Positions 1 through 64,000 of a stretch of 64,000 nucleotides of DNA are shown one piece after another. The position numbers and the translations under genes are program-made. The stretch is from assembly GCF_040760005.1 (NCBI RefSeq), contig NZ_CP099760.1, positions 2,475,501-2,539,500 of the forward strand. The letters are read 5' to 3'. A model generated the notes under the pieces. The model was not told the DNA's origin and did no database searches. It was given only the letters and a program-made list of their open reading frames with translations. The stretch is from Pseudomonas sp. stari2. GTDB lineage: Bacteria > Pseudomonadota > Gammaproteobacteria > Pseudomonadales > Pseudomonadaceae. Numbering within the stretch: position 1 is the first letter of the stretch; every line of letters begins with the position of its first letter.

Positions 1-266
1 CCGTCGCAGTCAAGTTCAAAGGAAAAATCTCGAACATCGATGACTACTGCACAACTCTCTGGGCCTATTTACTATCAGATGACAGTGAGTGTCACCTTAC
101 TCATACCTCCATACACCTAATCAGGATATCGTTGCGCCGATGGATGTCCCGTAATACGCATCTTGGGAAAAAAGGCCGACTGCCCCAGCGCGAAAGCCAT
201 GGAAACCGTTGGCTATCCACGGAGTTCTGAGTCCCGGTTGAATTGCCCGCTTTCGGCCGATAGCTG
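1..266. other. Intergenic sequence, no gene recognised
   Basis: I see no supported gene, RNA or repeat here. The stretch is AT-richer than the chromosome further right and is probably the inner part of a genomic island unit that begins outside the window. Confidence 0.4.
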
Positions 267-476
267 TCAGTCAGGTGTCATCAATACGGCCAGGGTCATC
301 TTGATGAACTCCTCATTCCGATCGATTGCGGCCAGAGACTCGCGAACGTTTTCTGCGACGTCGGCAGATCCGCGCTGCTCCACCCAGAGGGTGAGCTCCA
401 TGATGGCGGCTTCAAGGGCGAGTTGGTTCTCGTTGATTTTGAAGAGCAGGGAAGGGAGCAGATCAGAGTTCGGCAT
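267..476 (-). CDS. Small hypothetical protein, 69 residues
   Basis: This encodes an acidic, helical small protein starting MPNSDLLPSLLFKIN. There is no signal peptide or membrane segment. The start is supported by an AGAGGAAA ribosome binding site just upstream on the minus strand. It lies alone, 97 bp beyond the end of the HNH-like gene and on the same strand. I recognise it only as resembling short conserved hypothetical proteins of pseudomonads; function is unknown. A longer ORF on the opposite strand covers it, but that one has no ribosome binding site and unlikely composition. Confidence 0.6.
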   Translation of the reverse strand: MPNSDLLPSLLFKINENQLALEAAIMELTLWVEQRGSADVAENVRESLAAIDRNEEFIKMTLAVLMTPD

Positions 477-572
477 TCGGGTTTCCTCTGTGGACGAAAC
501 CAGCCTAGCAGGGGGAACGTTCGAGGGGCGCCATGAAAAGTGGTGGTTCGATTTCGCAGAGCGAGCTACTGA

Positions 573-1496
573 TTAAGATTCAAAATAATTTTGGACATTT
601 TCCAGCATTGCTAGCACTGCATCGGTTTCAGTGATTGTACCGGTTGACAGGTCTATCTTCACGGAAACTCCTTGGCCGTCATCTGCGTCTATGCCTACAG
701 CAGGCGTTATGAAAATGCCTGCAAAGGTGCCGAAAAGCTGTACCGATGTAACGAGCTTTTCATTCAGCACTGTAGATATAAGGACATGCGTGTTTGCTTC
801 GCTTTTGCAGGAAATTCCTGGGATTCTAGTTGTGGTTCGTTGTAGGCCGAACGAATCCATGTCGTCATCGCGGTCTTTTTCAAGTCCTATTCGGTAAATC
901 CTCCCGCTTTCTGAATCGATTGCTTGGTCTCCAAAACACCAAACCGTCATCAAGTAGGCAATTTTCAGCAGTTCTTTACCGATAATATAAGTGTCGCCAG
1001 TGAACGATACGTTCAATTGTGGTCGCGGATCGCTAATTGTTTCACCAATATCTAAATTGATATTTTTCTTCGCGTAGTCCCGTTTAATTCTTTGGGCGTG
1101 CTCGTGAGCTGCATTACCAAACCCCCTGACAGCCGAAACTCTTCCAGTCTCTGGGTCAGTCACAACTGGATTCGTAAATTTCAGTTCTAAACCATTTTGG
1201 GAGAACGCCACTTTTACAGCTTCTCCGCTTGAGGTGACGGTGGCTGGTAGCTGAGCGGTAACTGGCCCTGATCTGGACACGACACCCTGGCTCATAGCTA
1301 AAAAACGAATGAGTTGATCATTAGAAAACGGGGCGTCGATGAGATCGTTCATCTTGCTGTTTTCCAGTTCGGAAGCCATGACGGAAAACTTCACTGGTGC
1401 GCCAATCGCTACAGGTAATACATGCTCTTCATTGATCCGCTGGATTGAGCTGAGCGGTTGATTGCTATAAGGGCACAACGTCTGCGAAGCTTGCAC
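573..1496 (-). CDS. HNH endonuclease-like protein, function unknown
   Basis: This 307-residue protein opens with TLCPYSNQPLSS followed by EEHVLPVAIGAP. That resembles the start of HNH_5-type endonucleases, where a CxxC zinc knuckle is followed by E-H-V-I-P. Here only one cysteine of the knuckle is visible, so metal binding may be altered. The remaining ~270 residues match no family I can name. The gene uses a GTG start with AAGG about 9 bases upstream. It lies in the AT-richer island segment left of the first tRNA-Pro fragment, which suggests transfer. A role in defence or restriction is plausible by family and location only; inactive HNH relatives are also common. Confidence 0.5.
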   Translation of the reverse strand: MQASQTLCPYSNQPLSSIQRINEEHVLPVAIGAPVKFSVMASELENSKMNDLIDAPFSNDQLIRFLAMSQGVVSRSGPVTAQLPATVTSSGEAVKVAFSQNGLELKFTNPVVTDPETGRVSAVRGFGNAAHEHAQRIKRDYAKKNINLDIGETISDPRPQLNVSFTGDTYIIGKELLKIAYLMTVWCFGDQAIDSESGRIYRIGLEKDRDDDMDSFGLQRTTTRIPGISCKSEANTHVLISTVLNEKLVTSVQLFGTFAGIFITPAVGIDADDGQGVSVKIDLSTGTITETDAVLAMLENVQNYFES

Positions 1497-1782
1497 GAAT
1501 CAGGAACCTTGAATTTTGGCTGATCCTGAAACGATATCACAATGACTTTTAGACTGACGTTACCTGCCTAGTCCATCATCGAACTTCGATCAACGATTAC
1601 ATCTGAGGGCACTCGCAAAAATGCGGGGTGTGCTCGATGCTGGCACAAACGTGATGCGCAAAACCTCCTCTGGAGGCCGCGTGTTTCCGTTTGCATAAGC
1701 ACAAAAAAGTGGATGTTTTGTTGTCAGTTAAACGCGCCATATTCCTTTTAAATCAATAGATTGCGATTCTTCAGTCCCCAGC

Positions 1783-1827
1783 ATGGGGTGCTAGGGGTCG
1801 AGTGTTCGAATCACTCCGTCCCGACCA
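1783..1827 (+). repeat. tRNA-Pro(GGG) 3' fragment, island attachment-site copy 1
   Basis: These 45 bp match the 3' half of a tRNA-Pro. They contain the anticodon loop ATGGGGT (anticodon GGG), the 3' strand of the anticodon stem, the variable loop, a T-arm with GAGTG-TTCGAAT-CACTC, the acceptor 3' strand CGTCCCG, the discriminator A and the CCA end. The 5' half of the tRNA is missing: no CGGGACG acceptor strand is present upstream. The segment is identical to 13225-13269, and identity continues 11 bp beyond CCA. This is the usual product of a tyrosine recombinase inserting an island into a tRNA anticodon loop, which leaves a 3' fragment at the far end. Confidence 0.85.
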
Positions 1828-1838
1828 TATAATTCAAA

Positions 1839-1872
1839 GGGGTCGCGAGATTTTATCTCGCGACCCCTTTTT
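1839..1872 (+). terminator. Rho-independent terminator of the tRNA-Pro fragment, copy 1
   Basis: The stem GGGGTCGCGAG / CTCGCGACCCC with loop ATTTTAT is followed by five T. It lies 11 bp beyond the tRNA CCA end. Compared with the copy at 13281 the outermost pair is G-C instead of A-T, so the two copies differ by a compensatory change that keeps the hairpin intact. Confidence 0.85.
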
Positions 1873-2157
1873 GTTTTTAAGTGTTTTTACTCCCACAAAA
1901 CAGCTGGCTCCGGATGGATTTTTCGGATGTGGTACCAAGATCGGAATTTGTCCTGCGGACTTTGGCCCCAGCTTGATAATTAAGCTGCTTCGGTCTCCGT
2001 AGTCGGACATTCGATGATGGGATGAGAACTCAGTGACGACCAAAGGCACATTACGGCTCTCACTAGAAGGGATATCATCCAGCCATCAGCTCAAGAGGGG
2101 CTCCCAGGCCGGCCGATACCGACACTCCCTTGGGCATAACGACAAGGATGGTTGCAC
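1873..2157. other. Intergenic, post-attachment-site sequence
   Basis: No gene is supported. The first ~50 bp (TTTTACTCCCACAAAACAGC and on) resemble the sequence after the second tRNA fragment near 13327. The promoter of the large helicase gene should be here, but I cannot place it with confidence. The AAGGA ribosome binding site at 2144-2148 belongs to that gene. Confidence 0.4.
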
Positions 2158-5100
2158 ATGGACGACATCGTTCAGCCCCTCACGCCCCAAGAAGACGTCC
2201 AGCCTAAAGAAGTAAGAATCCTTGCCACCTTGGTGGCGAAGCTGAACCTTGCAGATTTCCAGAACGCCATTCCAGTGATTCGCGAGCTTCGCATCTCGAA
2301 CGAGACGAGTTATCGTTTCGTCAATGCCACGCTTACCCTGACCTCGGTGCCCGAAGTATTTAAGTCCAAGATCTGGCGGATTGACGAGATCGCTGCAGAT
2401 AGCTTCCGGGTCATACCAGGGCTTGATCTTGTCCTGGACGGCCCGTTGTTGAGTCGTCTGACAGAAGCAGAGATGTCGACCTTTACCTTCGTCCTTGAAG
2501 CCGACGACAAGGAGGCGGAGAACGGTCGCAAGGAAGTTGCTCGGCTTGAACAGGTCGTAGACCTTTTGCCCAGAAACCAGTGGGGCGGATTGCGGCATAT
2601 ACCAGATATGACTGCGGCTTTTGTTCAGCCGAATGATGCAGCGGTTGAGCGGTTGCTCAAACAGGCAGCCGAGTTGCTTCGTCTTAGCGAGAAGCCATCT
2701 GCGCTTGATGGATATGAGGGAGGCCCTAAACGAGCCTGGCAGTTGGCATCTGCAGTGTGGGGGGCGGTGGCGCGCATGAAGCTCGACTATGCCTTGCCAC
2801 CGGCTAGCTTCGAACAATCAGGACAGAAGATTCGTAGCCCCAGTCAGATTGCTGACTCCGGCTTGGCCACCTGTCTCGACCTGACTCTGCTTTTCTGTGC
2901 GGCATTGGAGCAGATCGGCCTGAACCCTGTGATCGTATTCACTCATGGTCATGCCTTTGTTGGTTTGTGGCTTAAGCCTGAGGAGTTTACAACTGCGCTA
3001 GTGGATGATGTCACTGCCATACGTAAGCGAGTGAAGCTCCAGGAACTCGTGCTGTTTGAGACCACCCTTGTTACCCACAACCCAATACCACCGTTTTCTT
3101 ATGCGGTGGAAAGGGGAGCGAAACAGATAGCCGAAGACGCTGAAAGTGTTTTCGAAATGCTTTTGGATATTCGTCGCGCCCGTCTGCAACGTATCAAGCC
3201 ACTCGCCAGCTCAGAGGCTCAGATTGCGCGTGTTGCCGTTGCTGAATCTGATGAAGCTCCATCGCTTCTGGTGGAGGAAGGGATCGGCATCGCCGATGAC
3301 AACATTGAGGTGCAGGTTGAGGATCTGTCCAAGCTCGACCCAGCAGATCGCCTCGGTCGTTGGCAGCGTAAGCTTTTGGATCTGTCGCTTCGAAATAACT
3401 TGCTCAATTTCAAAATGGGTAAGCGAGCGCTGAAGCTAGAGTCTCCTGATCCAGGTGCGCTCGAGGACATTCTTGCAAGTGGACAAGCGCTGAAGCTGCT
3501 TACCAGGCCTGACCTGATGGACGGAGCAGATCCGCGGGAGCGCGCACTCTATGAGCAGCGTGAGCGAGAAGATGTCCGTCGTCGTCATGCTGAAGATGCT
3601 CTCAAGCGTAGGGAAGTATTCGTTGCGCTGACGTCCGCCGAAATGGATGTCCGGCTAACTGAGTTGTATCGAAGCGCTCGTACTGCTTTGCAGGAAGGTG
3701 GCTCCAACACGCTGTTCCTGGCCATCGGTTTCCTTAGCTGGACGCGTGAGGATAGGGCCGGGCAGAAATACAAAGCACCGCTGGTCCTGGTTCCGGTCAC
3801 TTTGGAGCGTAAGAGCGCTCGCTCCGGATTCACCATGGTGCTGCACGATGATGAGCCTCGTTTTAACCCAACTCTGATCGAGATGCTGCGTCAAGATTTT
3901 GAGCTGGGCTTGGGGTCGCTGGAGCAGGAGTTGCCTCGGGACGACTCCGGTCTGGATATCGCAGGCATTTGGAACAAGGTTGGTCATGCGATCAAGGACA
4001 TCGCTGGTTGGGAGCTGAACGAGGACGTTGTGCTCTCGATGTTCTCGTTTGCTAAGTATCTCATGTGGAAGGATCTTGCCGAGAATGCAGAGCACCTTCG
4101 ACAGAGTCCTGTAGTCCAGCACCTTCTGGATACGCCACGCGATTCGTTCATCTCAGATACCCCGTTTCCGGAGGCTGAGTCGTTGGACCGTGATTACGGC
4201 CCGACTGAAGTGTTCTGCCCACTGCCATCTGATTCATCTCAGCTTGCGGCTGTGATGGCAGCAGCCAAGGGCAAAGACTTCGTTCTCATCGGCCCACCTG
4301 GTACGGGTAAAAGCCAAACGATTTCCAACATGATCGCCCAGTCGATCGCTCAAGGGCGCCGTGTGTTGTTCGTGTCTGAGAAAATTGCTGCGCTGGATGT
4401 CGTGTACCGGCGCTTGCGTGAAATAGGTCTGGGTGAGTTCTGCCTTGAACTTCACTCCAGCAAAGCTCGGAAAACGGATGTCCTTGCTCAATTGCAGTCG
4501 GCTTGGGAAGCGAAAGGGCAGGTAGACGCTGCCGCATGGGAGGTGGAAGCGCAGCGGCTCGCTTTCCTGCGTGACAGCCTCAATATTTATGTCGAGCGTC
4601 TGCATCGCAGGCACCGCAACGGCTACACCATTTACGATGCCATCGGAACGGTGATATCAGGTGTTGATGAAGCAGTAGCTCCACTTGGTTGGCCATCTCC
4701 AGACACGCATGATCAGAGGGCCATGCTTGAGCTTCGAGAGCTGGGCGATCGCCTTGAAGTGAACGCCCAGGCTGTGGGTTACAGCCAGTTGGCACGTAAC
4801 GCTTTGTCCGCGGTAGGCCAAGCAGAGTGGTCGCCTCATTGGCAGCAACAATTCGTGCAGGCTGCTCGTGACGTGCTGCCCGCTGTGCTTGAGGTCCAGC
4901 GAACTGCTGATCGCTTTGTTGAGCTGTCCGGGCTTCCTGTTATGGAATACACCCCAACAGCGCTTGAGGGATTATCGATTCTTTCTCGAGCACTTCCTGC
5001 TGCCGCTGGGCAGGATTGGCGTTTCGCACTTCGACCCGATGCTCGCTCGATTTCTCAACGTCTGAGTGACGGTTGTACTTGGGTCGATGAGCACCGGGAC

Positions 5101-8100
5101 ATTAACTCCAGGCTCTCAGCTCTCTGGCCATCTCGTATTATTGCTGAAGCTAAACAAGGTATTGATCTGCTGCAGCAACGCCGCGCTATTTCCGTTGATC
5201 TAGGCCCGGCCTGGCCACAAAGCGTCACTGACGTTATTGGGCAAGCTGTCACATTGCTGGGACAGATAGACGACCTCAAGCGCCAGCTAACGGCGTCCTA
5301 CGGTGACGCCATTGAAGCACTTGATGTCGAGCTACTGCTGCGCGAGTGGAAAGACGCGGAGGAGTCTTTCTGGCCTAAGTCTTGGTTCGGAAAACGCCGC
5401 ATCGCTGGGCTATTAGCTCCGACACAGACATCAACAGGTGAAGTCGACAATGGCAAGGATCTCGCTATTTGGGTAGAGATTCGGTCGGTGCGTCGAGCAA
5501 TCGATGAGCTGGAGCCAGGTCATGAGTGTGTTGCTGTTTGGCAAGGTGCCAAATCCGAAGCAACGCATCTCCTGACAGCGATCAAGCTGCAAGAGGCCAT
5601 TAGGCTTCAGAAAAATGACTCTGCCTGGATCGATGACGACTTGCAGTTGGTTGAGCAGGGCCAGCTTGGTGATGAATTGAAGGAGGAACTCCGCCGGCTG
5701 CGTGCGCTGACTCGCCTCGATGCTGGGTTAGATGAGCTGGTTGATCTCAGCTCAGCAACTAGCGCTCTCTGGAGGGGTTTGACCACTGATGTTGACGTGC
5801 TGATTGCAGCGCTGCGCTTCCAGGCTGAACGACGTGACATCGAAGAGCGCGGTCGTCTTGTCGACGACCATCCTCATGTAGAGGAGGGGCGTTGTGGCTC
5901 GTCGTTAAAAGCTGATTTTGATCTGCTCAAGCAAAGAGCAGCAGTTGAACGAGAGTTGATGGATCTGGCTGATCTGCGAGAAATCGTTCCTGTCTGGAAT
6001 GACTTGAAAACGAAGGTTGATGTCGTACGTAGGGCGGTAGCGTTCCAAGGGGAGATGGCTACCGCGGTGGCGAAGCTTGCACTCAATCCTGAGCAGGTCG
6101 CGGCCTACAAAGCACCGCTTCAAACTTTGCTGGGGGATGGTAACGCACTGCTTGAGCCGGAAGCTGCTATAGCCATTGCCGGCGTTACCCTTCGTGAAAA
6201 GCTTGAGCTGCTCCAGGAGCGAGTAGCGCAGCTGACTGCTGTCGGTCATTTCACCGAAATGGGCGTCATCGAAACTGCCCACCTGGCACTAAGTGATATC
6301 AAGAAAAACTGCGAAACTGTCGTCTCGTCTGAATCGCGCCTCAAGGCATGGTGCGCTTGGCGGAAGGTTCGCGATGAGGCCTACGCTGTCGGCCTGGCTC
6401 CGATTGTTCAAGCGATGGAAACAGGAGCCATCACCTCTGGAAAAGTCCGCCGTGTATTGGAAGTAAATTATGCCCGCTGGTGGCTGAACACGATGGTGGA
6501 CAACGAGGAGGTGATCCGGACGTTCGTCAGCGTAGAGCATGAACAACGCATTCGTGATTTCCGGGCTTTGGATGACAAGTTCACCAAGTTGACCAAGGAC
6601 TGGCTCCGAGCTCGGCTGTGTTCCGACCTACCGAGCCAAGACAGCGTAAGTCGCTCTTCAGAATGGGGAGTCCTGCGCCATGAGATGGGCAAGAAGACCA
6701 AGCACATTCCATTGCGGGAACTGATGAGTCGTGCGCCAGAAGCGCTAACCAAGCTGACTCCTTGCTTGCTCATGAGCCCTCTCTCTATTGCTCAGTATCT
6801 GCCGCCTGCCTCAACACCATTCGATCTCGTTATCTTCGATGAGGCATCTCAAATACCTGTCTGGGATGCCATTGGCGCCATGGCCCGGGGAAAGCAGGTG
6901 GTGATGGTGGGCGACCCCAAACAGCTCCCTCCAACTTCGTTCTTTAACCGAGCTGAGTCGACTGCTGAAGATGAGGATGTAGAGGCTGATCTCGAGAGTA
7001 TTCTGGACGAGTGCATCAGTGCCAACCTGCCGATGCGTAACCTGAACTGGCACTACCGTAGCCGCCACGAGAGTCTGATTGCTTTCTCGAACCAGCGTTA
7101 TTACCAGTCCAAGCTGGTGACCTTCCCATCACCGTTTACGGCCGACAAAGCAGTACGGCTGTGCCCTGTCCCGGGTGTATATGACAAGGGCGGGGCGCGA
7201 ACCAACTTGATCGAAGCAAGATCTTTAGTTGCTGATCTGGTTGCTCGTCTTCAGTCGCCGGCCTTCCGCGAAAGCAGGCGAACCGTGGGGGTTGTAACCT
7301 TCAACGGAGAGCAACAGAAACTCATCATGGACATGTTGGATGAAGCATGCCGGAAAGATCCAACACTCGATTCGTACTTCGCAGAGTCCGAGTTGGAGCC
7401 GGTGTTCGTCAAGAACCTGGAGAGCGTTCAAGGTGATGAGCGAGACATCATCTATTTCTCGACCACCTATGGGAAAGACGCTGCTGGTGTGCTGTCGATG
7501 AACTTCGGCCCGATGAACCGCCCTGGTGGTGAGCGTCGGCTGAATGTGGCTATCACTCGCGCTCGACAGGAGCTTGTGGTGTTCTCGACTCTACGACCAG
7601 AGCACATTGATTTGGCCCGTACGCAAGCGATTGGGGTGCGTGATCTGAAGCACTTCCTAGAGTTTGCAGAGCGTGGCCCGCGGGCCCTGGCAGAAGCTGA
7701 CTTTGGTAGCGTAGGTGGTTTCGACAGCCCATTCGAAGAGGCGGTTGCAGCAGCCTTGGCCAAAAAGGGGTGGCAGATTCATACCCAAATTGGCGTTTCC
7801 TCCTTCCGAGTAGACCTTGGGGTTGTTCATCCTGATGCTCCTGGTCGATTTCTTGCCGGCGTTGAATGCGACGGTGCTACCTATCATCGCAGCGCGACTG
7901 CTCGCGATCGTGACAAGCTCCGTGAATCTGTACTGCGTGGACTTGGCTGGGAGATCGTTAGGATATGGTCGACGGACTGGTGGATAGATGCAGTTGGAAC
8001 TGCCGAGAAGGTACATCAACGTCTGAACGAGATCCTTGCTGAGTCCCGAGCAAAGCAGGCTGTCATCGATGCTGCTCAAGAGGCAGAGCGACTGAAAATC

Positions 8101-8784
8101 GACGCGGCTATGGCTGAGGTCATTGAGGTAGTGGATCAGGTTGCTGTGGTCGCCGCAGCGGATGGAGTGGCTGAAGCGAATGATCCCTCAGGCGCTTTGG
8201 ATGAGTTGAAGTACGCCAAGGCGGCATCCATCACGCCAGTTGAAGATGTCCTGGCCTTTACTCGTCCCCTTGTAAATTTGGTTTATAAGGAAGCCGATCC
8301 TCGTCAAGCGGTAGGGTTGGTCGATCCAGATCAGTTCTTTGAGCCGAGTTACACAGTAACGTTGGAGCAGATGATTGCTCATGTGGTTGCGGAGGAGGGG
8401 CCGGTTCTGGACACCGCGCTCGCAAGGCGCATTGCCCGGGCGCATGGCTGGGTACGAACCGGCTCGCGGATTCGTGATCGGGTTGACCAAATTGCCCGGG
8501 CACGATTCCGGTCGCATGAAGAGGAACAAACTGGGGTCTTCTTCTGGCCCGCTCATATCGAGTCGGACACCAGTGTCGTCTTCCGTAGGCCCGGCGACGA
8601 AGACTCCATGAGAGCGCTAGCTGAAATCTGCCTACCAGAACTGCGTGCTTTGGTTGATGAGATGGTGCGGCGGGGGCACGAGGGGGAGGCCTTGATATAC
8701 GCGGTCGCTAAGGAAGCTGGTGTAAGCAAGCTTGCTCATGCGGGACGTCAGCGAATTGAAAAGGCCATACGTCGAACAGTGTAG
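2158..8784 (+). CDS. DUF4011/SF1 helicase fused to Vsr-like nuclease and DUF3320
   Basis: This 2208-residue multidomain protein is of the COG1112-like type found in defence islands. In order it has a transglutaminase-like segment (C239 in ATCLDLTLLF, H263/H265 in THGHAF), DUF4011 from about 395, and a superfamily 1 helicase with Walker A GPPGTGKS at 712, Walker B DEAS at 1561 and motif VI NVAITRARQ near 1795. A PD-(D/E)xK nuclease of the Vsr/MTES_1575 type follows (D1886, E1903-C-D1905, H1910), then DUF3320 near 2050-2110. All expected helicase and nuclease residues are present, so it looks intact. The ATG at 2158 is preferred over the TTG at 2152 because AAGGA lies 9 bases upstream. It sits alone between tRNA-Pro fragments. 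A role against phages or plasmids is inferred from family and location. Confidence 0.85.
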   Translation: MDDIVQPLTPQEDVQPKEVRILATLVAKLNLADFQNAIPVIRELRISNETSYRFVNATLTLTSVPEVFKSKIWRIDEIAADSFRVIPGLDLVLDGPLLSRLTEAEMSTFTFVLEADDKEAENGRKEVARLEQVVDLLPRNQWGGLRHIPDMTAAFVQPNDAAVERLLKQAAELLRLSEKPSALDGYEGGPKRAWQLASAVWGAVARMKLDYALPPASFEQSGQKIRSPSQIADSGLATCLDLTLLFCAALEQIGLNPVIVFTHGHAFVGLWLKPEEFTTALVDDVTAIRKRVKLQELVLFETTLVTHNPIPPFSYAVERGAKQIAEDAESVFEMLLDIRRARLQRIKPLASSEAQIARVAVAESDEAPSLLVEEGIGIADDNIEVQVEDLSKLDPADRLGRWQRKLLDLSLRNNLLNFKMGKRALKLESPDPGALEDILASGQALKLLTRPDLMDGADPRERALYEQREREDVRRRHAEDALKRREVFVALTSAEMDVRLTELYRSARTALQEGGSNTLFLAIGFLSWTREDRAGQKYKAPLVLVPVTLERKSARSGFTMVLHDDEPRFNPTLIEMLRQDFELGLGSLEQELPRDDSGLDIAGIWNKVGHAIKDIAGWELNEDVVLSMFSFAKYLMWKDLAENAEHLRQSPVVQHLLDTPRDSFISDTPFPEAESLDRDYGPTEVFCPLPSDSSQLAAVMAAAKGKDFVLIGPPGTGKSQTISNMIAQSIAQGRRVLFVSEKIAALDVVYRRLREIGLGEFCLELHSSKARKTDVLAQLQSAWEAKGQVDAAAWEVEAQRLAFLRDSLNIYVERLHRRHRNGYTIYDAIGTVISGVDEAVAPLGWPSPDTHDQRAMLELRELGDRLEVNAQAVGYSQLARNALSAVGQAEWSPHWQQQFVQAARDVLPAVLEVQRTADRFVELSGLPVMEYTPTALEGLSILSRALPAAAGQDWRFALRPDARSISQRLSDGCTWVDEHRDINSRLSALWPSRIIAEAKQGIDLLQQRRAISVDLGPAWPQSVTDVIGQAVTLLGQIDDLKRQLTASYGDAIEALDVELLLREWKDAEESFWPKSWFGKRRIAGLLAPTQTSTGEVDNGKDLAIWVEIRSVRRAIDELEPGHECVAVWQGAKSEATHLLTAIKLQEAIRLQKNDSAWIDDDLQLVEQGQLGDELKEELRRLRALTRLDAGLDELVDLSSATSALWRGLTTDVDVLIAALRFQAERRDIEERGRLVDDHPHVEEGRCGSSLKADFDLLKQRAAVERELMDLADLREIVPVWNDLKTKVDVVRRAVAFQGEMATAVAKLALNPEQVAAYKAPLQTLLGDGNALLEPEAAIAIAGVTLREKLELLQERVAQLTAVGHFTEMGVIETAHLALSDIKKNCETVVSSESRLKAWCAWRKVRDEAYAVGLAPIVQAMETGAITSGKVRRVLEVNYARWWLNTMVDNEEVIRTFVSVEHEQRIRDFRALDDKFTKLTKDWLRARLCSDLPSQDSVSRSSEWGVLRHEMGKKTKHIPLRELMSRAPEALTKLTPCLLMSPLSIAQYLPPASTPFDLVIFDEASQIPVWDAIGAMARGKQVVMVGDPKQLPPTSFFNRAESTAEDEDVEADLESILDECISANLPMRNLNWHYRSRHESLIAFSNQRYYQSKLVTFPSPFTADKAVRLCPVPGVYDKGGARTNLIEARSLVADLVARLQSPAFRESRRTVGVVTFNGEQQKLIMDMLDEACRKDPTLDSYFAESELEPVFVKNLESVQGDERDIIYFSTTYGKDAAGVLSMNFGPMNRPGGERRLNVAITRARQELVVFSTLRPEHIDLARTQAIGVRDLKHFLEFAERGPRALAEADFGSVGGFDSPFEEAVAAALAKKGWQIHTQIGVSSFRVDLGVVHPDAPGRFLAGVECDGATYHRSATARDRDKLRESVLRGLGWEIVRIWSTDWWIDAVGTAEKVHQRLNEILAESRAKQAVIDAAQEAERLKIDAAMAEVIEVVDQVAVVAAADGVAEANDPSGALDELKYAKAASITPVEDVLAFTRPLVNLVYKEADPRQAVGLVDPDQFFEPSYTVTLEQMIAHVVAEEGPVLDTALARRIARAHGWVRTGSRIRDRVDQIARARFRSHEEEQTGVFFWPAHIESDTSVVFRRPGDEDSMRALAEICLPELRALVDEMVRRGHEGEALIYAVAKEAGVSKLAHAGRQRIEKAIRRTV

Positions 8785-8796
8785 TAGCGAGAAGGA

Positions 8797-8824
8797 GGGG
8801 TACTGTAGAGGTACCCCTTATTTT
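8797..8824 (+). terminator. Terminator after the helicase-nuclease gene
   Basis: A perfect 7-bp stem GGGGTAC / GTACCCC with loop TGTAGAG is followed by TTATTTT, 12 bp after the stop codon. Confidence 0.75.
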
Positions 8825-8971
8825 GTGGATTTTGATCCTGCCCTTACTCTGTGATGCATGAAGTAAAAATGTGCTCCTTCTGGATTTCCTAGTATTTTCA
8901 ATTTCCAGGAGCTCAGGTGATTCAGGCAGAGCTATGCTTGTGCCATCACATCAATGGTATGGAGAGTCGTG

Positions 8972-9975
8972 ATGGGCTGGAAAGGGACTGTACGCTCGCT
9001 GCAAGCGTCTGCGCGGAGGTCAGAGCGCAACGCTCATCGCCGGCAACGTGAGCTCGAAAAGCAACAGAAAGAGTACGCAAAGATGGAAGCGCTGGAGCAA
9101 GCAGCGTATGAAGTCGATGTGTACGAAAATCACATAGATATCCTCCTTTCGATGCACAAGGAGTGTGCCGAGCCTGTGAAATGGAAGCGGCTTCTCTCCA
9201 ATCCCGAACCTAGACAGCCACTGAAGAGCGGTACGCTTGAGCAAGAAGCCACGCATGCGGCCGCTACATATCACCCAATTTCTGGGCTCGGCTCTTCAAG
9301 CTAGAGGCTCGTCAACGCGCAGTCCTATTCGACAAGATTGGCGCCGCACAGGCGGAAGATGAAAGGCAGTATCAGGCTCAGCTTGATGAATGGAAGACTG
9401 CCCATACCGAGTGGGCAGAGGAGCGGGATATTGCGATCCGTATCCTTGATGGTGACCGTCAAGCCAAGCTCGATGCCATCGTAGCTTTCGAGTCGTTTGC
9501 AGAAATCTCGCACCTCGGCTCAGCCATTCAGATGATTGTTCATGAAGGAGGCATCCTAGAAGCCAAGCTCGCTATCCATGGCTCCGACGTGATTCCGACT
9601 GAAATCAAATCTCTACTCAAAAGTGGCAAGCTGTCGACCAAAGCTATGCCTGTTGGGCGGTTCAACGAGCTTCACCAGGACTACGTGTGCAGCTGCGCTC
9701 TGCGAGTAGGTCGAGAGTTGTTGGCAATTCTGCCGGATGACCTAGTCATCGTCACCGCTCTGGACAATGTGCTCAACAGCTCGACAGGTCATATGGAAGA
9801 GCAGCCAATTCTGAGTGTTGCTTTCTCTAGGTCAACTGTTGACGGACTTAACCTCGAAACCATCGACCCGTCTGATGCGATGAAGAATTTCGTCCATAAC
9901 ATGAGCTTCAAGAAGGGCGCAGGATTCTCGGCCGTTGCCGCCCTTGATGCTCAGCGTTTCGCCGTAACCGTGTAA
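8972..9975 (+). pseudogene. Coiled-coil hypothetical protein interrupted by a frameshift
   Basis: Two reading frames read as one protein. The first starts at 8972 (MGWKGTVRSLQASARRSERN, ribosome binding site GGAGAG 6 bases upstream). It is rich in K/R/E/Q and strongly helical, and it stops at 9304. The second frame is open from about 9220, well before its first ATG at 9532; it reads SPNFWARLFKLEARQRAVLFD and continues to 9975. Joining the frames near 9270-9285 gives about 333 residues: a basic coiled coil, a short linker, then a globular C-terminal domain. A single missing base explains it; I see no slippery heptamer. It may be a true pseudogene or a sequencing error. Similar proteins occur near defence genes as far as I recall, but function is unknown. 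Confidence 0.6.
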
Positions 9976-10216
9976 CTGAATCGCATGCGCAGTCGGTGGC
10001 CGACTATGAAGAGTTGTTGCCGTGGAACTGCGCACCAGAGATGTCACGGTAAACACGAAACGCTCCTGGCGGTAGGTGTACTTCGTGGATCGCATACCCA
10101 CGGTCGGTGACCGCACAGCAGTGTCCCGCCTGCTACCAGCAAAGTAGCGAGCGGGGAGTGCTGAGTTATTTTGGTCAAGAGCGCGGTGCCATCTTTGATC
10201 CGGTTGGCACAAGCGT

Positions 10217-10870
10217 TTAAGAAAGGCAGCGACTTTTCTCATGTGTTTCCGCGATGTATGAGCACGCTTGCTGAGTGAAAAGATCAGTGCAGTGAATCAT
10301 CGAATACTCGTCCAGTTCATGCACGAAAAGTCGGGCGTTATCCTCAGGGCTGCGATTGGCTATAAACATATCGATTTCCCCATCGGAAATAAACGCCAAA
10401 TCGGTGCGCTCGACGATCTCGTCCCGGCTAGTGGTGTGGCGAAATCTTACAGACTCTAGATAAACGATATTATCGCGGTGGACGATTTTGATCGAGTGAA
10501 AAGCAGGATCCAGATAAGTCGGGTACTTGCGCTTCAAGTCCGGAAGAATTTCCACGCCGCTGTTAGAGCCCACCTGAGGCACGCGGAAGTTCAGTGCCTC
10601 CTCCATCAATCCTCGAATGGCCTCGCGAATGGGGAGTTGGAAGAACTCTCGGTTGGGTTTGTATTGGTAGTCCAGGTAACGTTGTTTCATCAGGATTTCT
10701 ACCTGCCGGCAGTCGGTGACAAGTTCATCGTAGACGACCTCAAAATTATCAGGTACCCAAGTTCCTTTTCCCTCCCTCGCCCGTTGTTTGGATGAGCGTG
10801 TTGACTGGCCGATTTTAACCAGTCCGGGCATGCTGGGATTGATAATCAAGTAAACAAAACCTGCGCTCAT
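10217..10870 (-). CDS. GIY-YIG nuclease-family protein (T5orf172/MUG113-like)
   Basis: The protein has 217 residues. The first ~85 form a GIY-YIG-type domain: GFVYLIINP, then LVKIGQSTR and a later conserved E in QVEILMKQRY. This pattern belongs to the T5orf172/MUG113 branch, in which the Tyr of each strand, the Arg after the second strand and the Glu form the metal-dependent nuclease site. The C-terminal ~120 residues are not recognisable. The start at 10870 (MSAGFVYL) has AAGGA upstream; an in-frame ATG 33 bases earlier has no such site. It follows the large unknown gene at 11029-12699 on the same strand, 158 bp away, so the two may be co-transcribed. A defence or mobile-element function is possible. 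Confidence 0.7.
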   Translation of the reverse strand: MSAGFVYLIINPSMPGLVKIGQSTRSSKQRAREGKGTWVPDNFEVVYDELVTDCRQVEILMKQRYLDYQYKPNREFFQLPIREAIRGLMEEALNFRVPQVGSNSGVEILPDLKRKYPTYLDPAFHSIKIVHRDNIVYLESVRFRHTTSRDEIVERTDLAFISDGEIDMFIANRSPEDNARLFVHELDEYSMIHCTDLFTQQACSYIAETHEKSRCLS

Positions 10871-11028
10871 TGTTGGGGTTCCTTGAGCTACGTAATGAAT
10901 CAATCGTTGTATGGGGCGCGCTCTGCGTGTGCTTTTTGAACGGCAGAGTGCTCAACCCACCTCAACGCCTACGTGAAATAAAAATGACCCGGAGCAAAAC
11001 TCAAGGGGCATTTCTCGTTATGTTGGCG

Positions 11029-12699
11029 CTAGTGATTTCGTCGGGTGTAGTGGGCCAGCGTTAGGTTTGAGAACAAATCGTGGAGAGAAAAGTCTTTTTC
11101 CTGGAACGGTTGCTCAAGCGTTTCAATCAGTGATTGTGGTGCGACCTGTAAGCCTTTACTGCGCTTTGACGGTACATCGAGATCATCGAGAAACCCCGGA
11201 TCGCAGTACACCACGATCCCATGATGAATAGCATCCTTGAGCACCCGCTTGTCAATCAGGTCGCAAAGTGACAGCAGGGCGGCCTGGATATTCACGACCA
11301 CCGTGGAGTTTTCAGCCCTTCTGGTTAGCAGGGATTGAGTGATCAAGTTATAGCTTTTTTTGTTACCCGCCCGATACGCGATCAAGGCTAAGCTAGCCTT
11401 TTCAAGGAGCGACTCTTTAGCCTCAACTTTCATAAGGAAATTGGAGGTCCCAAGTTTCGATTGATACCCCATGAGTCGTCGCGTTGATGCGTAATCCACG
11501 ATTTTCGATGCAAGGAAGGGATTGTCGGTTTGAAGCACAAAGAACTCTTCGTCACCAGACGGTTTGAGTTCGACCTTCAAATAACTGTCGATCGCAAAAT
11601 TCGAGGCAGGCGTGATGTAGAACAGCTTGTGGTAACGGCCTTCGGATTGAAATTGATCAAGTTCGCAATCCGAGTGAGAAAAGACGCCATCCATTAGACT
11701 TTTGAAATGCTCATGGTGTTCACCATCATGCTGCCGTGTCTGGTTGTTGATGGTGATCCATTCAATACACACAGGCTGCTTGCCGAGCGTCACCAGAGTG
11801 GTGTCGTTGTCCCACTCTGAGTCAAACGCGACTGAAGTACTGTTGAGCACAGGGAGATTGGCAGGAGCGGTACAGGGTACGCCGAGCACTAGGTAACACC
11901 CTACTGGAAGAGCATAGGGCACAAAATATTGGTCACTCTCACCATAACGGCTTTCGTCACGCCATGCGTTCAAGGCATTGTCGAACCATCGTTGGTGAAT
12001 GCGCATGGCCTCATCCAAATGTTCCTCAGGCAATATCAGCTCGACGTCATATTCATCGTCATCCGCTGTACGGTCAAAGGCCTCCAGATAGTCGCAGGTT
12101 GCCTTGTACCAACCCATCGGGTCGGACCAAATGATTTTGATCTTCTCGTTGTAAGGCTCGGCTATTTTTGCGAGAGGTTGGTAGTGCTCTCCGAGATCGT
12201 AATATTCTGGAAGGTAGACACGAGTCGCAATGAGTTTGATATAAGTGTCATTGATTCTCGTATAAGCATGAATAACAGCGGCAGGATCGGGGCCGATGTG
12301 ACTTGGCTGCCAGGCGCTGGCCTCTATCTTCGTAGCAATATCACTGAGCGAGACTGGTACTTGGGATATAACAAAGACGTACCTGAGTATTTCGTACAAA
12401 CCGGCCAAATTGGTGTTTGTCAAAATGCGGCGGCTGAGCGCCTTCGCCAGCTCACGTATGTTGTTGGCAAAATAAGCTTGTGCCGCGTCCACGTGCGGTA
12501 AAGCCGCAAGGATCAATGATTCGTCGTGTGGGGAAGGTGACTCCAGTCGGGCGTTTAAATCCGCCCAGCTCGCGCAACCGTAAGGCCCTGAAGCGAGTAT
12601 CTCTTTGGCGGTAGTTAGCGGGACGGCAAGTTTCTCGCTAAGACGTTTGGATTGACGAACGATGTTTTCACGAAGATAGGAGGTTTTCAGCAATGCCAT
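11029..12699 (-). CDS. Large hypothetical protein, 556 residues
   Basis: I do not recognise the family as a whole. The first ~50 residues (MALLKTSYLRENIVRQSK to ASWADLNARLE) have the pattern of the helical 'glyoxalase-related' domain often seen in front of toxin-like or unknown proteins, with an A-K-x-L helix and a final G-x-x-x-W-x-x-L. The remainder is soluble, acidic and mixed alpha/beta, without signal peptide, membrane helix or an obvious catalytic motif. The start at 12699 is chosen because GGAAATC precedes it; 37 upstream codons are Arg/Pro-rich and unlikely to be translated. It lies upstream of the GIY-YIG gene on the same strand and inside the island, suggesting an accessory, possibly defence-related role. 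Confidence 0.6.
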   Translation of the reverse strand: MALLKTSYLRENIVRQSKRLSEKLAVPLTTAKEILASGPYGCASWADLNARLESPSPHDESLILAALPHVDAAQAYFANNIRELAKALSRRILTNTNLAGLYEILRYVFVISQVPVSLSDIATKIEASAWQPSHIGPDPAAVIHAYTRINDTYIKLIATRVYLPEYYDLGEHYQPLAKIAEPYNEKIKIIWSDPMGWYKATCDYLEAFDRTADDDEYDVELILPEEHLDEAMRIHQRWFDNALNAWRDESRYGESDQYFVPYALPVGCYLVLGVPCTAPANLPVLNSTSVAFDSEWDNDTTLVTLGKQPVCIEWITINNQTRQHDGEHHEHFKSLMDGVFSHSDCELDQFQSEGRYHKLFYITPASNFAIDSYLKVELKPSGDEEFFVLQTDNPFLASKIVDYASTRRLMGYQSKLGTSNFLMKVEAKESLLEKASLALIAYRAGNKKSYNLITQSLLTRRAENSTVVVNIQAALLSLCDLIDKRVLKDAIHHGIVVYCDPGFLDDLDVPSKRSKGLQVAPQSLIETLEQPFQEKDFSLHDLFSNLTLAHYTRRNH

Positions 12700-13224
12700 G
12701 GTGATTTCCGTTGCTCTCGAAGAGCTACACCGGAGACGCCCACCCACATTCCCCGGTGCCCGAAACAGGAGCGGCCAGAGGCTTCTATAGATACATGGTT
12801 GAATATCCACTTAGCTGCGGCCTCTAGGGCCCCTGGGGGTGGGCAGCGCGCCGACCATGAGCGGCGCTGGTGACTGAGCTTATCGCGAAACGTAAATGAA
12901 TCGCAAGGCAGACCCTGCCACAAGTGCATTTCCTTCGATCAGAAGCATTCCAGTTGTATGAAATTCAGTATTGGCGGTTCGATTTTGGACAGGGTGTTCT
13001 GAAAAAATAACCGATCGGTAACCCTATTCACTTCACCGGTTCTTCTCGGTTGGATCATAGTTTGAGCTGGTGCTCCCCCTACTTTTCCCCCCACAAAAAC
13101 GTCGGCTCTTGATGGACGTTGCTGGACTCTCGTAGAGCAGAACACCGCTGGAGCTCAAGTAAATATTCACTTGGAAAAATCCAGAGTGATATTTTCAAAG
13201 CTTTCAAGAAGTATGCAAAAGGAG
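12700..13224. other. Gene-free island edge with a decayed copy of the junction flank
   Basis: No reading frame here has a credible ribosome binding site or composition. Around 13083-13115 the sequence CCCCCCACAAAAACGTCGGC and on resembles the flank following both tRNA-Pro fragments, without a tRNA part. It could be an older, eroded junction. Otherwise I see nothing. Confidence 0.4.
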
Positions 13225-13269
13225 ATGGGGTGCTAGGGGTCGAGTGTTCGAATCACTCCGTCCCGACCA
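13225..13269 (+). repeat. tRNA-Pro(GGG) 3' fragment, island attachment-site copy 2
   Basis: This 45-bp segment is identical to 1783-1827 and runs from the anticodon loop (ATGGGGT) to CCA, without the 5' half of a tRNA. It most likely marks the right end of the composite island, since ordinary chromosomal genes begin immediately after it. Confidence 0.85.
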
Positions 13270-13280
13270 TATAATTCAAA

Positions 13281-13314
13281 AGGGTCGCGAGATTTTATCT
13301 CGCGACCCTTTTTT
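13281..13314 (+). terminator. Rho-independent terminator of the tRNA-Pro fragment, copy 2
   Basis: The stem AGGGTCGCGAG / CTCGCGACCCT with loop ATTTTAT is followed by T-rich sequence. It is the partner of the terminator at 1839, with a compensatory G-C to A-T change at the base of the stem. Confidence 0.85.
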
Positions 13315-13464
13315 ATTTTTGTTTTTTTACCCCCACAAAACGGCTGGCTCTGGGTGGAATCTTAGGTCGCGCGTTGTTTCTGGAAAGGCTGTACAAGGGG
13401 GCGCTGATCGGCAAGAACCAACAACTTCCGCCTCCCCCTTTGCATTTCGAGAGCGTACGCCTTA

Positions 13465-14166
13465 CTAAACCACCGCTCCGAAAAGCGATCCCACCATTGC
13501 CGTAATGCCCATAGCCAGCGCACCCCAGAATGTCACCCGCCAGGCCCCGGTGATGACCTTGGCTCCGCCGGCCTTGGCGGCGATGGCGCCTAGTGTCCCG
13601 AGAAACACCAAGGACATGCCTGATATCCAGGGCACCACGCTGTGCTCCGGCGCGACAAACGTCACCGCCAGCGGCAAGGCGGCGCCCACCACGAAACTGG
13701 CGGCGGAGGCCAAAGCTGCCTGCAAGGGTTTGGCGGTGAGGGTGGCGCTGATGCCCAACTCGTCCCGGGCGTGGGAGCCCAATGCGTCATGGGCCATCAA
13801 TTGATCGGCCACTTGATGGGCCAGTTCGGGTGATACGCCGCGATGCATGTAGATGTTGGCGAGCTCGATGTGCTCGGCTTTCGGGTCGCTCGACAGTTCT
13901 GCCCGTTCGCGGGACAGATCGGCCCGCTCGGTATCGGCCTGGGAATGTACGGAGATGTACTCGCCAGCGGCCATGGACATGGCTCCGGCCATCAGGCCCG
14001 CCATTCCGGTGACCAGCAATGTGGCGTGGCTGGCATTGGCGGCCGCGACGCCCATCAACAGGCTGGCGGTAGATACAATCCCGTCGTTGGCGCCCAGGAC
14101 GGCGGCGCGCAGCCAGCCGATACGATCGCTTCGGTGTGCCTCGGTGTGCCTGTGCATGAACTTCAT
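13465..14166 (-). CDS. VIT1/CCC1-family iron/manganese transporter-like membrane protein
   Basis: The protein has 233 residues. After a short basic N-terminus it shows GWLRAAVLGANDGIVSTAS, the signature of VIT/CCC1 proteins, with a first pair of membrane helices (about 20-75), a soluble helical insert rich in E/H that would bind metal (about 85-140), and three more helices to the C-terminus. The family moves Fe2+ or Mn2+ across membranes. The start at 14166 (MKFMHRHTEAHRSDR) is preceded by AGGGAG; the ORF could begin 21 codons earlier, but those are unlikely. It follows the ApbE gene by 69 bp on the same strand, so it may join a redox or iron-related operon. The metal specificity cannot be read from the sequence. 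Confidence 0.85.
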   Translation of the reverse strand: MKFMHRHTEAHRSDRIGWLRAAVLGANDGIVSTASLLMGVAAANASHATLLVTGMAGLMAGAMSMAAGEYISVHSQADTERADLSRERAELSSDPKAEHIELANIYMHRGVSPELAHQVADQLMAHDALGSHARDELGISATLTAKPLQAALASAASFVVGAALPLAVTFVAPEHSVVPWISGMSLVFLGTLGAIAAKAGGAKVITGAWRVTFWGALAMGITAMVGSLFGAVV

Positions 14167-14235
14167 TGTAGAACGGGGCTCCCTGTCATTAGGCGGTTCA
14201 CGTCGGATGGGTTCCGAGCGGCCCGGCAATCTGCG

Positions 14236-15207
14236 TCAGCGGGTTTCAATTTGCGCCTGCAACTGGCCGCCGACAATGGATATTTCTTTGAATTGTTCAC
14301 CCTCGCGCAGCACGAACAACGCGTCCATCCCGCGTTCCTGAGCCAGACGTGGGCCCTCGGTTTCGCCCAGGACCATCAACGCTGTGGCCCAGGCATCGGC
14401 GAGCATGCACGAGGCCGCCACCACGGTGACGGCGGCGAGCGGGTTACACAGCGGCGCGCCGGTGGCCGGGTTCATGGTATGAGCATAGGACTGACCGCCC
14501 ACGTCTACCCAATGTCGATAGTCCCCGGAGGTCGCGATAGCGGCATCGCCAAGTTCCATCACGCCCATGACTTCACGCACGCCCCGGTTGGGCTTTTCCA
14601 GGGCCACGACCCAGCATTGGCCGTCAGGTTTGACGCCCCGGGCGCGCATTTCGCCATCGATGCCGACCAGGTAGCGGGTGATGCCCAAACCCTCCAGGCA
14701 GCGGGCCAGTTCATCCACGCCAAAACCTTTGGCGATGCCACTCAAGTCAAGGTTCAGCGGCACGCGCTTGCGTGCCTGATTGTGTTGCGGGTCAACCACC
14801 AATGCGGCGCTGGCCAACAGTCGGGCGCGCAGCGGCATCGTGCCGATCGCCTGCTCTGTGATTGTCTGTTCCCCGGGGCCGAACCCCCAGGCGTTCACCA
14901 GGTCACCGACAGCGATGTCGAAGGCGCCGCCCGATTGCTGACTGACGCGCAGCGCAGCCGACAGCACCGTAGCCAGTTCCTTGGGCACGGACACCCACTC
15001 CTGCTCGGGGGCGGCGTTGAGGCGGTTGATGTCCGAGTCGGGTTTCCAGGTGGACATTTGCTGGTCCACTCGGGCCACGGCGCGCGCCAGGCGACGGCCA
15101 ACGTCGTCGGCATCGATCCCGGCCCCTGCATAAAACAGGGCGGTGTAGCGAGTGCCCATGGTTTCGCCGTTCAGGCTATAGCGCTGCAACTCAGTAGACG
15201 TCTTCAC
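14236..15207 (-). CDS. apbE: FAD:protein FMN transferase (ApbE)
   Basis: ApbE cleaves FAD and links FMN to a threonine or serine of partner proteins. The 323-residue protein shows the family landmarks: GETMGTRY near the N-terminus, GGAFDIAVGDLVNAWGFG, NLDLSGIAKGFGVDELA, YLVGIDGEMRARG, ATSGDYRHW, HTMNPATGAP and TVVAASCMLADAWATALMVLG. Most ApbE proteins are exported; this GTG start gives no clear signal peptide, so either the enzyme acts in the cytoplasm or the true start lies upstream, inside the preceding gene. It overlaps the end of the PepSY-reductase gene by 17 bp, which implies translational coupling. The likely client is the DUF2271 protein of the same operon. Confidence 0.92.
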   Translation of the reverse strand: MKTSTELQRYSLNGETMGTRYTALFYAGAGIDADDVGRRLARAVARVDQQMSTWKPDSDINRLNAAPEQEWVSVPKELATVLSAALRVSQQSGGAFDIAVGDLVNAWGFGPGEQTITEQAIGTMPLRARLLASAALVVDPQHNQARKRVPLNLDLSGIAKGFGVDELARCLEGLGITRYLVGIDGEMRARGVKPDGQCWVVALEKPNRGVREVMGVMELGDAAIATSGDYRHWVDVGGQSYAHTMNPATGAPLCNPLAAVTVVAASCMLADAWATALMVLGETEGPRLAQERGMDALFVLREGEQFKEISIVGGQLQAQIETR

Positions 15208-17365
15208 GGTAGCGTCCTTGTGCCTTGAGGGTCAGCACACTCAGGTTGAGAGGCGCCAACACTTCATCGAGGGCCTGTATCACGCCTTTGGCCATTTCGC
15301 GGCTGCCACACACCAGCACTTGGGCACCTTTTTCAATCAGCCGGCGCAAGGTCAAGGCATCGCCGATCAGCCGGTCTTGAACGTAGCAGCGGTCCTGAAC
15401 CTGAGAGAAGGCCGCGCGCAGTGCCGTGAGGCGACGGTCTGACAAGTATTGGTTGAGCTCCGGCTCATAGAGAAAGTCCGAGGTCGGGTTGCGCCCGCCC
15501 CAATACAAGTGCATCGGGTGCCTGGCCTTATTGTTTCGGATAAAACCGGCCAGAGGACCGATGCCGGTACCGGCGCCGATCAGGATCACCGGGTGCGCGC
15601 CCGACGCCGGACGAAATTGCGGGTTGGGCTGGATAAAAGCTTCGATCTGCGCGCCGATGTTCAGGCCATGAAGGAATTGCGAGCACATGCCACCGTTGTG
15701 TTTACGCACACAGATCTCCAGCACGCCGTCCCGGGAGCCGCTGGCCAGCGAGTAGAAGCGCGGGATCGGGCTGCCGGGGGGCACAATCCCGACCAGGTCA
15801 CCGGCCAGAAAACCCGGCAGCTCGCCGCAGGCTTTGAAGCGCAGGATGTGGGTCGGCGCATTCACCTGTTCGCCATAGGCAATCCGCTCTGTCAGCTGCA
15901 ATTGATGGGTACGCGGCTGCTGCGGGGTGTGAACCAGCACCAGATCCTGCCCCAACACTTCGCCCAACGCATGACCCCAGCGGGCAAACTCCTGAGAGGA
16001 CTGGCGGTTGACGGTTTCCAACCCCAGCAATGGCGAGCCACCGGCCTGCAGCATCGCGTCCTGCACCTGATGGGCGTACTGACAGAACTGTGCAAACTGA
16101 CGGTCGCCCAGGCCCAGCACCGCAAAAGGCAGACCGGGCTTGAGGCCGGTTTTGGCCAGCCGTGCCAGGAACTGCGAAGCCGAGGCCGGCGCATCGCCGT
16201 CACCGTGGGTCGCGGTGAGGATGAACACCCGTTGGGCTTTACGGTAATCACCCACCCAATCATTCATCGCCGCGCTGTGCACCTGATGACCACTCTGGTG
16301 CAAGGCGTCGTGCAAGGTTTTGGCAAAGCCCCAGGTGCTGTTATTTTCACTGCCTACCAGAATTACGCTGTCGGCGGAGTGGGCAGGGCTGTTGTGGCGG
16401 ATATTCGGGCCAGCCTTGCGGCGGCGCCACCACAACAGGATGCCGGTCACGCTCATCAACGGCACGCAGAGGGCGCAGAGTCCAAGCGGCAGGCCCAGCC
16501 ACCAGAAGCCTTCACCGGTGTGCAACTGATAGATCCATTCGTAGAGGTTGTGCATCGAGTCATGGGCTTGATAGGACAACAAGGCGCCGCTGGCCTGGTC
16601 CACGTAGCCGTCTCCCTGGGCCGTGCGCAGGGAAAACACATCGTGCGGGTTGCCAGGGCTCGGGTAAACCAGCTCGCGCAGGTCGTTGAGGTCGGTGGCC
16701 TGCAAGGCTTGCAGTGTCGCCACCGGCAAGGTCGGACCGGTACTGACGTGGGCGGGGAAGGCGGGTTCACTCTGACTGCCGTCGGCGATAAAACCGAACG
16801 TGGTGGCGGACATGTAGAGCCCGCTCAATGCCGACAGCAGCAGCCCGAGCAACGCCAGTCGCCCAACTTCAGCATGCCAGCGCTGGCTGAAGGTGCCCCG
16901 CAGTGGCCGCAGCAAGTTGCGCCAGCCACCCAGGCGCCGGGCCAGCAATAGCGCGCCGGACACCGACAACATCAGCATGAACAGCGCGCCGACACCCGAC
17001 GCTCCGTGGCCTGGCGTGCCAAGGAACATCGAGCGGTGCAGCTCTTTCACCCAACGCGTAAACGCGGAGGGTGCATAAGGCGCCAGGCTTTCGCCGGTCA
17101 GTGGATCGACCGTTTCAGCCCCGGCCTGACCGTTCTTGTTGTAGTAGACGATGACCGTCCCGGACGCCGTGCGCTGGATCTGCTCCACGCCCGGGAAGTG
17201 ATTGGCCACACGTCCGGCCAGTTGGCCGACGTTGAGTTGCCCGGTGGCGGTGTTGTGCAAGCGTTCCAGCGCCGGGTCGACCGACAGGATCGCACCGCTT
17301 ATGGCCAACAGCATGACCAACAGGGCGGCGATCAGGCCGGGCAGGGAATGGGACTGGCGAAGCAT
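15191..17365 (-). CDS. PepSY membrane / flavodoxin / NADPH-flavin reductase fusion
   Basis: The protein has 724 residues. A membrane helix near residues 8-28, a periplasmic PepSY-like loop and further helices (about 125-145, 185-205, 305-325) form a PepSY_TM module. A flavodoxin domain follows at about 345-490 (SENNSTWGFAK, LTATHGDGDAPAS), then a ferredoxin-reductase module (RFYSLASGS for FAD, IGAGTGIGPLAGF for NAD(P)). Such fusions carry electrons from cytoplasmic NADPH across the membrane. The start at 17365 has GGAGG upstream; the longer ORF would add 58 unlikely residues. It lies between the DUF2271 and ApbE genes, consistent with an extracytoplasmic flavin electron-transfer chain. It is often annotated as sulfite reductase flavoprotein, which is probably misleading. 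Confidence 0.85.
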   Translation of the reverse strand: MLRQSHSLPGLIAALLVMLLAISGAILSVDPALERLHNTATGQLNVGQLAGRVANHFPGVEQIQRTASGTVIVYYNKNGQAGAETVDPLTGESLAPYAPSAFTRWVKELHRSMFLGTPGHGASGVGALFMLMLSVSGALLLARRLGGWRNLLRPLRGTFSQRWHAEVGRLALLGLLLSALSGLYMSATTFGFIADGSQSEPAFPAHVSTGPTLPVATLQALQATDLNDLRELVYPSPGNPHDVFSLRTAQGDGYVDQASGALLSYQAHDSMHNLYEWIYQLHTGEGFWWLGLPLGLCALCVPLMSVTGILLWWRRRKAGPNIRHNSPAHSADSVILVGSENNSTWGFAKTLHDALHQSGHQVHSAAMNDWVGDYRKAQRVFILTATHGDGDAPASASQFLARLAKTGLKPGLPFAVLGLGDRQFAQFCQYAHQVQDAMLQAGGSPLLGLETVNRQSSQEFARWGHALGEVLGQDLVLVHTPQQPRTHQLQLTERIAYGEQVNAPTHILRFKACGELPGFLAGDLVGIVPPGSPIPRFYSLASGSRDGVLEICVRKHNGGMCSQFLHGLNIGAQIEAFIQPNPQFRPASGAHPVILIGAGTGIGPLAGFIRNNKARHPMHLYWGGRNPTSDFLYEPELNQYLSDRRLTALRAAFSQVQDRCYVQDRLIGDALTLRRLIEKGAQVLVCGSREMAKGVIQALDEVLAPLNLSVLTLKAQGRYREDVY

Positions 17366-17390
17366 GTTCAGCCTCCAGAAAGGGCAGGTG

Positions 17391-17861
17391 CTACAGATCG
17401 TAAGTAAAGGACTCGACATAGGTGCTGCCGGTCGCCGGCTGGCCCGCGCCCTTGGACGTGAGCGGCGCGCTGACATCGGCGCGAGCGTCGCGTTTGTCCT
17501 CGACGGCACTGTCGATGCGGATCTGATACCCGGCATCAATCAGGGTGTCTGCCAGTTCGACGCTGACTTTTAGCGTGCGCCCACTGCCGACACTGGCGCC
17601 GCTGACCCCGTCAAACTCGCTCGGGTTCATCCCGCTGCCACGGGCCCAGTCGCTCAGGTGCTTGTAGTACTTGGCTTTCTTGCCGGCCACCCAAAGGGTT
17701 TTCTGGTATTGGCCGTTGGCGTCGGTGACATAGATCGCCAGGTAGGCATCATTGCCGCTGTAGTCCTTGAGCTGTGTGGTCAAGGTCACTTCACGAGCCT
17801 GAGCCAGACCCGGCAGGGCAATGGCGCCGGCAAGGCAGGTGGTTGCGATGATCTTTTTCAT
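17391..17861 (-). CDS. DUF2271 periplasmic protein with possible flavinylation motif
   Basis: This 156-residue protein has a cleavable signal peptide (about 1-22, ending GLAQA) and a DUF2271 beta-rich domain (TLTTQLKDYSGNDAYLAIYV, KTLWVAGKKAKYYKHLSDW). Residues 84-90 read DGVSGAS, which fits the D-x-x-(S/T)-G-A-(S/T) pattern that ApbE modifies with FMN; S90 would be the attachment site. That modification is an inference, supported by apbE in the same operon. The start at 17861 has AAGGAC upstream. The small PepSY gene precedes it and the PepSY-reductase gene starts 26 bp downstream. It is probably the periplasmic flavoprotein that receives electrons from the reductase. Confidence 0.8.
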   Translation of the reverse strand: MKKIIATTCLAGAIALPGLAQAREVTLTTQLKDYSGNDAYLAIYVTDANGQYQKTLWVAGKKAKYYKHLSDWARGSGMNPSEFDGVSGASVGSGRTLKVSVELADTLIDAGYQIRIDSAVEDKRDARADVSAPLTSKGAGQPATGSTYVESFTYDL

Positions 17862-17953
17862 GAGGGTGTCCTTTTGATCGTTAGGTCGAGAGCCTGGACC
17901 TGCTTGCTGACAGCAACCTGAAGCGCAGGGAAAACTCATCGACAGGTAAGGCG

Positions 17954-18277
17954 TCATTCGGTGAGCGGGCTGCCGAGGTAATCCCTGGCATCGCCGTCGT
18001 CGCGGAAATGGATCTCGAGTGTGCGCAAACGCAGCGAGGCCGGTGAGTAGCTGGCTTCGATGGCGTTGCCTTTTCGATCCAGCCCCTTGAGCTCGTAACA
18101 ACCGTCGTCGACCTTGATGCGTTGCACGCTCCAGCCGTATTGCCGCTCGACCTGCTGACGCAAGGTTTCGCGCGGTTGCCAGTCGCTCACCGGGTCGCTG
18201 CAATCGTCATCGGCCAGGGCGTAACCACTGAGCAGCAGGCTCAACAGCGTGGCATTGGCAATAGAACCTGTTTTCAT
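17954..18277 (-). CDS. Small secreted PepSY-domain protein
   Basis: The protein has 107 residues with a signal peptide of about 22 residues (LLSLLLSGYALADDD) and one PepSY-like domain (QVERQYGWSVQRIKVDDGCY, ELKGLDRKGNAIEASYSP). Two cysteines (in DDCSDP and DDGCYE) could form a disulfide in the periplasm. The start has AGGAG 9 bases upstream. It is the first gene of the minus-strand operon that continues with DUF2271, PepSY-reductase and ApbE, and it faces the two-component regulator gene across a 132-bp control region. Proteins of this type often sit beside a sensor kinase; a sensing or inhibitory role is a guess. Confidence 0.8.
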   Translation of the reverse strand: MKTGSIANATLLSLLLSGYALADDDCSDPVSDWQPRETLRQQVERQYGWSVQRIKVDDGCYELKGLDRKGNAIEASYSPASLRLRTLEIHFRDDGDARDYLGSPLTE

Positions 18278-18327
18278 GATCTGTCTCCTGCCGAGGTCGG
18301 TGTCTGTGGCATACCCTAAGGTGCATT

Positions 18328-18363
18328 CCTGACAACCAGCTGAATCTTCAGATTCACGTCAGG
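18328..18363. promoter_or_regulatory. Candidate response-regulator operator
   Basis: The divergent control region contains the perfect inverted repeat TGAATCT-TC-AGATTCA at 18341-18356, flanked by a second inverted pair CCTGAC (18328) / GTCAGG (18358). It also holds the direct repeat TTCAG / GTCAG with 11-bp spacing (18347 and 18358), the spacing usual for OmpR-type regulators. It lies between the PepSY operon and the regulator gene, so it could control both. Confidence 0.5.
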
Positions 18364-18409
18364 TAAAGCGATTAAGGTGCTGCATGACAACCATCGCAGG
18401 AGGTGCCAG

Positions 18410-19069
18410 ATGCGGGTTCTAGTGGTCGAGGACGCTCCAGGCTTGGGGGAAGCGGTGCGCGAGCAGATTGCCGATGACGGCCACGCCGTCGATTGGGTGC
18501 AGCGCCTGGACCACGCGCGCAACAGCGTACGCACCACGCCTTACGACCTGATCCTGCTGGACCTGATGCTCCCGGACGGTCGCGGGCTGGATTTTTTGCG
18601 TCAGCAACGTTCGGCAGGGGACGTGACCCCGGTGATTATCCTGACCGCCCAGGATCAGATTTCCGATCGTATCGCTGGCCTCAACGCGGGCGCCGACGAC
18701 TACCTGGTCAAACCGTTCGATCTGTTCGAGCTGTCGGCCCGTGTGGCGGCGGTGGCCCGGCGCTGCAGCGGCAACCCCAATCCACAGATCAGACTCGGCG
18801 ACTTGCAGGTCGACATGAGTGCCCGCACGGTGTTGCGGGCCGGTGCGACGGTGGACCTGACCGCGCGGGAGTGGGCGCTGTTCGAAGCGTTTGTGCAGCG
18901 CCCCAGCGCGCTGCTGTCCAAGTCGCAGCTAGAAGAGCGGTTGTATGCCTTCGGCGCCGAAATCGAGAGCAACACTATCGAGGTCTACATCAGTCGGTTG
19001 CGTAAAAAACTCGGGCGCGACCTGATTGAAACTGTGCGGGGCATGGGCTACCGGTTGATGTCCGCATGA
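18410..19069 (+). CDS. OmpR-family response regulator
   Basis: The protein has 219 residues. The receiver domain (1-~115) has the acidic pair ED after MRVLVV, the phosphorylated Asp in YDLILLDLMLPDGRG, T in IILTAQD and K in DYLVKPFDL. The C-terminal winged helix (about 125-219) shows LTAREWALFEAF, the recognition segment SNTIEVYISRLRKKLG and TVRGMGYRL. The start at 18410 follows AGGAGG; the GTG eleven codons earlier is rejected. It overlaps the kinase gene by 4 bp. Close relatives are the QseB/PmrA group. Divergent transcription from the PepSY/DUF2271/ApbE operon suggests that operon is the target. Confidence 0.9.
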   Translation: MRVLVVEDAPGLGEAVREQIADDGHAVDWVQRLDHARNSVRTTPYDLILLDLMLPDGRGLDFLRQQRSAGDVTPVIILTAQDQISDRIAGLNAGADDYLVKPFDLFELSARVAAVARRCSGNPNPQIRLGDLQVDMSARTVLRAGATVDLTAREWALFEAFVQRPSALLSKSQLEERLYAFGAEIESNTIEVYISRLRKKLGRDLIETVRGMGYRLMSA

Positions 19070-20394
19070 AGCCGTCGTCAAGCCTTCAAAAACGCCTCGG
19101 CCTGGGGCTGACGTTGGGCACGACCTTACTGTGGCTGGCGGCGACCGTTGGCGCCTGGCTGGTGGTGCAGCATGAATTGAACGAGGCGTTCGACAGTGCA
19201 CTGGAAGAGACTGCGCAGCGCATTCTGCCTCTAGCCGTGCTGGAAATCAGCAACCGGGAAAACCCCAGTGAGGCACAACATGTCGCCACCCTGAAAATGC
19301 ACAAGGAATACCTGACGTACCTGGTGCGCGATGCCAAGGGCGAGATCCTGATGCAGTCCCACGACGCCAACCCGAAGATCTTCAACCAACAACCGGCCGA
19401 AGGCTTTTCAACCACAAAAAAATACCGTCTGTACGGCGCCAGTGCGCTACGTGAAACAGTGTTTATCGAGATTGCCGAACCTCTGGAACACCGCCGTGAA
19501 GCGGCACGTGAAGCGTTGCTTGCCCTGTTGTTGCCATTATTGGCGCTGATTCCCATCAGTCTGTTGGGCACGTGGTTGTTTGTGCGCATCAGCTTGCGCA
19601 GTGTATTGGCCTATCGTCGTGCCGTGGAGACTCGTGGGGTGGGTGATCTGTCGCCGATCAGCGGAGCGCGATTGCCGGCGGAAATCGCACCACTGGCGGA
19701 GGCGGTCAATCATCTGCTGGAGCGCTTGCGCAAGGCTTTGGAGAGCGAACGCAGCTTTACTGCCAACAGCGCCCATGAACTGCGTACGCCACTGGCGGCA
19801 ACCCTGGCGCAAATCCAGCGACTCCACCAAGAGGCGCCCGAGGGTCCGTTGCGAGTACGTGCGGCGAAAATCGAAAACGCGTTACGTGAGCTGGCGCGGC
19901 TTTCGGAAAAACTCATGCAACTGGCCAAGGCCGAAGGCGGTGGCCTGTTGTCCGAAACGCCTCAGGACCTCATTCCGTTGCTCGCCCATGTGGTTGATGA
20001 GTGGAACAACCGCAGTGGGCACCGGATCAGGTTGCAGCTGCCAAACCAGACCTGCGTGTACTCGACCATTGATCCGGACGCCTTTGGCATCCTGTTGCGC
20101 AACCTGATCGAAAATGCGCTGAAGTACGGGGCAGCGGATCAACCGATCGATGTCAGTCTCACCGAACAGGCACAGCTACGGGTGGTCAATAGCGGCCCGG
20201 CGGTGCCGCAGTCGGTATTGCAGCACCTGACAGAGCGCTTTGTGCGCGGTCACAGTGAAATCAGTGGTTCAGGGCTGGGGTTGGCGATTACTAAAACCAT
20301 CGTGCAGGGGGGCAACGCGAGAATGAAATTGTTTTCCCCTGCAACAGGTCGACAGGAGGGGTTCGAAGTGTGCGTCTGGTTACCGCTTGCCTAG
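19066..20394 (+). CDS. Sensor histidine kinase
   Basis: The protein has 442 residues. It has an N-terminal membrane helix (about 12-35), a periplasmic sensor of about 110 residues with no known domain, a second helix (about 145-175), then a linker and HisKA domain with AHELRTPLA (phosphorylated His). The HATPase shows N box NLIENALKYG, GSGLGLAIT for G1/G2 and a short end. The 4-bp ATGA overlap with the response regulator gene ties the pair together. The stimulus is unknown; the neighbouring redox operon and the PepSY protein point to envelope redox or metal status. The C-terminal end at WLPLA is normal for the QseC-like family. Confidence 0.9.
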   Translation: MKPSSSLQKRLGLGLTLGTTLLWLAATVGAWLVVQHELNEAFDSALEETAQRILPLAVLEISNRENPSEAQHVATLKMHKEYLTYLVRDAKGEILMQSHDANPKIFNQQPAEGFSTTKKYRLYGASALRETVFIEIAEPLEHRREAAREALLALLLPLLALIPISLLGTWLFVRISLRSVLAYRRAVETRGVGDLSPISGARLPAEIAPLAEAVNHLLERLRKALESERSFTANSAHELRTPLAATLAQIQRLHQEAPEGPLRVRAAKIENALRELARLSEKLMQLAKAEGGGLLSETPQDLIPLLAHVVDEWNNRSGHRIRLQLPNQTCVYSTIDPDAFGILLRNLIENALKYGAADQPIDVSLTEQAQLRVVNSGPAVPQSVLQHLTERFVRGHSEISGSGLGLAITKTIVQGGNARMKLFSPATGRQEGFEVCVWLPLA

Positions 20395-20410
20395 TTCCAA
20401 TCAGGTCGTC

Positions 20411-20469
20411 AGGCGCCACTTGGCTTTTTCTCAGCGTCGAGAATAACGAGCAAAAGTTGAGTTCGGCGC
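20411..20469 (-). pseudogene. Remnant of a second arsO-like gene
   Basis: This 59-bp piece matches 21461-21519 inside the intact arsO-like gene at about 49 of 60 positions, in the same orientation, with an identical run AAAGTTGAGTTCGGCGC. It corresponds to the segment of the FAD-binding fold just after the first glycine motif. No further coding similarity is visible on either side, so it looks like a relic of a duplicated or replaced monooxygenase gene. Confidence 0.6.
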
Positions 20470-20519
20470 GTCTACAGGCTCATTTCATTCATGTCCTCTA
20501 CTCCTGGGATGCAGGCGCA

Positions 20520-21599
20520 CTAGTGCACGGACGGATCGCCAAGACAGGCCGCGATCTCATTCACTGTGCTGCGTGCTGTGCGTGTTACACCGATCAGCGT
20601 GGCGGAAGCCGAACCTGTCCACTCGCCATAGCCCACCAGCCATAGTCTTGGTTCCTGGATCGAGTGAGTGCCGTCGACCTTAACGCGACCTTCAGTGTCG
20701 ATCACCCCCAACGTATCCAGATGCTGAAGTGCGGGCCTGAACCCGGTACACCAAATGACCGCGTCCACTGCAGATTCAGATCCATCGGCCCACATCACGC
20801 CATCGCGAGTGAAACGTTCAAATGGGCGTACAGACTTGAGAGCATCACGCTCACGGGCTTCTACAACGGGTGGCACCATGACGATGTCTCCCAACCCGCC
20901 GACCGGCTGGTCAATGACACGCCCCTCTTGCTGGGCCTTCAAGCGCTGAGTGGCGCGCTCGAACAGCACCCGTCCATCCACATCGTCAGGCAAAAAGACC
21001 GGTTCAGTAACGGTTACCCAAGTGGTCTCGGCGACCTTGGATATTTCTGCCAGAATCTGCGCTCCCGAATTGCCACCACCCACCACCAAAACCTTCTTGC
21101 CAGCAAACGCTTGTGCATCGACATAGTTCGCGGAATGCAATTGCCGACCGGCGAATAATTCGGCACCAGGGTAGTGGGGGATATACGGATTGCTCCAGGT
21201 GCCGGTAGCGCTGATTACAACCTTGGCATCCCAATACTTGCTGTCAGAACGTACTCGTAAGCCAGACTCTAAGCGTTCCACGGAAACGACCCGAACCGGG
21301 CGTTCCACCGGAAATTGGTAGCGCTGCTCATATTGGTTGAGATAGTCGATTACATGATTTCGTGTGGGATAGCCTTCTTGCGCGGGCGGCATCATCCAGC
21401 CGGGTATTGAACTCCAGGTGGCCGGAGAGAATAAGCGCAGCGAGTTCCAGCCATGCCGCCAGGCACCACCGGGCTCTTCCTCTGCGTCGAGGATGACGAA
21501 CGAAAGTTGAGTTCGGCGCAGGAAATACGCTACCGCCAAGGCTGACTGACCTCCACCGATAATCACTACATCTCGTTGGTTGCTGGGCGAAGGAGTCAT
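20520..21599 (-). CDS. arsO: ArsO-like flavin-containing monooxygenase
   Basis: The protein has 359 residues. The FAD-binding motif [15 protein letters not shown] is near residue 16, followed by [18 protein letters not shown] typical of flavin monooxygenases, the NAD(P)-binding motif [16 protein letters not shown] near 170, and the ATGTWSNPY and WCTGFRPAL segments. It matches the ArsO branch that occurs in some arsenic resistance clusters, but no arsenic genes (arsR, arsB, arsC, arsH) are seen beside it, so the substrate is uncertain. A fragment of a similar gene lies just downstream (20411-20469). The neighbouring genes on the other side are broken, so this stretch seems prone to rearrangement. 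Confidence 0.75.
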
Positions 21600-21717
21600 G
21601 GTGGAAACCTAAAGTCGATGCCGGTGGCCAGTATAGCGACCCACGTTTGAATCCAACTGATCTGGCTCATAGTTTGAGGATGCTGATCGACATTGATTAA
21701 ATGCTTCGAATGACTGC

Positions 21718-21903
21718 TTATCGGTTTTGGATCCTCGATCCACGTAGCAGCTTGAATGTCTGTACGCCGGGCATCTGCAGTAGTAGCCCGGATCGTTCAA
21801 TCACAAATCCAAATGCCATCAGCGAAAGGCTGGTTCGGTTCCACGCCAGCAATGTTCGCTCAGCGGCAAAGAACACGCGTGGATCGTTCAGGAAATGGAG
21901 TGC
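21718..21903 (-). pseudogene. DUF202 (YidH-like) membrane protein, truncated at both ends
   Basis: An open frame on the minus strand reads FLNDPRVFFAAERTLLAWNR and continues TSLSLMAFGFVIERSGLLLQ, the unmistakable first half of a DUF202 inner-membrane protein. There is no start codon: a stop lies directly upstream (21904-21906). After about 44 residues the similarity ends and a stop follows at 21718, so the second membrane helix is lost. The upstream break lies 20 bp from the broken end of the DUF2892 gene, as if one deletion joined the two. Confidence 0.7.
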
Positions 21904-21925
21904 TCACTACCAGTGGCCAGCGGCA

Positions 21926-22036
21926 CTAAACTGATCCGACCCCCGCGCCGATCACACCGGACAGACTGAGGCCAATGAGAAGCAGGCCAGCGACAATGCG
22001 CAGGCGACGGTCAATGGTTCGAATGTCCGCTTTCAT
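21926..22036 (-). pseudogene. DUF2892 (YgaP-like) membrane protein, C-terminally truncated
   Basis: The 36-codon frame starts MKADIRTIDRRLRIVAGLLL, the conserved start of DUF2892 proteins (normally about 60-70 residues), and stops soon after the first membrane helix. A GGGAG-type ribosome binding site precedes it. It is 14 bp downstream of the YeeE/YedE gene and would be the third gene of that operon. The lost half includes the second helix, so the product is probably non-functional. Confidence 0.65.
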
Positions 22037-22050
22037 GGCGGATCTCCCGA

Positions 22051-22470
22051 TCAATGGCTGCGCCGGCGCTCCAGTGCAGTAAACAACAACATGCCGGCCA
22101 GCATGGCCAACATGAACACGATCACTTGCCAGTGTCCTGTCAGTAGAATGGCCACTGCGGGGCCAGGACAGATGCCCGCTATTCCCCAGCCGATGCCGAA
22201 CAACAGGCTCCCGCCAATCAAGCGCGGGTCCAACTCACGTTTGATCGGTAGCTGCATTGGCCTTCCCAACAGCGAACTGGATTGTCGGCGGGCCCAGGTA
22301 AGCGGGCCAATGGCCACGCCAATGGCCCCGACCATGACCAACCCCAGGGAAGGGTCCCAGGCACCGGTTAAATCCAGGAAAGCGAGTACTTTGCTCGGGT
22401 TTGCCATGCCTGCCAGAAGCAGGCCCAGGCCGAAAAGCAGGCCAGCAATGAACGCAGTCAGTTTGGTCAT
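22051..22470 (-). CDS. YeeE/YedE-family transporter subunit, C-terminal half type
   Basis: The protein has 139 residues and four or five membrane helices. It shows the family motif GMANPSKVLAFLDLTGAWDPSLGLVM near residues 21-46 and the second conserved cysteine motif GIAGICPGPAV. In bacteria with split YeeE proteins (PmpA/PmpB type), this is the second half. The family imports thiosulfate or related reduced sulfur species. The start at 22470 follows the stop of the partner gene by 2 bp, so the two are coupled. Confidence 0.85.
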   Translation of the reverse strand: MTKLTAFIAGLLFGLGLLLAGMANPSKVLAFLDLTGAWDPSLGLVMVGAIGVAIGPLTWARRQSSSLLGRPMQLPIKRELDPRLIGGSLLFGIGWGIAGICPGPAVAILLTGHWQVIVFMLAMLAGMLLFTALERRRSH

Positions 22471-22472
22471 GT

Positions 22473-22907
22473 TCAACCCCCCAGCAGATGACGCAAGACA
22501 AACACCGTGACGAAACCGCTGAACATGAAGCACACAGTGGCGACCATCGATCGCGGCGAAAGGCGCGATATGCCGCAGACCCCATGGCCACTGGTGCAAC
22601 CTGATCCGTATCGGGTGCCGATGCCGACCAATACACCGGCGACGATCAGTCCGCCCCCGCCACTTTTGAACTCAATCTGCGGCAGCACGGCGAACAAACC
22701 CCATAGAAGCGGCGCGATGAGCAGGCCCAGGAGAAAAAGTGCTTTCTCACTCACCCCCTCGCTCCCACGCTGTAAAAGACCGCCGATCAAGCCGCTGATC
22801 CCGGCGATGCGCCCGTTGGCGACGACGAATAGACTGGTCGCCAGGCCAATCAATGCGCCACCGGCAAGTGATGACCAGGGAGTGAAGTTGAGCCAGTCGA
22901 CATTCAC
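22473..22907 (-). CDS. YeeE/YedE-family transporter subunit, N-terminal half type
   Basis: The protein has 144 residues and about four membrane helices. It contains the conserved motif GTRYGSGCTSGHGVCGISRLS with the sulfur-handling cysteine, and WSSLAGGALIGLA near the start. It forms one transporter with the following gene. The GTG start at 22907 has AGGAGA upstream and overlaps the TGA of the deleted ArsR-type regulator (GTGA), which shows that the regulator gene once led this operon. An ATG start two bases away is out of frame. Confidence 0.85.
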   Translation of the reverse strand: MNVDWLNFTPWSSLAGGALIGLATSLFVVANGRIAGISGLIGGLLQRGSEGVSEKALFLLGLLIAPLLWGLFAVLPQIEFKSGGGGLIVAGVLVGIGTRYGSGCTSGHGVCGISRLSPRSMVATVCFMFSGFVTVFVLRHLLGG

Positions 22908-23020
22908 GAGCTTTCTCCTACGCAAAAGTGTTGATACAGGGTTTGGATGACTGCCAATGCTGCGGGACTGCTGATGCAATAGACCACCTGCTTTCCGTCA
23001 CGGCGAGTGCTTGGGTACAT
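22904..23020 (-). pseudogene. ArsR/BigR-type regulator with internal deletion
   Basis: The 38-residue frame reads MYPS and then TRRDGKQVVYCISSPAALAV, followed by IQTLYQHFC. The second part is the C-terminal end of ArsR-family repressors of the BigR/sulfide-responsive type (wing plus last helix). The first codons and a GGAGG ribosome binding site look like a genuine gene start. The helix-turn-helix is missing, so about 60 codons were probably lost by an in-frame deletion. Family members repress sulfur-transport genes such as the two downstream; here repression should be gone. Confidence 0.6.
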
Positions 23021-23035
23021 GGCAACCTCCAAGAT

Positions 23036-23053
23036 AGCGATTTAAGTATCGCT
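23036..23053. promoter_or_regulatory. Inverted repeat, candidate ArsR-family operator
   Basis: AGCGAT-TTAAGT-ATCGCT is a perfect 6-6-6 inverted repeat. It is placed 16 bp upstream of the start codon of the broken ArsR-type gene, as expected for autoregulation. Confidence 0.5.
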
Positions 23054-23069
23054 TCTTGGCGTCCGTTGT

Positions 23070-23095
23070 CACGGGACAGGTCCACGGGACAGGTC
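23070..23095. repeat. 13-bp tandem duplication
   Basis: The unit CACGGGACAGGTC occurs twice in direct succession and is followed by CACC. It lies upstream of the broken sulfur operon, near the other signs of rearrangement. Confidence 0.7.
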
Positions 23096-23129
23096 CACCA
23101 GTTTCCCTCCTCATCAAAGTCCGACACTC

Positions 23130-23156
23130 AAGCCGATCGCCTGGATCGGCTTTTTT
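23130..23156 (+). terminator. Rho-independent terminator, plus strand
   Basis: The stem AAGCCGATC / GATCGGCTT with loop GCCTG is followed by TTTTTT in total. Its T-run is on the plus strand, although no plus-strand gene lies upstream for 2.7 kb; it may remain from a lost gene. The stem closely resembles the one at 39698. Confidence 0.7.
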
Positions 23157-23170
23157 GTGTCCCCACAAAA

Positions 23171-24292
23171 CTAGCCAGTGATTTCACTGACAGACACCCA
23201 GCGCCGCTCCTCAGCCGCGATCCGAATCGCCGTCGCCAGCCTCTCCACTTCAAACGCCTCCTCAAAATCAGTCCCGGTTTGCCCGTTCCCGGCCAACGCT
23301 ACGATCAGTTCATGCACTTCCAGCGTCTTCAATTCGTTGTAACCCAACTGATGCCCCGGCGCCGGGCTGAATGCGGCGTAGCCGGGCAAGTCCGGTCCGG
23401 CCAGTAAACGCTGGAAGCCGCCTTGGCCGGCGCGACACAGGCGTAGCTCGTTCAGGCGCTCCTGATCGAACGCCAAGGTGCCTCGGGTGCCACTGATTTC
23501 GAAGCTCAGATGATTCTTGTAGCCATGCTTGAGCCAGCTGCTGCTGAAGGTGCCGCGCGCGCCGCTTGCAAAGCGCAGCAGCGCATGGGCTTGGTCATCG
23601 ACCGCAATGTGGCGTTGTTCCTGGCTGCCGGTTGTGGCCGGGCGTTGGCGATGGACGGTGTGGGAATCGGCGCACACCGCTTCGACATCGCCCAGCAGGT
23701 AGCGCGCCATGGCGAGCAGGTGGCTGCCCAGATCCGCCAGTGCTCCACCGGCATGTTCGGGTTCACAGCGCCACGACCAGGGGGAGGCTGGATCGGCCAT
23801 GAAGTCTTCGCTGAATTCACCTTGAAAACTGATGATCTCGCCGAGTTCGCCACTCAGCATCAGATCGCGTGCCAGACCAATAATCGGGTTGTGCTGGTAG
23901 TTGTAGCCGACCCGGGTGACGACGCCCGCATGCTTCGCCGCCACGTGCATCGCATGAGCTTGCTCAAGATTCACCGCCAGCGGCTTTTCGCAGTACACCG
24001 GTTTGCCGGCAGCAAGGGCGGCCATGGCCATCGGGTAATGCAAGTGGTTGGGAGTGGTGATGGCGATCAAATTGACCTTGGGGTCGTCGATCAATCGCTG
24101 CCAGTCGCCATGGGCCTGCTCGAAGCCCCAGGCGGTGGCGCAGGCTTTTGCGCGTGCGGGATCGGCGTCAGCCAAGGCGGCCAGGCGAAGGGTGAAGGGC
24201 AGTTCGAATGCCCCGCTGACATTGCGAAAGGCCAGGGCGTGGGCGCGCCCCATGAAGCCCGTGCCGATCAGGCCGATTCCGAGTTCACGCAT
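23171..24292 (-). CDS. Gfo/Idh/MocA-family dehydrogenase of the inositol locus
   Basis: The protein has 373 residues. The Rossmann fold starts GIGLIGTGFMGRAHALAFRN; the dehydrogenase motif EKPLAVNLEQ follows near residue 100, and GYNYQHNP and LADLGSHLLAMARYLLG contain the catalytic Asp/His region. The family oxidises hydroxyl groups of sugars and inositols with NAD(P). The start at 24292 has AAGGA upstream. It lies downstream of the RpiR-type regulator on the same strand and has its own pair of IolR-like operator sites in front, so it belongs to the inositol regulon. The exact substrate (an inositol isomer or inosose) is not determined. Confidence 0.85.
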   Translation of the reverse strand: MRELGIGLIGTGFMGRAHALAFRNVSGAFELPFTLRLAALADADPARAKACATAWGFEQAHGDWQRLIDDPKVNLIAITTPNHLHYPMAMAALAAGKPVYCEKPLAVNLEQAHAMHVAAKHAGVVTRVGYNYQHNPIIGLARDLMLSGELGEIISFQGEFSEDFMADPASPWSWRCEPEHAGGALADLGSHLLAMARYLLGDVEAVCADSHTVHRQRPATTGSQEQRHIAVDDQAHALLRFASGARGTFSSSWLKHGYKNHLSFEISGTRGTLAFDQERLNELRLCRAGQGGFQRLLAGPDLPGYAAFSPAPGHQLGYNELKTLEVHELIVALAGNGQTGTDFEEAFEVERLATAIRIAAEERRWVSVSEITG

Positions 24293-24336
24293 GACAGGAT
24301 CCTTTGAGTTCTTGTTTTCAGAGGTCCTGTTTATAG

Positions 24337-24378
24337 AATAAATATTCCCTATACTCAAATAATGGAATAAATATTTTG
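24337..24378. promoter_or_regulatory. Two candidate IolR operator sites before the dehydrogenase gene
   Basis: GAATA-AA-TATTC at 24337-24348 is a perfect inverted repeat with AA in the centre. TGGAATAAATATTTTGA at 24363-24378 is an imperfect second copy. Both share the AT-rich core and GGAA/TTCC arms of the sites at 25505 and 35885. Confidence 0.6.
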
Positions 24379-24412
24379 AGTCGGCGTGTCAGCTGGGATG
24401 ACGGAGCTCCGG

Positions 24413-25333
24413 TCAGTCCTCGAATCCGACCTGCTCGTGAATCTCGTCCACCTTCAACTCCAGTCGATAGGCCACCGCGATAAACAGCGCCTGGCACAGG
24501 CACAAAGTCGCACTCAAGGAGCGGAACGCGAACGAACTGCCTTCGTTGACCAGCAGCAAAGTGTTGGCGCGCTTGGCCAATGGCGAGAGATTGCTGTCAG
24601 TGATGATCAAGGTTTTCGCCTGATGGTGCTGGGCGATGCGCAGGCAGTGCTGGGTTTCCTTGCCGTACGGCGTGAAGCTGATGGCGATCACCAGGTCATT
24701 GGCGCGCACGCTGCGCATTTGCTCGCGGTAGCTGCCGCCGAGGCCCGAGACCAAATGGATGCGCTTGTTGGTGTGTTGCAGGTTGTAGACGAGATAATCG
24801 GCCACCGCGAACGAGCGGCGCACGCCGACCACGTAGATATTGTCGGCATTGACCACCAGGTCCACGGCCTTTTCGAAGGCCTGGTCATCGAGTTCCTGTC
24901 CCAGACGTTCGATGCCCGACAGGGTGGCGTCGATGCATTCGCGGGCCAGGTCGCCGCCGCTGGCTTTCTGCGACTTGTTGGCGATCATGCTGCGAATGCG
25001 CTGCTGGTAGTTCTGCACCGGCGTAGCTTTGTGGGTATACGCCTCGCGGAACAGCGCCTGCATTTCACTGAAACCGCTGAAACCGAAACGCTGGGAAAAA
25101 CGCACGATGGCCGACGGGTGCACTTCGCACTCGCGGGCGATGTCGCTGATGCGGTCGACCATGATCCGATCACTCTGCTGGCTCATGTAACTGGCGATAC
25201 GTTTGAGCTGGCGCGGAAGGCTTTCGTATTCAGTGGTAATGAGTTGTAGCAGACGCTCGGCATTGATCGGGGGGCTGGCAAGATCGCTCTCGGGCGTGCT
25301 CTCGGCGGTAGCCGGCTGATCGGTGCGGGACAT
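24413..25333 (-). CDS. iolR: RpiR-family regulator of inositol catabolism (IolR)
   Basis: The protein has 306 residues. The N-terminal helix-turn-helix of the RpiR type (about 25-105) contains LPRQLKRIASYM and CEVHPSAIVRFSQRFGFSGF. A SIS sugar-phosphate binding domain (about 145-285) contains VVGVRRSFAVADYL and VIAISFTPYGKET. Regulators of this kind repress inositol genes and are released by a pathway intermediate. The start at 25333 has AAGGAT upstream. The gene is divergent from iolC and carries candidate operators on both sides, consistent with control of the iolC operon, the dehydrogenase gene and perhaps itself. It is unrelated to the DeoR-type IolR of Bacillus. Confidence 0.88.
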   Translation of the reverse strand: MSRTDQPATAESTPESDLASPPINAERLLQLITTEYESLPRQLKRIASYMSQQSDRIMVDRISDIARECEVHPSAIVRFSQRFGFSGFSEMQALFREAYTHKATPVQNYQQRIRSMIANKSQKASGGDLARECIDATLSGIERLGQELDDQAFEKAVDLVVNADNIYVVGVRRSFAVADYLVYNLQHTNKRIHLVSGLGGSYREQMRSVRANDLVIAISFTPYGKETQHCLRIAQHHQAKTLIITDSNLSPLAKRANTLLLVNEGSSFAFRSLSATLCLCQALFIAVAYRLELKVDEIHEQVGFED

Positions 25334-25504
25334 AAATAATCCTTCTGGCTTGTTCTTATAGGGACGGTTGTACGTATCGTCCCCTGACAATAGGTTGGCT
25401 GTGCGCAGTCTACAGGCTCGGCCCGGACAAAATCTTGAGCTTGCGCCAGCAGGATGCCTGCTGAAACGATGCACTGTGTCTGGAGCGCCTGCACTGAAGT
25501 TTAT

Positions 25505-25548
25505 TGGAAAAAATATTCCATGTGAAAAACAATTGGAATATTTATTGA
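25505..25548. promoter_or_regulatory. Candidate IolR operators in the iolR-iolC control region
   Basis: TGGAAAAAATATTCCA at 25505-25520 has perfect TGGAA/TTCCA arms. TTGGAATATTTATTGA at 25533-25548 is a second, imperfect copy. The sites lie between the divergent iolR and iolC genes, in a 310-bp region with no gene. Confidence 0.7.
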
Positions 25549-25643
25549 TTGTTCGATCCGGCTCGTTTTAGTCTGCATCCACCAAGAGTGCCCGGCGCGG
25601 TCACCGCGTTGGGCGCAGGCTGATAAAAATAACAGGAGCCAGC

Positions 25644-27581
25644 ATGGGCCAGACTCGTTTTGCCAGTGGACGTCAATTGGATCTGATTTGCCTCGGGCGC
25701 CTTGGCGTCGACCTCTATGCGCAGCAGGTCGGGGCACGGCTGGAGGATGTGAGCAGCTTCGCCAAATACCTCGGCGGCTCGTCCGCCAACATCGCGTTCG
25801 GCACCGCCCGGCTGGGGCTCAGGTCGGCGATGCTGAGCCGGACCGGCGACGATCACATGGGGCGTTTCCTGATTGAATCCCTGGCCCGTGAAGGTTGCGA
25901 TGTCAGCGGCATTAAGGTCGATCCGGAGCGACTGACCGCCATGGTGCTGCTCGGTCTCAAGGATCGGGAAACCTTTCCCCTGGTCTTCTACCGTGAAAAT
26001 TGCGCCGACATGGCGCTGCGGGCCGAAGACATCAGCGAAGCGCTTATCGCCTCCAGCAAAGCCTTGCTGATCACTGGCACCCATTTCTCCAGCGATGGCG
26101 TCTATAAGGCGAGCACCCAGGCGCTGGACTACGCCGAAAAGTACGACGTCAAACGGGTGCTGGACATCGACTATCGCCCGGTCCTGTGGGGGCTCGCCGG
26201 CAAGGCGGACGGCGAAACCCGTTTTGTTGCCGATCAGAACGTCACTCAGCATGTGCAGAACATCCTTCCGCGCTTCGACCTTGTGGTCGGGACCGAAGAA
26301 GAGTTTCTAATGGCCGGCGGTTCCGAGGATTTGCTCACTGCACTGCGCAATGTCCGGCGATTGAGCGCGGCAACCCTGGTGGTCAAGCTCGGCCCGCAAG
26401 GTTGCACGGTGATTCACGGAGAGATTCCGGCGCGTCTTGAAGACGGCGCGATTTATCCCGGGGTGCGCGTTGAAGTGCTGAACGTACTGGGCGCCGGCGA
26501 TGCGTTCATGTCGGGTTTCCTCAGCGGTTGGCTGGAGGACGCCAGCGACGAGCGTTGCTGCCAGTTGGCCAATGCCTGCGGGGGGCTGGTGGTGTCGCGC
26601 CATGCCTGCGCGCCGGCGATGCCGACCCGGGCCGAGCTCGATTACCTGTTCAGCAGCCCGGTGCCGATTACCCGGCCGGATCAGGACGCCACCCTGCAAC
26701 GCCTGCATCAGGTCAGTGTGCCGCGCAAACAGTGGAAGCAACTGTTCATCTTTGCCTTCGACCATCGCGGGCAACTGGTGGAACTGGCCCAGAAGGGCGG
26801 ACGCGACCTCGGCGCCATCGGTGAACTCAAGCAACTGTTTATCAAGGCCGTGGAGCGGGTCGAAAGCGATTTGCGCGAGCAGGGCATCGAAGCCGATGTC
26901 GGGCTGCTGGCGGATCAGCGTTTCGGTCAGGACTCGCTGAACGCCGCGACCGGTCGTGGCTGGTGGGTGGCGCGGCCGGTCGAGATGCAGGGCTCGCGGC
27001 CGCTGGCCTTCGAACACGGGCGCTCGATCGGCAGCAACCTGATCGCCTGGCCGCAGGAGCAAATCATCAAATGCCTGGTGCAATTCCACCCGGACGACGA
27101 ACCGATGCTGCGCCTGGAGCAGGAAGCGCAGATCAAGGCGCTGTATCAAGCATCGCAGGTCAGCGGTCATGAACTGCTGCTGGAAATCATCCCGCCCAAG
27201 GATCACCCCTCAGCGCATCCCGACGTGTTGTATCGCGCGCTCAAGCGCCTCTACAACCTGGGCATCTATCCGGCGTGGTGGAAGATCGAAGCGCAGAGTG
27301 CCGAGCAATGGCAACAGCTCGACGAACTGATCCAGGCGCGCGATCCCTATTGCCGAGGTGTGGTGCTGCTGGGCCTGAATGCCCCGGCATCAGCATTGGC
27401 CGAAGGCTTCCAGCAGGCCAGTCAGAGCCAGACCTGCCGCGGGTTTGCCGTGGGCCGGACGATTTTCCAGGAGCCGAGCCGCGCCTGGCTGGCCGGGGAA
27501 ATCGATGACGAGACGCTGATCCGCCAGGTACAGGGCACCTTCGTCGAACTGATCGATGCCTGGCGAACGGCCCGGGCCTGA
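25644..27581 (+). CDS. iolC: 5-dehydro-2-deoxygluconokinase IolC fused to DUF2090 domain
   Basis: The protein has 645 residues. The N-terminal ~320 form a PfkB-family sugar kinase: YLGGSSANIAFGTARLG near the start and NVLGAGDAFMSGFLSGW with the catalytic Asp. IolC phosphorylates 2-deoxy-5-keto-D-gluconate. The C-terminal ~310 are a DUF2090 domain, a TIM-barrel family related to LacD-type aldolases, starting around RKQWKQLFIFAFDHRGQLVE. This domain is the likely substitute for the IolJ aldolase, since no separate iolJ is seen in the locus. AGGAG precedes the ATG. It is the first gene of the plus-strand iol operon, downstream of the IolR sites. Confidence 0.92.
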   Translation: MGQTRFASGRQLDLICLGRLGVDLYAQQVGARLEDVSSFAKYLGGSSANIAFGTARLGLRSAMLSRTGDDHMGRFLIESLAREGCDVSGIKVDPERLTAMVLLGLKDRETFPLVFYRENCADMALRAEDISEALIASSKALLITGTHFSSDGVYKASTQALDYAEKYDVKRVLDIDYRPVLWGLAGKADGETRFVADQNVTQHVQNILPRFDLVVGTEEEFLMAGGSEDLLTALRNVRRLSAATLVVKLGPQGCTVIHGEIPARLEDGAIYPGVRVEVLNVLGAGDAFMSGFLSGWLEDASDERCCQLANACGGLVVSRHACAPAMPTRAELDYLFSSPVPITRPDQDATLQRLHQVSVPRKQWKQLFIFAFDHRGQLVELAQKGGRDLGAIGELKQLFIKAVERVESDLREQGIEADVGLLADQRFGQDSLNAATGRGWWVARPVEMQGSRPLAFEHGRSIGSNLIAWPQEQIIKCLVQFHPDDEPMLRLEQEAQIKALYQASQVSGHELLLEIIPPKDHPSAHPDVLYRALKRLYNLGIYPAWWKIEAQSAEQWQQLDELIQARDPYCRGVVLLGLNAPASALAEGFQQASQSQTCRGFAVGRTIFQEPSRAWLAGEIDDETLIRQVQGTFVELIDAWRTARA

Positions 27582-27624
27582 GCCGCGGTTGAACATTCTA
27601 GAAATAACAATAAAAGGTGCAGCC

Positions 27625-28518
27625 ATGCCCGCTATCCGAATTGGCATCAACCCGATTTCCTGGAGCAACGACGACCTGCCGTCCCTCGGCGGTGAAACAC
27701 CGCTGAGCACCGCCCTCAGCGAAGGCAAGGCCATCGGTTATGAAGGCTTCGAACTCAACGGCAAGTTTCCCAAGGACGCCAAAGGCGTTGGTGATGTACT
27801 GCGTCCGTATGACCTGGCCCTAGTGTCCGGTTGGTATTCCAGTCGTTTGGCGCGGCGTTCGGTGGCCGAGGAAATCGACGCGATTGCCAGCCATGTCGAG
27901 CTGCTGGCGAAGAACGGCGCGAACGTGCTGGTTTACGGTGAAGTCGCCGATTCCATTCAGGGCCAGCGAATTCCGCTGGTCGAACGCCCGCGTTTTCACA
28001 CCGAACAGGCGTGGCAACAATACGCCGACAAGCTGACCGAACTGGCACGCTTCACCCTGTCCCAGGGCGTGCGTCTGGCGTACCACCACCATATGGGCGC
28101 CTACGTCGAATCGCCGTCGGACATCGACACCCTGATGGCGTTGACCGGCAATGAAGTCGGGCTGCTGTTCGACTCGGGCCATTGCTACATGGGCGGCGGT
28201 GAACCCTTGCAGGTGCTGCGCAAACACCTGTCGCGCATCTGCCACGTGCATTTCAAGGACGTGCGCAAACCGGTGGTGCAACTGGCGCGCAACAATCTGT
28301 GGAGTTTCCCCGACTGCATCATCAACGGCACCTTCACCGTGCCGGGGGATGGTGACATCGACTTCGCCGAGTTGCTGGACGTGCTGCTGGCGGCCGATTA
28401 CCACGGCTGGCTGGTGGTCGAGGCCGAGCAGGATCCGGCAGTGGCACCGAGTTATGTCTACGCGAAAAAAGGCTTCGACACCTTGCGTGCGCTGCTCGAC
28501 GAGAGGGCTGCACGATGA
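27625..28518 (+). CDS. iolE: Myo-inosose-2 dehydratase
   Basis: The protein has 297 residues and a TIM-barrel fold. IolE removes water from scyllo-inosose, the second step of the pathway. Visible family segments are RIGINPISWSNDDLPSLGGE at the N-terminus, LAYHHHMGAYVESPSDID, LLFDSGHCYMGGG, HVHFKDVRKPV and WLVVEAEQDPAVA, which hold the metal-binding Glu, Asp, His and Glu. The start at 27625 has AAAGGTG upstream. Its TGA overlaps the ATG of iolB. Confidence 0.93.
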   Translation: MPAIRIGINPISWSNDDLPSLGGETPLSTALSEGKAIGYEGFELNGKFPKDAKGVGDVLRPYDLALVSGWYSSRLARRSVAEEIDAIASHVELLAKNGANVLVYGEVADSIQGQRIPLVERPRFHTEQAWQQYADKLTELARFTLSQGVRLAYHHHMGAYVESPSDIDTLMALTGNEVGLLFDSGHCYMGGGEPLQVLRKHLSRICHVHFKDVRKPVVQLARNNLWSFPDCIINGTFTVPGDGDIDFAELLDVLLAADYHGWLVVEAEQDPAVAPSYVYAKKGFDTLRALLDERAAR

Positions 28519-29324
28519 GCCTGCTGGTCAAAAGCAATGCCCGTGGCCGGACCATGGTCGAGTTGGCTGAAGGTGAACTGCAATACGTGGGATTCGCCGC
28601 CTATCGCTTGAGCCTGGGTGAAACCTTGCCTGTCGCGGCGGGCGACAAAGAGTTGTGCCTGGTGCTGCTCAGCGGTCGGGTCGGCATCCACGGCGAAGCA
28701 CCGGGGCAGGGTACGTTCAGCTGGGACAACATCGGTGATCGCCAGTCGGTGTTCGAAGATAAATCTCCGTTCGCCGCGTACCTGCCACCCGGCAGTCAGG
28801 CTCAAGTGGTGGCGTTGAGTGATGCGCAAGTGGCGGTCTGCGCCGCTCCCGGTTCGACCATCACGGACCTGGGCCCGCGCCTGATCAGACCTGAAACCAT
28901 GAAGCGCAGCGTGCGCGGCAAGGGCGCCAACACCCGCTATGTCTGCGACATCCTGCCGGACAGCGAGCCGGCGCATTCGCTGCTGGTGGTGGAAGTGCGC
29001 ACGCCGTCGGGACATTCCTCGAGCTACCCGCCGCACAAACACGACACCGACGACCTGCCGCATCAGAGCTTCCTCGAAGAAACCTACTATCACCAGATCA
29101 ACCCGCCCCAAGGCTTCGTGTTCCAGCGGGTCTACACCGACGACCGCAGCATCGATCAAGCCATGGCCGTGGAAAACAGCGACCTCGTCGTCGTGCCCAG
29201 GGGCTATCACCCGGTCAGCGTGCCGTATGGCTACGAGTCCTACTACCTGAACGTGATGGCCGGGCCGAAACGCGTCTGGCAGTTCCATAACGACCCGCAG
29301 CACAGCTGGCTGCTGGATCTCTGA
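28515..29324 (+). CDS. iolB: 5-deoxy-glucuronate isomerase
   Basis: The protein has 269 residues and a double cupin. It converts 5-deoxy-glucuronate to 2-deoxy-5-keto-gluconate, the step between IolD and IolC. The second cupin holds the metal ligands in SSYPPHKHDTD and EETYYHQINPPQGFVFQRVY, and the conserved end GYESYYLNVMAGPKRVWQFH is present. It overlaps iolE by 4 bp (ATGA). Length is normal for the family. Confidence 0.94.
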   Translation: MSLLVKSNARGRTMVELAEGELQYVGFAAYRLSLGETLPVAAGDKELCLVLLSGRVGIHGEAPGQGTFSWDNIGDRQSVFEDKSPFAAYLPPGSQAQVVALSDAQVAVCAAPGSTITDLGPRLIRPETMKRSVRGKGANTRYVCDILPDSEPAHSLLVVEVRTPSGHSSSYPPHKHDTDDLPHQSFLEETYYHQINPPQGFVFQRVYTDDRSIDQAMAVENSDLVVVPRGYHPVSVPYGYESYYLNVMAGPKRVWQFHNDPQHSWLLDL

Positions 29325-29354
29325 ATTCCAACTTTCGCACGGAGAACAAGAACA

Positions 29355-30857
29355 ATGAGCGACGCCCCGGTCATAGGCCATTACCTCGACGGTCAGGTGC
29401 AGGACAGCGGTAGCGAACGATTCAGCGATGTCTTCAATCCGGCCACCGGCTCTGTCCAGGCGCGGGTTGGGTTGGCCAGCCAGAAGACCGTGGACGCTGC
29501 CGTCGCTTCGGCGCTGAAGGCCTTCCCGGCGTGGTCCGAGCAATCGTCCCTGCGCCGTTCGCGGGTGATGTTCAAGTTCAAGGAATTGCTTGATCGTCAT
29601 CACGACGAACTGGCCGAAATCATCAGCCGCGAACACGGCAAGGTGTTTTCCGACGCCAAGGGCGAAGTCACCCGAGGCATTGAAATCGTCGAGTACGCCT
29701 GTGGTGCGCCGAACCTGTTGAAAACCGAGTTCAGCGACAACATCGGCGGCGGCATCGACAACTGGAACCTGCGTCAGCCGCTCGGCGTCTGCGCCGGGGT
29801 CACGCCGTTCAATTTCCCGGTGATGGTGCCGCTGTGGATGATTCCGCTGGCGCTGGTTACCGGCAATTGCTTCATCCTCAAGCCCTCCGAGCGCGATCCG
29901 TCCGCCAGTTTGCTGATGGCTCGCCTGTTGACCGAAGCCGGTTTGCCGGACGGCGTGTTCAACGTGGTTCAGGGCGACAAAGCGGCGGTCGACGCCTTGC
30001 TGCAGCACCCGGACGTCGAGGCGATTTCGTTTGTCGGTTCGACGCCGATTGCCGAGTACATCCACCAGCAGGCGACCTCGCGCGGCAAGCGGGTGCAGGC
30101 GCTGGGCGGCGCGAAGAATCACATGATCGTCATGCCCGACGCGGATCTGGATCAAGCGGCGGATGCCTTGATCGGCGCCGCTTACGGATCGGCCGGTGAG
30201 CGCTGCATGGCGATTTCGATTGCGGTCGCGGTCGGCGAAGTCGGCGATCAGCTGATCGCCAAGCTGTTGCCACGCATCGATCAGTTGAAAGTCGGCAACG
30301 GTCTGCAAGGCGACAACGACATGGGGCCGCTGGTCACCGCCGAACACAAGGCCAGGGTGGAAGGCTTTATCGATCAGGGCGTGGCCCAGGGCGCGCAGCT
30401 GATTGTCGACGGCCGCCACTTCAAGGTACCGGGGGCCGAGAAGGGCTTTTTCGTCGGCGCGACGCTGTTCGATCACGTCACCACCGAGATGAGCATCTAT
30501 CAGCAGGAAATCTTCGGCCCGGTGCTGGGCATCGTGCGCGTGCCGGATTTCGCCAGTGCGGTGGCGTTGATCAACGCCCATGAGTTCGGCAACGGCGTGT
30601 CGTGTTTTACCAGCGATGGCGGGATCGCCCGCGCCTTCGCCCGCAGCATCAAGGTTGGGATGGTCGGCATCAATGTACCCATTCCGGTGCCCATGGCCTG
30701 GCATTCGTTCGGTGGCTGGAAGCGCTCGTTGTTTGGTGATCACCATGCCTATGGGGAAGAAGGCATTCGTTTCTACAGCCGCTACAAGAGTGTGATGCAA
30801 CGCTGGCCCGACAGCATTGCCAAGGGTCCGGAATTCAGCATGCCGACGGCCAAATAA
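29355..30857 (+). CDS. iolA: CoA-acylating (methyl)malonate-semialdehyde dehydrogenase
   Basis: The protein has 500 residues of the aldehyde dehydrogenase superfamily. It oxidises malonate semialdehyde to acetyl-CoA and CO2, the last step of inositol breakdown, and may also act in valine breakdown (MmsA). The NAD-binding stretch is [19 protein letters not shown]. The oxyanion and nucleophile region are [15 protein letters not shown] and [13 protein letters not shown] with catalytic Cys; the ending [15 protein letters not shown] stretch reads [19 protein letters not shown]. The ribosome binding site is GGAG 9 bases upstream. It is fourth in the iol operon. Confidence 0.93.
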
Positions 30858-30883
30858 AATCATCTGCGCGGAGAACAACAAGA

Positions 30884-31705
30884 ATGAGTACTCCCCTGCG
30901 TTTTGCCCTGAACCGAATGGTCGCTCCACGTTTGTCCCTGCCGGCGTTCATCGACTTGGCGGTGGTCCTCAAGGCCGGTGCCATCGAAATCCGTAACGAC
31001 CTCAAAGGCGTCGAGATCGAGGACGGCACCGCACCCGAATATGTGCGTGAGTTGTGCGCGGCCAACGGCATCAGCGTGCTGTCGATCAACGCGTTGTATC
31101 CGTTTGATGTGTGGAACGACGAGCGCCGCGAGCAGGCCTTGAAGCTGGCGGCCTATGCCCGCGATTGTGGTGCGCGGGGGGTGGTGATGTGTCCGTTGAA
31201 CGACCGCGCCGATCCGCGCGGCGTCGCCGAACGTTCGTCAGGCCTGCGCACCGCGTTGAGTGAGCTGGCGCCGATCCTGCGTGATCACGACTTGCTGGGT
31301 TTCATCGAGCCGCTGGGTTTCAAAGCCTGCTCGCTGCGCCGCAAACGCACGGCGGCGGAGGCGATCAAGGCCGTCGGCGGTCTGGATGTGTTCCGTCTGG
31401 TGCATGACACCTTTCACCACCACCTGGCCGCTGAACAGGAGTTTTTCCCCGAGCTGACCGGGCTGGTGCACATCTCCGGTGTCGAGGAAAACGAGGCGCC
31501 TCTGGCGGCCCTTGGCGATGGCCACCGGGTGCTGGTGGGCGCGGATGACATTCTCGGCAACGCGGCGCAAATCAACAGCCTGCTCGCTGGCGGTTACAGC
31601 GGCTATCTGTCGTTTGAACCGTTCGCCGACAGCGTCCATGGCCTGGCGGATATCCAGACGGCGATCGGCGCGAGCATGGACCACCTGAGCAAATCCCTGA
31701 GTTGA
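30884..31705 (+). CDS. IolI-like TIM-barrel isomerase/epimerase
   Basis: The protein has 273 residues of the AP-endonuclease-2 type TIM barrel. Conserved acidic and histidine residues appear in IEIRNDLKGVEIED, LGFIEPLGF, RLVHDTFHHHLA, VHISGVEEN and YLSFEPFAD, in an arrangement like IolI (inosose isomerase) and hydroxypyruvate isomerase. In inositol loci such a protein probably interconverts inososes. The start has GGAGAAC upstream. It lies between iolA and iolD. The exact reaction is not shown by the sequence, so the symbol is left out. Confidence 0.85.
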   Translation: MSTPLRFALNRMVAPRLSLPAFIDLAVVLKAGAIEIRNDLKGVEIEDGTAPEYVRELCAANGISVLSINALYPFDVWNDERREQALKLAAYARDCGARGVVMCPLNDRADPRGVAERSSGLRTALSELAPILRDHDLLGFIEPLGFKACSLRRKRTAAEAIKAVGGLDVFRLVHDTFHHHLAAEQEFFPELTGLVHISGVEENEAPLAALGDGHRVLVGADDILGNAAQINSLLAGGYSGYLSFEPFADSVHGLADIQTAIGASMDHLSKSLS

Positions 31706-31750
31706 CAGTGCCCCTTGCAGGGATCGGATCTGAATTTGAAAGGTGCGGTT

Positions 31751-33682
31751 ATGACCACAACAAGATTGACCATGGCCCAGGCCCTGGTGAAATTTCTCGA
31801 CAACCAGTACATCGAGGTCGATGGCGTTCAGAGCAAGTTCGTCGCCGGGATCTTTACCATTTTCGGCCACGGCAACGTGCTGGGTCTGGGGCAGGCGCTG
31901 GAGCAGGACAGCGGTGACCTGATCGTCCATCAGGGCCGCAACGAACAAGGCATGGCCCATGCGGCGATCGGTTTCGCCAAGCAGCATCTGCGGCGCAAGA
32001 TCTACGCCTGTACCTCGTCCGTGGGGCCGGGCGCGGCGAACATGCTGACCGCTGCCGCCACCGCGACCGCCAACCGGATTCCCTTGCTGTTGTTGCCGGG
32101 CGATGTCTACGCCTGTCGTCAACCGGACCCGGTGTTGCAACAGATTGAGCAGTTCCACGACTTGAGCATCAGCACCAACGATGCGTTCAAGGCCGTGAGC
32201 AAATACTGGGATCGCATCAACCGTCCCGAGCAATTGATGACCGCGGCGATTCACGCCATGCGCGTGCTCACCGACCCCGCTGAAACTGGCGCCGTGACCC
32301 TGGCCTTGCCGCAGGATGTGCAGGCCGAGGCCTACGACTATCCCGATTATTTCCTGCAAAAACGTGTGCACCGGATCGAGCGTCGCCCGGCTACTGAAGC
32401 AATGCTCGGCGATGCCGTGGCGCTGTTCAAAGGCAAGCGCAAACCGCTGATCATCTGTGGCGGCGGCGTCAAATACTCGAGCGCCAACGCGGCGTTGCAG
32501 GCGTTTGCCGAGCGTTTCGATATTCCCTTCGCCGAGACCCAGGCCGGCAAGAGCGCGGTGGTGTCCAGCCATCCGCTGAACGTCGGCGGCATCGGCGAAA
32601 CCGGTTGTCTGGCGGCAAACCTGCTGGCCAGGGAGGCGGATCTGATCATCGGGGTCGGCACCCGCTACAGCGATTTCACCACGGCGTCGAAATCCTTGTT
32701 CCAGCACCCTGACGTGCAGTTTCTCAACCTCAACATCAGCCCGTGCGATGCCCTGAAACTCGACGGCGTGCAACTGCTGGCGGATGCCCGAACAGGTTTG
32801 TCGGCGCTGGCCGAAGCGCTGGGCGACTACCGTTCCGCTTGGGGCGATCAGCCTCGTCAGGCTCGGGCGCAACTGGATGAGGAAGTGGATCGGCTGTATC
32901 AGATCGACTATCAGGCTCGGGATTTCATCCCGGAAATCAACGACCACCTCGATCCGGCGGTGTTGCGCGAATTCATCGAGTTGACCGGTTCCTGCCTGAC
33001 CCAGAGCCGCGTGCTCGGCGTGCTCAATAACAGCCTCGCCGATGACGCGGTGATCGTCGCCGCCGCCGGCAGCCTGCCCGGTGACTTGCAACGCAGCTGG
33101 CGCAGCAAGGGGGTGAACACCTATCACGTCGAATATGGATATTCGTGCATGGGCTATGAGGTGAATGCCGCGCTGGGCGTGAAGCTCGCCGAGCCCGAGC
33201 GCGAGGTCTATGCGCTGGTGGGCGACGGCTCTTACATGATGCTGCACTCGGAACTCGCCACCTCGATCCAGGAGCGGCGCAAGATCAACGTGGTGCTGTT
33301 CGACAACATGACCTTCGGTTGCATCAACAACCTGCAGATGGGCAACGGCATGGACAGCTTTGCCACCGAGTTCCGGTTCCGCAATCCGCAGAGCGGCAAG
33401 CTCGACGGTGCTTTCGTACCGGTGGATTTCGCCATGAGCGCGGCGGCTTACGGCTGCAAGACCTACAAGGTGAACACCGTTGAAGAGCTACAGGCGGCGC
33501 TGGCCGATGCGCGCTTGCAGACGGTCTCGACCCTGATCGACATCAAGGTTCTGCCCAAGACCATGATTCACGGTTACCTGTCGTGGTGGCGGGTCGGCGT
33601 GGCGCAAGTCTCCACCAGCGCCCGCACCGATGCGGTGGCCAAAACCCTGAACGAACGACTGGCCAAGGCCCGTCAGTACTGA
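31751..33682 (+). CDS. iolD: 3D-(3,5/4)-trihydroxycyclohexane-1,2-dione acylhydrolase
   Basis: The protein has 643 residues and is thiamin diphosphate dependent. It opens the inositol-derived ring to 5-deoxy-glucuronate. The catalytic Glu lies in [17 protein letters not shown], and the cofactor motif is [19 protein letters not shown] with the conserved N in [16 protein letters not shown]. The middle domain (about 200-330) contains the Rossmann-like segment [19 protein letters not shown]. The start at 31751 has AGGTG upstream; an in-frame ATG 12 codons earlier lacks a site. iolG follows 36 bp downstream. Confidence 0.94.
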
Positions 33683-33691
33683 TTGCCCTGA

Positions 33692-34744
<1,053 letters not shown>

Positions 34745-34811
34745 CGCTGCTCCCACAACCACCGCGGTTTTCCCGAAACGCGGTGACATAACAATAAGAA
34801 GGAGTTCAGAC

Positions 34812-35861
34812 ATGCGCATCGGACTTGTCGGTTACGGCCATGGCGGCCGGTTTTTTCATGCTCCGCTGATCAGCAGTCTGCCGGCGGCGACGTTCGTCGG
34901 CGTGGTCACCCGTTCAGCGGAGCGCCGACAGTTGCTGGCGGCGGAGCATCCGGGGGTGCCGGCCTTCGACAGCATCGGCCAATTGGTGGAAGCCGGGATC
35001 GATGTGCTGGTGGTATCGACGCCCCTCAAGGGGCGGCCGGCACTGGTGCTCGACGGCATCGAACACGGCGTGGCGGTGGTCAGCGACAAGCCGTTCGCCG
35101 CCGACTGGCAGCAGGCGCAAACCCTGATCACCATGGCCGAGCGCCAGAATGTACCGCTCAGCGTCTATCAGAACCGGCGCTGGGACTCGGACTTTCTAAC
35201 CGTACGCAAACTCATCGAATCCGGCGCATTGGGCCAGGTCAGCCGGTTCGAGTCGCGGATCGAGCGTTACTCGCCGTCATCGGTTCACAACGGCAGCGGC
35301 GGTGGTTTCCTGCGCGATCTGGGCAGTCATCTGGTCGATCAGGCGCTGTTACTGTTCGGCCCGGTGACGCGGGTCTACGCCGAACTGGACTACCTGGAAA
35401 AAGACCAGGCATGCGATCACGGCTTCTTCATGTCCCTGACCCACGCCAACGGCGTGACCTCGCATCTGGGTGGCAGTTGCCTGCAAAACAGCCCCGGCCC
35501 GCGCTTTCGGGTGAGCGGTACGCTGGGTTGTTACAGCGTCGAGGGGCTGGACGGGCAGGAGGCCCAAGCGCTGGCCGGGCTCTCGCCGAAAACCGAAGGC
35601 GAGCGCTGGGGCGTCGAGGAACATCGACGTTGGGGCTGGTTAGAACACGGAGAAGAGCGCGAACGGGTTCCTTCCGAACGTGGCTGCTGGAGTCAGTTCT
35701 ATTTGCAGCTACAAATCGCGCTGCAAAACGGGGGGGGCCTGCCCGTGGATGCCCGTGATGCACTGGCGACAACCCGCGTGCTAGACGCTGCGCGACTGAG
35801 TTTCAAGCGCCGTCAGGTGGTGGAACTGAGTGAGTTTGCAAGCCATGGAATGAAATCATAA
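34812..35861 (+). CDS. IolW-like Gfo/Idh/MocA dehydrogenase
   Basis: The protein has 349 residues. The N-terminal Rossmann fold starts RIGLVGYGHGGRFFHAPLIS. DKPFAADWQQA carries the active-site lysine, and NRRWDSDFLTVRKLIESGAL plus LRDLGSHLVDQALLLFGPV resemble the Bacillus IolW/YvaA scyllo-inositol dehydrogenase (NADP) very closely. That suggests it reduces or oxidises scyllo-inositol and widens the substrate range of the locus. The ATG at 34812 has AAGGAG 8 bases upstream. It is the last gene of the catabolic operon; the transporter genes follow behind a separate IolR-like site. Confidence 0.85.
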   Translation: MRIGLVGYGHGGRFFHAPLISSLPAATFVGVVTRSAERRQLLAAEHPGVPAFDSIGQLVEAGIDVLVVSTPLKGRPALVLDGIEHGVAVVSDKPFAADWQQAQTLITMAERQNVPLSVYQNRRWDSDFLTVRKLIESGALGQVSRFESRIERYSPSSVHNGSGGGFLRDLGSHLVDQALLLFGPVTRVYAELDYLEKDQACDHGFFMSLTHANGVTSHLGGSCLQNSPGPRFRVSGTLGCYSVEGLDGQEAQALAGLSPKTEGERWGVEEHRRWGWLEHGEERERVPSERGCWSQFYLQLQIALQNGGGLPVDARDALATTRVLDAARLSFKRRQVVELSEFASHGMKS

Positions 35862-35884
35862 TAAAATTCTAAAACAGGTTGATA

Positions 35885-35900
35885 TGGAAAATATTTTCCA
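35885..35900. promoter_or_regulatory. Candidate IolR operator before the inositol ABC transporter
   Basis: TGGAAAATATTTTCCA is a perfect 16-bp palindrome, 122 bp upstream of the binding-protein gene. It has the same TGGAA/TTCCA arms as the site in the iolR-iolC control region. Confidence 0.75.
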
Positions 35901-36021
35901 ATAAAGTCGATTCCAGATTCACTGTCTCGCGACACGTTCCAACGCCTCGACTGCTTGTCCGCTTACTGAAATCGTCATGCCTCATCCATAAAACCAACAA
36001 GAATGTGGAGAAAGACTTTTC

Positions 36022-36948
36022 ATGAAGACCAAGACCCGTTTTGCCTCACTGGCCTTGTCCCTGATGTTCGCCAGCGGCGCTGTGCTGGCCGATATGAAGA
36101 TCGGCGTCAGCATGTCCCAGTTCGATGACACCTGGCTGACCTACCTGCGCGAATCCATGGACAAGAAAGCCAAGTCCTATCCCGACGGCGTCAAGCTGCA
36201 GTTCGAAGACGCCCGCAGCGACGTGGTCAAGCAACTGAGCCAGGTCGAAAGCTTCATCAGCCAGAAGGTCGACGCCATCGTGGTCAATCCGGTGGATACC
36301 GCCGCCACCAAAAAGATTACTGAAGCGGCGGTGAAGGCCGGCATTCCGCTGGTCTACGTCAACCGCCGCCCCGATGACTTGAACCTGCCCAAAGGCGTAG
36401 TAACTGTTGCGTCCAACGACCTGGAGGCCGGCGAGATGCAGATGCAGTATCTGGCCGACAAGATGGGCGGCAAGGGCGACATTGTGATTCTGCTGGGTGA
36501 TCTGGCGAACAACTCCACCACCAACCGCACCAAGGGCGTCAAGGAGGTGCTGGCCAAATATCCGGACATCAAGGTCGAGCAGGAGCAGAGCGGCGTCTGG
36601 CTGCGGGATAAGGGCATGACGCTGGTCAACGACTGGCTGACCCAGGGCCGTAAGTTCGACGCGGTCGTCTCCAACAACGACGAAATGGCGATCGGTGCCG
36701 CCATGGCCCTGCAACAGGCCGGCGTCGCCAAAGGCAGCGTCTTGATTGCGGGTGTCGACGGTACGCCGGATGGCTTGAACGCCGTGAAGAAGGGCTCGCT
36801 GGCCGCTTCCGTGTTCCAGGATGCCAAGGGGCAGGCCGACGGCTCCATCGATACGGCGGTGAGAATGGCGAAGAACGAGCCGGTCGAGCCGGCGGTCTGG
36901 GTGCCGTTCCGCCTGATCACGCCGCAAAACGTTGACCAGTTCAAATAG
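36022..36948 (+). CDS. Inositol ABC transporter, periplasmic binding protein
   Basis: The protein has 308 residues and a signal peptide of about 23 (MFASGAVLADM). It belongs to the ribose-binding type-1 periplasmic fold. Conserved stretches include KIGVSMSQFDDTWLTYLRES, DAIVVNPVDTAATKKITEAA, PLVYVNRRPDD, VASNDLEAGEMQM, DAVVSNNDEMAIGAAMALQQ and IAGVDGTPDGLNAVKKG. In inositol loci of pseudomonads this protein binds myo-inositol (IbpA type). AGAAAGAC lies upstream of the ATG. The ATPase and permease genes follow in order. Confidence 0.9.
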   Translation: MKTKTRFASLALSLMFASGAVLADMKIGVSMSQFDDTWLTYLRESMDKKAKSYPDGVKLQFEDARSDVVKQLSQVESFISQKVDAIVVNPVDTAATKKITEAAVKAGIPLVYVNRRPDDLNLPKGVVTVASNDLEAGEMQMQYLADKMGGKGDIVILLGDLANNSTTNRTKGVKEVLAKYPDIKVEQEQSGVWLRDKGMTLVNDWLTQGRKFDAVVSNNDEMAIGAAMALQQAGVAKGSVLIAGVDGTPDGLNAVKKGSLAASVFQDAKGQADGSIDTAVRMAKNEPVEPAVWVPFRLITPQNVDQFK

Positions 36949-37018
36949 TCCGTCCGTTCAATAACAACAATAAGCCCGCAAGGTGGCGATCGCTGCCTTG
37001 CTGATGGAGTACCTGATC

Positions 37019-38584
37019 ATGTTCGCTTCAGCGACTGCTTCGAGCACCCCTGTGACGGGGAGCCCGCCCACTGCAATACCTGTCGAAGAGCCGTACCTGC
37101 TGGAGATCCTCAACGTCAGTAAGGGATTCCCCGGTGTGGTGGCGTTGTCCGATGTGCAACTGCGGGTACGCCCCGGTTCCGTGCTGGCGCTGATGGGCGA
37201 AAATGGCGCGGGCAAATCCACCCTGATGAAAATCATTGCCGGCATTTACCAGCCAGACGCCGGCGAACTGCGCCTGCGGGGCAAGCCCGTGATATTCGAA
37301 ACGCCGCTGGCAGCGCTTCAGGCCGGGATCGCGATGATCCACCAGGAACTCAACCTGATGCCGCACATGAGCATCGCCGAAAACATCTGGATCGGCCGCG
37401 AGCAACTCAACGGCTTTCACATGATCGACCACCGGGAGATGCACCGCTGCACGGCGAAACTGCTGGAGCGCCTGCGGATCAATCTCGATCCTGAAGAACT
37501 GGTCGGCAACCTGAGTATTGCCGAGCGGCAGATGGTCGAGATCGCCAAAGCCGTGTCCTACGACTCCGACATCCTGATCATGGACGAACCGACGTCGGCC
37601 ATCACCGACAAGGAAGTCGCCCACCTGTTCTCGATCATTGCCGACCTGAAAAGCCAGGGCAAAGGCATCATCTACATCACCCACAAAATGAACGAAGTGT
37701 TCGCGATCGCCGATGAAGTGGCGGTGTTCCGCGACGGCGCCTACATCGGCCTGCAGCGGGCCGATTCGATGGACAGCGACAGCCTGATCTCGATGATGGT
37801 CGGTCGCGAGTTGAGCCAGCTTTTTCCGGTGCGTGAAAAGCCGATCGGCGATCTGCTGCTGTCGGTGCGCGACCTCAAGCTCGATGGCATTTTCAAGGGC
37901 GTTTCCTTCGACCTGCACGCCGGGGAAATCCTCGGCATCGCCGGGTTGATGGGCTCCGGCCGGACCAACGTGGCCGAAGCGATCTTCGGCATCACGCCCA
38001 GCGACGGTGGCGAGATCCGTCTCGATGGCGAGGTAGTGCGCATCAGCGATCCGCACATGGCGATCGAGAAGGGCTTCGCGCTGTTGACCGAGGACCGCAA
38101 GCTCAGCGGCCTGTTCCCGTGCCTCTCGGTGCTGGAAAACATGGAAATGGCCGTCCTGCCGCACTACGCCGGCCACGGGTTCATCCAGCAAAAAGCCTTG
38201 CGCGCCTTGTGCGAAGACATGTGCAAGAAGCTGCGGGTGAAAACTCCGTCGCTGGAGCAGTGCATCGACACCCTGTCAGGTGGCAATCAGCAGAAAGCCT
38301 TACTTGCCCGCTGGCTGATGACCAATCCGCGAATCCTGATTCTCGACGAGCCGACCCGCGGCATCGATGTCGGCGCCAAGGCCGAGATTTACCGGCTCAT
38401 CGCTTACCTCGCCAGCGAAGGCATGGCGGTGATCATGATTTCTTCGGAGCTGCCGGAAGTGCTCGGCATGAGTGACCGGGTGATGGTCATGCACGAGGGC
38501 GACCTGATGGGCACCCTCGACCGCAGCGAGGCGACTCAGGAGCGGGTGATGCAACTGGCTTCGGGCCTGTCCTCGGTTCATTAA
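37019..38584 (+). CDS. Inositol ABC transporter, duplicated ATP-binding protein
   Basis: The protein has 521 residues with two ABC domains, as usual for sugar importers of the ribose type. Domain 1 has Walker [10 protein letters not shown], signature [14 protein letters not shown] and Walker [13 protein letters not shown]. Domain 2 has a degenerate Walker A (GLMGSGRTN), signature [15 protein letters not shown] and [16 protein letters not shown]. The start at 37019 is chosen with GGAG upstream; the ORF could extend 12 codons earlier. It energises uptake by the neighbouring permease. Confidence 0.92.
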
Positions 38585-38641
38585 TGGATACCGCTGGTGG
38601 CCGAGGCCGCCGTCGATGATGCGATAGAAAGGTGAGTGGTT

Positions 38642-39664
38642 ATGAACGCGATACTGGAAAACAAACCGGCCACGGCACCGGTCAAGAGTCGCCGGCGCTT
38701 TCCGACGGAACTGAGCATTTTCCTGGTGCTGATCGGCATTGGCCTGGTGTTCGAACTGTTCGGCTGGATCGTGCGCGACCAGAGCTTCCTGATGAACTCC
38801 CAGCGGCTGGTGCTGATGATCCTGCAAGTGTCGATCATCGGCCTGCTGGCGATTGGCGTGACCCAGGTGATCATCACCACCGGAATCGACCTGTCGTCGG
38901 GCTCGGTCCTCGCCTTGTCTGCGATGATTGCGGCCAGTCTGGCGCAGACCTCGGATTTCGCCCGGGCGGTGTTCCCGTCACTGACCGATTTGCCGGTCTG
39001 GATTCCCGTGATTGCCGGGCTCGGTGTCGGGCTGCTGGCGGGGGCGATCAACGGCAGCATCATCGCCATCACCGGGATTCCGCCGTTCATTGCCACACTG
39101 GGCATGATGGTTTCGGCTCGCGGCCTGGCGCGTTACTACACCGAAGGCCAGCCGGTGAGCATGCTCTCGGACTCCTATACGGCCATCGGCCACGGCGCGA
39201 TGCCGGTGATCATTTTTCTGGTGGTGGCGGTGATCTTCCACATCGCGCTGCGCTACACCAAGTACGGCAAATACACCTACGCCATCGGCGGCAACATGCA
39301 GGCGGCGCGCACTTCAGGCATCAACGTCAAACGCCATCTGGTCATCGTCTACAGCATCGCCGGATTGCTGGCGGGGCTGGCAGGCGTAGTGGCTTCGGCC
39401 CGCGCCGCCACCGGGCAGGCCGGGATGGGCATGTCCTATGAGCTGGACGCGATTGCCGCTGCCGTTATCGGTGGTACCAGTCTGGCGGGCGGGGTAGGGC
39501 GCATCACCGGCACGGTGATTGGCGCACTGATTTTGGGGGTGATGGCCAGCGGGTTCACGTTCGTCGGGGTTGATGCGTACATCCAGGACATCATCAAGGG
39601 GCTGATTATCGTGGTCGCGGTAGTGATCGACCAGTACCGCAACAAACGCAAGCTCAAGCGCTGA
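38642..39664 (+). CDS. Inositol ABC transporter, permease
   Basis: The protein has 340 residues and about eight to ten membrane helices. It has the BPD_transp_2 (RbsC-type) fold, with conserved GIDLSSGSVLALSAMIAASL, NGSIIAITGIPPFIATLGMM and IGGTSLAGGVGRITGTVIGA. The start at 38642 has AAAGGTGA upstream. A terminator follows at 39698, ending the inositol locus. Confidence 0.92.
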   Translation: MNAILENKPATAPVKSRRRFPTELSIFLVLIGIGLVFELFGWIVRDQSFLMNSQRLVLMILQVSIIGLLAIGVTQVIITTGIDLSSGSVLALSAMIAASLAQTSDFARAVFPSLTDLPVWIPVIAGLGVGLLAGAINGSIIAITGIPPFIATLGMMVSARGLARYYTEGQPVSMLSDSYTAIGHGAMPVIIFLVVAVIFHIALRYTKYGKYTYAIGGNMQAARTSGINVKRHLVIVYSIAGLLAGLAGVVASARAATGQAGMGMSYELDAIAAAVIGGTSLAGGVGRITGTVIGALILGVMASGFTFVGVDAYIQDIIKGLIIVVAVVIDQYRNKRKLKR

Positions 39665-39697
39665 AATTAATCGTCCTGGCCTGCCAAGGCGGGATTA

Positions 39698-39723
39698 AAG
39701 CCGATCGAGAGATCGGCTTTTTT
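39698..39723 (+). terminator. Terminator of the inositol transporter operon
   Basis: The stem AAAGCCGATC / GATCGGCTTT with loop GAGA is followed by further T. It lies 34 bp beyond the permease stop codon. Confidence 0.85.
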
Positions 39724-39757
39724 ATGCCTGTGAAAACTGCTGAGGTGGCTAAGTCGT

Positions 39758-40015
39758 TCAGGGTTTCTTTTCTTTCATCCCATCCTTTGAGCCGCTGGAC
39801 GTTTGCGCATCCTTCTCGGTTTCATGGGCCTCTGCACCGGAGTTCGAGCCCGAGGCCTCTTCACCCTTTTTGTCGGCCTTTTCTTCCTTGGACTCGGTGC
39901 CTCCCTGGTTGACCCCGGGAATACCGGTAGGCGGGACGGTGCTTCCCGCCATCGCAAGCGGTGCGGTGGCGGATAAAAGGCTTCCAAGCATGAGGGCTGC
40001 AATGGTTCTGTTCAT
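39758..40015 (-). CDS. Small secreted Lys/Glu-rich protein
   Basis: The protein has 85 residues. A signal peptide of about 23 residues (LGSLLSATAPLAMAG) is followed by a low-complexity tail rich in Lys, Glu, Gly and Ser (SKEEKADKKGEEASGSNSG). No domain or fold is expected beyond disorder. The gene is alone, between the inositol transporter and rtcR. The signal peptide and a weak GGAAG ribosome binding site support expression; function is unknown. Confidence 0.65.
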   Translation of the reverse strand: MNRTIAALMLGSLLSATAPLAMAGSTVPPTGIPGVNQGGTESKEEKADKKGEEASGSNSGAEAHETEKDAQTSSGSKDGMKEKKP

Positions 40016-40146
40016 CGTCGGGCTTCCGCATCAGGTGAATAAATGTTGGAAGATCTGACGCGGGGGAAAGTGCCGGTCAACTGACGGGCGGGAACTCGGG
40101 AGTCACCGGCATTAGCCCCGACGGCATCCATTCGTTCACGGACGCT

Positions 40147-41748
40147 TCACTGCTCGCGCAGCTGGCTCCAGTCAATGCCGAACCGTGCGAGGTATTTCCT
40201 CAAACGGTCGGCATCGTTGGGCTGCGCCTTCGCCTGTCGCGAGACGCCGAAGAGTCGCCTGCCGGCATCCGACAGACTGTCTGCCTGTCTGCAAACCTCC
40301 AGCACCGCCTTCAATTGCAATCGATCAAACAGATCCTGCGTCTTGGCATCGCCCGGCAGGTCATCCGCAACACCGCCCGGTTGCGCCAGCCCCCAGGCAT
40401 ACCGCAGCCGATCAATTTCCTCCTCGACCTGCGCTTCATCGATTCGCCCGCTGTCGGCCAGTGTCGCCATGCGCGTGATCGATGCCGAAAGTTCACGGAA
40501 GTTACCCAGCCACGCAGCTTCCCGTGAGCTGGCGAACCCCAGATAGCGCCGTCGGGCTTCAAGGTTGAAGCGCACCATTTGGCCGTGTTCGCGCGCGTGG
40601 CGTTCAAGCTCGAAATCGATGTTGGGTTCGATGTCTTCGCGGCGGCCTGCCAGGCCTGGCAGGTCGAACGTCCAGAGGTTGATCCGAGCGTAGAGATCTT
40701 CCCGGAACAGACCTTCAGCGACGCGACTGCGCAGGTCGCGGTGAGTGCCGGCGATGATCAGGAAGTCGCTGTCGACCTCCTTGTCCGAGCCCAGCGGAAA
40801 GAAGCGCTTCTCTTCGATGGCCTTGAGCAGCATGGCTTGTTCGTCCGCCCCGAGTTCGCCGATCTCGTCGAGAAACAACATGCCGCCGTCAGCCGCTCGC
40901 AGCAGGCCGTCGCGGGCATTTTGCGCGCCGGTAAAGGCACCTTTGACGTGGCCGAACAGCGCGGACATTGCACCGTCGCCACGCAGGGTGGCGCAGTTGA
41001 CTTCAACGAAACGCCCCTGCATTTGATGGCGACTGCGTTTGAGCTCGTAGATGCGTCGGGCGAGAAAGGACTTGCCGGCGCCGGTCGGGCCGACCAGTAG
41101 CATCGGCGCTTTGGATCGCACAGCCACGCGTTCGATCTGCTCGATGGAACGGTTGAACGCGGTGTTGCGGGTGGCGATGCCGGACTTGAGAAATTCCAGG
41201 CCTTCCAGACGTTTGTGGGTGAAGCGTGAGGCAATCCGGTCGTAGCGCGACAGATCCAGGTCGATCAGGGCGTGGGTACCGGTGGCCGGCTCTTCTTCGC
41301 TCTTGCGGCGGGCGGGGGAGGTCTGGATCAGGCGTGCCGGCAGGTAGCGCGCCTCGGTCAGCAGGAACCAGCAGATCTGCGCGACGTGGGTCCCCGTGGT
41401 GATGTGCACCAGATAGTCCTCACGCTCGGTATCGAAGGTGTATTCGGAGGTGAAGTCGTGGAGGGCGCCGTAGACCTCTTCGAAATCCCAGGGGTTGCGC
41501 AGCGCCATCGGGTGCAGGCGCACTTCTGTGTCCGGTGACACCTGACGGATATCCTCGCGAATGCGTTCGGCCAGGCTCGCGTCCCGGGCATCCGTGCCGT
41601 GTATCAGTTCCAGTCGATGGATCAAGACATCCGGTTGCTGACACAGGCCCACGCTCGGGCGCCAATGGTTCCAGCGGTTGGCGCCTTTGCCGACGCGATC
41701 AAGAGTGGCGCCGATGAAACCGATGGCGACGGTGCGCTTGCTGGACAT
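40147..41748 (-). CDS. rtcR: Sigma-54 dependent activator of RNA repair (RtcR)
   Basis: The protein has 533 residues. The N-terminal ~180 form the RtcR regulatory (CARF-like) domain: VAIGFIGATLDRVGKGANRW, and EREDYLVHITTGTHVAQICW. The AAA+ domain (about 185-420) has Walker A GPTGAGKS, GAFTGA for sigma-54 contact, Walker B LFLDEIGELG and the arginine segment REDLYARINLW. The C-terminal DNA-binding part is short. Damaged RNA ends are thought to relieve inhibition by the N-terminal domain. It is divergent from rsr-rtcBA, with a sigma-54 promoter in the shared region. AGGAT precedes the ATG. Confidence 0.95.
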   Translation of the reverse strand: MSSKRTVAIGFIGATLDRVGKGANRWNHWRPSVGLCQQPDVLIHRLELIHGTDARDASLAERIREDIRQVSPDTEVRLHPMALRNPWDFEEVYGALHDFTSEYTFDTEREDYLVHITTGTHVAQICWFLLTEARYLPARLIQTSPARRKSEEEPATGTHALIDLDLSRYDRIASRFTHKRLEGLEFLKSGIATRNTAFNRSIEQIERVAVRSKAPMLLVGPTGAGKSFLARRIYELKRSRHQMQGRFVEVNCATLRGDGAMSALFGHVKGAFTGAQNARDGLLRAADGGMLFLDEIGELGADEQAMLLKAIEEKRFFPLGSDKEVDSDFLIIAGTHRDLRSRVAEGLFREDLYARINLWTFDLPGLAGRREDIEPNIDFELERHAREHGQMVRFNLEARRRYLGFASSREAAWLGNFRELSASITRMATLADSGRIDEAQVEEEIDRLRYAWGLAQPGGVADDLPGDAKTQDLFDRLQLKAVLEVCRQADSLSDAGRRLFGVSRQAKAQPNDADRLRKYLARFGIDWSQLREQ

Positions 41749-41896
41749 TGATTATCCTGAAAGATAAATGACGATATCCAATGATAGTGTTCGAGGGCGT
41801 TATTTGTCGTGACGAAAATTCAGGAGTACTCGCTATTGAAGTAAAACCTTTAAAAATCAAATAGATAAAAATAACTCACGAACGTTTTCAAAAACT

Positions 41897-41910
41897 GGCA
41901 CAGCGGCTGC
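41897..41910 (+). promoter_or_regulatory. Sigma-54 promoter of the rsr-rtcB-rtcA operon
   Basis: TGGCAC followed by CTGCA gives GG at 41897-41898 and GC at 41909-41910 with exactly 10 bases between, the -24/-12 pattern of sigma-54. It lies 44 bp before the rsr start codon. Just upstream, AATCAAATAGATA (about 41857) has one mismatch to the IHF consensus, and the region to rtcR is AT-rich, as expected for activator binding and looping. Confidence 0.8.
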
Positions 41911-41953
41911 AATACCTGTCGCAACGAACAGGACAACACAGCGAGATGCCACG

Positions 41954-43501
41954 ATGGCCAACTTCAACCTCTTCAACACGCAATCGAAAAGCCTGCCGGC
42001 CTGCGACACCTTGAATGCTTCCGGAGCTGCGGCTTATGCCTACACGCCCAAGCATCAACTGGCCCAACTGGCCGTCACCGGTTGCCTGAATTCGACTTTT
42101 TACGCATCTGCTCAAAGTCAGTTTGATCAGGTGTTGAAGCTGGTGGCGGAGCTGGACAGCCGCTACGTGGCGAATGCTGCTCTTTACGCTCGCCAGAAAG
42201 GCCATATGAAAGACATGCCGGCCTTGTTGCTGGCGGCGCTGACGGCTCAGCGTTCGGCTTTGGTGCCGGAGGTGTTCGGGCAAGTCGTGGACAGCGGCAA
42301 GATGCTGCGCAATTTCGTGCAGATCCTGCGCAGTGGCGCCACCGGTCGCCGCTCCCTGGGTTCTCAACCCAAGCGTCTGGTGCAGAACTGGCTGAACAGC
42401 GCAACCGAACGACAGCTGTTGCAGGCATCGATCGGCAATCAGCCTTCGCTGGCGGATGTGGTGAAGATGGTTCACCCAAAACCGTCCGAGGCCTGGCGCG
42501 AAGCGTTTTTCGCCTGGCTGATCGGCAAACCGGTGGATGTACAGGCGTTGCCCGCCCTCACTCGCGATTTGCTGGTCTTTCGCAGTGGCGCGAGTGATCA
42601 AGTGCCTGAAGTGCCTTTTCAATTGCTCGGTAACGAAACATTGAGCAAGGAGCAATGGGCGGTTCAGGCGCGGAACATGGGCTGGCAGGGGCTGCGCATC
42701 AACCTCAATACGCTGGCGCGCCACGGCGCTTTTGAAGTGCCGGGGTGCGCCGAATACGTGGCCGCGCGGTTGGCGGATCCCGAAGCAGTGGCCAGGGCGC
42801 GGGTGTATCCGTACCAGTTGCTGGCGGCGTACCGGATGGTCGGCGATGACGTGCCGGCGCTGATTCGCGAGGCTTTGCAGGATGCGCTGGAGCTGTCGTT
42901 GACCAATGTGCCGAACCTTCAGGGTGCAGTGGTGGTTTGCCCGGATGTTTCCGGCTCGATGGGCAGCCCGCTGACCGGTTATCGTCAGGGCGCGACCACC
43001 GCGGTGCGCTGCATCGATGTGGCGGCGCTGATTACGGCGGCGGTGTTGCGTAAACAGCCGACGGCACGGGTGATGCCGTTCGAATGGAAGGTGGTGGATA
43101 TCACCCTCAACCCGCGCGACAGTGTGATCAGCAATGCCGAAAAACTTGCGGGCATTTTCGGCGGCGGAACCTGCTGTTCGGCGCCGTTGAAGAAACTGGC
43201 GGACAGCAAGGCCAGGGTCGATACGCTGATCATGGTGTCGGACAACGAATCCTGGATTGATGCGCGACGCCAGGGCGCCAGCGAGACGATGCTGCAATGG
43301 GAGCGGATAAAGCGGATCAACCCGCAGGCACGCCTGGTCTGCATTGACCTGCAACCGGGTTGGGCAACACCAGCGGCGGATCGTGATGACATCCTGAATG
43401 TCGGCGGTTTCAGTGACGCGGTGTTCGATGTGATCGAGCAGTTCACCGCCGGCCGGTACGGACCGCAGCACTGGGTCGAAGCGATTGAAAGCATGGGATG
43501 A
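41954..43501 (+). CDS. rsr: Ro60-like TROVE protein (Rsr)
   Basis: The protein has 515 residues. The TROVE ring of HEAT-like repeats spans about 20-340 (RYVANAALYARQKGHMKDMP, NMGWQGLRINLNTLARHGAF). A von Willebrand A domain follows (about 345-515) with the metal-site motif DVSGSMGSP and T/D residues in MVSDNESW. Bacterial Ro proteins bind Y RNAs and, with exoribonucleases, handle damaged RNA. It is the first gene after the sigma-54 promoter; two Y RNA-like structures follow directly. This matches the rsr-yrlBA-rtcBA order known in enterobacteria. Confidence 0.93.
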   Translation: MANFNLFNTQSKSLPACDTLNASGAAAYAYTPKHQLAQLAVTGCLNSTFYASAQSQFDQVLKLVAELDSRYVANAALYARQKGHMKDMPALLLAALTAQRSALVPEVFGQVVDSGKMLRNFVQILRSGATGRRSLGSQPKRLVQNWLNSATERQLLQASIGNQPSLADVVKMVHPKPSEAWREAFFAWLIGKPVDVQALPALTRDLLVFRSGASDQVPEVPFQLLGNETLSKEQWAVQARNMGWQGLRINLNTLARHGAFEVPGCAEYVAARLADPEAVARARVYPYQLLAAYRMVGDDVPALIREALQDALELSLTNVPNLQGAVVVCPDVSGSMGSPLTGYRQGATTAVRCIDVAALITAAVLRKQPTARVMPFEWKVVDITLNPRDSVISNAEKLAGIFGGGTCCSAPLKKLADSKARVDTLIMVSDNESWIDARRQGASETMLQWERIKRINPQARLVCIDLQPGWATPAADRDDILNVGGFSDAVFDVIEQFTAGRYGPQHWVEAIESMG

Positions 43502-43529
43502 CGCGATGAGCCACCCAATGAATTGATTT

Positions 43530-43599
43530 GTCACGGGCACTGAATGCCGGTGGGACTACATCCAAGACGTCTCACCAAACCCTTGTCAGTGTGCGTGAC
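43530..43599 (+). ncRNA. Candidate Y RNA, short form (YrlB-like)
   Basis: The 70 nt fold into nested helices. The ends pair as GTCACG (43530-43535) with CGTGAC (43594-43599), then a 2x2 loop, then CACTGA (43538-43543) with TCAGTG (43586-43591). An asymmetric internal loop (ATGCC / AAACCCTTG type) leads to GGTGGGAC (43549-43556) with GTCTCACC (43569-43576), one G-U pair, and a 12-nt loop. Helix, internal loop, helix is the Ro-binding layout of Y RNAs. It lies between rsr and rtcB. The RNA nature is inferred from structure and position. Confidence 0.6.
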
Positions 43600-43693
43600 G
43601 GCACGAATGCCGATGGCTGTACATCTGAGGCCGGCTAACCCCGGTGCGCGGCAACGCGCAACAGTCATCAACTTTTGTCGTGCCACCTTTTTT
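43600..43693 (+). ncRNA. Candidate Y RNA with tRNA-like module (YrlA-like)
   Basis: The outer helix GGCACGA (43600-43606) pairs with TCGTGCC (43678-43684). After an internal loop with CGAATGCC on one side and AACTTTTG on the other, GATGGCTGT (43612-43620) pairs with ACAGTCATC (43661-43669, one G-U). Inside lies a three-way junction of CCGG-CTAACC-CCGG (43631-43644) and TGCGCG-GCAA-CGCGCA (43645-43660), stacked without unpaired bases, which resembles the tRNA-like domain of YrlA RNAs. Six T follow at 43688-43693. The segment CGAATGCCGATGGCTGTACA parallels the same part of the upstream RNA, pointing to duplication. Confidence 0.65.
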
Positions 43694-43700
43694 GAATCTG

Positions 43701-43727
43701 CCGGCGAATGCCGGTGGAACTACCTGA
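43701..43727 (+). repeat. Third partial copy of the Y RNA 5' module
   Basis: CCGGCGAATGCCGG forms a 5-bp hairpin and is followed by TGGAACTACC. This repeats the 5' part of the two RNAs upstream (GAATGCC-GGTGGGACTAC and GAATGCC-GATGGCTGTAC). No matching 3' strand is seen before the rtcB start, so it is either a relic or the 5' end of the rtcB message. It contains GGCGAATG, which fits the GNCGAAN(0-1)G element I recall for bacterial Y RNAs. Confidence 0.5.
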
Positions 43728-43736
43728 AGAATCGAG

Positions 43737-44966
43737 ATGATGAAAGAACACACTTACCAATTGCTGGAAGTCGCCAACGGCAAACCGATCAAGCTCTGGA
43801 CCGAAGGCGTCCCGGTGGAAAACGAAGCGCGCGAGCAGTTGATGAACACGGCGAAGATGCCCTTCATCTTCAAGCATCTGGCGGTCATGCCGGACGTTCA
43901 TCTGGGCAAGGGCTCGACCATCGGCAGCGTGATTCCCACGGTCGGCGCGGTCATCCCGGCAGCGGTCGGGGTGGACATCGGTTGCGGCATGATTGCCGCG
44001 CGAACCTCGCTGACTGCGGCCGATCTGCCGGACAACCTGCATGGCCTGCGCAGTGCCATCGAGCAAGCGGTGCCTCATGGCCGCAGTTCGACCCGGTCGC
44101 GCCGGGACAAAGGCGCCTGGGACGAGATTCCGCAACAGGCCGATCAGGCCTGGGCGGCGCTGAGTCCACGGTTCAAGGCGATCACCGACAAGTACCCGAA
44201 ACTGGCCAACACCAACAACCGCGGGCATCTCGGAACACTGGGCAGCGGTAACCACTTCATTGAAGTGTGCCTGGATGAGGCCAACCGGGTCTGGTTCATG
44301 TTGCACAGCGGCTCGCGCGGTGTCGGCAACGCCATCGGCAACCTGTTCATTCAGATGGCCCAAGCGGATATGCGTCAGCACATCGCTAACCTGCCGGATC
44401 GTGACCTGGCGTACTTCGAAGAAGGCAGCCGACACTTTGATGATTACGTAGAAGCCGTGGGCTGGGCCCAGGATTTCGCCAAGCAGAACCGGGCGCTGAT
44501 GATGCAAGCGGTGATTCAGGCCACGCGGCAGATTATCCGCAAGCCGTTCGAAGTCGCGCTGGAGGCGGTGAACTGCCACCACAACTACGTGCAGAAAGAA
44601 CGGCATTTCGGCGAGGACATTCTGGTTACCCGCAAAGGCGCGGTGTCAGCGAAGAAGGGCGAGTTGGGGATCATCCCCGGTTCGATGGGCGCCAAGAGTT
44701 TTATCGTGCGGGGTCTGGGCAACGAAGAATCGTTTTGCTCCTGCAGCCACGGTGCCGGTCGGACCATGAGCCGTACCAAGGCCAAAAACACCTTCACCGT
44801 CGAAGACCAGATCCGCGCCACTGCGCACGTTGAATGCCGCAAGGATGCTGAGGTGATCGATGAAATTCCGATGGCCTACAAGGACATCGACAAAGTCATG
44901 CACGCCCAGCGTGAGCTGGTTGAAGTGCTGCACACCCTGCGTCAGGTGGTGTGCGTCAAGGGATAA
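43737..44966 (+). CDS. rtcB: RNA-splicing ligase RtcB
   Basis: The protein has 409 residues. RtcB joins 2',3'-cyclic phosphate or 3'-phosphate RNA ends to 5'-OH ends with GTP and Mn2+. Metal ligands and active-site motifs are visible: MPDVHLGKGSTIGSVIP, GVDIGCGM with the Asp and Cys ligands, GTLGSGNHFIEV, HSGSRGVGN, NCHHNYV, and SHGAGRTMSR with the His that carries GMP. Length is typical of the E. coli-type branch. A second in-frame ATG follows at 43740. It lies directly after the Y RNA region. Confidence 0.95.
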   Translation: MMKEHTYQLLEVANGKPIKLWTEGVPVENEAREQLMNTAKMPFIFKHLAVMPDVHLGKGSTIGSVIPTVGAVIPAAVGVDIGCGMIAARTSLTAADLPDNLHGLRSAIEQAVPHGRSSTRSRRDKGAWDEIPQQADQAWAALSPRFKAITDKYPKLANTNNRGHLGTLGSGNHFIEVCLDEANRVWFMLHSGSRGVGNAIGNLFIQMAQADMRQHIANLPDRDLAYFEEGSRHFDDYVEAVGWAQDFAKQNRALMMQAVIQATRQIIRKPFEVALEAVNCHHNYVQKERHFGEDILVTRKGAVSAKKGELGIIPGSMGAKSFIVRGLGNEESFCSCSHGAGRTMSRTKAKNTFTVEDQIRATAHVECRKDAEVIDEIPMAYKDIDKVMHAQRELVEVLHTLRQVVCVKG

Positions 44967-45005
44967 CGCGTGCCGCAAGGCGCGCCGGAAAAAGGATTAA
45001 AGGAC

Positions 45006-45794
45006 ATGAAATTTGAAGAACGACACCCGCTATGCAGCGCCATGCGCGCTCGGGTGTTGGAAGAACTGGCGCGCATAGAACGCGAACGCAATGTCACGGT
45101 GCTGTATGCCTGCGAATCAGGCAGCCGGGCCTGGGGTTTTGCCTCGCCGGACAGTGATTACGATGTGCGCTTCGTTTATGTGGAGAAACCTGAGTGGTTC
45201 GTCCAGGTCGATGCGCCAAGTGATGTGATCGAGCGACCGCTGGATGACGAGCTGGATGTCAGTGGCTGGGAGCTGCGCAAGACCCTCGGGCTGTTGCGCA
45301 AATCCAACCCGACCTTGCTGGAGTGGCTCGACTCCCCGCTGGTTTATCGCAGCGAGACCGCAGCGGTTGCGCAACTGCGGGCGCTGGCCGAGACGTTCTA
45401 CAGCCCGCCGGCCGCGCGCAATCATTATCTGTCGATGGCGAAGAAGAACTTCCGTGGTTATCTGCAGGGTGAAAGCGTGCGGTTCAAGAAGTATTTCTAC
45501 GTACTGCGGCCGCTGCTGGCGGTGCGCTGGATCGATCAGGGGCGGGGTCGGCCGCCGATGACGTTCAGCGATCTGCTGAGTACGGTCGATGATCGTGCAT
45601 TGCTCGATGAAGTCGACGAACTGCTCGCGCTCAAACGCAATGCCGACGAGAGCGCTTACGGTCCTCGTCGTCCGGCGTTGCATGCGTTCATCGAAGCGGA
45701 ACTCGAGCGTGCGGTGCCAGCATTGCCAAGAACCCGGGAAGATTCGCGGCAGCTCGATCGATATCTGCGGGAAACCGTTGGTTTGTACGCATAA
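45006..45794 (+). CDS. rlaP: RlaP-type nucleotidyltransferase of the RNA-repair operon
   Basis: The protein has 262 residues. The N-terminal polymerase-beta-type nucleotidyltransferase shows LYACESGSRAWGFASPDSD followed by YDVRFVYV: the GS motif and the two metal-binding Asp. The family (PF10127, also called YcgL) is often encoded in rtc operons and was named RlaP; it probably adds a nucleotide to RNA or protein, but the reaction is not established. The start at 45006 follows AAAGGA; a GTG 12 codons earlier is possible. It stands between rtcB and rtcA, 39 bp from rtcB. Confidence 0.85.
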   Translation: MKFEERHPLCSAMRARVLEELARIERERNVTVLYACESGSRAWGFASPDSDYDVRFVYVEKPEWFVQVDAPSDVIERPLDDELDVSGWELRKTLGLLRKSNPTLLEWLDSPLVYRSETAAVAQLRALAETFYSPPAARNHYLSMAKKNFRGYLQGESVRFKKYFYVLRPLLAVRWIDQGRGRPPMTFSDLLSTVDDRALLDEVDELLALKRNADESAYGPRRPALHAFIEAELERAVPALPRTREDSRQLDRYLRETVGLYA

Positions 45795-45802
45795 GGAAAA
45801 AA

Positions 45803-46834
45803 ATGAAACAGGACGTTATTGAACTGGACGGCGCCATCGGTGGTGGCCAGGTGTTGCGCAGTGCGCTGAGTCTGTCGATGGTGACGGGCCAGGCGTTTCG
45901 CATTGAGCGGATTCGGGCCAGACGCAGTCGTCCGGGACTGTTACGCCAGCACCTGACCGCCGTGATGGCGGCGGCTCAAGTCTGCGGTGCAAAGATCCAG
46001 GGGGCTGAGCTGGGCTCGCAGACATTGAGCTTCGAGCCGGGGCCGATTCGTGGCGGCGATTATCGCTTTGCCATTGGAACCGCCGGCAGTTGCACACTGG
46101 TGTTACAGACCTTGCTGCCCGCTTTGTTGCTGGCGCCGCAAGCCAGCCGTGTGCGGATCAGCGGCGGCACGCATAATCCGCTGGCGCCACCGACCGATTT
46201 TCTCAGCCGCAGCTGGTTGCCGCTGCTGCGACGGATGGGCGCGGAGGTTGAACTGACGTTGCTGCGCCACGGGTTCGTACCGGCGGGCGGCGGTGAAATT
46301 GACGTCAGGGTGCAACCATCGAAACTGTCAGCACTGCACCTGTGTGAGCGCGGCTTGCCGCTCTCGCAACAGGCGTTTGCGCTAACGGCCGGACTGGCAC
46401 CGAGCGTCGGTGTGCGCGAGCTCGACAGGGTGGCCCTGCGATTGAAAATGGCGTCAGCAGAATTGAACGCCGTCACCCTTGATCCCGCATGTGGCCCGGG
46501 CAATGTGTTGCTGCTGGAATATGCGTTTGAACACGTCACGGAGATCTTCAGCGCTTTCGGTCAAGCCTCACTGCGTTCGGAGAAAGTGGCGGACGCCGCG
46601 ATCGATCAGGCGGCCGATTGGTTGCACAGCGGTGCAGCGGTGGCAGAGCATATGGCCGATCAACTGTTGTTGCCGATGGTGCTGGCCGGGGGTGGATCGT
46701 TTACCACGCCCAGGATGACCGAGCATTTGCACAGCAATATTTCGGTAATCCAGCGTTTTGTCCCCGTCGTCGTCCAGTGCCGGGAAGAAGGCACAGAGCG
46801 GTTGAAGGTGGAAATCCGCACCCGGGAGCAATAG
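45803..46834 (+). CDS. rtcA: RNA 3'-terminal phosphate cyclase
   Basis: The protein has 343 residues. RtcA converts RNA 3'-phosphates to 2',3'-cyclic phosphates with ATP, preparing ends for RtcB. Family segments are LDGAIGGGQVLRSALSLSMV, RRSRPGLLRQHLTAV, RISGGTHNPLAPPTDFL, the C-terminal AEHMADQLLLPMVLAGGGSF and the catalytic His in TEHLHSNISVIQRFV. It begins 8 bp after rlaP and is the last gene of the operon. Confidence 0.95.
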   Translation: MKQDVIELDGAIGGGQVLRSALSLSMVTGQAFRIERIRARRSRPGLLRQHLTAVMAAAQVCGAKIQGAELGSQTLSFEPGPIRGGDYRFAIGTAGSCTLVLQTLLPALLLAPQASRVRISGGTHNPLAPPTDFLSRSWLPLLRRMGAEVELTLLRHGFVPAGGGEIDVRVQPSKLSALHLCERGLPLSQQAFALTAGLAPSVGVRELDRVALRLKMASAELNAVTLDPACGPGNVLLLEYAFEHVTEIFSAFGQASLRSEKVADAAIDQAADWLHSGAAVAEHMADQLLLPMVLAGGGSFTTPRMTEHLHSNISVIQRFVPVVVQCREEGTERLKVEIRTREQ

Positions 46835-46908
46835 GCGGCAAATTGCTGGCCCCCGAACGTTTCAAGTCCCGGCAAACTCGCCTTTTTTCAAAAGGTTAGG
46901 TGGGCCAT

Positions 46909-47238
46909 ATGCGGACGATTGTCATCACCGTAGCAACGCTTTCCCTCGCTCTGTTCGCGTTGGAGGCCCAAGCCAGGGAGCTGAGCAAGAGCCATCGTTT
47001 TGCGTGTACCTGGGGTTCGGACATCGCCGCCGGTGCGCAACAGTCGAAGCTGTCAGGCATTTCCCTGTATGGCGCGCGCAAGCGCTTGCAGGCGCGCAAG
47101 TTCCAGCAACCGTGGATGCGCATGACCGCCATGGGTATTACCGAGCAGACTTACGACAGCGCGTCGCGACTCAAGCCGGCGGCCGTCAAGCAAACCTATT
47201 ACGAACAGTGCGTTCGGCACGAACTGGCCCAACGATGA
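46909..47238 (+). CDS. Small secreted hypothetical protein
   Basis: The protein has 109 residues. A signal peptide of about 22 residues (TLSLALFALEAQA) is followed by a basic domain with two cysteines (FACTWG and EQCVRHE), perhaps forming a disulfide. No family is recognised beyond 'conserved in Pseudomonas'. The ATG at 46909 is preferred; a GTG three codons earlier is possible. A terminator shared with the next, convergent gene follows. Confidence 0.7.
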   Translation: MRTIVITVATLSLALFALEAQARELSKSHRFACTWGSDIAAGAQQSKLSGISLYGARKRLQARKFQQPWMRMTAMGITEQTYDSASRLKPAAVKQTYYEQCVRHELAQR

Positions 47239-47241
47239 ACG

Positions 47242-47273
47242 AAAAAGCCCGACCTGAAGAGGTCGGGCTTTTT
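47242..47273. terminator. Bidirectional terminator
   Basis: AAAAAGCCCGACC / GGTCGGGCTTTTT with loop TGAAGA has A and T runs on both sides, so it can end the plus-strand gene at 47238 and the minus-strand gene ending at 47296. Confidence 0.88.
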
Positions 47274-47295
47274 CATGTCCGGAGCAGTGGCAGCA

Positions 47296-47709
47296 TCATT
47301 TGTCACTTTCGCAATTGACCATCCACGACACGCCAAAACGATCCACCAGCATGCCGAAGCGCGCGGCCCAGAAGGTGGCTTCCAGCGGCATGTCGACGCG
47401 ACCATCCTTGGCCAGGGCGTTGAACACCCGTTCTGCCTCGGCGATGGTGTCGACATTCAGGGAAATCGAGCAACCGCTCATGCCTTGGGTCGGGCGGTCG
47501 GGAGTGGTGTCCGAGGCCATGAGCATCTGATCGCCGACTTTCAGGCAGGTGTGGATGATCAGGTTGTGATGCTCTTTGGGTACATGTTCGGCGGCTGGGG
47601 TTTCGCCGAAGGTCATCATCGCTTCGAGCTTGCCTTGCAGGCATTGCTCGTAAAACGTGAAGGCAGCGCGGCAGTCGCCGTTGAAGATCAGGTACGGGTT
47701 GATTTTCAT
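47296..47709 (-). CDS. VOC-family (PhnB-like) protein
   Basis: The protein has 137 residues of the glyoxalase/bleomycin-resistance fold, PhnB subtype: KINPYLIFNGDCRAAFTFYE at the start, MLMASDTTPDRPTQGMSGCS in the middle and the end WAARFGMLVDRFGVSWMVNC. Such proteins are often without known substrate; some bind metal through scattered His/Glu. The gene is alone; the start has GGGAGC upstream. Confidence 0.85.
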   Translation of the reverse strand: MKINPYLIFNGDCRAAFTFYEQCLQGKLEAMMTFGETPAAEHVPKEHHNLIIHTCLKVGDQMLMASDTTPDRPTQGMSGCSISLNVDTIAEAERVFNALAKDGRVDMPLEATFWAARFGMLVDRFGVSWMVNCESDK

Positions 47710-47867
47710 GGTGGTGCTCCCGAATAGGCAGTGGAACGCTGCGCGGCCGGGTGTGCCGAAGCAGCATCATGGATTGACTCCATCCAGCAAAGCGTTAGAA
47801 CGCCGGATTGCCAGCCGATGCTGCAAGAATTTCTGTTCAAGGTGACCGATGGTCTGTTGGAAGGGCG

Positions 47868-48812
47868 TCAGGAGTCGCGCGGGTTCTTCTGCACCGCAGC
47901 GCCCGCCACCCGGGCGGCAGGTCGGGTTTGCATCAGCGCATCAATCGCCTTGCGATAGTTCTGTCCGCCCAGCGCCATGCTGTTGTTGTGCGTAGCACCG
48001 GGCACCAGCAACAGGCGTTTCGGTTGCCGGGCGGCGGCGAACAGTTGCTCGCTGAAGCGTGACGGCACAAATGCGTCAGCCAGACCGTGCACCACCAGCA
48101 ACGGCATGTGGATCTCGGCGATCTTGTCGATGGAGTCGAATTTCTGCGACAGCAACCAACGGACTGGAAGGGAAGTGTTGGCCACGGCTGCCGCCACATC
48201 CGCCAAGGAGGTAAACGTGGATTCGATAACCAGTCCGCGCACCGGCAATGGGGTGTGATGGCTGGCGGCATCGCGACCGAGTTCGGCAGCCAGATCGATG
48301 GCGACTGCGCCACCCAATGAATGCCCGTAGATCAGGCGTTTGTTCGGGTCGGGTTGCAACAGCTGGAAGCGTTCCCAGGCCACTCGCGCATCCTCATACA
48401 CCGTGCTCTCCGACGGCAGGTCGCCATGACTCTGGCCGAAGCCGCGATAGTCGATGGCCAGTACCGAATAACCCGCCGCGCGCAGTTGCTCGATACGAAA
48501 CAGTTGCCCGGTCAGATTCCAGCGTACGCCGTGCAGATAAAGGATGGCCGGCGCATCGGCGCGTTCCGCCGGCCACCACCAGGCGTGAATGTTTTGCCCG
48601 GCCTTGAAGCTTTTCGGTTGCAGGTCGAGTTCCTGCACGCTGCCGGGCAATCCGTGATACCAGCCGGCGGTGCCCGGTTCGATGCGAAACAAGAGTTTGC
48701 GTTCGGTGTGTTCCAGCACAGCACAACTCGCCGGCACGCCGATAATCAGGGCAGCCATGCAGGCGAACGCCAGACGGCGGCGTCGAAGTCGGGTCATGAA
48801 GGCAAGGAACAT
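47868..48812 (-). CDS. Membrane-anchored alpha/beta hydrolase
   Basis: The protein has about 314 residues. A short basic start and a hydrophobic helix (FACMAALIIGVPAS, followed by Cys) indicate a membrane anchor or poor lipobox. The hydrolase domain shows LYLHGVRWNLTGQ (oxyanion loop), the nucleophile in YGHSLGGAVAI, Asp in VHGLADAFVP and His in PGATHNNSM. It resembles the YqiK/BAAT-like 'alpha/beta hydrolase' of unknown substrate. The start is uncertain: GTG 48827, ATG 48812 (chosen, GGTG upstream) or ATG 48797. Confidence 0.8.
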   Translation of the reverse strand: MFLAFMTRLRRRRLAFACMAALIIGVPASCAVLEHTERKLLFRIEPGTAGWYHGLPGSVQELDLQPKSFKAGQNIHAWWWPAERADAPAILYLHGVRWNLTGQLFRIEQLRAAGYSVLAIDYRGFGQSHGDLPSESTVYEDARVAWERFQLLQPDPNKRLIYGHSLGGAVAIDLAAELGRDAASHHTPLPVRGLVIESTFTSLADVAAAVANTSLPVRWLLSQKFDSIDKIAEIHMPLLVVHGLADAFVPSRFSEQLFAAARQPKRLLLVPGATHNNSMALGGQNYRKAIDALMQTRPAARVAGAAVQKNPRDS

Positions 48813-48924
48813 TAAACGTTTCACCACGGCGTGGACAAAGAACGCTTTTTACCAGATGCCTTGACCCGCGCGTGACATTTTCGACCACCGCACGCCTGCA
48901 ACGATTACAAAATGCTGCAACGAC

Positions 48925-49923
48925 TCAGTTGACCGTCAGCACGATCTTGCCGATGTGGTCGCCCGCTTCCATGCGCGCATGGGCTTTGGCCGCTTCGGCG
49001 AGCGGGTAGATCTGGTCGACGATCGGCAGGCAGCGCCCGGCAGCCAGCACTGGCCAGACGTGTTCGCGCAATTGATCGGCGATGGCTGCCTTTTCCGCAG
49101 AGGTCCGGGCACGCAGGAGGGAACCGGTGACCACCGCACGCTTGCCGAGGATCGCCAGCAGATCGATGTCATTGGCTCGCGCGCCACCGAGGAAACCAAG
49201 CATCACCAACCGCCCATCCATCCCCAAGGCGCTGATGTTCCCGTTGAGGTACGAGCCGCCCATGATGTCGAGAATCACATTCACGCCCTGGCCAGCGGTT
49301 TTCTCGGCGATGACAGTCGCGAAATCCTGTTCCCGGTAGTTGATCGCTTCGCCGCCCAGATTGCGGATCGCTGCGCATTTGTCGGCGCTGCCGGCGGTGG
49401 CGAAGGCTTCGATGCCAAACTCGCGGCACAGCATCAATGCGGTGGTGCCAATGCCGCTGGTGCCGCCGTGGATCAGGGCGCGCTGACCACGGCTGGCGCC
49501 GCCGAGGCCGAACAGATTGGCCCATACCGTGAAAAAGGTTTCCGGAATGGCCGCTGCCTGAATCCAGTCCAGCCCATCGGGGATTGGCAGGGCCTGGCCG
49601 GCCGGGACTGTGCAGTACTCGGCATATCCTCCGCCATTGGTCAGCGCGCAGACCCGGTCACCCACCGCAAATCTGCTGACACCGCTGCCAATCGCCACGA
49701 CCTCGCCGGCCACTTCAAGGCCCGGAATCGGGTTCATGCCGGGCTTCATCGGGTACTTGCCGGCGCGTTGCAGAGCGTCGGGGCGATTGATGCCGGCGGC
49801 GTGCACGCGGATCAGTATTTCGCCTTCTGAAGCAATCGGCAGCGGCACGCGTCGGGATTGCAGAACTTCGGGCCCGCCCGGTTCGGTGATTTCGATGCGG
49901 GTCATTTCAGTGGGCAATGTCAT
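48925..49923 (-). CDS. NAD(P)H-quinone oxidoreductase (zinc-free MDR family)
   Basis: The protein has 332 residues of the medium-chain dehydrogenase superfamily, PIG3/QorA type. Segments include TRIEITEPGGPEVLQSRRVP, VHAAGINRPDALQRAGKYP, PGLEVAGEVVAIG, the nucleotide-binding IHGGTSGIGTTALMLC, and DIMGGSYLNGNISALGMDG. No structural zinc cysteines are present. It reduces quinones or small enones with NADPH. The start at 49923 has AGAGGAA upstream; the next gene upstream is the MFS transporter on the same strand, 64 bp away. Confidence 0.87.
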   Translation of the reverse strand: MTLPTEMTRIEITEPGGPEVLQSRRVPLPIASEGEILIRVHAAGINRPDALQRAGKYPMKPGMNPIPGLEVAGEVVAIGSGVSRFAVGDRVCALTNGGGYAEYCTVPAGQALPIPDGLDWIQAAAIPETFFTVWANLFGLGGASRGQRALIHGGTSGIGTTALMLCREFGIEAFATAGSADKCAAIRNLGGEAINYREQDFATVIAEKTAGQGVNVILDIMGGSYLNGNISALGMDGRLVMLGFLGGARANDIDLLAILGKRAVVTGSLLRARTSAEKAAIADQLREHVWPVLAAGRCLPIVDQIYPLAEAAKAHARMEAGDHIGKIVLTVN

Positions 49924-49987
49924 TTTCGATTCCTCTTGAAACAAGTGATCAGTAGATGGGAGCGCAGTCAGGGCCTAATGATTCCCG

Positions 49988-51208
49988 TCAATGGGCGCAG
50001 CGGCGTTGTTCGATGGAGGAGGGCAGCAGTTTCATGACGTGCTCAAGTATCAGCGCGATCACGATGGCACCGCCGGCAATCACGAAGAGCAGCACATGCT
50101 GTCCACCTGTGGCGTTGAACAGCGCCGAGTAGGCGAAGCCGGCCAGCGCCTGAAACGTGGCGAACGACACCGTGGCGCGGCTCCACGCCACCTGTTGGCG
50201 ATGATGATCCGGTACCAGTTCATGCACCCGGGCCAACGCCAGCGGGACAATGCCCGGCGGAAACGAACCGAGCACAACCGCCAGCAGTGCCAGCGCCAGG
50301 AACGAATGCGAAACGGCCAGCAAGCCAAGGGTGATCGCCTGTATCACAAGCACCAGACGAATGCCGGTCCGCGCACCTAGATGATCGGCGAGAAAACCAT
50401 AGCTCACCGGACCGACGATGGCACCCAGACCGTACATGACCCAGACCAGCGCGCCGACGTGCGCCCCGGCGCCCAGCCCTCGGGCGACGTAATCCACCAG
50501 GAAAACCATGGCCGGCACCAGCCCGGCGGCCATGAACGCGTACTGGGCAAACAACAGATACACCGCAGGCGGTGTGGGTTCTGCCGGATCCACCTGAGCC
50601 GTTGTGGTAATTGCATGAGGCAGCTCCGAAGGCCAGCCGAACCAGCTCAATACCGTCAGTGCCAGCGACAGCGCGCCCAGTCCCAGCCAGGTCGCTTGCA
50701 GGCCCAGACTCAACAGCATGGGGACGATCGTGCCGGAGCCGGCGATGCCCAGACCGATGCCGAGGAAAATCGCACCACTGGCCAGGCCCTTGCGCGCGGC
50801 GGGTACATGGGGCAATACAGTCGCGGCCACCAGCACCATGATCGCGCCGCCCGCGATGCCGGACAGCAGGCGCCAGCCGAAATACCAGCTCACCGACACC
50901 GGGTACGCACAGGCAAAAAACGCCGCGGTCACCGCCAGCATCATCAGGCGCAAGGCGTTTCTCTGAGTGACCCGGCGTGCCAGCGGTCGGCCGAGGAGGG
51001 CGCCGATCAGGTAACCGACCAGGTTGGCCGCGCCGAGGTAGACCACATCATGGGCGGAAAACCATTGCGCCTGAATCAGCGAAGGGATCAGCGGCGTGTA
51101 GGCGAAACGCGCCAGACCGATGCTGACCAGGCTGGCGCAGAGTCCGGCGAAGATCGCCAGCCAGACACTCGTGTCCGGACGTTCGGGCGAAGCAGTTGAA
51201 GTGCGCAT
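49988..51208 (-). CDS. MFS transporter, YbfB/YjiJ-like
   Basis: The protein has 406 residues and twelve predicted membrane helices. The N-terminal part WLAIFAGLCASLVSIGLARF and YTPLIPSLIQAQWFS, with GAANLVGYLIGALLGRPLA, fits the YbfB/YjiJ branch of the major facilitator superfamily. Substrate is unknown. It is divergent from a LysR-type gene; two matching 12-bp sites lie between, so control by that regulator is likely. Confidence 0.85.
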   Translation of the reverse strand: MRTSTASPERPDTSVWLAIFAGLCASLVSIGLARFAYTPLIPSLIQAQWFSAHDVVYLGAANLVGYLIGALLGRPLARRVTQRNALRLMMLAVTAAFFACAYPVSVSWYFGWRLLSGIAGGAIMVLVAATVLPHVPAARKGLASGAIFLGIGLGIAGSGTIVPMLLSLGLQATWLGLGALSLALTVLSWFGWPSELPHAITTTAQVDPAEPTPPAVYLLFAQYAFMAAGLVPAMVFLVDYVARGLGAGAHVGALVWVMYGLGAIVGPVSYGFLADHLGARTGIRLVLVIQAITLGLLAVSHSFLALALLAVVLGSFPPGIVPLALARVHELVPDHHRQQVAWSRATVSFATFQALAGFAYSALFNATGGQHVLLFVIAGGAIVIALILEHVMKLLPSSIEQRRCAH

Positions 51209-51261
51209 GACGGCGGTCCTGTGGAAAGGTTTATGGCGCCCAGCATATCGGCTATCGTTGC

Positions 51262-51305
51262 TGCGTTAATGCAGCGAGTTTGCGTTGTTGTGATGCGTTT
51301 ATGCA
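51262..51305. promoter_or_regulatory. Paired sites between MFS and LysR genes
   Basis: TGCGTTAATGCA (51262-51273) and TGCGTTTATGCA (51294-51305) differ at one base and start 32 bp apart, about three helical turns. They lie between the divergent genes and are likely LysR-type binding sites. Confidence 0.6.
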
Positions 51306-51320
51306 TCAATGGGGAACGTT

Positions 51321-52196
51321 ATGAACTGGGATGATGCAAGGGTCTTTCTTGCGGTCTGCCGCGAGTCGACATTGCGCGGCGCCGCACGGGTGCTGGGCGT
51401 GGATCAGGCGACGGTCGGGCGACGCATCACGGCTTTGGAAAAGTCGTTGGGCGCGACCTTGTTCCTGCGCACCTCCGAGGGCTATGCGCTGACGGCAGTC
51501 GGTGAAGCTGCGTTCAAGTCGGTGGAAAAAATGGAGCATTCGGCGCTGGAGCTGGAGCGGCGTATCCAGGGCCTGGACGATCGCCTGACCGGCAGCGTGC
51601 GGGTCAGCACCACCGATTCGCTGGCCATCGATTTCCTGATCCCGGCCATTGCGCAGTTGCACGAACGGCATCCGGACGTGCGCGTACACCTGGACGCCTC
51701 TACGCAGATCCTCAGCCTGGCCAAGCGCGAAGCAGACATCGCCGTGCGCAACACCCGTCCGGACAACCCAGACCTGATCGCCCGGCGCATCGCGCGTTGG
51801 CCGGTGGGTTTGTTCGCCTCGCAGGCCTATGTCGACAGCCATGGTGTGCCGGTGCCTGGCAGTGCGTTCGAGGGCCATGATCTGGTGGTGTACCAGCCTT
51901 ATCTGCAAGGCAACAAGGACCTGACTTTGGTGAACGAGCCCGTGACTCGCGGGCGGATCGTCGCCGGTCTGAGCTCCAGCTTGCTGGTACGACGCTCGAT
52001 TGCCGCCGGGCTGGGTGCAGGAGAAATCCCGGTCTATATGGGCGAGCGCGATGGTCTGGTCAGGCTGTGGCCGGAGCGTACACGGCCAGAGCCTTATGAC
52101 GTGTGGCTGGTGACCCACGCGGATTTGCGCCATACCGCGCGGGTCAGGGCTGTGATCGAACACATTGTCGAGGCGTTCGCGCTGGAGAATGAGTAG
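51321..52196 (+). CDS. LysR-family transcriptional regulator
   Basis: The protein has 291 residues. The N-terminal helix-turn-helix reads NWDDARVFLAVCRESTLRGA and ARVLGVDQATVGRRITALEK; the substrate-binding domain (about 90-291) follows with the usual LTGSVRVSTTDSLA start. The ATG at 51321 is chosen over 51309 because GGGGAA sits correctly before it. It faces the MFS gene and probably regulates it. Confidence 0.88.
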   Translation: MNWDDARVFLAVCRESTLRGAARVLGVDQATVGRRITALEKSLGATLFLRTSEGYALTAVGEAAFKSVEKMEHSALELERRIQGLDDRLTGSVRVSTTDSLAIDFLIPAIAQLHERHPDVRVHLDASTQILSLAKREADIAVRNTRPDNPDLIARRIARWPVGLFASQAYVDSHGVPVPGSAFEGHDLVVYQPYLQGNKDLTLVNEPVTRGRIVAGLSSSLLVRRSIAAGLGAGEIPVYMGERDGLVRLWPERTRPEPYDVWLVTHADLRHTARVRAVIEHIVEAFALENE

Positions 52197-52446
52197 TTCA
52201 TTGAGGCTGTGTAGGACGGCTACATCAGCTGACGATCTTGCCTACAACAGCGCCAGAATCCGCTGGCTTGTGAGTTTTTTGGCCGGGCCCTATCGTTTCT
52301 CGCACCCGGAGTGAGCAGGTGAAACGCTCCGAGGTGATCAATCCAGGGAAGTATTGATAAACGTCAGGGGTGCGGAATTGATTGCAAGGGAATTCAGCCA
52401 ATTTCAAGCAAGCGACATGGCCGGGAAAACGGATAGTAGTGAGTCT

Positions 52447-53286
52447 ATGAACTACATAACACGAGACGAATTCAGCGCCAGGATCGAAGTCATCGAGACA
52501 AGAATCGATGCACGGATCGAGTCCATGTCCGCCAAGATCGATGGCTTTCTGACCCAGCAGGCCGAGCGGGATCAGGCACGGCTGGAGCTCGAGAAAAGTC
52601 AGGGGCAGGCCCGACTGGAGCAAAAACGCTCCATGGAGGAGGCCCGATTCGGTTGGGAGCGATCTCAGGAGGGCGCGCGGCTGGAGCAGAAACGAGAGCA
52701 GGAGGCTTCACGGCAGACGTGGGAGAAGTCTCAGGAGAAGTCGCGCGTTGAGCGGGAGGAGGCTCAGGAGAAGTCGCGCGTTGAGCGGGAGGAGGCTCAG
52801 GAGAAGGTGCGCCTTGAACGGGAGCAGGCTGAGAATAAAATTCAGCTGGCGCATGAGCAGAATATGGAAAACCTGCGGCAGGAGCGCTTGAAGGCTCAAC
52901 TGGGGTATGAAAAGGTCTTGGAGACAGCCCGACAGGAGCGGGAAACCGCTCGGGTCGAGCGAGAGAAAGCCTACGAAAAAGTCAGACTGGAGCAGGAAAA
53001 GGCTCACCTTGAGCGCGACCAGCGTTACGCGATCGTTTCGGCTCGCATTGACAGGTCTCTGGAGCGAATTGACGAAGCCGTCAGGCAGGTCTCGACGATC
53101 AAGGCGAATTACTGGGCGGCAACGGCCGTACATTTTCTCGGGATGGTTGCCATACTCGCGGGTTCTTACTACGCGAATCAGGCAAACGTACTCGTCACGA
53201 TGCAGACCACTCTGGCAATGGTTCAGTCGGTGAAAGAGGCTGGAAGCTCTGCGCCGGCAGCGATGATGACATTGCCGGCAGAATGA
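52447..53286 (+). CDS. Coiled-coil repeat protein with C-terminal membrane helix
   Basis: The protein has 279 residues. A short start (MNYITRDEFSARIEVIETRI) is followed by about 170 residues of charged helix rich in Glu, Arg, Gln and Lys, with 11-residue repeats: EKSRVEREEAQ twice, then EKVRLEREQAE. A membrane helix (about 228-247, YWAATAVHFLGMVAILAGSY) follows, then a short tail. No enzymatic motif. It would form a long rod next to the inner membrane; function is unknown. The start could be at 52417, but 52447 fits the recognisable family start better. Confidence 0.7.
   Translation: MNYITRDEFSARIEVIETRIDARIESMSAKIDGFLTQQAERDQARLELEKSQGQARLEQKRSMEEARFGWERSQEGARLEQKREQEASRQTWEKSQEKSRVEREEAQEKSRVEREEAQEKVRLEREQAENKIQLAHEQNMENLRQERLKAQLGYEKVLETARQERETARVEREKAYEKVRLEQEKAHLERDQRYAIVSARIDRSLERIDEAVRQVSTIKANYWAATAVHFLGMVAILAGSYYANQANVLVTMQTTLAMVQSVKEAGSSAPAAMMTLPAE
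52735..52833 (+). repeat. 33-bp tandem repeats in the coiled-coil gene
   Basis: The units 52735-52767 and 52768-52800 are identical (GAGAAGTCGCGCGTTGAGCG and on); 52801-52833 is a diverged third copy. They code for the 11-residue repeats and could expand or shrink by slippage. Confidence 0.85.
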
Positions 53287-53316
53287 AAAACGGCCTTCAA
53301 CAAAGGCCGTTTTTTT
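53286..53316 (+). terminator. Terminator after the coiled-coil gene
   Basis: ACGGCCTT / AAGGCCGT with loop CAACA is preceded by A's and followed by a run of T. It may also serve the convergent pirin gene ending at 53337. Confidence 0.85.
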
Positions 53317-53336
53317 CGAGCGATGAAACCACCGAA

Positions 53337-54059
53337 TCATGGCATTTCCGGCAGTTCCTGCGGGCGCAGATCAAACACCAGGACTTCGGCATCATGGCCA
53401 TTGCTCAGGGTCAGTGCCTGCTCTTCACGAACCCGTACGCCGTCGCCTTCCTTCAACTGCACGCCGTTCAGTTCAACGCTGCCGCGAGCAACGTGTACGT
53501 AGGCGAAGCGGTTGGCAGGCAGCTTGAGGGTGGCACTTTCCTCGCCATCGAACAGCCCGGCATACACCCGTGCATCCTGGCGCACTTTCAGCGAGCCGTG
53601 GTTGCCTTCGGGCGAGATGATCAGTTGCAGACGACCGCGTTTTTTCTGCTCGCTGAAGTGCTCTTGCTGGTAACGCGGTTTCGCGCCGCTGACGTCTGGT
53701 ACGATCCAGATCTGCAGGAAGTGCACAGGTTTGGTCGCCGAATGGTTGAACTCGCTGTGGGCCACGCCGCTGCCGGCGCTCATCAGTTGCACATCGCCGG
53801 GGCGAATCACCGAGCCGGTGCCGAGGGTGTCCTTGTGTTCCAGGGCGCCTTCGAGCACATAGGAGAAAATCTCCATGTCTCGGTGGGGGTGTTGGCCGAA
53901 GCCCTTGCCGGCGGCGACGCGGTCATCGTTGATCACCAGCAGGTCGGAGAAACCCTGTTCACGCGGGTCACGATAGCTGGCGAAGGAAAAGGTGTGGAAC
54001 GACTTCAACCAGCCATGATTGGCCAGACCGCGGTCGGAAGCTTTACGAAGGGTCAGCAT
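53337..54059 (-). CDS. Pirin-family protein
   Basis: The protein has 240 residues and a double cupin. FGQHPHRDMEIFSYVLEGAL and HSEFNHSATKPVHFLQIWI hold the metal-binding His and Glu. Pirins bind iron; some oxidise quercetin and others act as redox sensors. The start at 54059 (MLTLRKASDRGLANHGWLKS) has AAGGAG upstream on the minus strand. It is alone and divergent from the GlxA-type regulator. Confidence 0.9.
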   Translation of the reverse strand: MLTLRKASDRGLANHGWLKSFHTFSFASYRDPREQGFSDLLVINDDRVAAGKGFGQHPHRDMEIFSYVLEGALEHKDTLGTGSVIRPGDVQLMSAGSGVAHSEFNHSATKPVHFLQIWIVPDVSGAKPRYQQEHFSEQKKRGRLQLIISPEGNHGSLKVRQDARVYAGLFDGEESATLKLPANRFAYVHVARGSVELNGVQLKEGDGVRVREEQALTLSNGHDAEVLVFDLRPQELPEMP

Positions 54060-54269
54060 GATGAAATCTCCTTTCAGGACGTTGATTCGTCCGAGTGAGG
54101 AGAAGGTTACTGGTAACCCTGTGATGCAATAAGTAGATAAAAATTGAAATACTGTCCCTTTTGAGTTGACAGTTGTGTGCACTGGATCACGTATTCTTTC
54201 CAACGGTTCCACCGTATCTGGCCATAATGCGCAGACTTATGATTTTGCATGGATTTTGGTGATACTCCC

Positions 54270-55220
54270 ATGAAGACCGTGGCAATGGTGCTGTTCCCGG
54301 AGTTTCTGCTGCTCGACATGGCCGGGCCGCTGGAGGTCTTTTCAGTTGCCAACCGTTACCTGAAACCGCAAGCCCACTATCACCTGACGACCCTGGGCAC
54401 CGAGCGTGGGCCGTTGCGTGCGTCCAATGGCGTCCTCGTGCACGCCGATCGGCACATCGACGAAGCCGATGAGTGCTATGACTTGTTGCTGGTGCCGGGT
54501 GGCCCCGGCGCCTACAACGAAAAACACCCGCCGTTGCTCGCCTGGCTGCAGGACGCGGTCACGCGTGCCGGGCAATATGGCTCGATCTGTACCGGCGCCT
54601 TCGTGCTTGGACACGCCGGTTTGCTCGACGGCTACCGTGTAACCACCCACTGGAATTACACCGAACGCCTGATCAAGGGCTTTCCAATGGCAAACGTCGC
54701 AACTGACCAGATTTTTGTCGAGGATCGCAATCTGATCACGTCCGGGGGCGTCACGGCCGGCATCGATATGGCGTTGGCGGTGGTCGCTCGCGATCATGGC
54801 AAAAAGATTGCCCAGGACGTGGCCAAGGTGTTGCTGGTGGTGATGAAGCGCCAGGGTGGGCAAGCGCAGTTCAGCCCGTTGATGGCAGCAGTGGCGCCCC
54901 AGGAAACACCGATTACCCGGGTGCAGAACCATGTGCTGGAAAATCTGGAGGAAGCTTTCACCGTCGAGCGCATGGCAAGTCTTGCGAACATGAGTGCACG
55001 ACACTTCGCTCGGGTGTTCGCCCGCGAGGTCAACATGACACCCATGGAATTCCTGCAAAGTGCGCGCATCGATTGCGCGCGCAATCTGCTGGAAACCAGC
55101 GATCTGCCGTTGAAGACCGTTGCCTATAAAAGCGGTTTCGGCAGCGTGCGGCACATGCGTTTTCTGTTCGGCGAAAAGCTCGGGCTGACCCCCACGCAAT
55201 ATCGCGAACAGTTCAGCTAG
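54270..55220 (+). CDS. GlxA-family regulator (DJ-1/PfpI plus AraC domains)
   Basis: The protein has 316 residues. A DJ-1/PfpI-like domain (about 1-195) with MVLFPEFLLLDMAGPLEVFS and the Cys segment SICTGAFVLGHAGLL is followed by an AraC helix-turn-helix pair (about 215-316: MASLANMSARHFARVFAREV, YKSGFGSVRHMRFLFGEKLG). Family members act as activators of amino acid or osmolyte catabolism, but the ligand here is unknown. The start at 54270 has GGTGA upstream. It faces away from the pirin gene. Confidence 0.88.
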   Translation: MKTVAMVLFPEFLLLDMAGPLEVFSVANRYLKPQAHYHLTTLGTERGPLRASNGVLVHADRHIDEADECYDLLLVPGGPGAYNEKHPPLLAWLQDAVTRAGQYGSICTGAFVLGHAGLLDGYRVTTHWNYTERLIKGFPMANVATDQIFVEDRNLITSGGVTAGIDMALAVVARDHGKKIAQDVAKVLLVVMKRQGGQAQFSPLMAAVAPQETPITRVQNHVLENLEEAFTVERMASLANMSARHFARVFAREVNMTPMEFLQSARIDCARNLLETSDLPLKTVAYKSGFGSVRHMRFLFGEKLGLTPTQYREQFS

Positions 55221-55269
55221 AGCGGTTCTGTCCGTCAAACGCACCCGGATGTCCGTGCTGCGCCCCGTG

Positions 55270-55286
55270 TGACGGTTGTACCGTCA
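55270..55286. promoter_or_regulatory. Perfect inverted repeat before the winged-helix regulator
   Basis: TGACGGT-TGT-ACCGTCA is a 7-3-7 inverted repeat, 25 bp before the start codon at 55311. There is no T-run, so it is an operator candidate and not a terminator. Confidence 0.45.
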
Positions 55287-55310
55287 TCGAGGCCTGCGAA
55301 GATAACGGAC

Positions 55311-56780
55311 ATGAACAGCCTCAACCAATTGAACTCGGCGTCGGTCCTGCGTTTCGGCCCGTACGCGTTCCATTTGCGCCAACGGCTGATCCTCGAAGGG
55401 GATCGGCAATTGCGCATGGGCGGTCGTGCGCTGGATATCCTGCAGGTGCTGGTCGAGCGCGCCGGGCGGGTGGTCAGCAAAGAGCAATTGATTGCTCTGG
55501 TGTGGCCGACCTCGGTGGTCGAGGAGATCAACCTGCGTGTGCACATCGCCGCGTTGCGTAGGGCTCTCGGCGACGGCGAGAACGGTCAGCGCTACATTGT
55601 CAATGTGCCGCAATGCGGGTACAGCTTCGTGGCACCGGTGCAGGGCGACAGCGTCGCTCAGGTGGTTTTCGAAAGCCTGCAAGCGCCCCAGCATAACTTG
55701 CCCGCACGGCTTACGCCGGTCACCGGGCGCGACTCACTGGTCGGCGGTCTGGTCCGGCAACTGCCGTTGTCCCGGCTCCTGACGGTGACGGGACCTGCCG
55801 GCGTCGGCAAAAGCACCGTGGCGCTGCGCGCAGCGGAACTGCTGCTGCAACATTTTCGTGACGGCGTTTGGCAGGTCGATCTATCGCTGATCGATGAAGA
55901 CATTCCGCTCCTCGATCACCTGCTGAAAACCCTCGACATCGACTTCCCCACATTGGCCGCGCGCCACGCCTTGCTGGTGCTGGACAACTGCGAACACCTG
56001 CACGAAGCCTGCCGGAGCCTGCTGGAAACGCTGCTCGACGTTGCCCCCCGTCTGTCGATTCTTGCCACCAGCCGCGAACCATTGCGCCTCGGTCGGGAAG
56101 TATTGCAACCACTGCCGTCCCTGACCCTTCCCAAAGCCACGGCGCTTAACAGCGTCGATGAGGTCATGGGCTATTCGGCGGTGCAGCTGTTTGTCAGTCG
56201 TGCCCGTGCGCGTCAACACGGGTTTGGTCTGCGTGAGCAGGATCTGGAAACGGTGCGCGATATCTGTCGACGCCTCGACGGCCTGCCGCTGGCGATCGAA
56301 CTGGCAGCGGCGCAGATCGATGCGCTGGCGCTGGTCGGCCTTCAGACGCAACTGGATCAGGGTCTGCAAGTCCTGAGCCATGGACGCCGTACCGCTGTGC
56401 CACGCCATCAGTCGATGAAAGCTGCGCTGGACTGGAGCTATCAGCGCTTGAGCGAGCAGGAAAAACGTGTGCTGCAAAGGTTATCGGTGTTCAAGATGGC
56501 ATTCACCCTGGACGCCGCCATCGGCGTGATCAGTTGTGCGCAATTACCACCCTCGACGCTGGTGGCTGTGGTTGAACAGTTGGCGGCCAAGTCGCTGCTG
56601 GCAATTGATCGATCTAGCGGAACACTGCGCTATCGAATGCTCAACACCACGCGCCGGTATGCCCGCGAGCAACTCGAGCAGGGCGGCGAACTGAACGATG
56701 TCGAGCGTCGGCACGCGCGTTACCTGGGCCGCACACGGCCAGCCTCACGCAGCCGACTGACCGCCCAATTCGTCGAGTAG
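55311..56780 (+). CDS. Winged-helix/NB-ARC regulator, C-terminally truncated
   Basis: The protein has 489 residues. It begins with an OmpR-type DNA-binding domain (about 10-105: LRMGGRALDILQVLVERAGR, LRVHIAALRRALGDG) and continues with an NB-ARC-like ATPase (Walker A TGPAGVGKST, Walker B ALLVLDNCEH, LPLAIELAAAQ). Its paralogue on the other strand has 927 residues with a TPR-like C-terminus. Here similarity ends at ERRHARYL and the last ~17 codons run antisense into the paralogue's 3' end, so a deletion has removed the sensor part. The gene may act without ligand control or may be dying. Confidence 0.75.
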   Translation: MNSLNQLNSASVLRFGPYAFHLRQRLILEGDRQLRMGGRALDILQVLVERAGRVVSKEQLIALVWPTSVVEEINLRVHIAALRRALGDGENGQRYIVNVPQCGYSFVAPVQGDSVAQVVFESLQAPQHNLPARLTPVTGRDSLVGGLVRQLPLSRLLTVTGPAGVGKSTVALRAAELLLQHFRDGVWQVDLSLIDEDIPLLDHLLKTLDIDFPTLAARHALLVLDNCEHLHEACRSLLETLLDVAPRLSILATSREPLRLGREVLQPLPSLTLPKATALNSVDEVMGYSAVQLFVSRARARQHGFGLREQDLETVRDICRRLDGLPLAIELAAAQIDALALVGLQTQLDQGLQVLSHGRRTAVPRHQSMKAALDWSYQRLSEQEKRVLQRLSVFKMAFTLDAAIGVISCAQLPPSTLVAVVEQLAAKSLLAIDRSSGTLRYRMLNTTRRYAREQLEQGGELNDVERRHARYLGRTRPASRSRLTAQFVE

Positions 56781-59528
56781 TAAACGCACTTTGCGCAAAT
56801 CGGGGGTGGCATAGCCTTCGGTGAAGCGCTGGTAGATCGGTGTCAGCAATTCGAGTGCTTCACGGAAACGCGACTGGCGCTGCCACAATTGAGCCAGCGA
56901 CGTTGCGCTGCGCAGTTCCCAAGCCAGTGCGCCTTGTGTCCGGGCGATCTCAAGGGATTGCTGCAAGGCGCTTTCGACCGTGTGATGGCAGGGCGATTCA
57001 GTCGCCAGCAATCGCTCGGCGCGGGCCCGCAAAATCTCCGCAGTGCTCCAGCCGGCCGCGCCGCTTTGTGCTCGTTCGAGCAAAGCATCATCAACGAAAA
57101 CCGGATCCAGCGTGACCATGATCTCCCTGACCAGACCGCTATCGGCGGGCGGGATGGCGGGAGCCTTGTCGGCGTCGATCACCTGCGCGTAATGCCGCGC
57201 CCAGGTGTAGAACAGCAGCACCGAATGTTTCTGCGCCTGTTCGAGCAGCAGTTGCAGCAGCGCGCGAGCGTTCTGCACATCGCCGTTGTAGTAGGCGATC
57301 AGGCACGAGGCGAGTGCCAGGGTGTAGCAGATCGAGGTGCCGTGGTTGATCTGCACCGCGATGTCCAGCGCCTGCCGCGCCGTGCGCCAGGCCTGCTCGG
57401 GAAAACCCTGCAGCCACAGCACCCGGGCGAGGACGGTCAGCGAGGCGACGCTCTGATCGTATTGCACGCCGAAACCGTGCGTGAAGCGGTTGAGGTGGCC
57501 GCTGTGGGCCATGCGCTGGATCACTTGTTCGGCGTGGATCCGCGCCTGATGCTGATCGCCGGCGTAATGCAGCGCGAGCACTCGCAAGCGGTGGGTACTC
57601 AAGGACAACTGCGCATCGCCCTGCACGCCGAGGCTTTCGAATTGCTCGCTCTGCTCCAGCGCCATCTGGTAATGCCCGCAACTGAGATTGACCGCCATGT
57701 GCCCGGATATGGCGCGCAATTGCCCGGCCATGTCGTCGTGCCGTTGCGCCAGCAGACGGGCGCTGACGAAGGCTTCGATGGTTTCCGGTGTGCCGCCCCA
57801 GGTGTGATAGCAGGCGCTGCCGAGGGCCAGTTTCAAGGCGATTTCCAGTCGCGGGCAGGGCTCGTCGGATGACGCCAGCAATGCGAGTGCCCGCCGCACG
57901 TGAACGCCGTATTCCTTTAGCAGAGACAACTCTTGCCACAACGGCGCCGAGGTCGCCGTCAGTCGAACGCCGAGAGGGCGCGAGCCTTCGTCATTCAGCG
58001 TCCAGTCCAGCGCCGCGCGCAGGTCTTCGAGGCTACGGGCGTAGCGCTCGATCCAGACTTCAGTCGCGGTGTTCTCCCAGTCGGCCTGGGCCTGGTGCAT
58101 CAGCGCCAGGCTGCGTTCGGCATGGCGTTCGCGGGTTTCGCCGAGTTCGGCAGCCTGATCGAGTTTTTCCAGTGCATAGCGGCGGGTGGTGTCGAGCAGG
58201 CGATAGAACACCTCTTCATCACCGACCTCTACGGTGAGCAGCGACTTGGCCACCAGTTGCGTGATCGAGGCGAACACTTCGTTCGGCTCGATGTGCTGAC
58301 CGACAATGACCGCCGCCGCAGATTCCAGCGTGAACGCGCCACGGAACACACCCAATCGGCGCAGGCCGGTCTGTTCGCAGGCGTTGAGCAGATTGAAGCT
58401 CCAGTCCAGCGTAGCGCGCAGCGTTTCGTGCCTGCCGAGACGCGTCTGATTGCCTGCCGGCAACCGCCCCTGAAGTTGACTCAGCAAACCGTCCAGCCCA
58501 AGACCCGCCACCTGCGCGGCGGCCAGTTCCAGTGCCAGCGGGATGCCATCCAGTCGGCGGCAGATTTCGATGATCGAGGGCAGATCAGCGTTGCCCGGCT
58601 CAAAATGTTCGTGGGCCGCCATCGCCCGTTCGACGAACAGTTGCAGCGCAGAAAACCCCATCGCCTGATCACGTTCGAGCACCGCAATCGGCGGTGGACA
58701 ATCAAGAGATTCCAGACGCTGCACATACTCGCCCTCAGCTCGCAGGCTTTCGCGGCTGGTGGCCAGAATATGCACCTGCGGCGCGCCGCGCAGAATGCTT
58801 TCACTGAGCAATGCCACGGCATCGATCAAATGCTCGCAGTTGTCGATCACCAGCAGCATCTGCCGCTCGCGCAGGCTGTTGATCAGGCACGCCATCGGTT
58901 CACTGTCGTGCAGCGAAAGATCCAACAGGGCGGCGAGGTGCGAGCAGATCGAATCAGGGTCATCTAGCGGTGCCAGATCCAGCAGACGAATACCGTTGCG
59001 ATAATGGCCGATCAGTTGCTCGGCGACCCGCAGGGCCACGGTAGTTTTGCCGATGCCACCGGGGCCGACCAGGGTGATGCAGCGCTGGCGCGGCAGTTGG
59101 GTCATCAGGCTGTCGACCACCGACTGGCGACCGATCATCCGTGTGCGACGCAGTGGCAGGTTATGCTGGCCGAGGTTGGCGGCGGGGCGTTGTTCAATCG
59201 ATTGCAGCACGACCGGCGCGACGAAACTGTAGCCGCGCTGCGCCACCGTGACGATGTAGCGCTGGCCGGCCTGACCGTCGCCGAGGGCCTTGCGCAGGGC
59301 CGCCATGTGCACCCGCAGATTGATGTCTTCCACCACACTGTCCGGCCATACCCCAGCGATCAGTTGCTGCTTGCTCACCACCTCGCCGGCGTTGGCCAGC
59401 AGGATCAGCAGAATGTCCATGGCGCGCCGGCCCAGGCGCAAAGGCTGGTCGCCTTCAAGCACCAGCCGCTGGCCAGGGTGGATCCGATAGGGGCCGAAAC
59501 CGATGGCCTGATTCGGGGAAAGACTCAA
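56745..59528 (-). CDS. Winged-helix/NB-ARC/TPR transcriptional regulator
   Basis: The protein has 927 residues. The OmpR-type DNA-binding domain (about 10-105: LRLGRRAMDILLILLANAGE, LRVHMAALRKALGDG) precedes an NB-ARC-like STAND ATPase (Walker A VGPGGIGKTT, Walker B LLVIDNCEHLID, GIPLALELAAAQV). A long C-terminal helical repeat part (about 480-927) is TPR-like (AWRTARQALDIAVQINHGTS). The architecture is that of ATP-dependent activators that sense signals through their repeats. It is convergent and overlapping by 36 bp with its truncated paralogue. The shared 22-bp motif at 59778 lies in its upstream region. Confidence 0.85.
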   Translation of the reverse strand: MSLSPNQAIGFGPYRIHPGQRLVLEGDQPLRLGRRAMDILLILLANAGEVVSKQQLIAGVWPDSVVEDINLRVHMAALRKALGDGQAGQRYIVTVAQRGYSFVAPVVLQSIEQRPAANLGQHNLPLRRTRMIGRQSVVDSLMTQLPRQRCITLVGPGGIGKTTVALRVAEQLIGHYRNGIRLLDLAPLDDPDSICSHLAALLDLSLHDSEPMACLINSLRERQMLLVIDNCEHLIDAVALLSESILRGAPQVHILATSRESLRAEGEYVQRLESLDCPPPIAVLERDQAMGFSALQLFVERAMAAHEHFEPGNADLPSIIEICRRLDGIPLALELAAAQVAGLGLDGLLSQLQGRLPAGNQTRLGRHETLRATLDWSFNLLNACEQTGLRRLGVFRGAFTLESAAAVIVGQHIEPNEVFASITQLVAKSLLTVEVGDEEVFYRLLDTTRRYALEKLDQAAELGETRERHAERSLALMHQAQADWENTATEVWIERYARSLEDLRAALDWTLNDEGSRPLGVRLTATSAPLWQELSLLKEYGVHVRRALALLASSDEPCPRLEIALKLALGSACYHTWGGTPETIEAFVSARLLAQRHDDMAGQLRAISGHMAVNLSCGHYQMALEQSEQFESLGVQGDAQLSLSTHRLRVLALHYAGDQHQARIHAEQVIQRMAHSGHLNRFTHGFGVQYDQSVASLTVLARVLWLQGFPEQAWRTARQALDIAVQINHGTSICYTLALASCLIAYYNGDVQNARALLQLLLEQAQKHSVLLFYTWARHYAQVIDADKAPAIPPADSGLVREIMVTLDPVFVDDALLERAQSGAAGWSTAEILRARAERLLATESPCHHTVESALQQSLEIARTQGALAWELRSATSLAQLWQRQSRFREALELLTPIYQRFTEGYATPDLRKVRLLLDELGGQSAA

Positions 59529-59861
59529 CCGCTCACTCCTTCGACGTTTTTTTGATCCTGATCCGTCGGGGTGAAGAATCCGTGACGGGCAGGGCGCAGA
59601 GCGACTCGAAGGTCACGCAAGCCGTCTGATCCGCTGTATCCCGGCATATTCCTCAGGATTTGCCGCCAGTGCAACGTGCGCGAGAGGCCATACGTTCGGG
59701 CATCGCTCGGCATCCAGCGCAGTCACTACTGTATTTAAAGGGCAGAACCTGTGTCCGCTCACCCGACAGCCGGGAAAAATTAACAACGATTAACTCGTCC
59801 GCGCCCGCGTCAAAGCCAAAACTTCGGGGCAATGGAATGCATACGTCCGGAGGACGCTGCG
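59529..59861. other. Divergent control region
   Basis: No gene is supported in these 333 bp. It contains the promoter of the NB-ARC regulator and that of the flavodoxin-like gene, and a copy of a 22-bp motif (see 59778). Confidence 0.5.
59778..59799 (-). promoter_or_regulatory. Shared 22-bp motif, copy 1
   Basis: On the minus strand this reads GACGAGTTAATCGTTGTTAA then TT. It differs at one of 22 bases from 60942-60963. Read on the plus strand it has ATTAAC-AACG-ATTAAC, a direct repeat at 10-bp spacing, which suits tandem binding by an OmpR-type winged helix. It lies 63 bp before the flavodoxin-like gene. Confidence 0.6.
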
Positions 59862-60431
59862 ATGAGCAAAGTAGTGGTGGTCTATCACAGTGGCTACGGG
59901 CACACCCGCGTCATTGCGCAGGCGGTGGCCCAGGGTGTGGAGCGCCATGTGGGCAGCACCTGCCTGTTGCTGGCGGTGGAAGACGTCGAAGCCCACTGGG
60001 ATGACCTGCACCGCGCCGACGCCATCATCTTCGGCGCGCCGACTTACATGGGCAGCGCCTCGGCCGCGTTCAAGCAATTCATGGAGGCCACGGCCTCGTT
60101 CTATCTCGCTCGGCCATGGCGCGACAAGCTCGCGGCGGGCTTCACCAATTCCGGCAGTCTGTGCGGCGACAAACTCAATACCTTGCTGCAAATGGCAGTG
60201 TTCGCCGCCCAGCATTCGATGATCTGGGTCGGACTCGATCTGCTGCCGGCGCGTGCGTGCGAAGGTGTGTTCGACGGCCAGTTGAATCGCCTCGGCAGCT
60301 CCCTCGGGGCGATGTCCCAATCCTGCGTCGAACAACCGCCCGAGCAGGTACCTCCTCTGGAAGACCAACACACCGCCGCTCACCTGGGCGAGCGGGTGGC
60401 GCGACTGGCTCAGCGGATGGCTCGGGACTGA
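59862..60431 (+). CDS. Flavodoxin-like NAD(P)H-dependent oxidoreductase (WrbA-like)
   Basis: The protein has 189 residues with a flavodoxin fold: VVVVYHSGYGHTRVIAQAVA is the FMN phosphate loop, and FGAPTYMGSASAAFKQFMEA and FTNSGSLCGDK are the flavin-ring loops. It probably reduces quinones or similar compounds. The start at 59862 has CCGGAGGA upstream. It follows the shared 22-bp motif and ends against the AraC gene. Confidence 0.85.
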   Translation: MSKVVVVYHSGYGHTRVIAQAVAQGVERHVGSTCLLLAVEDVEAHWDDLHRADAIIFGAPTYMGSASAAFKQFMEATASFYLARPWRDKLAAGFTNSGSLCGDKLNTLLQMAVFAAQHSMIWVGLDLLPARACEGVFDGQLNRLGSSLGAMSQSCVEQPPEQVPPLEDQHTAAHLGERVARLAQRMARD

Positions 60432-60450
60432 AACCGCCTCAGCGGTTTTT
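60430..60450. terminator. Bidirectional terminator between converging genes
   Basis: GAAACCGC-CTCA-GCGGTTTTTC overlaps the last codons of the AraC gene. Its T-runs serve both strands. Confidence 0.65.
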
Positions 60451-60840
60451 CATGACCTGACACCGCCACGCAAACGGATTGATCCCTTCGCTGCGGGTGA
60501 AGATGTGGCAGAAGTGCGCCTGATCGCAGAAGCCGCATTCCAGGCTGATTTGCGTGAGGCTGTGGTTGGTGTGCTGGATCAACAACTTGGCCCTGGCAAT
60601 GCGCTGGGTACGAATCCAGTCTTGCGGCGAGTACCCGGTGCTGCACTTGAACGCCCGGGAAAAATGGCTGCGTGAGAGTGAGCAGGCGCTCGCCAGTTCG
60701 GTGACCTCAAGGCTGTCGCCCAGGCGTTCGAGGATCAACTGCTTCACCAGCCGCTCGCGCTGCGGGCTGAGGCCGCCCGTACCGGTTCTGCGTGGTTCGA
60801 TGGCAGGAGCGAGGGCGACGGTTTGTTGTGAATGAGCCAT
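60439..60840 (-). CDS. AraC-family regulator, DNA-binding domain only
   Basis: The protein has 133 residues. After a ~25-residue tail it contains a single AraC helix-turn-helix pair (ELASACSLSRSHFSRAFKCS, ISLECGFCDQAHFCHIFTRS). No ligand domain is present, as in SoxS/MarA-type proteins. Start ATG at 60840; the ribosome binding site is weak. It is convergent with the flavodoxin-like gene and divergent from the metallo-beta-lactamase-fold gene, with the shared motif between them. Confidence 0.85.
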   Translation of the reverse strand: MAHSQQTVALAPAIEPRRTGTGGLSPQRERLVKQLILERLGDSLEVTELASACSLSRSHFSRAFKCSTGYSPQDWIRTQRIARAKLLIQHTNHSLTQISLECGFCDQAHFCHIFTRSEGINPFAWRCQVMKNR

Positions 60841-60941
60841 GGCCAGGGTCCGTGTTGGGGGGAATGCACTGTCAGGCTTTCCCTTGGTTCAAAAAACAAC
60901 GTTGCGCAGAGGGTTTCATTGTTCGGCGAGAGGCGAGGGCT

Positions 60942-60963
60942 GACGAGTTAAACGTTGTTAATT
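60942..60963 (+). promoter_or_regulatory. Shared 22-bp motif, copy 2
   Basis: GACGAGTTAAACGTTGTTAA then TT is the near-identical partner of 59778-59799. It is 102 bp before the AraC start and 121 bp before the metallo-beta-lactamase-fold gene. Confidence 0.6.
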
Positions 60964-61084
60964 ACGCTGGCGGAACCTGAACACAGCACACCGCTGCAAG
61001 TCCTCGCGGCGCAGGGCGGGCAGGATGGCGAGGATAGGCGGGCCATTGGGGGCCGCAGTTTCGGGCTCGACCAAGGGGATACGC

Positions 61085-62068
61085 ATGAAAGGATTATTCA
61101 GCGCAGTGACTGGTCTGGCGCTTGCCGGTGTGATGAGCAGTGCCATGGCGCAAGCGCCACAGATCGGTACTCAGGCACCCGGTTATTTCCGTCTGGCACT
61201 GGGCGATTACGAAGTCACCGCGTTATTCGACGGCTACAACGATCTGTCGCCGAAACTGTTGCAGGGCATGAGCCAGAGTCAGATCCGTGCACTGCTGGCC
61301 CGTCGCTCGATTGAAACGCCGGGTGTGCAGACCGCGTTCAATGCGTTTCTGGTCAATACCGGCAAGCAACTGATTCTGGTCGATACCGGTGCGGGGCAGT
61401 GCATCGGCGCCACCGCCGGTCAGCTCTCGGCAAACATGCAGGCCGCCGGATACAAGCCTGAACAGGTCGATACGATTCTGCTGACCCATCTGCACCTGGA
61501 TCACGTTTGTGGATTGGTCGACGGCCAGCAACAGCCGATCTTCGCCAACGCTACGGTCTACGCCGCCAAGGCTGAAGCCGATTACTGGCTTGATCCGCAG
61601 GCAATGGCCAAGGTGCCGGCCGGCGCCCGGGAATTCTTCAAGATCGCTCAGGACTCCACCGCGCCTTACGTGGCGGCCGGACGCTTCAAGACATTCGCAG
61701 AGGGGCAGTCGCCTTTGCCGGGTGTGGTCGAAGCTACACTGGAAGCCGGGCACACGCCGGGCAGCACCACCTATCGCTTCACTTCGCAGAACCAGAGCAT
61801 CGTGTTCATGGGCGACCTGGTGCACAACCTCGCGGTGCAGTTCGATCATCCCGAAGTGTCGATCAGTTTTGACGTCAACAATCAGCAAGCGATCAAAAGC
61901 CGTCATGCAGTGTTCAGCGCAGCGGCCGCGAGCAAAACCTGGGTAACGGCCGCGCATTTGCCGTTTCCGGGTATCGGCCACATCACGGCGGTTGACAAGC
62001 ACTTCCAGTGGGTACCGGTCGAATACGGCCCCTACAAACGCGCGGCCAAAGTGCCGCTGATCGAGTAA
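61085..62068 (+). CDS. Secreted metallo-beta-lactamase-fold hydrolase
   Basis: The protein has 327 residues. It has a signal peptide (about 22 residues, ending SSAMA) and the zinc-binding motif LLTHLHLDHVCG, plus GHTPGSTTY, FMGDLVHN and AAHLPFPGIGH that supply the other His and Asp ligands. It resembles the periplasmic MBL-fold proteins of unknown substrate near the AHL-lactonase/AttM group. The start at 61085 has AAGGGGA upstream. It shares a 22-bp motif with the flavodoxin-like gene, suggesting a common regulator. Confidence 0.88.
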   Translation: MKGLFSAVTGLALAGVMSSAMAQAPQIGTQAPGYFRLALGDYEVTALFDGYNDLSPKLLQGMSQSQIRALLARRSIETPGVQTAFNAFLVNTGKQLILVDTGAGQCIGATAGQLSANMQAAGYKPEQVDTILLTHLHLDHVCGLVDGQQQPIFANATVYAAKAEADYWLDPQAMAKVPAGAREFFKIAQDSTAPYVAAGRFKTFAEGQSPLPGVVEATLEAGHTPGSTTYRFTSQNQSIVFMGDLVHNLAVQFDHPEVSISFDVNNQQAIKSRHAVFSAAAASKTWVTAAHLPFPGIGHITAVDKHFQWVPVEYGPYKRAAKVPLIE

Positions 62069-62113
62069 AGTGCCCACCTTTCACGTCAGGCTCAAACAAG
62101 GAAAACGTGCCCC

Positions 62114-63037
62114 ATGAACCGAAACGATCTGCGCCGCGTCGACATGAACCTGCTGGTGATTTTCGAAGCGCTGATGTTCGAAAAGAACCTGACCCGCGTC
62201 GCCGAAAAACTGTTCATGGGCCAGCCGGCGGTGAGCGCGGCGCTGGGCCGCTTGCGCGATCTGTTCGACGATCCGCTGCTGCTGCGCAACGGTCGCGGCA
62301 TGGAGCCGACAGCGCGGGCGCTGGCGATTCTTCAGGAGCTGCAACCGGCGATGGACGTGATTTCCGGCGCGGTCAGCCGGGCCAAGGAATTCGATCCGGT
62401 GACCAGTTGTGATGTGTTCCGCATCGGTCTGTCGGATGACGCCGAGTTCGGACTGTTCCCGCCATTGCTGCGCCAGTTGCAGGAAGAGGCGCCGGGGATC
62501 GTGGTCGTGGTGCGCCGCGCCAACTATCTACTGATGCCGACGTTGTTGGCGTCCGGGGAAATCTCCGTGGGCGTGAGTTACACCACCGATCTGCCGGCCA
62601 ACGCCAAGCGCAAGAAACTGCGCGACATTCCCTGCAAGGTCCTGCGCGGCGATAACCGCCCGGGCCCGCTGACCCTCGACGAATATTGCGAGCGGCCTCA
62701 TGCGATGGTGTCGTTCTCGGGGGATTTGAGCGGCAACATCGACGTGGACCTGGCCAAGGTCGGTCGCAGCCGTCGTGTGGTGCTCGGCGTGCCGCAATTC
62801 AGCGGTTTGCGCGCGCTGCTGGCCGGCACCGAGATGATCGCGACCGTGCCGGATTACGCGGCGTGTGCGTTGGTTGAGGGTTGTGCGTTGCGGGCTGAAG
62901 ATCCACCGTTTCCGATTGATGCGGCGCAACTGTCGATGGCGTGGAGCGGGGTGCATGACAACGATCCGGCAGAGAAATGGCTGCGTTCACGGATCAGTCA
63001 ATTCATGTCGGCGTCGCTGGATATTCCGGCGATCTAG
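62114..63037 (+). CDS. LysR-family transcriptional regulator
   Basis: The protein has 307 residues. The helix-turn-helix is typical (DLRRVDMNLLVIFEALMFEK, KLFMGQPAVSAALGRLRDLF), and the effector domain starts with VFRIGLSDDAEFGLFPPLLR. It lies 45 bp after the MBL-fold gene on the same strand, so the two may be co-transcribed. Ligand unknown. Confidence 0.88.
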   Translation: MNRNDLRRVDMNLLVIFEALMFEKNLTRVAEKLFMGQPAVSAALGRLRDLFDDPLLLRNGRGMEPTARALAILQELQPAMDVISGAVSRAKEFDPVTSCDVFRIGLSDDAEFGLFPPLLRQLQEEAPGIVVVVRRANYLLMPTLLASGEISVGVSYTTDLPANAKRKKLRDIPCKVLRGDNRPGPLTLDEYCERPHAMVSFSGDLSGNIDVDLAKVGRSRRVVLGVPQFSGLRALLAGTEMIATVPDYAACALVEGCALRAEDPPFPIDAAQLSMAWSGVHDNDPAEKWLRSRISQFMSASLDIPAI

Positions 63038-63054
63038 TTGCTCCGGTTACAAAG

Positions 63055-63079
63055 AAAACGGCCAGCGGATCGTTTTTTT
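63055..63079 (+). terminator. Weak terminator-like hairpin
   Basis: AAAACG / CGTTTT closes a 10-nt loop and is followed by T's, 18 bp after the LysR stop codon. The stem is short. Confidence 0.4.
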
Positions 63080-63211
63080 ATCGGTGCCATATAGCGTTGT
63101 TGGGCCGTTTGTCTTAAACCCACACGCACCTGTAATTTCTGACAGTAGCCAACCCCGCTACAGCGCCGTTCAATGCCTCCATCGTCCTGCCATTTGATCG
63201 GAGTTCGCGCG

Positions 63212-64000
63212 ATGACTGTCAACAATCCCGCTGGTTCCTCACCGCTGGTACTCAAGGAGCTCGACGTTCCCGGTCGCACCGGTCCCGTGTCGCAAGCGCC
63301 GGATGTCTGGGGGCTCAATAAGGCGGCCGTGCAGGACAACTTCCCCAAACAGGGTTTGCTGTGTCGCGCCGGGGCGTGGGGGGTCATGAGCCGGGGCGAC
63401 AAGTTGGTGATTTCATTGGGTGGTCAGGCAGTACTTAACAAAACCGTTGACGCACACGAAGTCGACACCACGCTGGCGATGTTTGTGCCCGCCGCGCGCT
63501 TCAGTGATGGCTCGTCCACCCTGTCCTACGCCGTCACCCGACAGGGCGGAACGGCCGAGCCTTCCGAGGTGATGCAGGTGCGGGTCAAACTCACCCGCCC
63601 CGGCGGCCATGACAGCGACGAAGGCCCGGGCCACTCGAAACTGAAAATGACCGTCCCCAAGGAGATTCTCGAGGGCGGCATCGACAAGGACAACATCGCC
63701 GCTGGCGTGCCGATCACGATCGGCCCCTCCGACGACGGGCCAAAACCCTATCCCGACGCAGCGGTCGGTGACTGGGTCCAGGTGAGCTGGGGCGGGGTTT
63801 TCGTGCTCTACGGACCGCTGACTCAGGCTGAGGCCGACGGCACAGTGCCGCTTGTCGTGCACATTACCGAGGCAACCATTCGCGAGGCGGGTGACTCCGG
63901 AGATTCCGGTCTCGCCGTGGCCTTTGAGCTCTACGACATGGTCGACAACCGCTCCGAAGACTGGAGTCATGAGCAGCGTGTGGTGGTCGCGGTCGACGCC
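63212..64000 (+). CDS. Large Ig-like repeat protein, 5' part only
   Basis: An open frame begins at 63212 (MTVNNPAGSSPLVLKELDVP) with CGGAG upstream and runs unbroken through 263 codons off the window end. The product is hydrophilic with no signal peptide and alternates beta-rich segments such as GDKLVISLGGQAVLNKTVDA, PKEILEGGIDKDNIAAGVPI, GDWVQVSWGGVFVLYG and EQRVVVAVDA that look like successive Ig-like domains. Pseudomonads encode very large proteins of this sort, whose function is not known to me. Confidence 0.8.
   Translation, partial: MTVNNPAGSSPLVLKELDVPGRTGPVSQAPDVWGLNKAAVQDNFPKQGLLCRAGAWGVMSRGDKLVISLGGQAVLNKTVDAHEVDTTLAMFVPAARFSDGSSTLSYAVTRQGGTAEPSEVMQVRVKLTRPGGHDSDEGPGHSKLKMTVPKEILEGGIDKDNIAAGVPITIGPSDDGPKPYPDAAVGDWVQVSWGGVFVLYGPLTQAEADGTVPLVVHITEATIREAGDSGDSGLAVAFELYDMVDNRSEDWSHEQRVVVAVDA

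Follow-up and report, generated by a model that had tools for sequence, protein, structure and literature searches.

The operon layout rsr-yrlBA-rtcBA has been described for Salmonella in sections of two papers (PMC9879122, PMC7790460), and in the same organism PNPase is bound by both Rsr and YrlA (sections of PMC7790460, PMC8394870 and PMC9879122). In Deinococcus, a Y RNA tethers Rsr to PNPase, as stated in sections of the same three papers (PMC7790460, PMC8394870, PMC9879122), and sections of PMC8394870 and PMC4726728 deal with the mechanism of RYPER, the assembly of Rsr, Y RNA and PNPase. No title or abstract start in the open-access literature searched concerned the Y RNAs of Pseudomonas.

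Here, we describe a computational analysis of the gap between rsr and rtcB in a 64-kb stretch of the Pseudomonas sp. stari2 genome (hereafter the window). Two structures in this gap, Y1 and Y2, are probably the two Y RNAs of an RtcR/σ54-controlled rsr-rtcB-rlaP-rtcA transcript, partners of Rsr and the core of an array of related modules; we infer that they are transcribed, processed, bound by Rsr and brought into contact with a partner. The variations reported here are a minimal Y1, a Y2 that has no D arm, a fixed abutment of the two, and a lineage without a full YrlA-like copy; parts of this may already be in print.

The rsr-rtcB gap and its two predicted folds

The host genome is 6.3 Mb in a single contig. 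In the window, rtcR is divergent from rsr-rtcB-rlaP-rtcA (Table 1), and the σ54-type site, together with rtcB and rtcA, identifies these genes as an RtcR-controlled RNA repair operon; rlaP is placed between rtcB and rtcA. The σ54-type site lies 58 bases upstream of rsr, and the same pattern occurs 55 to 60 bases upstream of the rsr start in 40 of 42 Pseudomonas loci, those without it being L047 and L048 (L017, whose upstream DNA is too short, was left out of this count). The best match of the window Rsr among solved structures is 2nvo, itself an Rsr (E 9.6e-26), and its identity to the Rsr of Pseudomonas sputi and P. pharyngis is 97%. Two recently solved TROVE-domain proteins, PDB 9kop and 9l5y, also match it (E 6e-16).

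Table 1. Features of the rsr-rtcB locus, in window positions
Feature	Position	Strand	Basis
rtcR, σ54 activator with RtcR (CARF-type) regulatory domain	40147..41748	-	PF06956 2e-84, PF00158 5e-50
σ54-type promoter TGGCAC-N5-CTGCA, 5' of rsr	41896..41911	+	pattern match
rsr (Ro60-like ring protein)	41954..43501	+	Pfam vWA_Ro60/TROVE: PF25045 8e-17, PF05731 1e-6
Y1, minimal Y RNA lacking a tRNA-like domain	43530..43599	+	fold, covariation, held-out model R1, co-occurrence with Rsr
Y2, Y RNA with tRNA-like remnant of two arms, no D arm	43600..43684	+	fold, covariation, held-out model R2
T-arm-like hairpin of Y2, loop CTAACC, not TTCGA-type	43630..43645	+	predicted fold
Acceptor-arm-like hairpin of Y2, GCAA cap 43651-43654	43646..43659	+	predicted fold
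T6 run 3' of Y2 outer helix, possible 3' end	43688..43693	+	four or more T in a row in 28/43 loci
5' stub of lost Y5-class (YrlA-like) module	43698..43726	+	third motif copy, outer-strand class
rtcB RNA ligase	43737..44966	+	PF01139 9e-133
rlaP, RNA-repair polymerase-beta-family protein	44970..45794	+	PF10127 2e-98
rtcA RNA 3'-phosphate cyclase	45803..46834	+	PF01137 9e-80

Both structures lie within the 235 bases between rsr and rtcB. Y1 is predicted to form an outer helix of 6+7 bp, an internal loop, an inner helix of 8 bp and a 12-nt loop, with the motifs GAATGC (43542-43547) and TTGTC (43583-43587). Y2 has the same motifs (GAATGC, 43605-43610; TTGTC, 43675-43679) in a predicted fold of a 7-bp outer helix, an internal loop, a 9-bp inner helix and a junction from which two 5-bp arms extend, the second bearing the GCAA cap. 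Positions 43530-43693 fold at -72.9 kcal/mol, compared with a mean of -52.3 for shuffled sequences (z -5.07), and none of 200 shuffles is as good; taken alone, Y1 reaches z -3.96 and the 85-nt Y2 z -3.18, and the reverse strand folds more weakly (z -1.74 and -2.99, respectively). Open reading frames across the gap were set aside as coding sequences, since substitutions track base pairing.

Preservation of the structures and their association with Rsr

The comparison covered 43 loci, the window and 42 Pseudomonas loci among 80 named loci (the best 80 of 362). In the alignment of Y1 (A1; 43 rows, 36 distinct), 89.2% of cells are paired, against 71.6% in shuffles, which here and below ignore kinship, and at most 51.7% when the pairing is slid, a control that takes kinship into account. 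Cells changed on both sides number 128 versus 41.6 in shuffles, and 13 of 21 pairs contain such a change; the number of these pairs (13 versus 12.2) and that of further pair types (34 versus 35.2) show no excess over shuffles. The alignment of Y2 (A2) keeps 27 of the 43 rows, 12 with one arm or none and four duplicates or near-duplicates having been dropped. Here 97.3% of cells are paired (91.8% shuffled, at most 53.4% slid), 53 cells are changed on both sides versus 20.6, and 7 of 26 pairs have a double change, a count matched in 4 of 500 shuffles; further pair types are again not in excess (13 versus 14.3). Two pairs of the acceptor-like arm have double changes, and all of that arm's cells are paired.

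Covariance models of Y1 and Y2 (R1 and R2) were built without the window and its two nearest relatives, L009 and L010. On the 64-kb window, R1 recovers Y1 with 82 bits (E 7.1e-23; next best match 12.7 bits) and R2 recovers Y2 with 98.3 bits (E 1.3e-23; next best about 12 bits), and each occurs once in the host genome. Y1 and Y2 are real structures that are preserved across Pseudomonas. The initial annotation of this gap had proposed two tandem Y RNA-like structures, each with an outer helix, an internal loop and an inner helix, and had named substitutions breaking the paired strands in relatives as a finding that would speak against them. The fold, the covariation and the held-out models bear the proposal out, and pairing in relatives is kept instead of broken. 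The combination of an outer helix, a conserved internal loop and an inner helix, upheld by covariation in both Y1 and Y2, is that of a Y RNA.

A survey of 398 Pseudomonas genomes found R1 matches in 39, Rsr in 40 and RtcB in 165. When the lists were compared by eye, all 39 genomes with R1 had Rsr and all 40 with Rsr had RtcB; G001 is the sole Rsr genome without an R1 match. In 39 of 39 genomes, the best R1 match follows the Rsr match downstream at a distance of no more than about 75 bases. Y1 therefore tracks Rsr rather than rtcB, which is strong but not independent evidence, many of the 39 genomes being assemblies that supplied R1 and the species being related. In genome G108, Rsr (C1 2335605-2337147) is broken across two frames, one match having a stop inside, and Y1 is retained; rtcB of that genome likewise falls into two matches.

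The same survey bears on the alternative that the structures form a leader or attenuator controlling rtcB and are not partners of Rsr. Y1 and Y2 do lie directly 5' of rtcB, with the T6 run 3' of the Y2 helix and a further hairpin, that of the stub described below, before the rtcB start. However, Y1 is found in none of 125 genomes that have rtcB but no Rsr, as against 39 of 40 with Rsr, a terminator scan gave no site at the T6 run, and a run of four T after Y2 is missing from 15 of 43 loci. We regard this alternative as improbable. A terminator after Y2 was considered separately and is not claimed, the scan being negative and the T run not general.

Module arrays, spacing and reduction of the YrlA-like copy

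The gap in relatives holds an ordered array, Y1-Y2-(Y3)-(Y4)-(Y5), in which module classes were assigned by outer strand in 43 gaps. Y1-Y2 stand in this order in 43 of 43 loci and the later modules are variable: Y1-Y2-Y3-Y4-Y5 occurs in 15, Y1-Y2-Y4 in 14, Y1-Y2-Y5 in seven, and Y1-Y2-Y3-Y5, Y1-Y2-Y3-Y4 and Y1-Y2-Y1-Y2-Y5 in one locus each, while in the remaining four (the window, L009, L010 and L021) Y1-Y2 are followed by a Y5 stub. Y1-Y2 is the constant core, and most Pseudomonas loci here extend it by between one and three YrlA-like copies. Copies of Y4 and Y5 have both a T arm with the consensus loop and a D arm, besides an arm with a tetraloop cap, and some pass the gathering score of the Rfam YrlA model (nine matches in 7 of 13 loci). 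In a search of another 20 gaps at E up to 0.01, YrlA matched in 18; G016 and G337, which gave no match, probably correspond to L010 and L021.

In most loci, Y2 lacks a D arm and combines a T-like arm with one capped by GCAA; in others the T-like arm stands alone, and the Y2 of L033 has neither. Relatives such as L047 retain GGTTCGA in the T-like arm. By its predicted fold, Y2 is a separate, D-armless class that in the window also departs from the T-loop consensus. The likeness to the tRNA-like part of YrlA that the initial annotation saw in the second structure extends to the GCAA arm and to a degenerate T-like arm, and stops at the D arm, which is absent.

Beyond Pseudomonas, R1 matches 35 of 38 rsr loci, and R3, a model of full copies made from 30 Y4/Y5 modules of 24 loci, matches 38 of 38 (E up to 0.01). 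Eight-module Y RNA arrays run from rsr to rtcB in Uliginosibacterium, Undibacterium and a Burkholderiales MAG (L052 6117-7420; L073 and L085 6126-7649; model matches merged by eye). Within Pseudomonas, L042 has at 6097-6220 a broken Y1, its 5' half conserved and its 3' half unrelated.

The outer helices of Y1 and Y2 abut: their ends are 0 nt apart in 30 of 43 loci, 1 nt apart in 12 and 59 nt apart in L042. This fixed abutment points either to one cut site shared by the two or to a joined RNA that is bivalent. The latter alternative would make Y1-Y2 a single molecule of about 155-165 nt, with outer helices stacked end to end and two Rsr rings bound. It is favoured by the contrast between the 0-1 nt separating the helix ends in 42 of 43 loci and the variable spacer of 1 to 195 nt between the rsr stop and Y1, by the duplication of the Y1-Y2 pair as a unit in P. 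ovata (L033, gap positions 44-336), by two Y1 matches 165 nt apart in G181, and by a joint fold that leaves both structures unchanged. A cleavage site at the junction would, however, yield equal spacing, the spacing between Y2 and the module after it likewise varies rather little (27-38 nt from motif to motif, with one of 54), and L042 retains Y2 behind its broken Y1; on balance, we find a bivalent RNA rather unlikely, and treat Y1 and Y2 as two RNAs in what follows.

A third copy of the shared motif, absent from the initial annotation, lies at 43706 and marks the stub. Its hairpin (43697-43718, z -3.43) lies about 20 bases 5' of the rtcB start. With R3, 39 of the 43 loci score 79.7 bits or higher (24 of which supplied rows to the model and 15 of which lie outside it), and the four stub loci score no higher than 29.2 bits. 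On the whole host genome, R3 found nothing above 27.5 bits, and that match is Y1. The motifs TTCGA, TTCAA and AGCTCA, found in later modules of 39 of 43 loci, do not occur in the window gap. Candidates elsewhere in the host were rejected: the other RF02553 matches fall in tRNA clusters at the five loci checked (in this genome-wide search at E 10, the control matched in 13 of 14 genomes), and four loci with R3 matches outside the window contain tRNA genes. A weak R3 match of 20.6 bits (L134; host C1 3233093-3233209) has no tRNA gene nearby.

Judged by these searches, a tRNA-like member retained by most relatives seems to have been lost from this lineage. The full copy is absent from the window, from its kin P. 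sputi and P. pharyngis (L009 and L010), and from one separate lineage (L021). Two changes are needed to account for the stub loci on the Rsr tree, as its well-supported branches require, and the two stubs end at different junctions; for these reasons we read the pattern as two losses of the full copy, the tree by itself fitting gain as well as loss. Among the window, L009 and L010, dN/dS is 0.03-0.06 for rsr, which remains under purifying selection, and 0.03-0.04 for rtcB; selection on the operon therefore continued once the full copy had been lost. Compared with its kin, the stub differs at 0 and 1 of 31 bases; because it is nearly unchanged and its hairpin lies just 5' of rtcB, it may retain a minor role.

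Reduction of the third module to a stub, together with a Y2 T-like arm that has no loop consensus, would also suit an account in which Y1 and Y2 are decaying, functionless leftovers of the array in this lineage. Against this, of the 70 bases of Y1, 1 differs in P. sputi and 3 differ in P. pharyngis, and of the 85 bases of Y2, 2 and 1, respectively, while rsr has a dS of about 0.22 to the same species; this low divergence is suggestive only, the short flanks and the stub also differing little. We consider decay about as improbable as a leader function, and retain the reading of Y1 and Y2 as Rsr partners.

A proposed role and comparison with known Y RNAs

By analogy with Deinococcus and Salmonella, Y1 and Y2 would be induced together with Rsr, and this ring-shaped Ro protein most likely binds both. 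The outer helix and internal loop of each (5' GAAUGC, 3' UUGUC) would be presented to Rsr, and on the ring the RNAs would stabilise the protein and gate its surface. Contact with a partner such as PNPase, to which Rsr would thereby be tethered, would fall to the region beyond the inner helix: the conserved GACUACAUC loop in Y1 and the two-arm tRNA-like remnant in Y2. The full YrlA-like copy having been cut to a stub, we propose that Rsr must therefore work with Y1 and Y2 alone. A bolder version, in which the abutting pair is a conserved working unit that holds two Rsr rings and YrlA mimicry is an add-on that can be dropped, is offered as a tentative idea that we would not favour at present.

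Each species was reportedly found by Chen et al. 2014 (RNA) to have at least one Y RNA with a tRNA-like domain. A full tRNA-like Y RNA is absent from the present lineage and from at least one more, although both retain Rsr, Y1 and Y2. A lineage with Rsr and two Y RNAs but minus the full tRNA-like one, whose kin retain it, is a natural test of tRNA mimicry and bears on how Ro-type rings use Y RNAs and on the role of the tRNA-like part. The array also provides structure models for finding Y RNAs that are missed at present Rfam thresholds.

No Rfam family matched the window at gathering scores, and the identification therefore rests on weaker Rfam matches and on the models made here. The search with Y RNA family models, which the initial annotation had suggested, thus gave sub-threshold matches to RF02553 (YrlA) on both structures: 26.8 bits for Y1 and 25.5 bits for Y2 against a gathering score of 69, with E of 0.00099 and 0.0024 in a 401-base search. 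RF02565 (YrlB), whose gathering score is 97, did not match Y1 at E up to 10 and reached 18.5 bits on Y2. A YrlB-bearing genome for comparison was found in none of 369 genomes of the class, a search in which the controls were silent too. The order yrlB then yrlA, to which the initial annotation had likened the two structures, does not hold here: Y1 has no YrlB match, and the full YrlA-like module is a later, separate one in relatives. By their place and predicted structure, Y1 and Y2 are bacterial Y RNAs that fall outside Rfam YrlA and YrlB as these are thresholded.

YrlA (RF02553), known from Salmonella and others, shares with Y1 and Y2 the GAAUGC/UUGUC module on the Ro side and the placement between rsr and rtcB, and its acceptor-type arm with a tetraloop cap has a counterpart, with GCAA, in Y2 only. 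It differs in that Y1 has no tRNA-like domain and Y2 has neither a D arm nor, in this genome, a TTCGA-type T loop. Salmonella YrlB (RF02565), as described in sections of PMC9879122 and PMC7790460, is likewise a short Y RNA directly after rsr. The PNPase contact given in a section of PMC9879122 is that of YrlA, the member missing here. RYPER of Deinococcus radiodurans shares with the window an Rsr orthologue and a Y RNA encoded together with it, and the host genome has a PNPase gene; the operon differs, that of the window including RtcR, rtcB, rlaP and rtcA.
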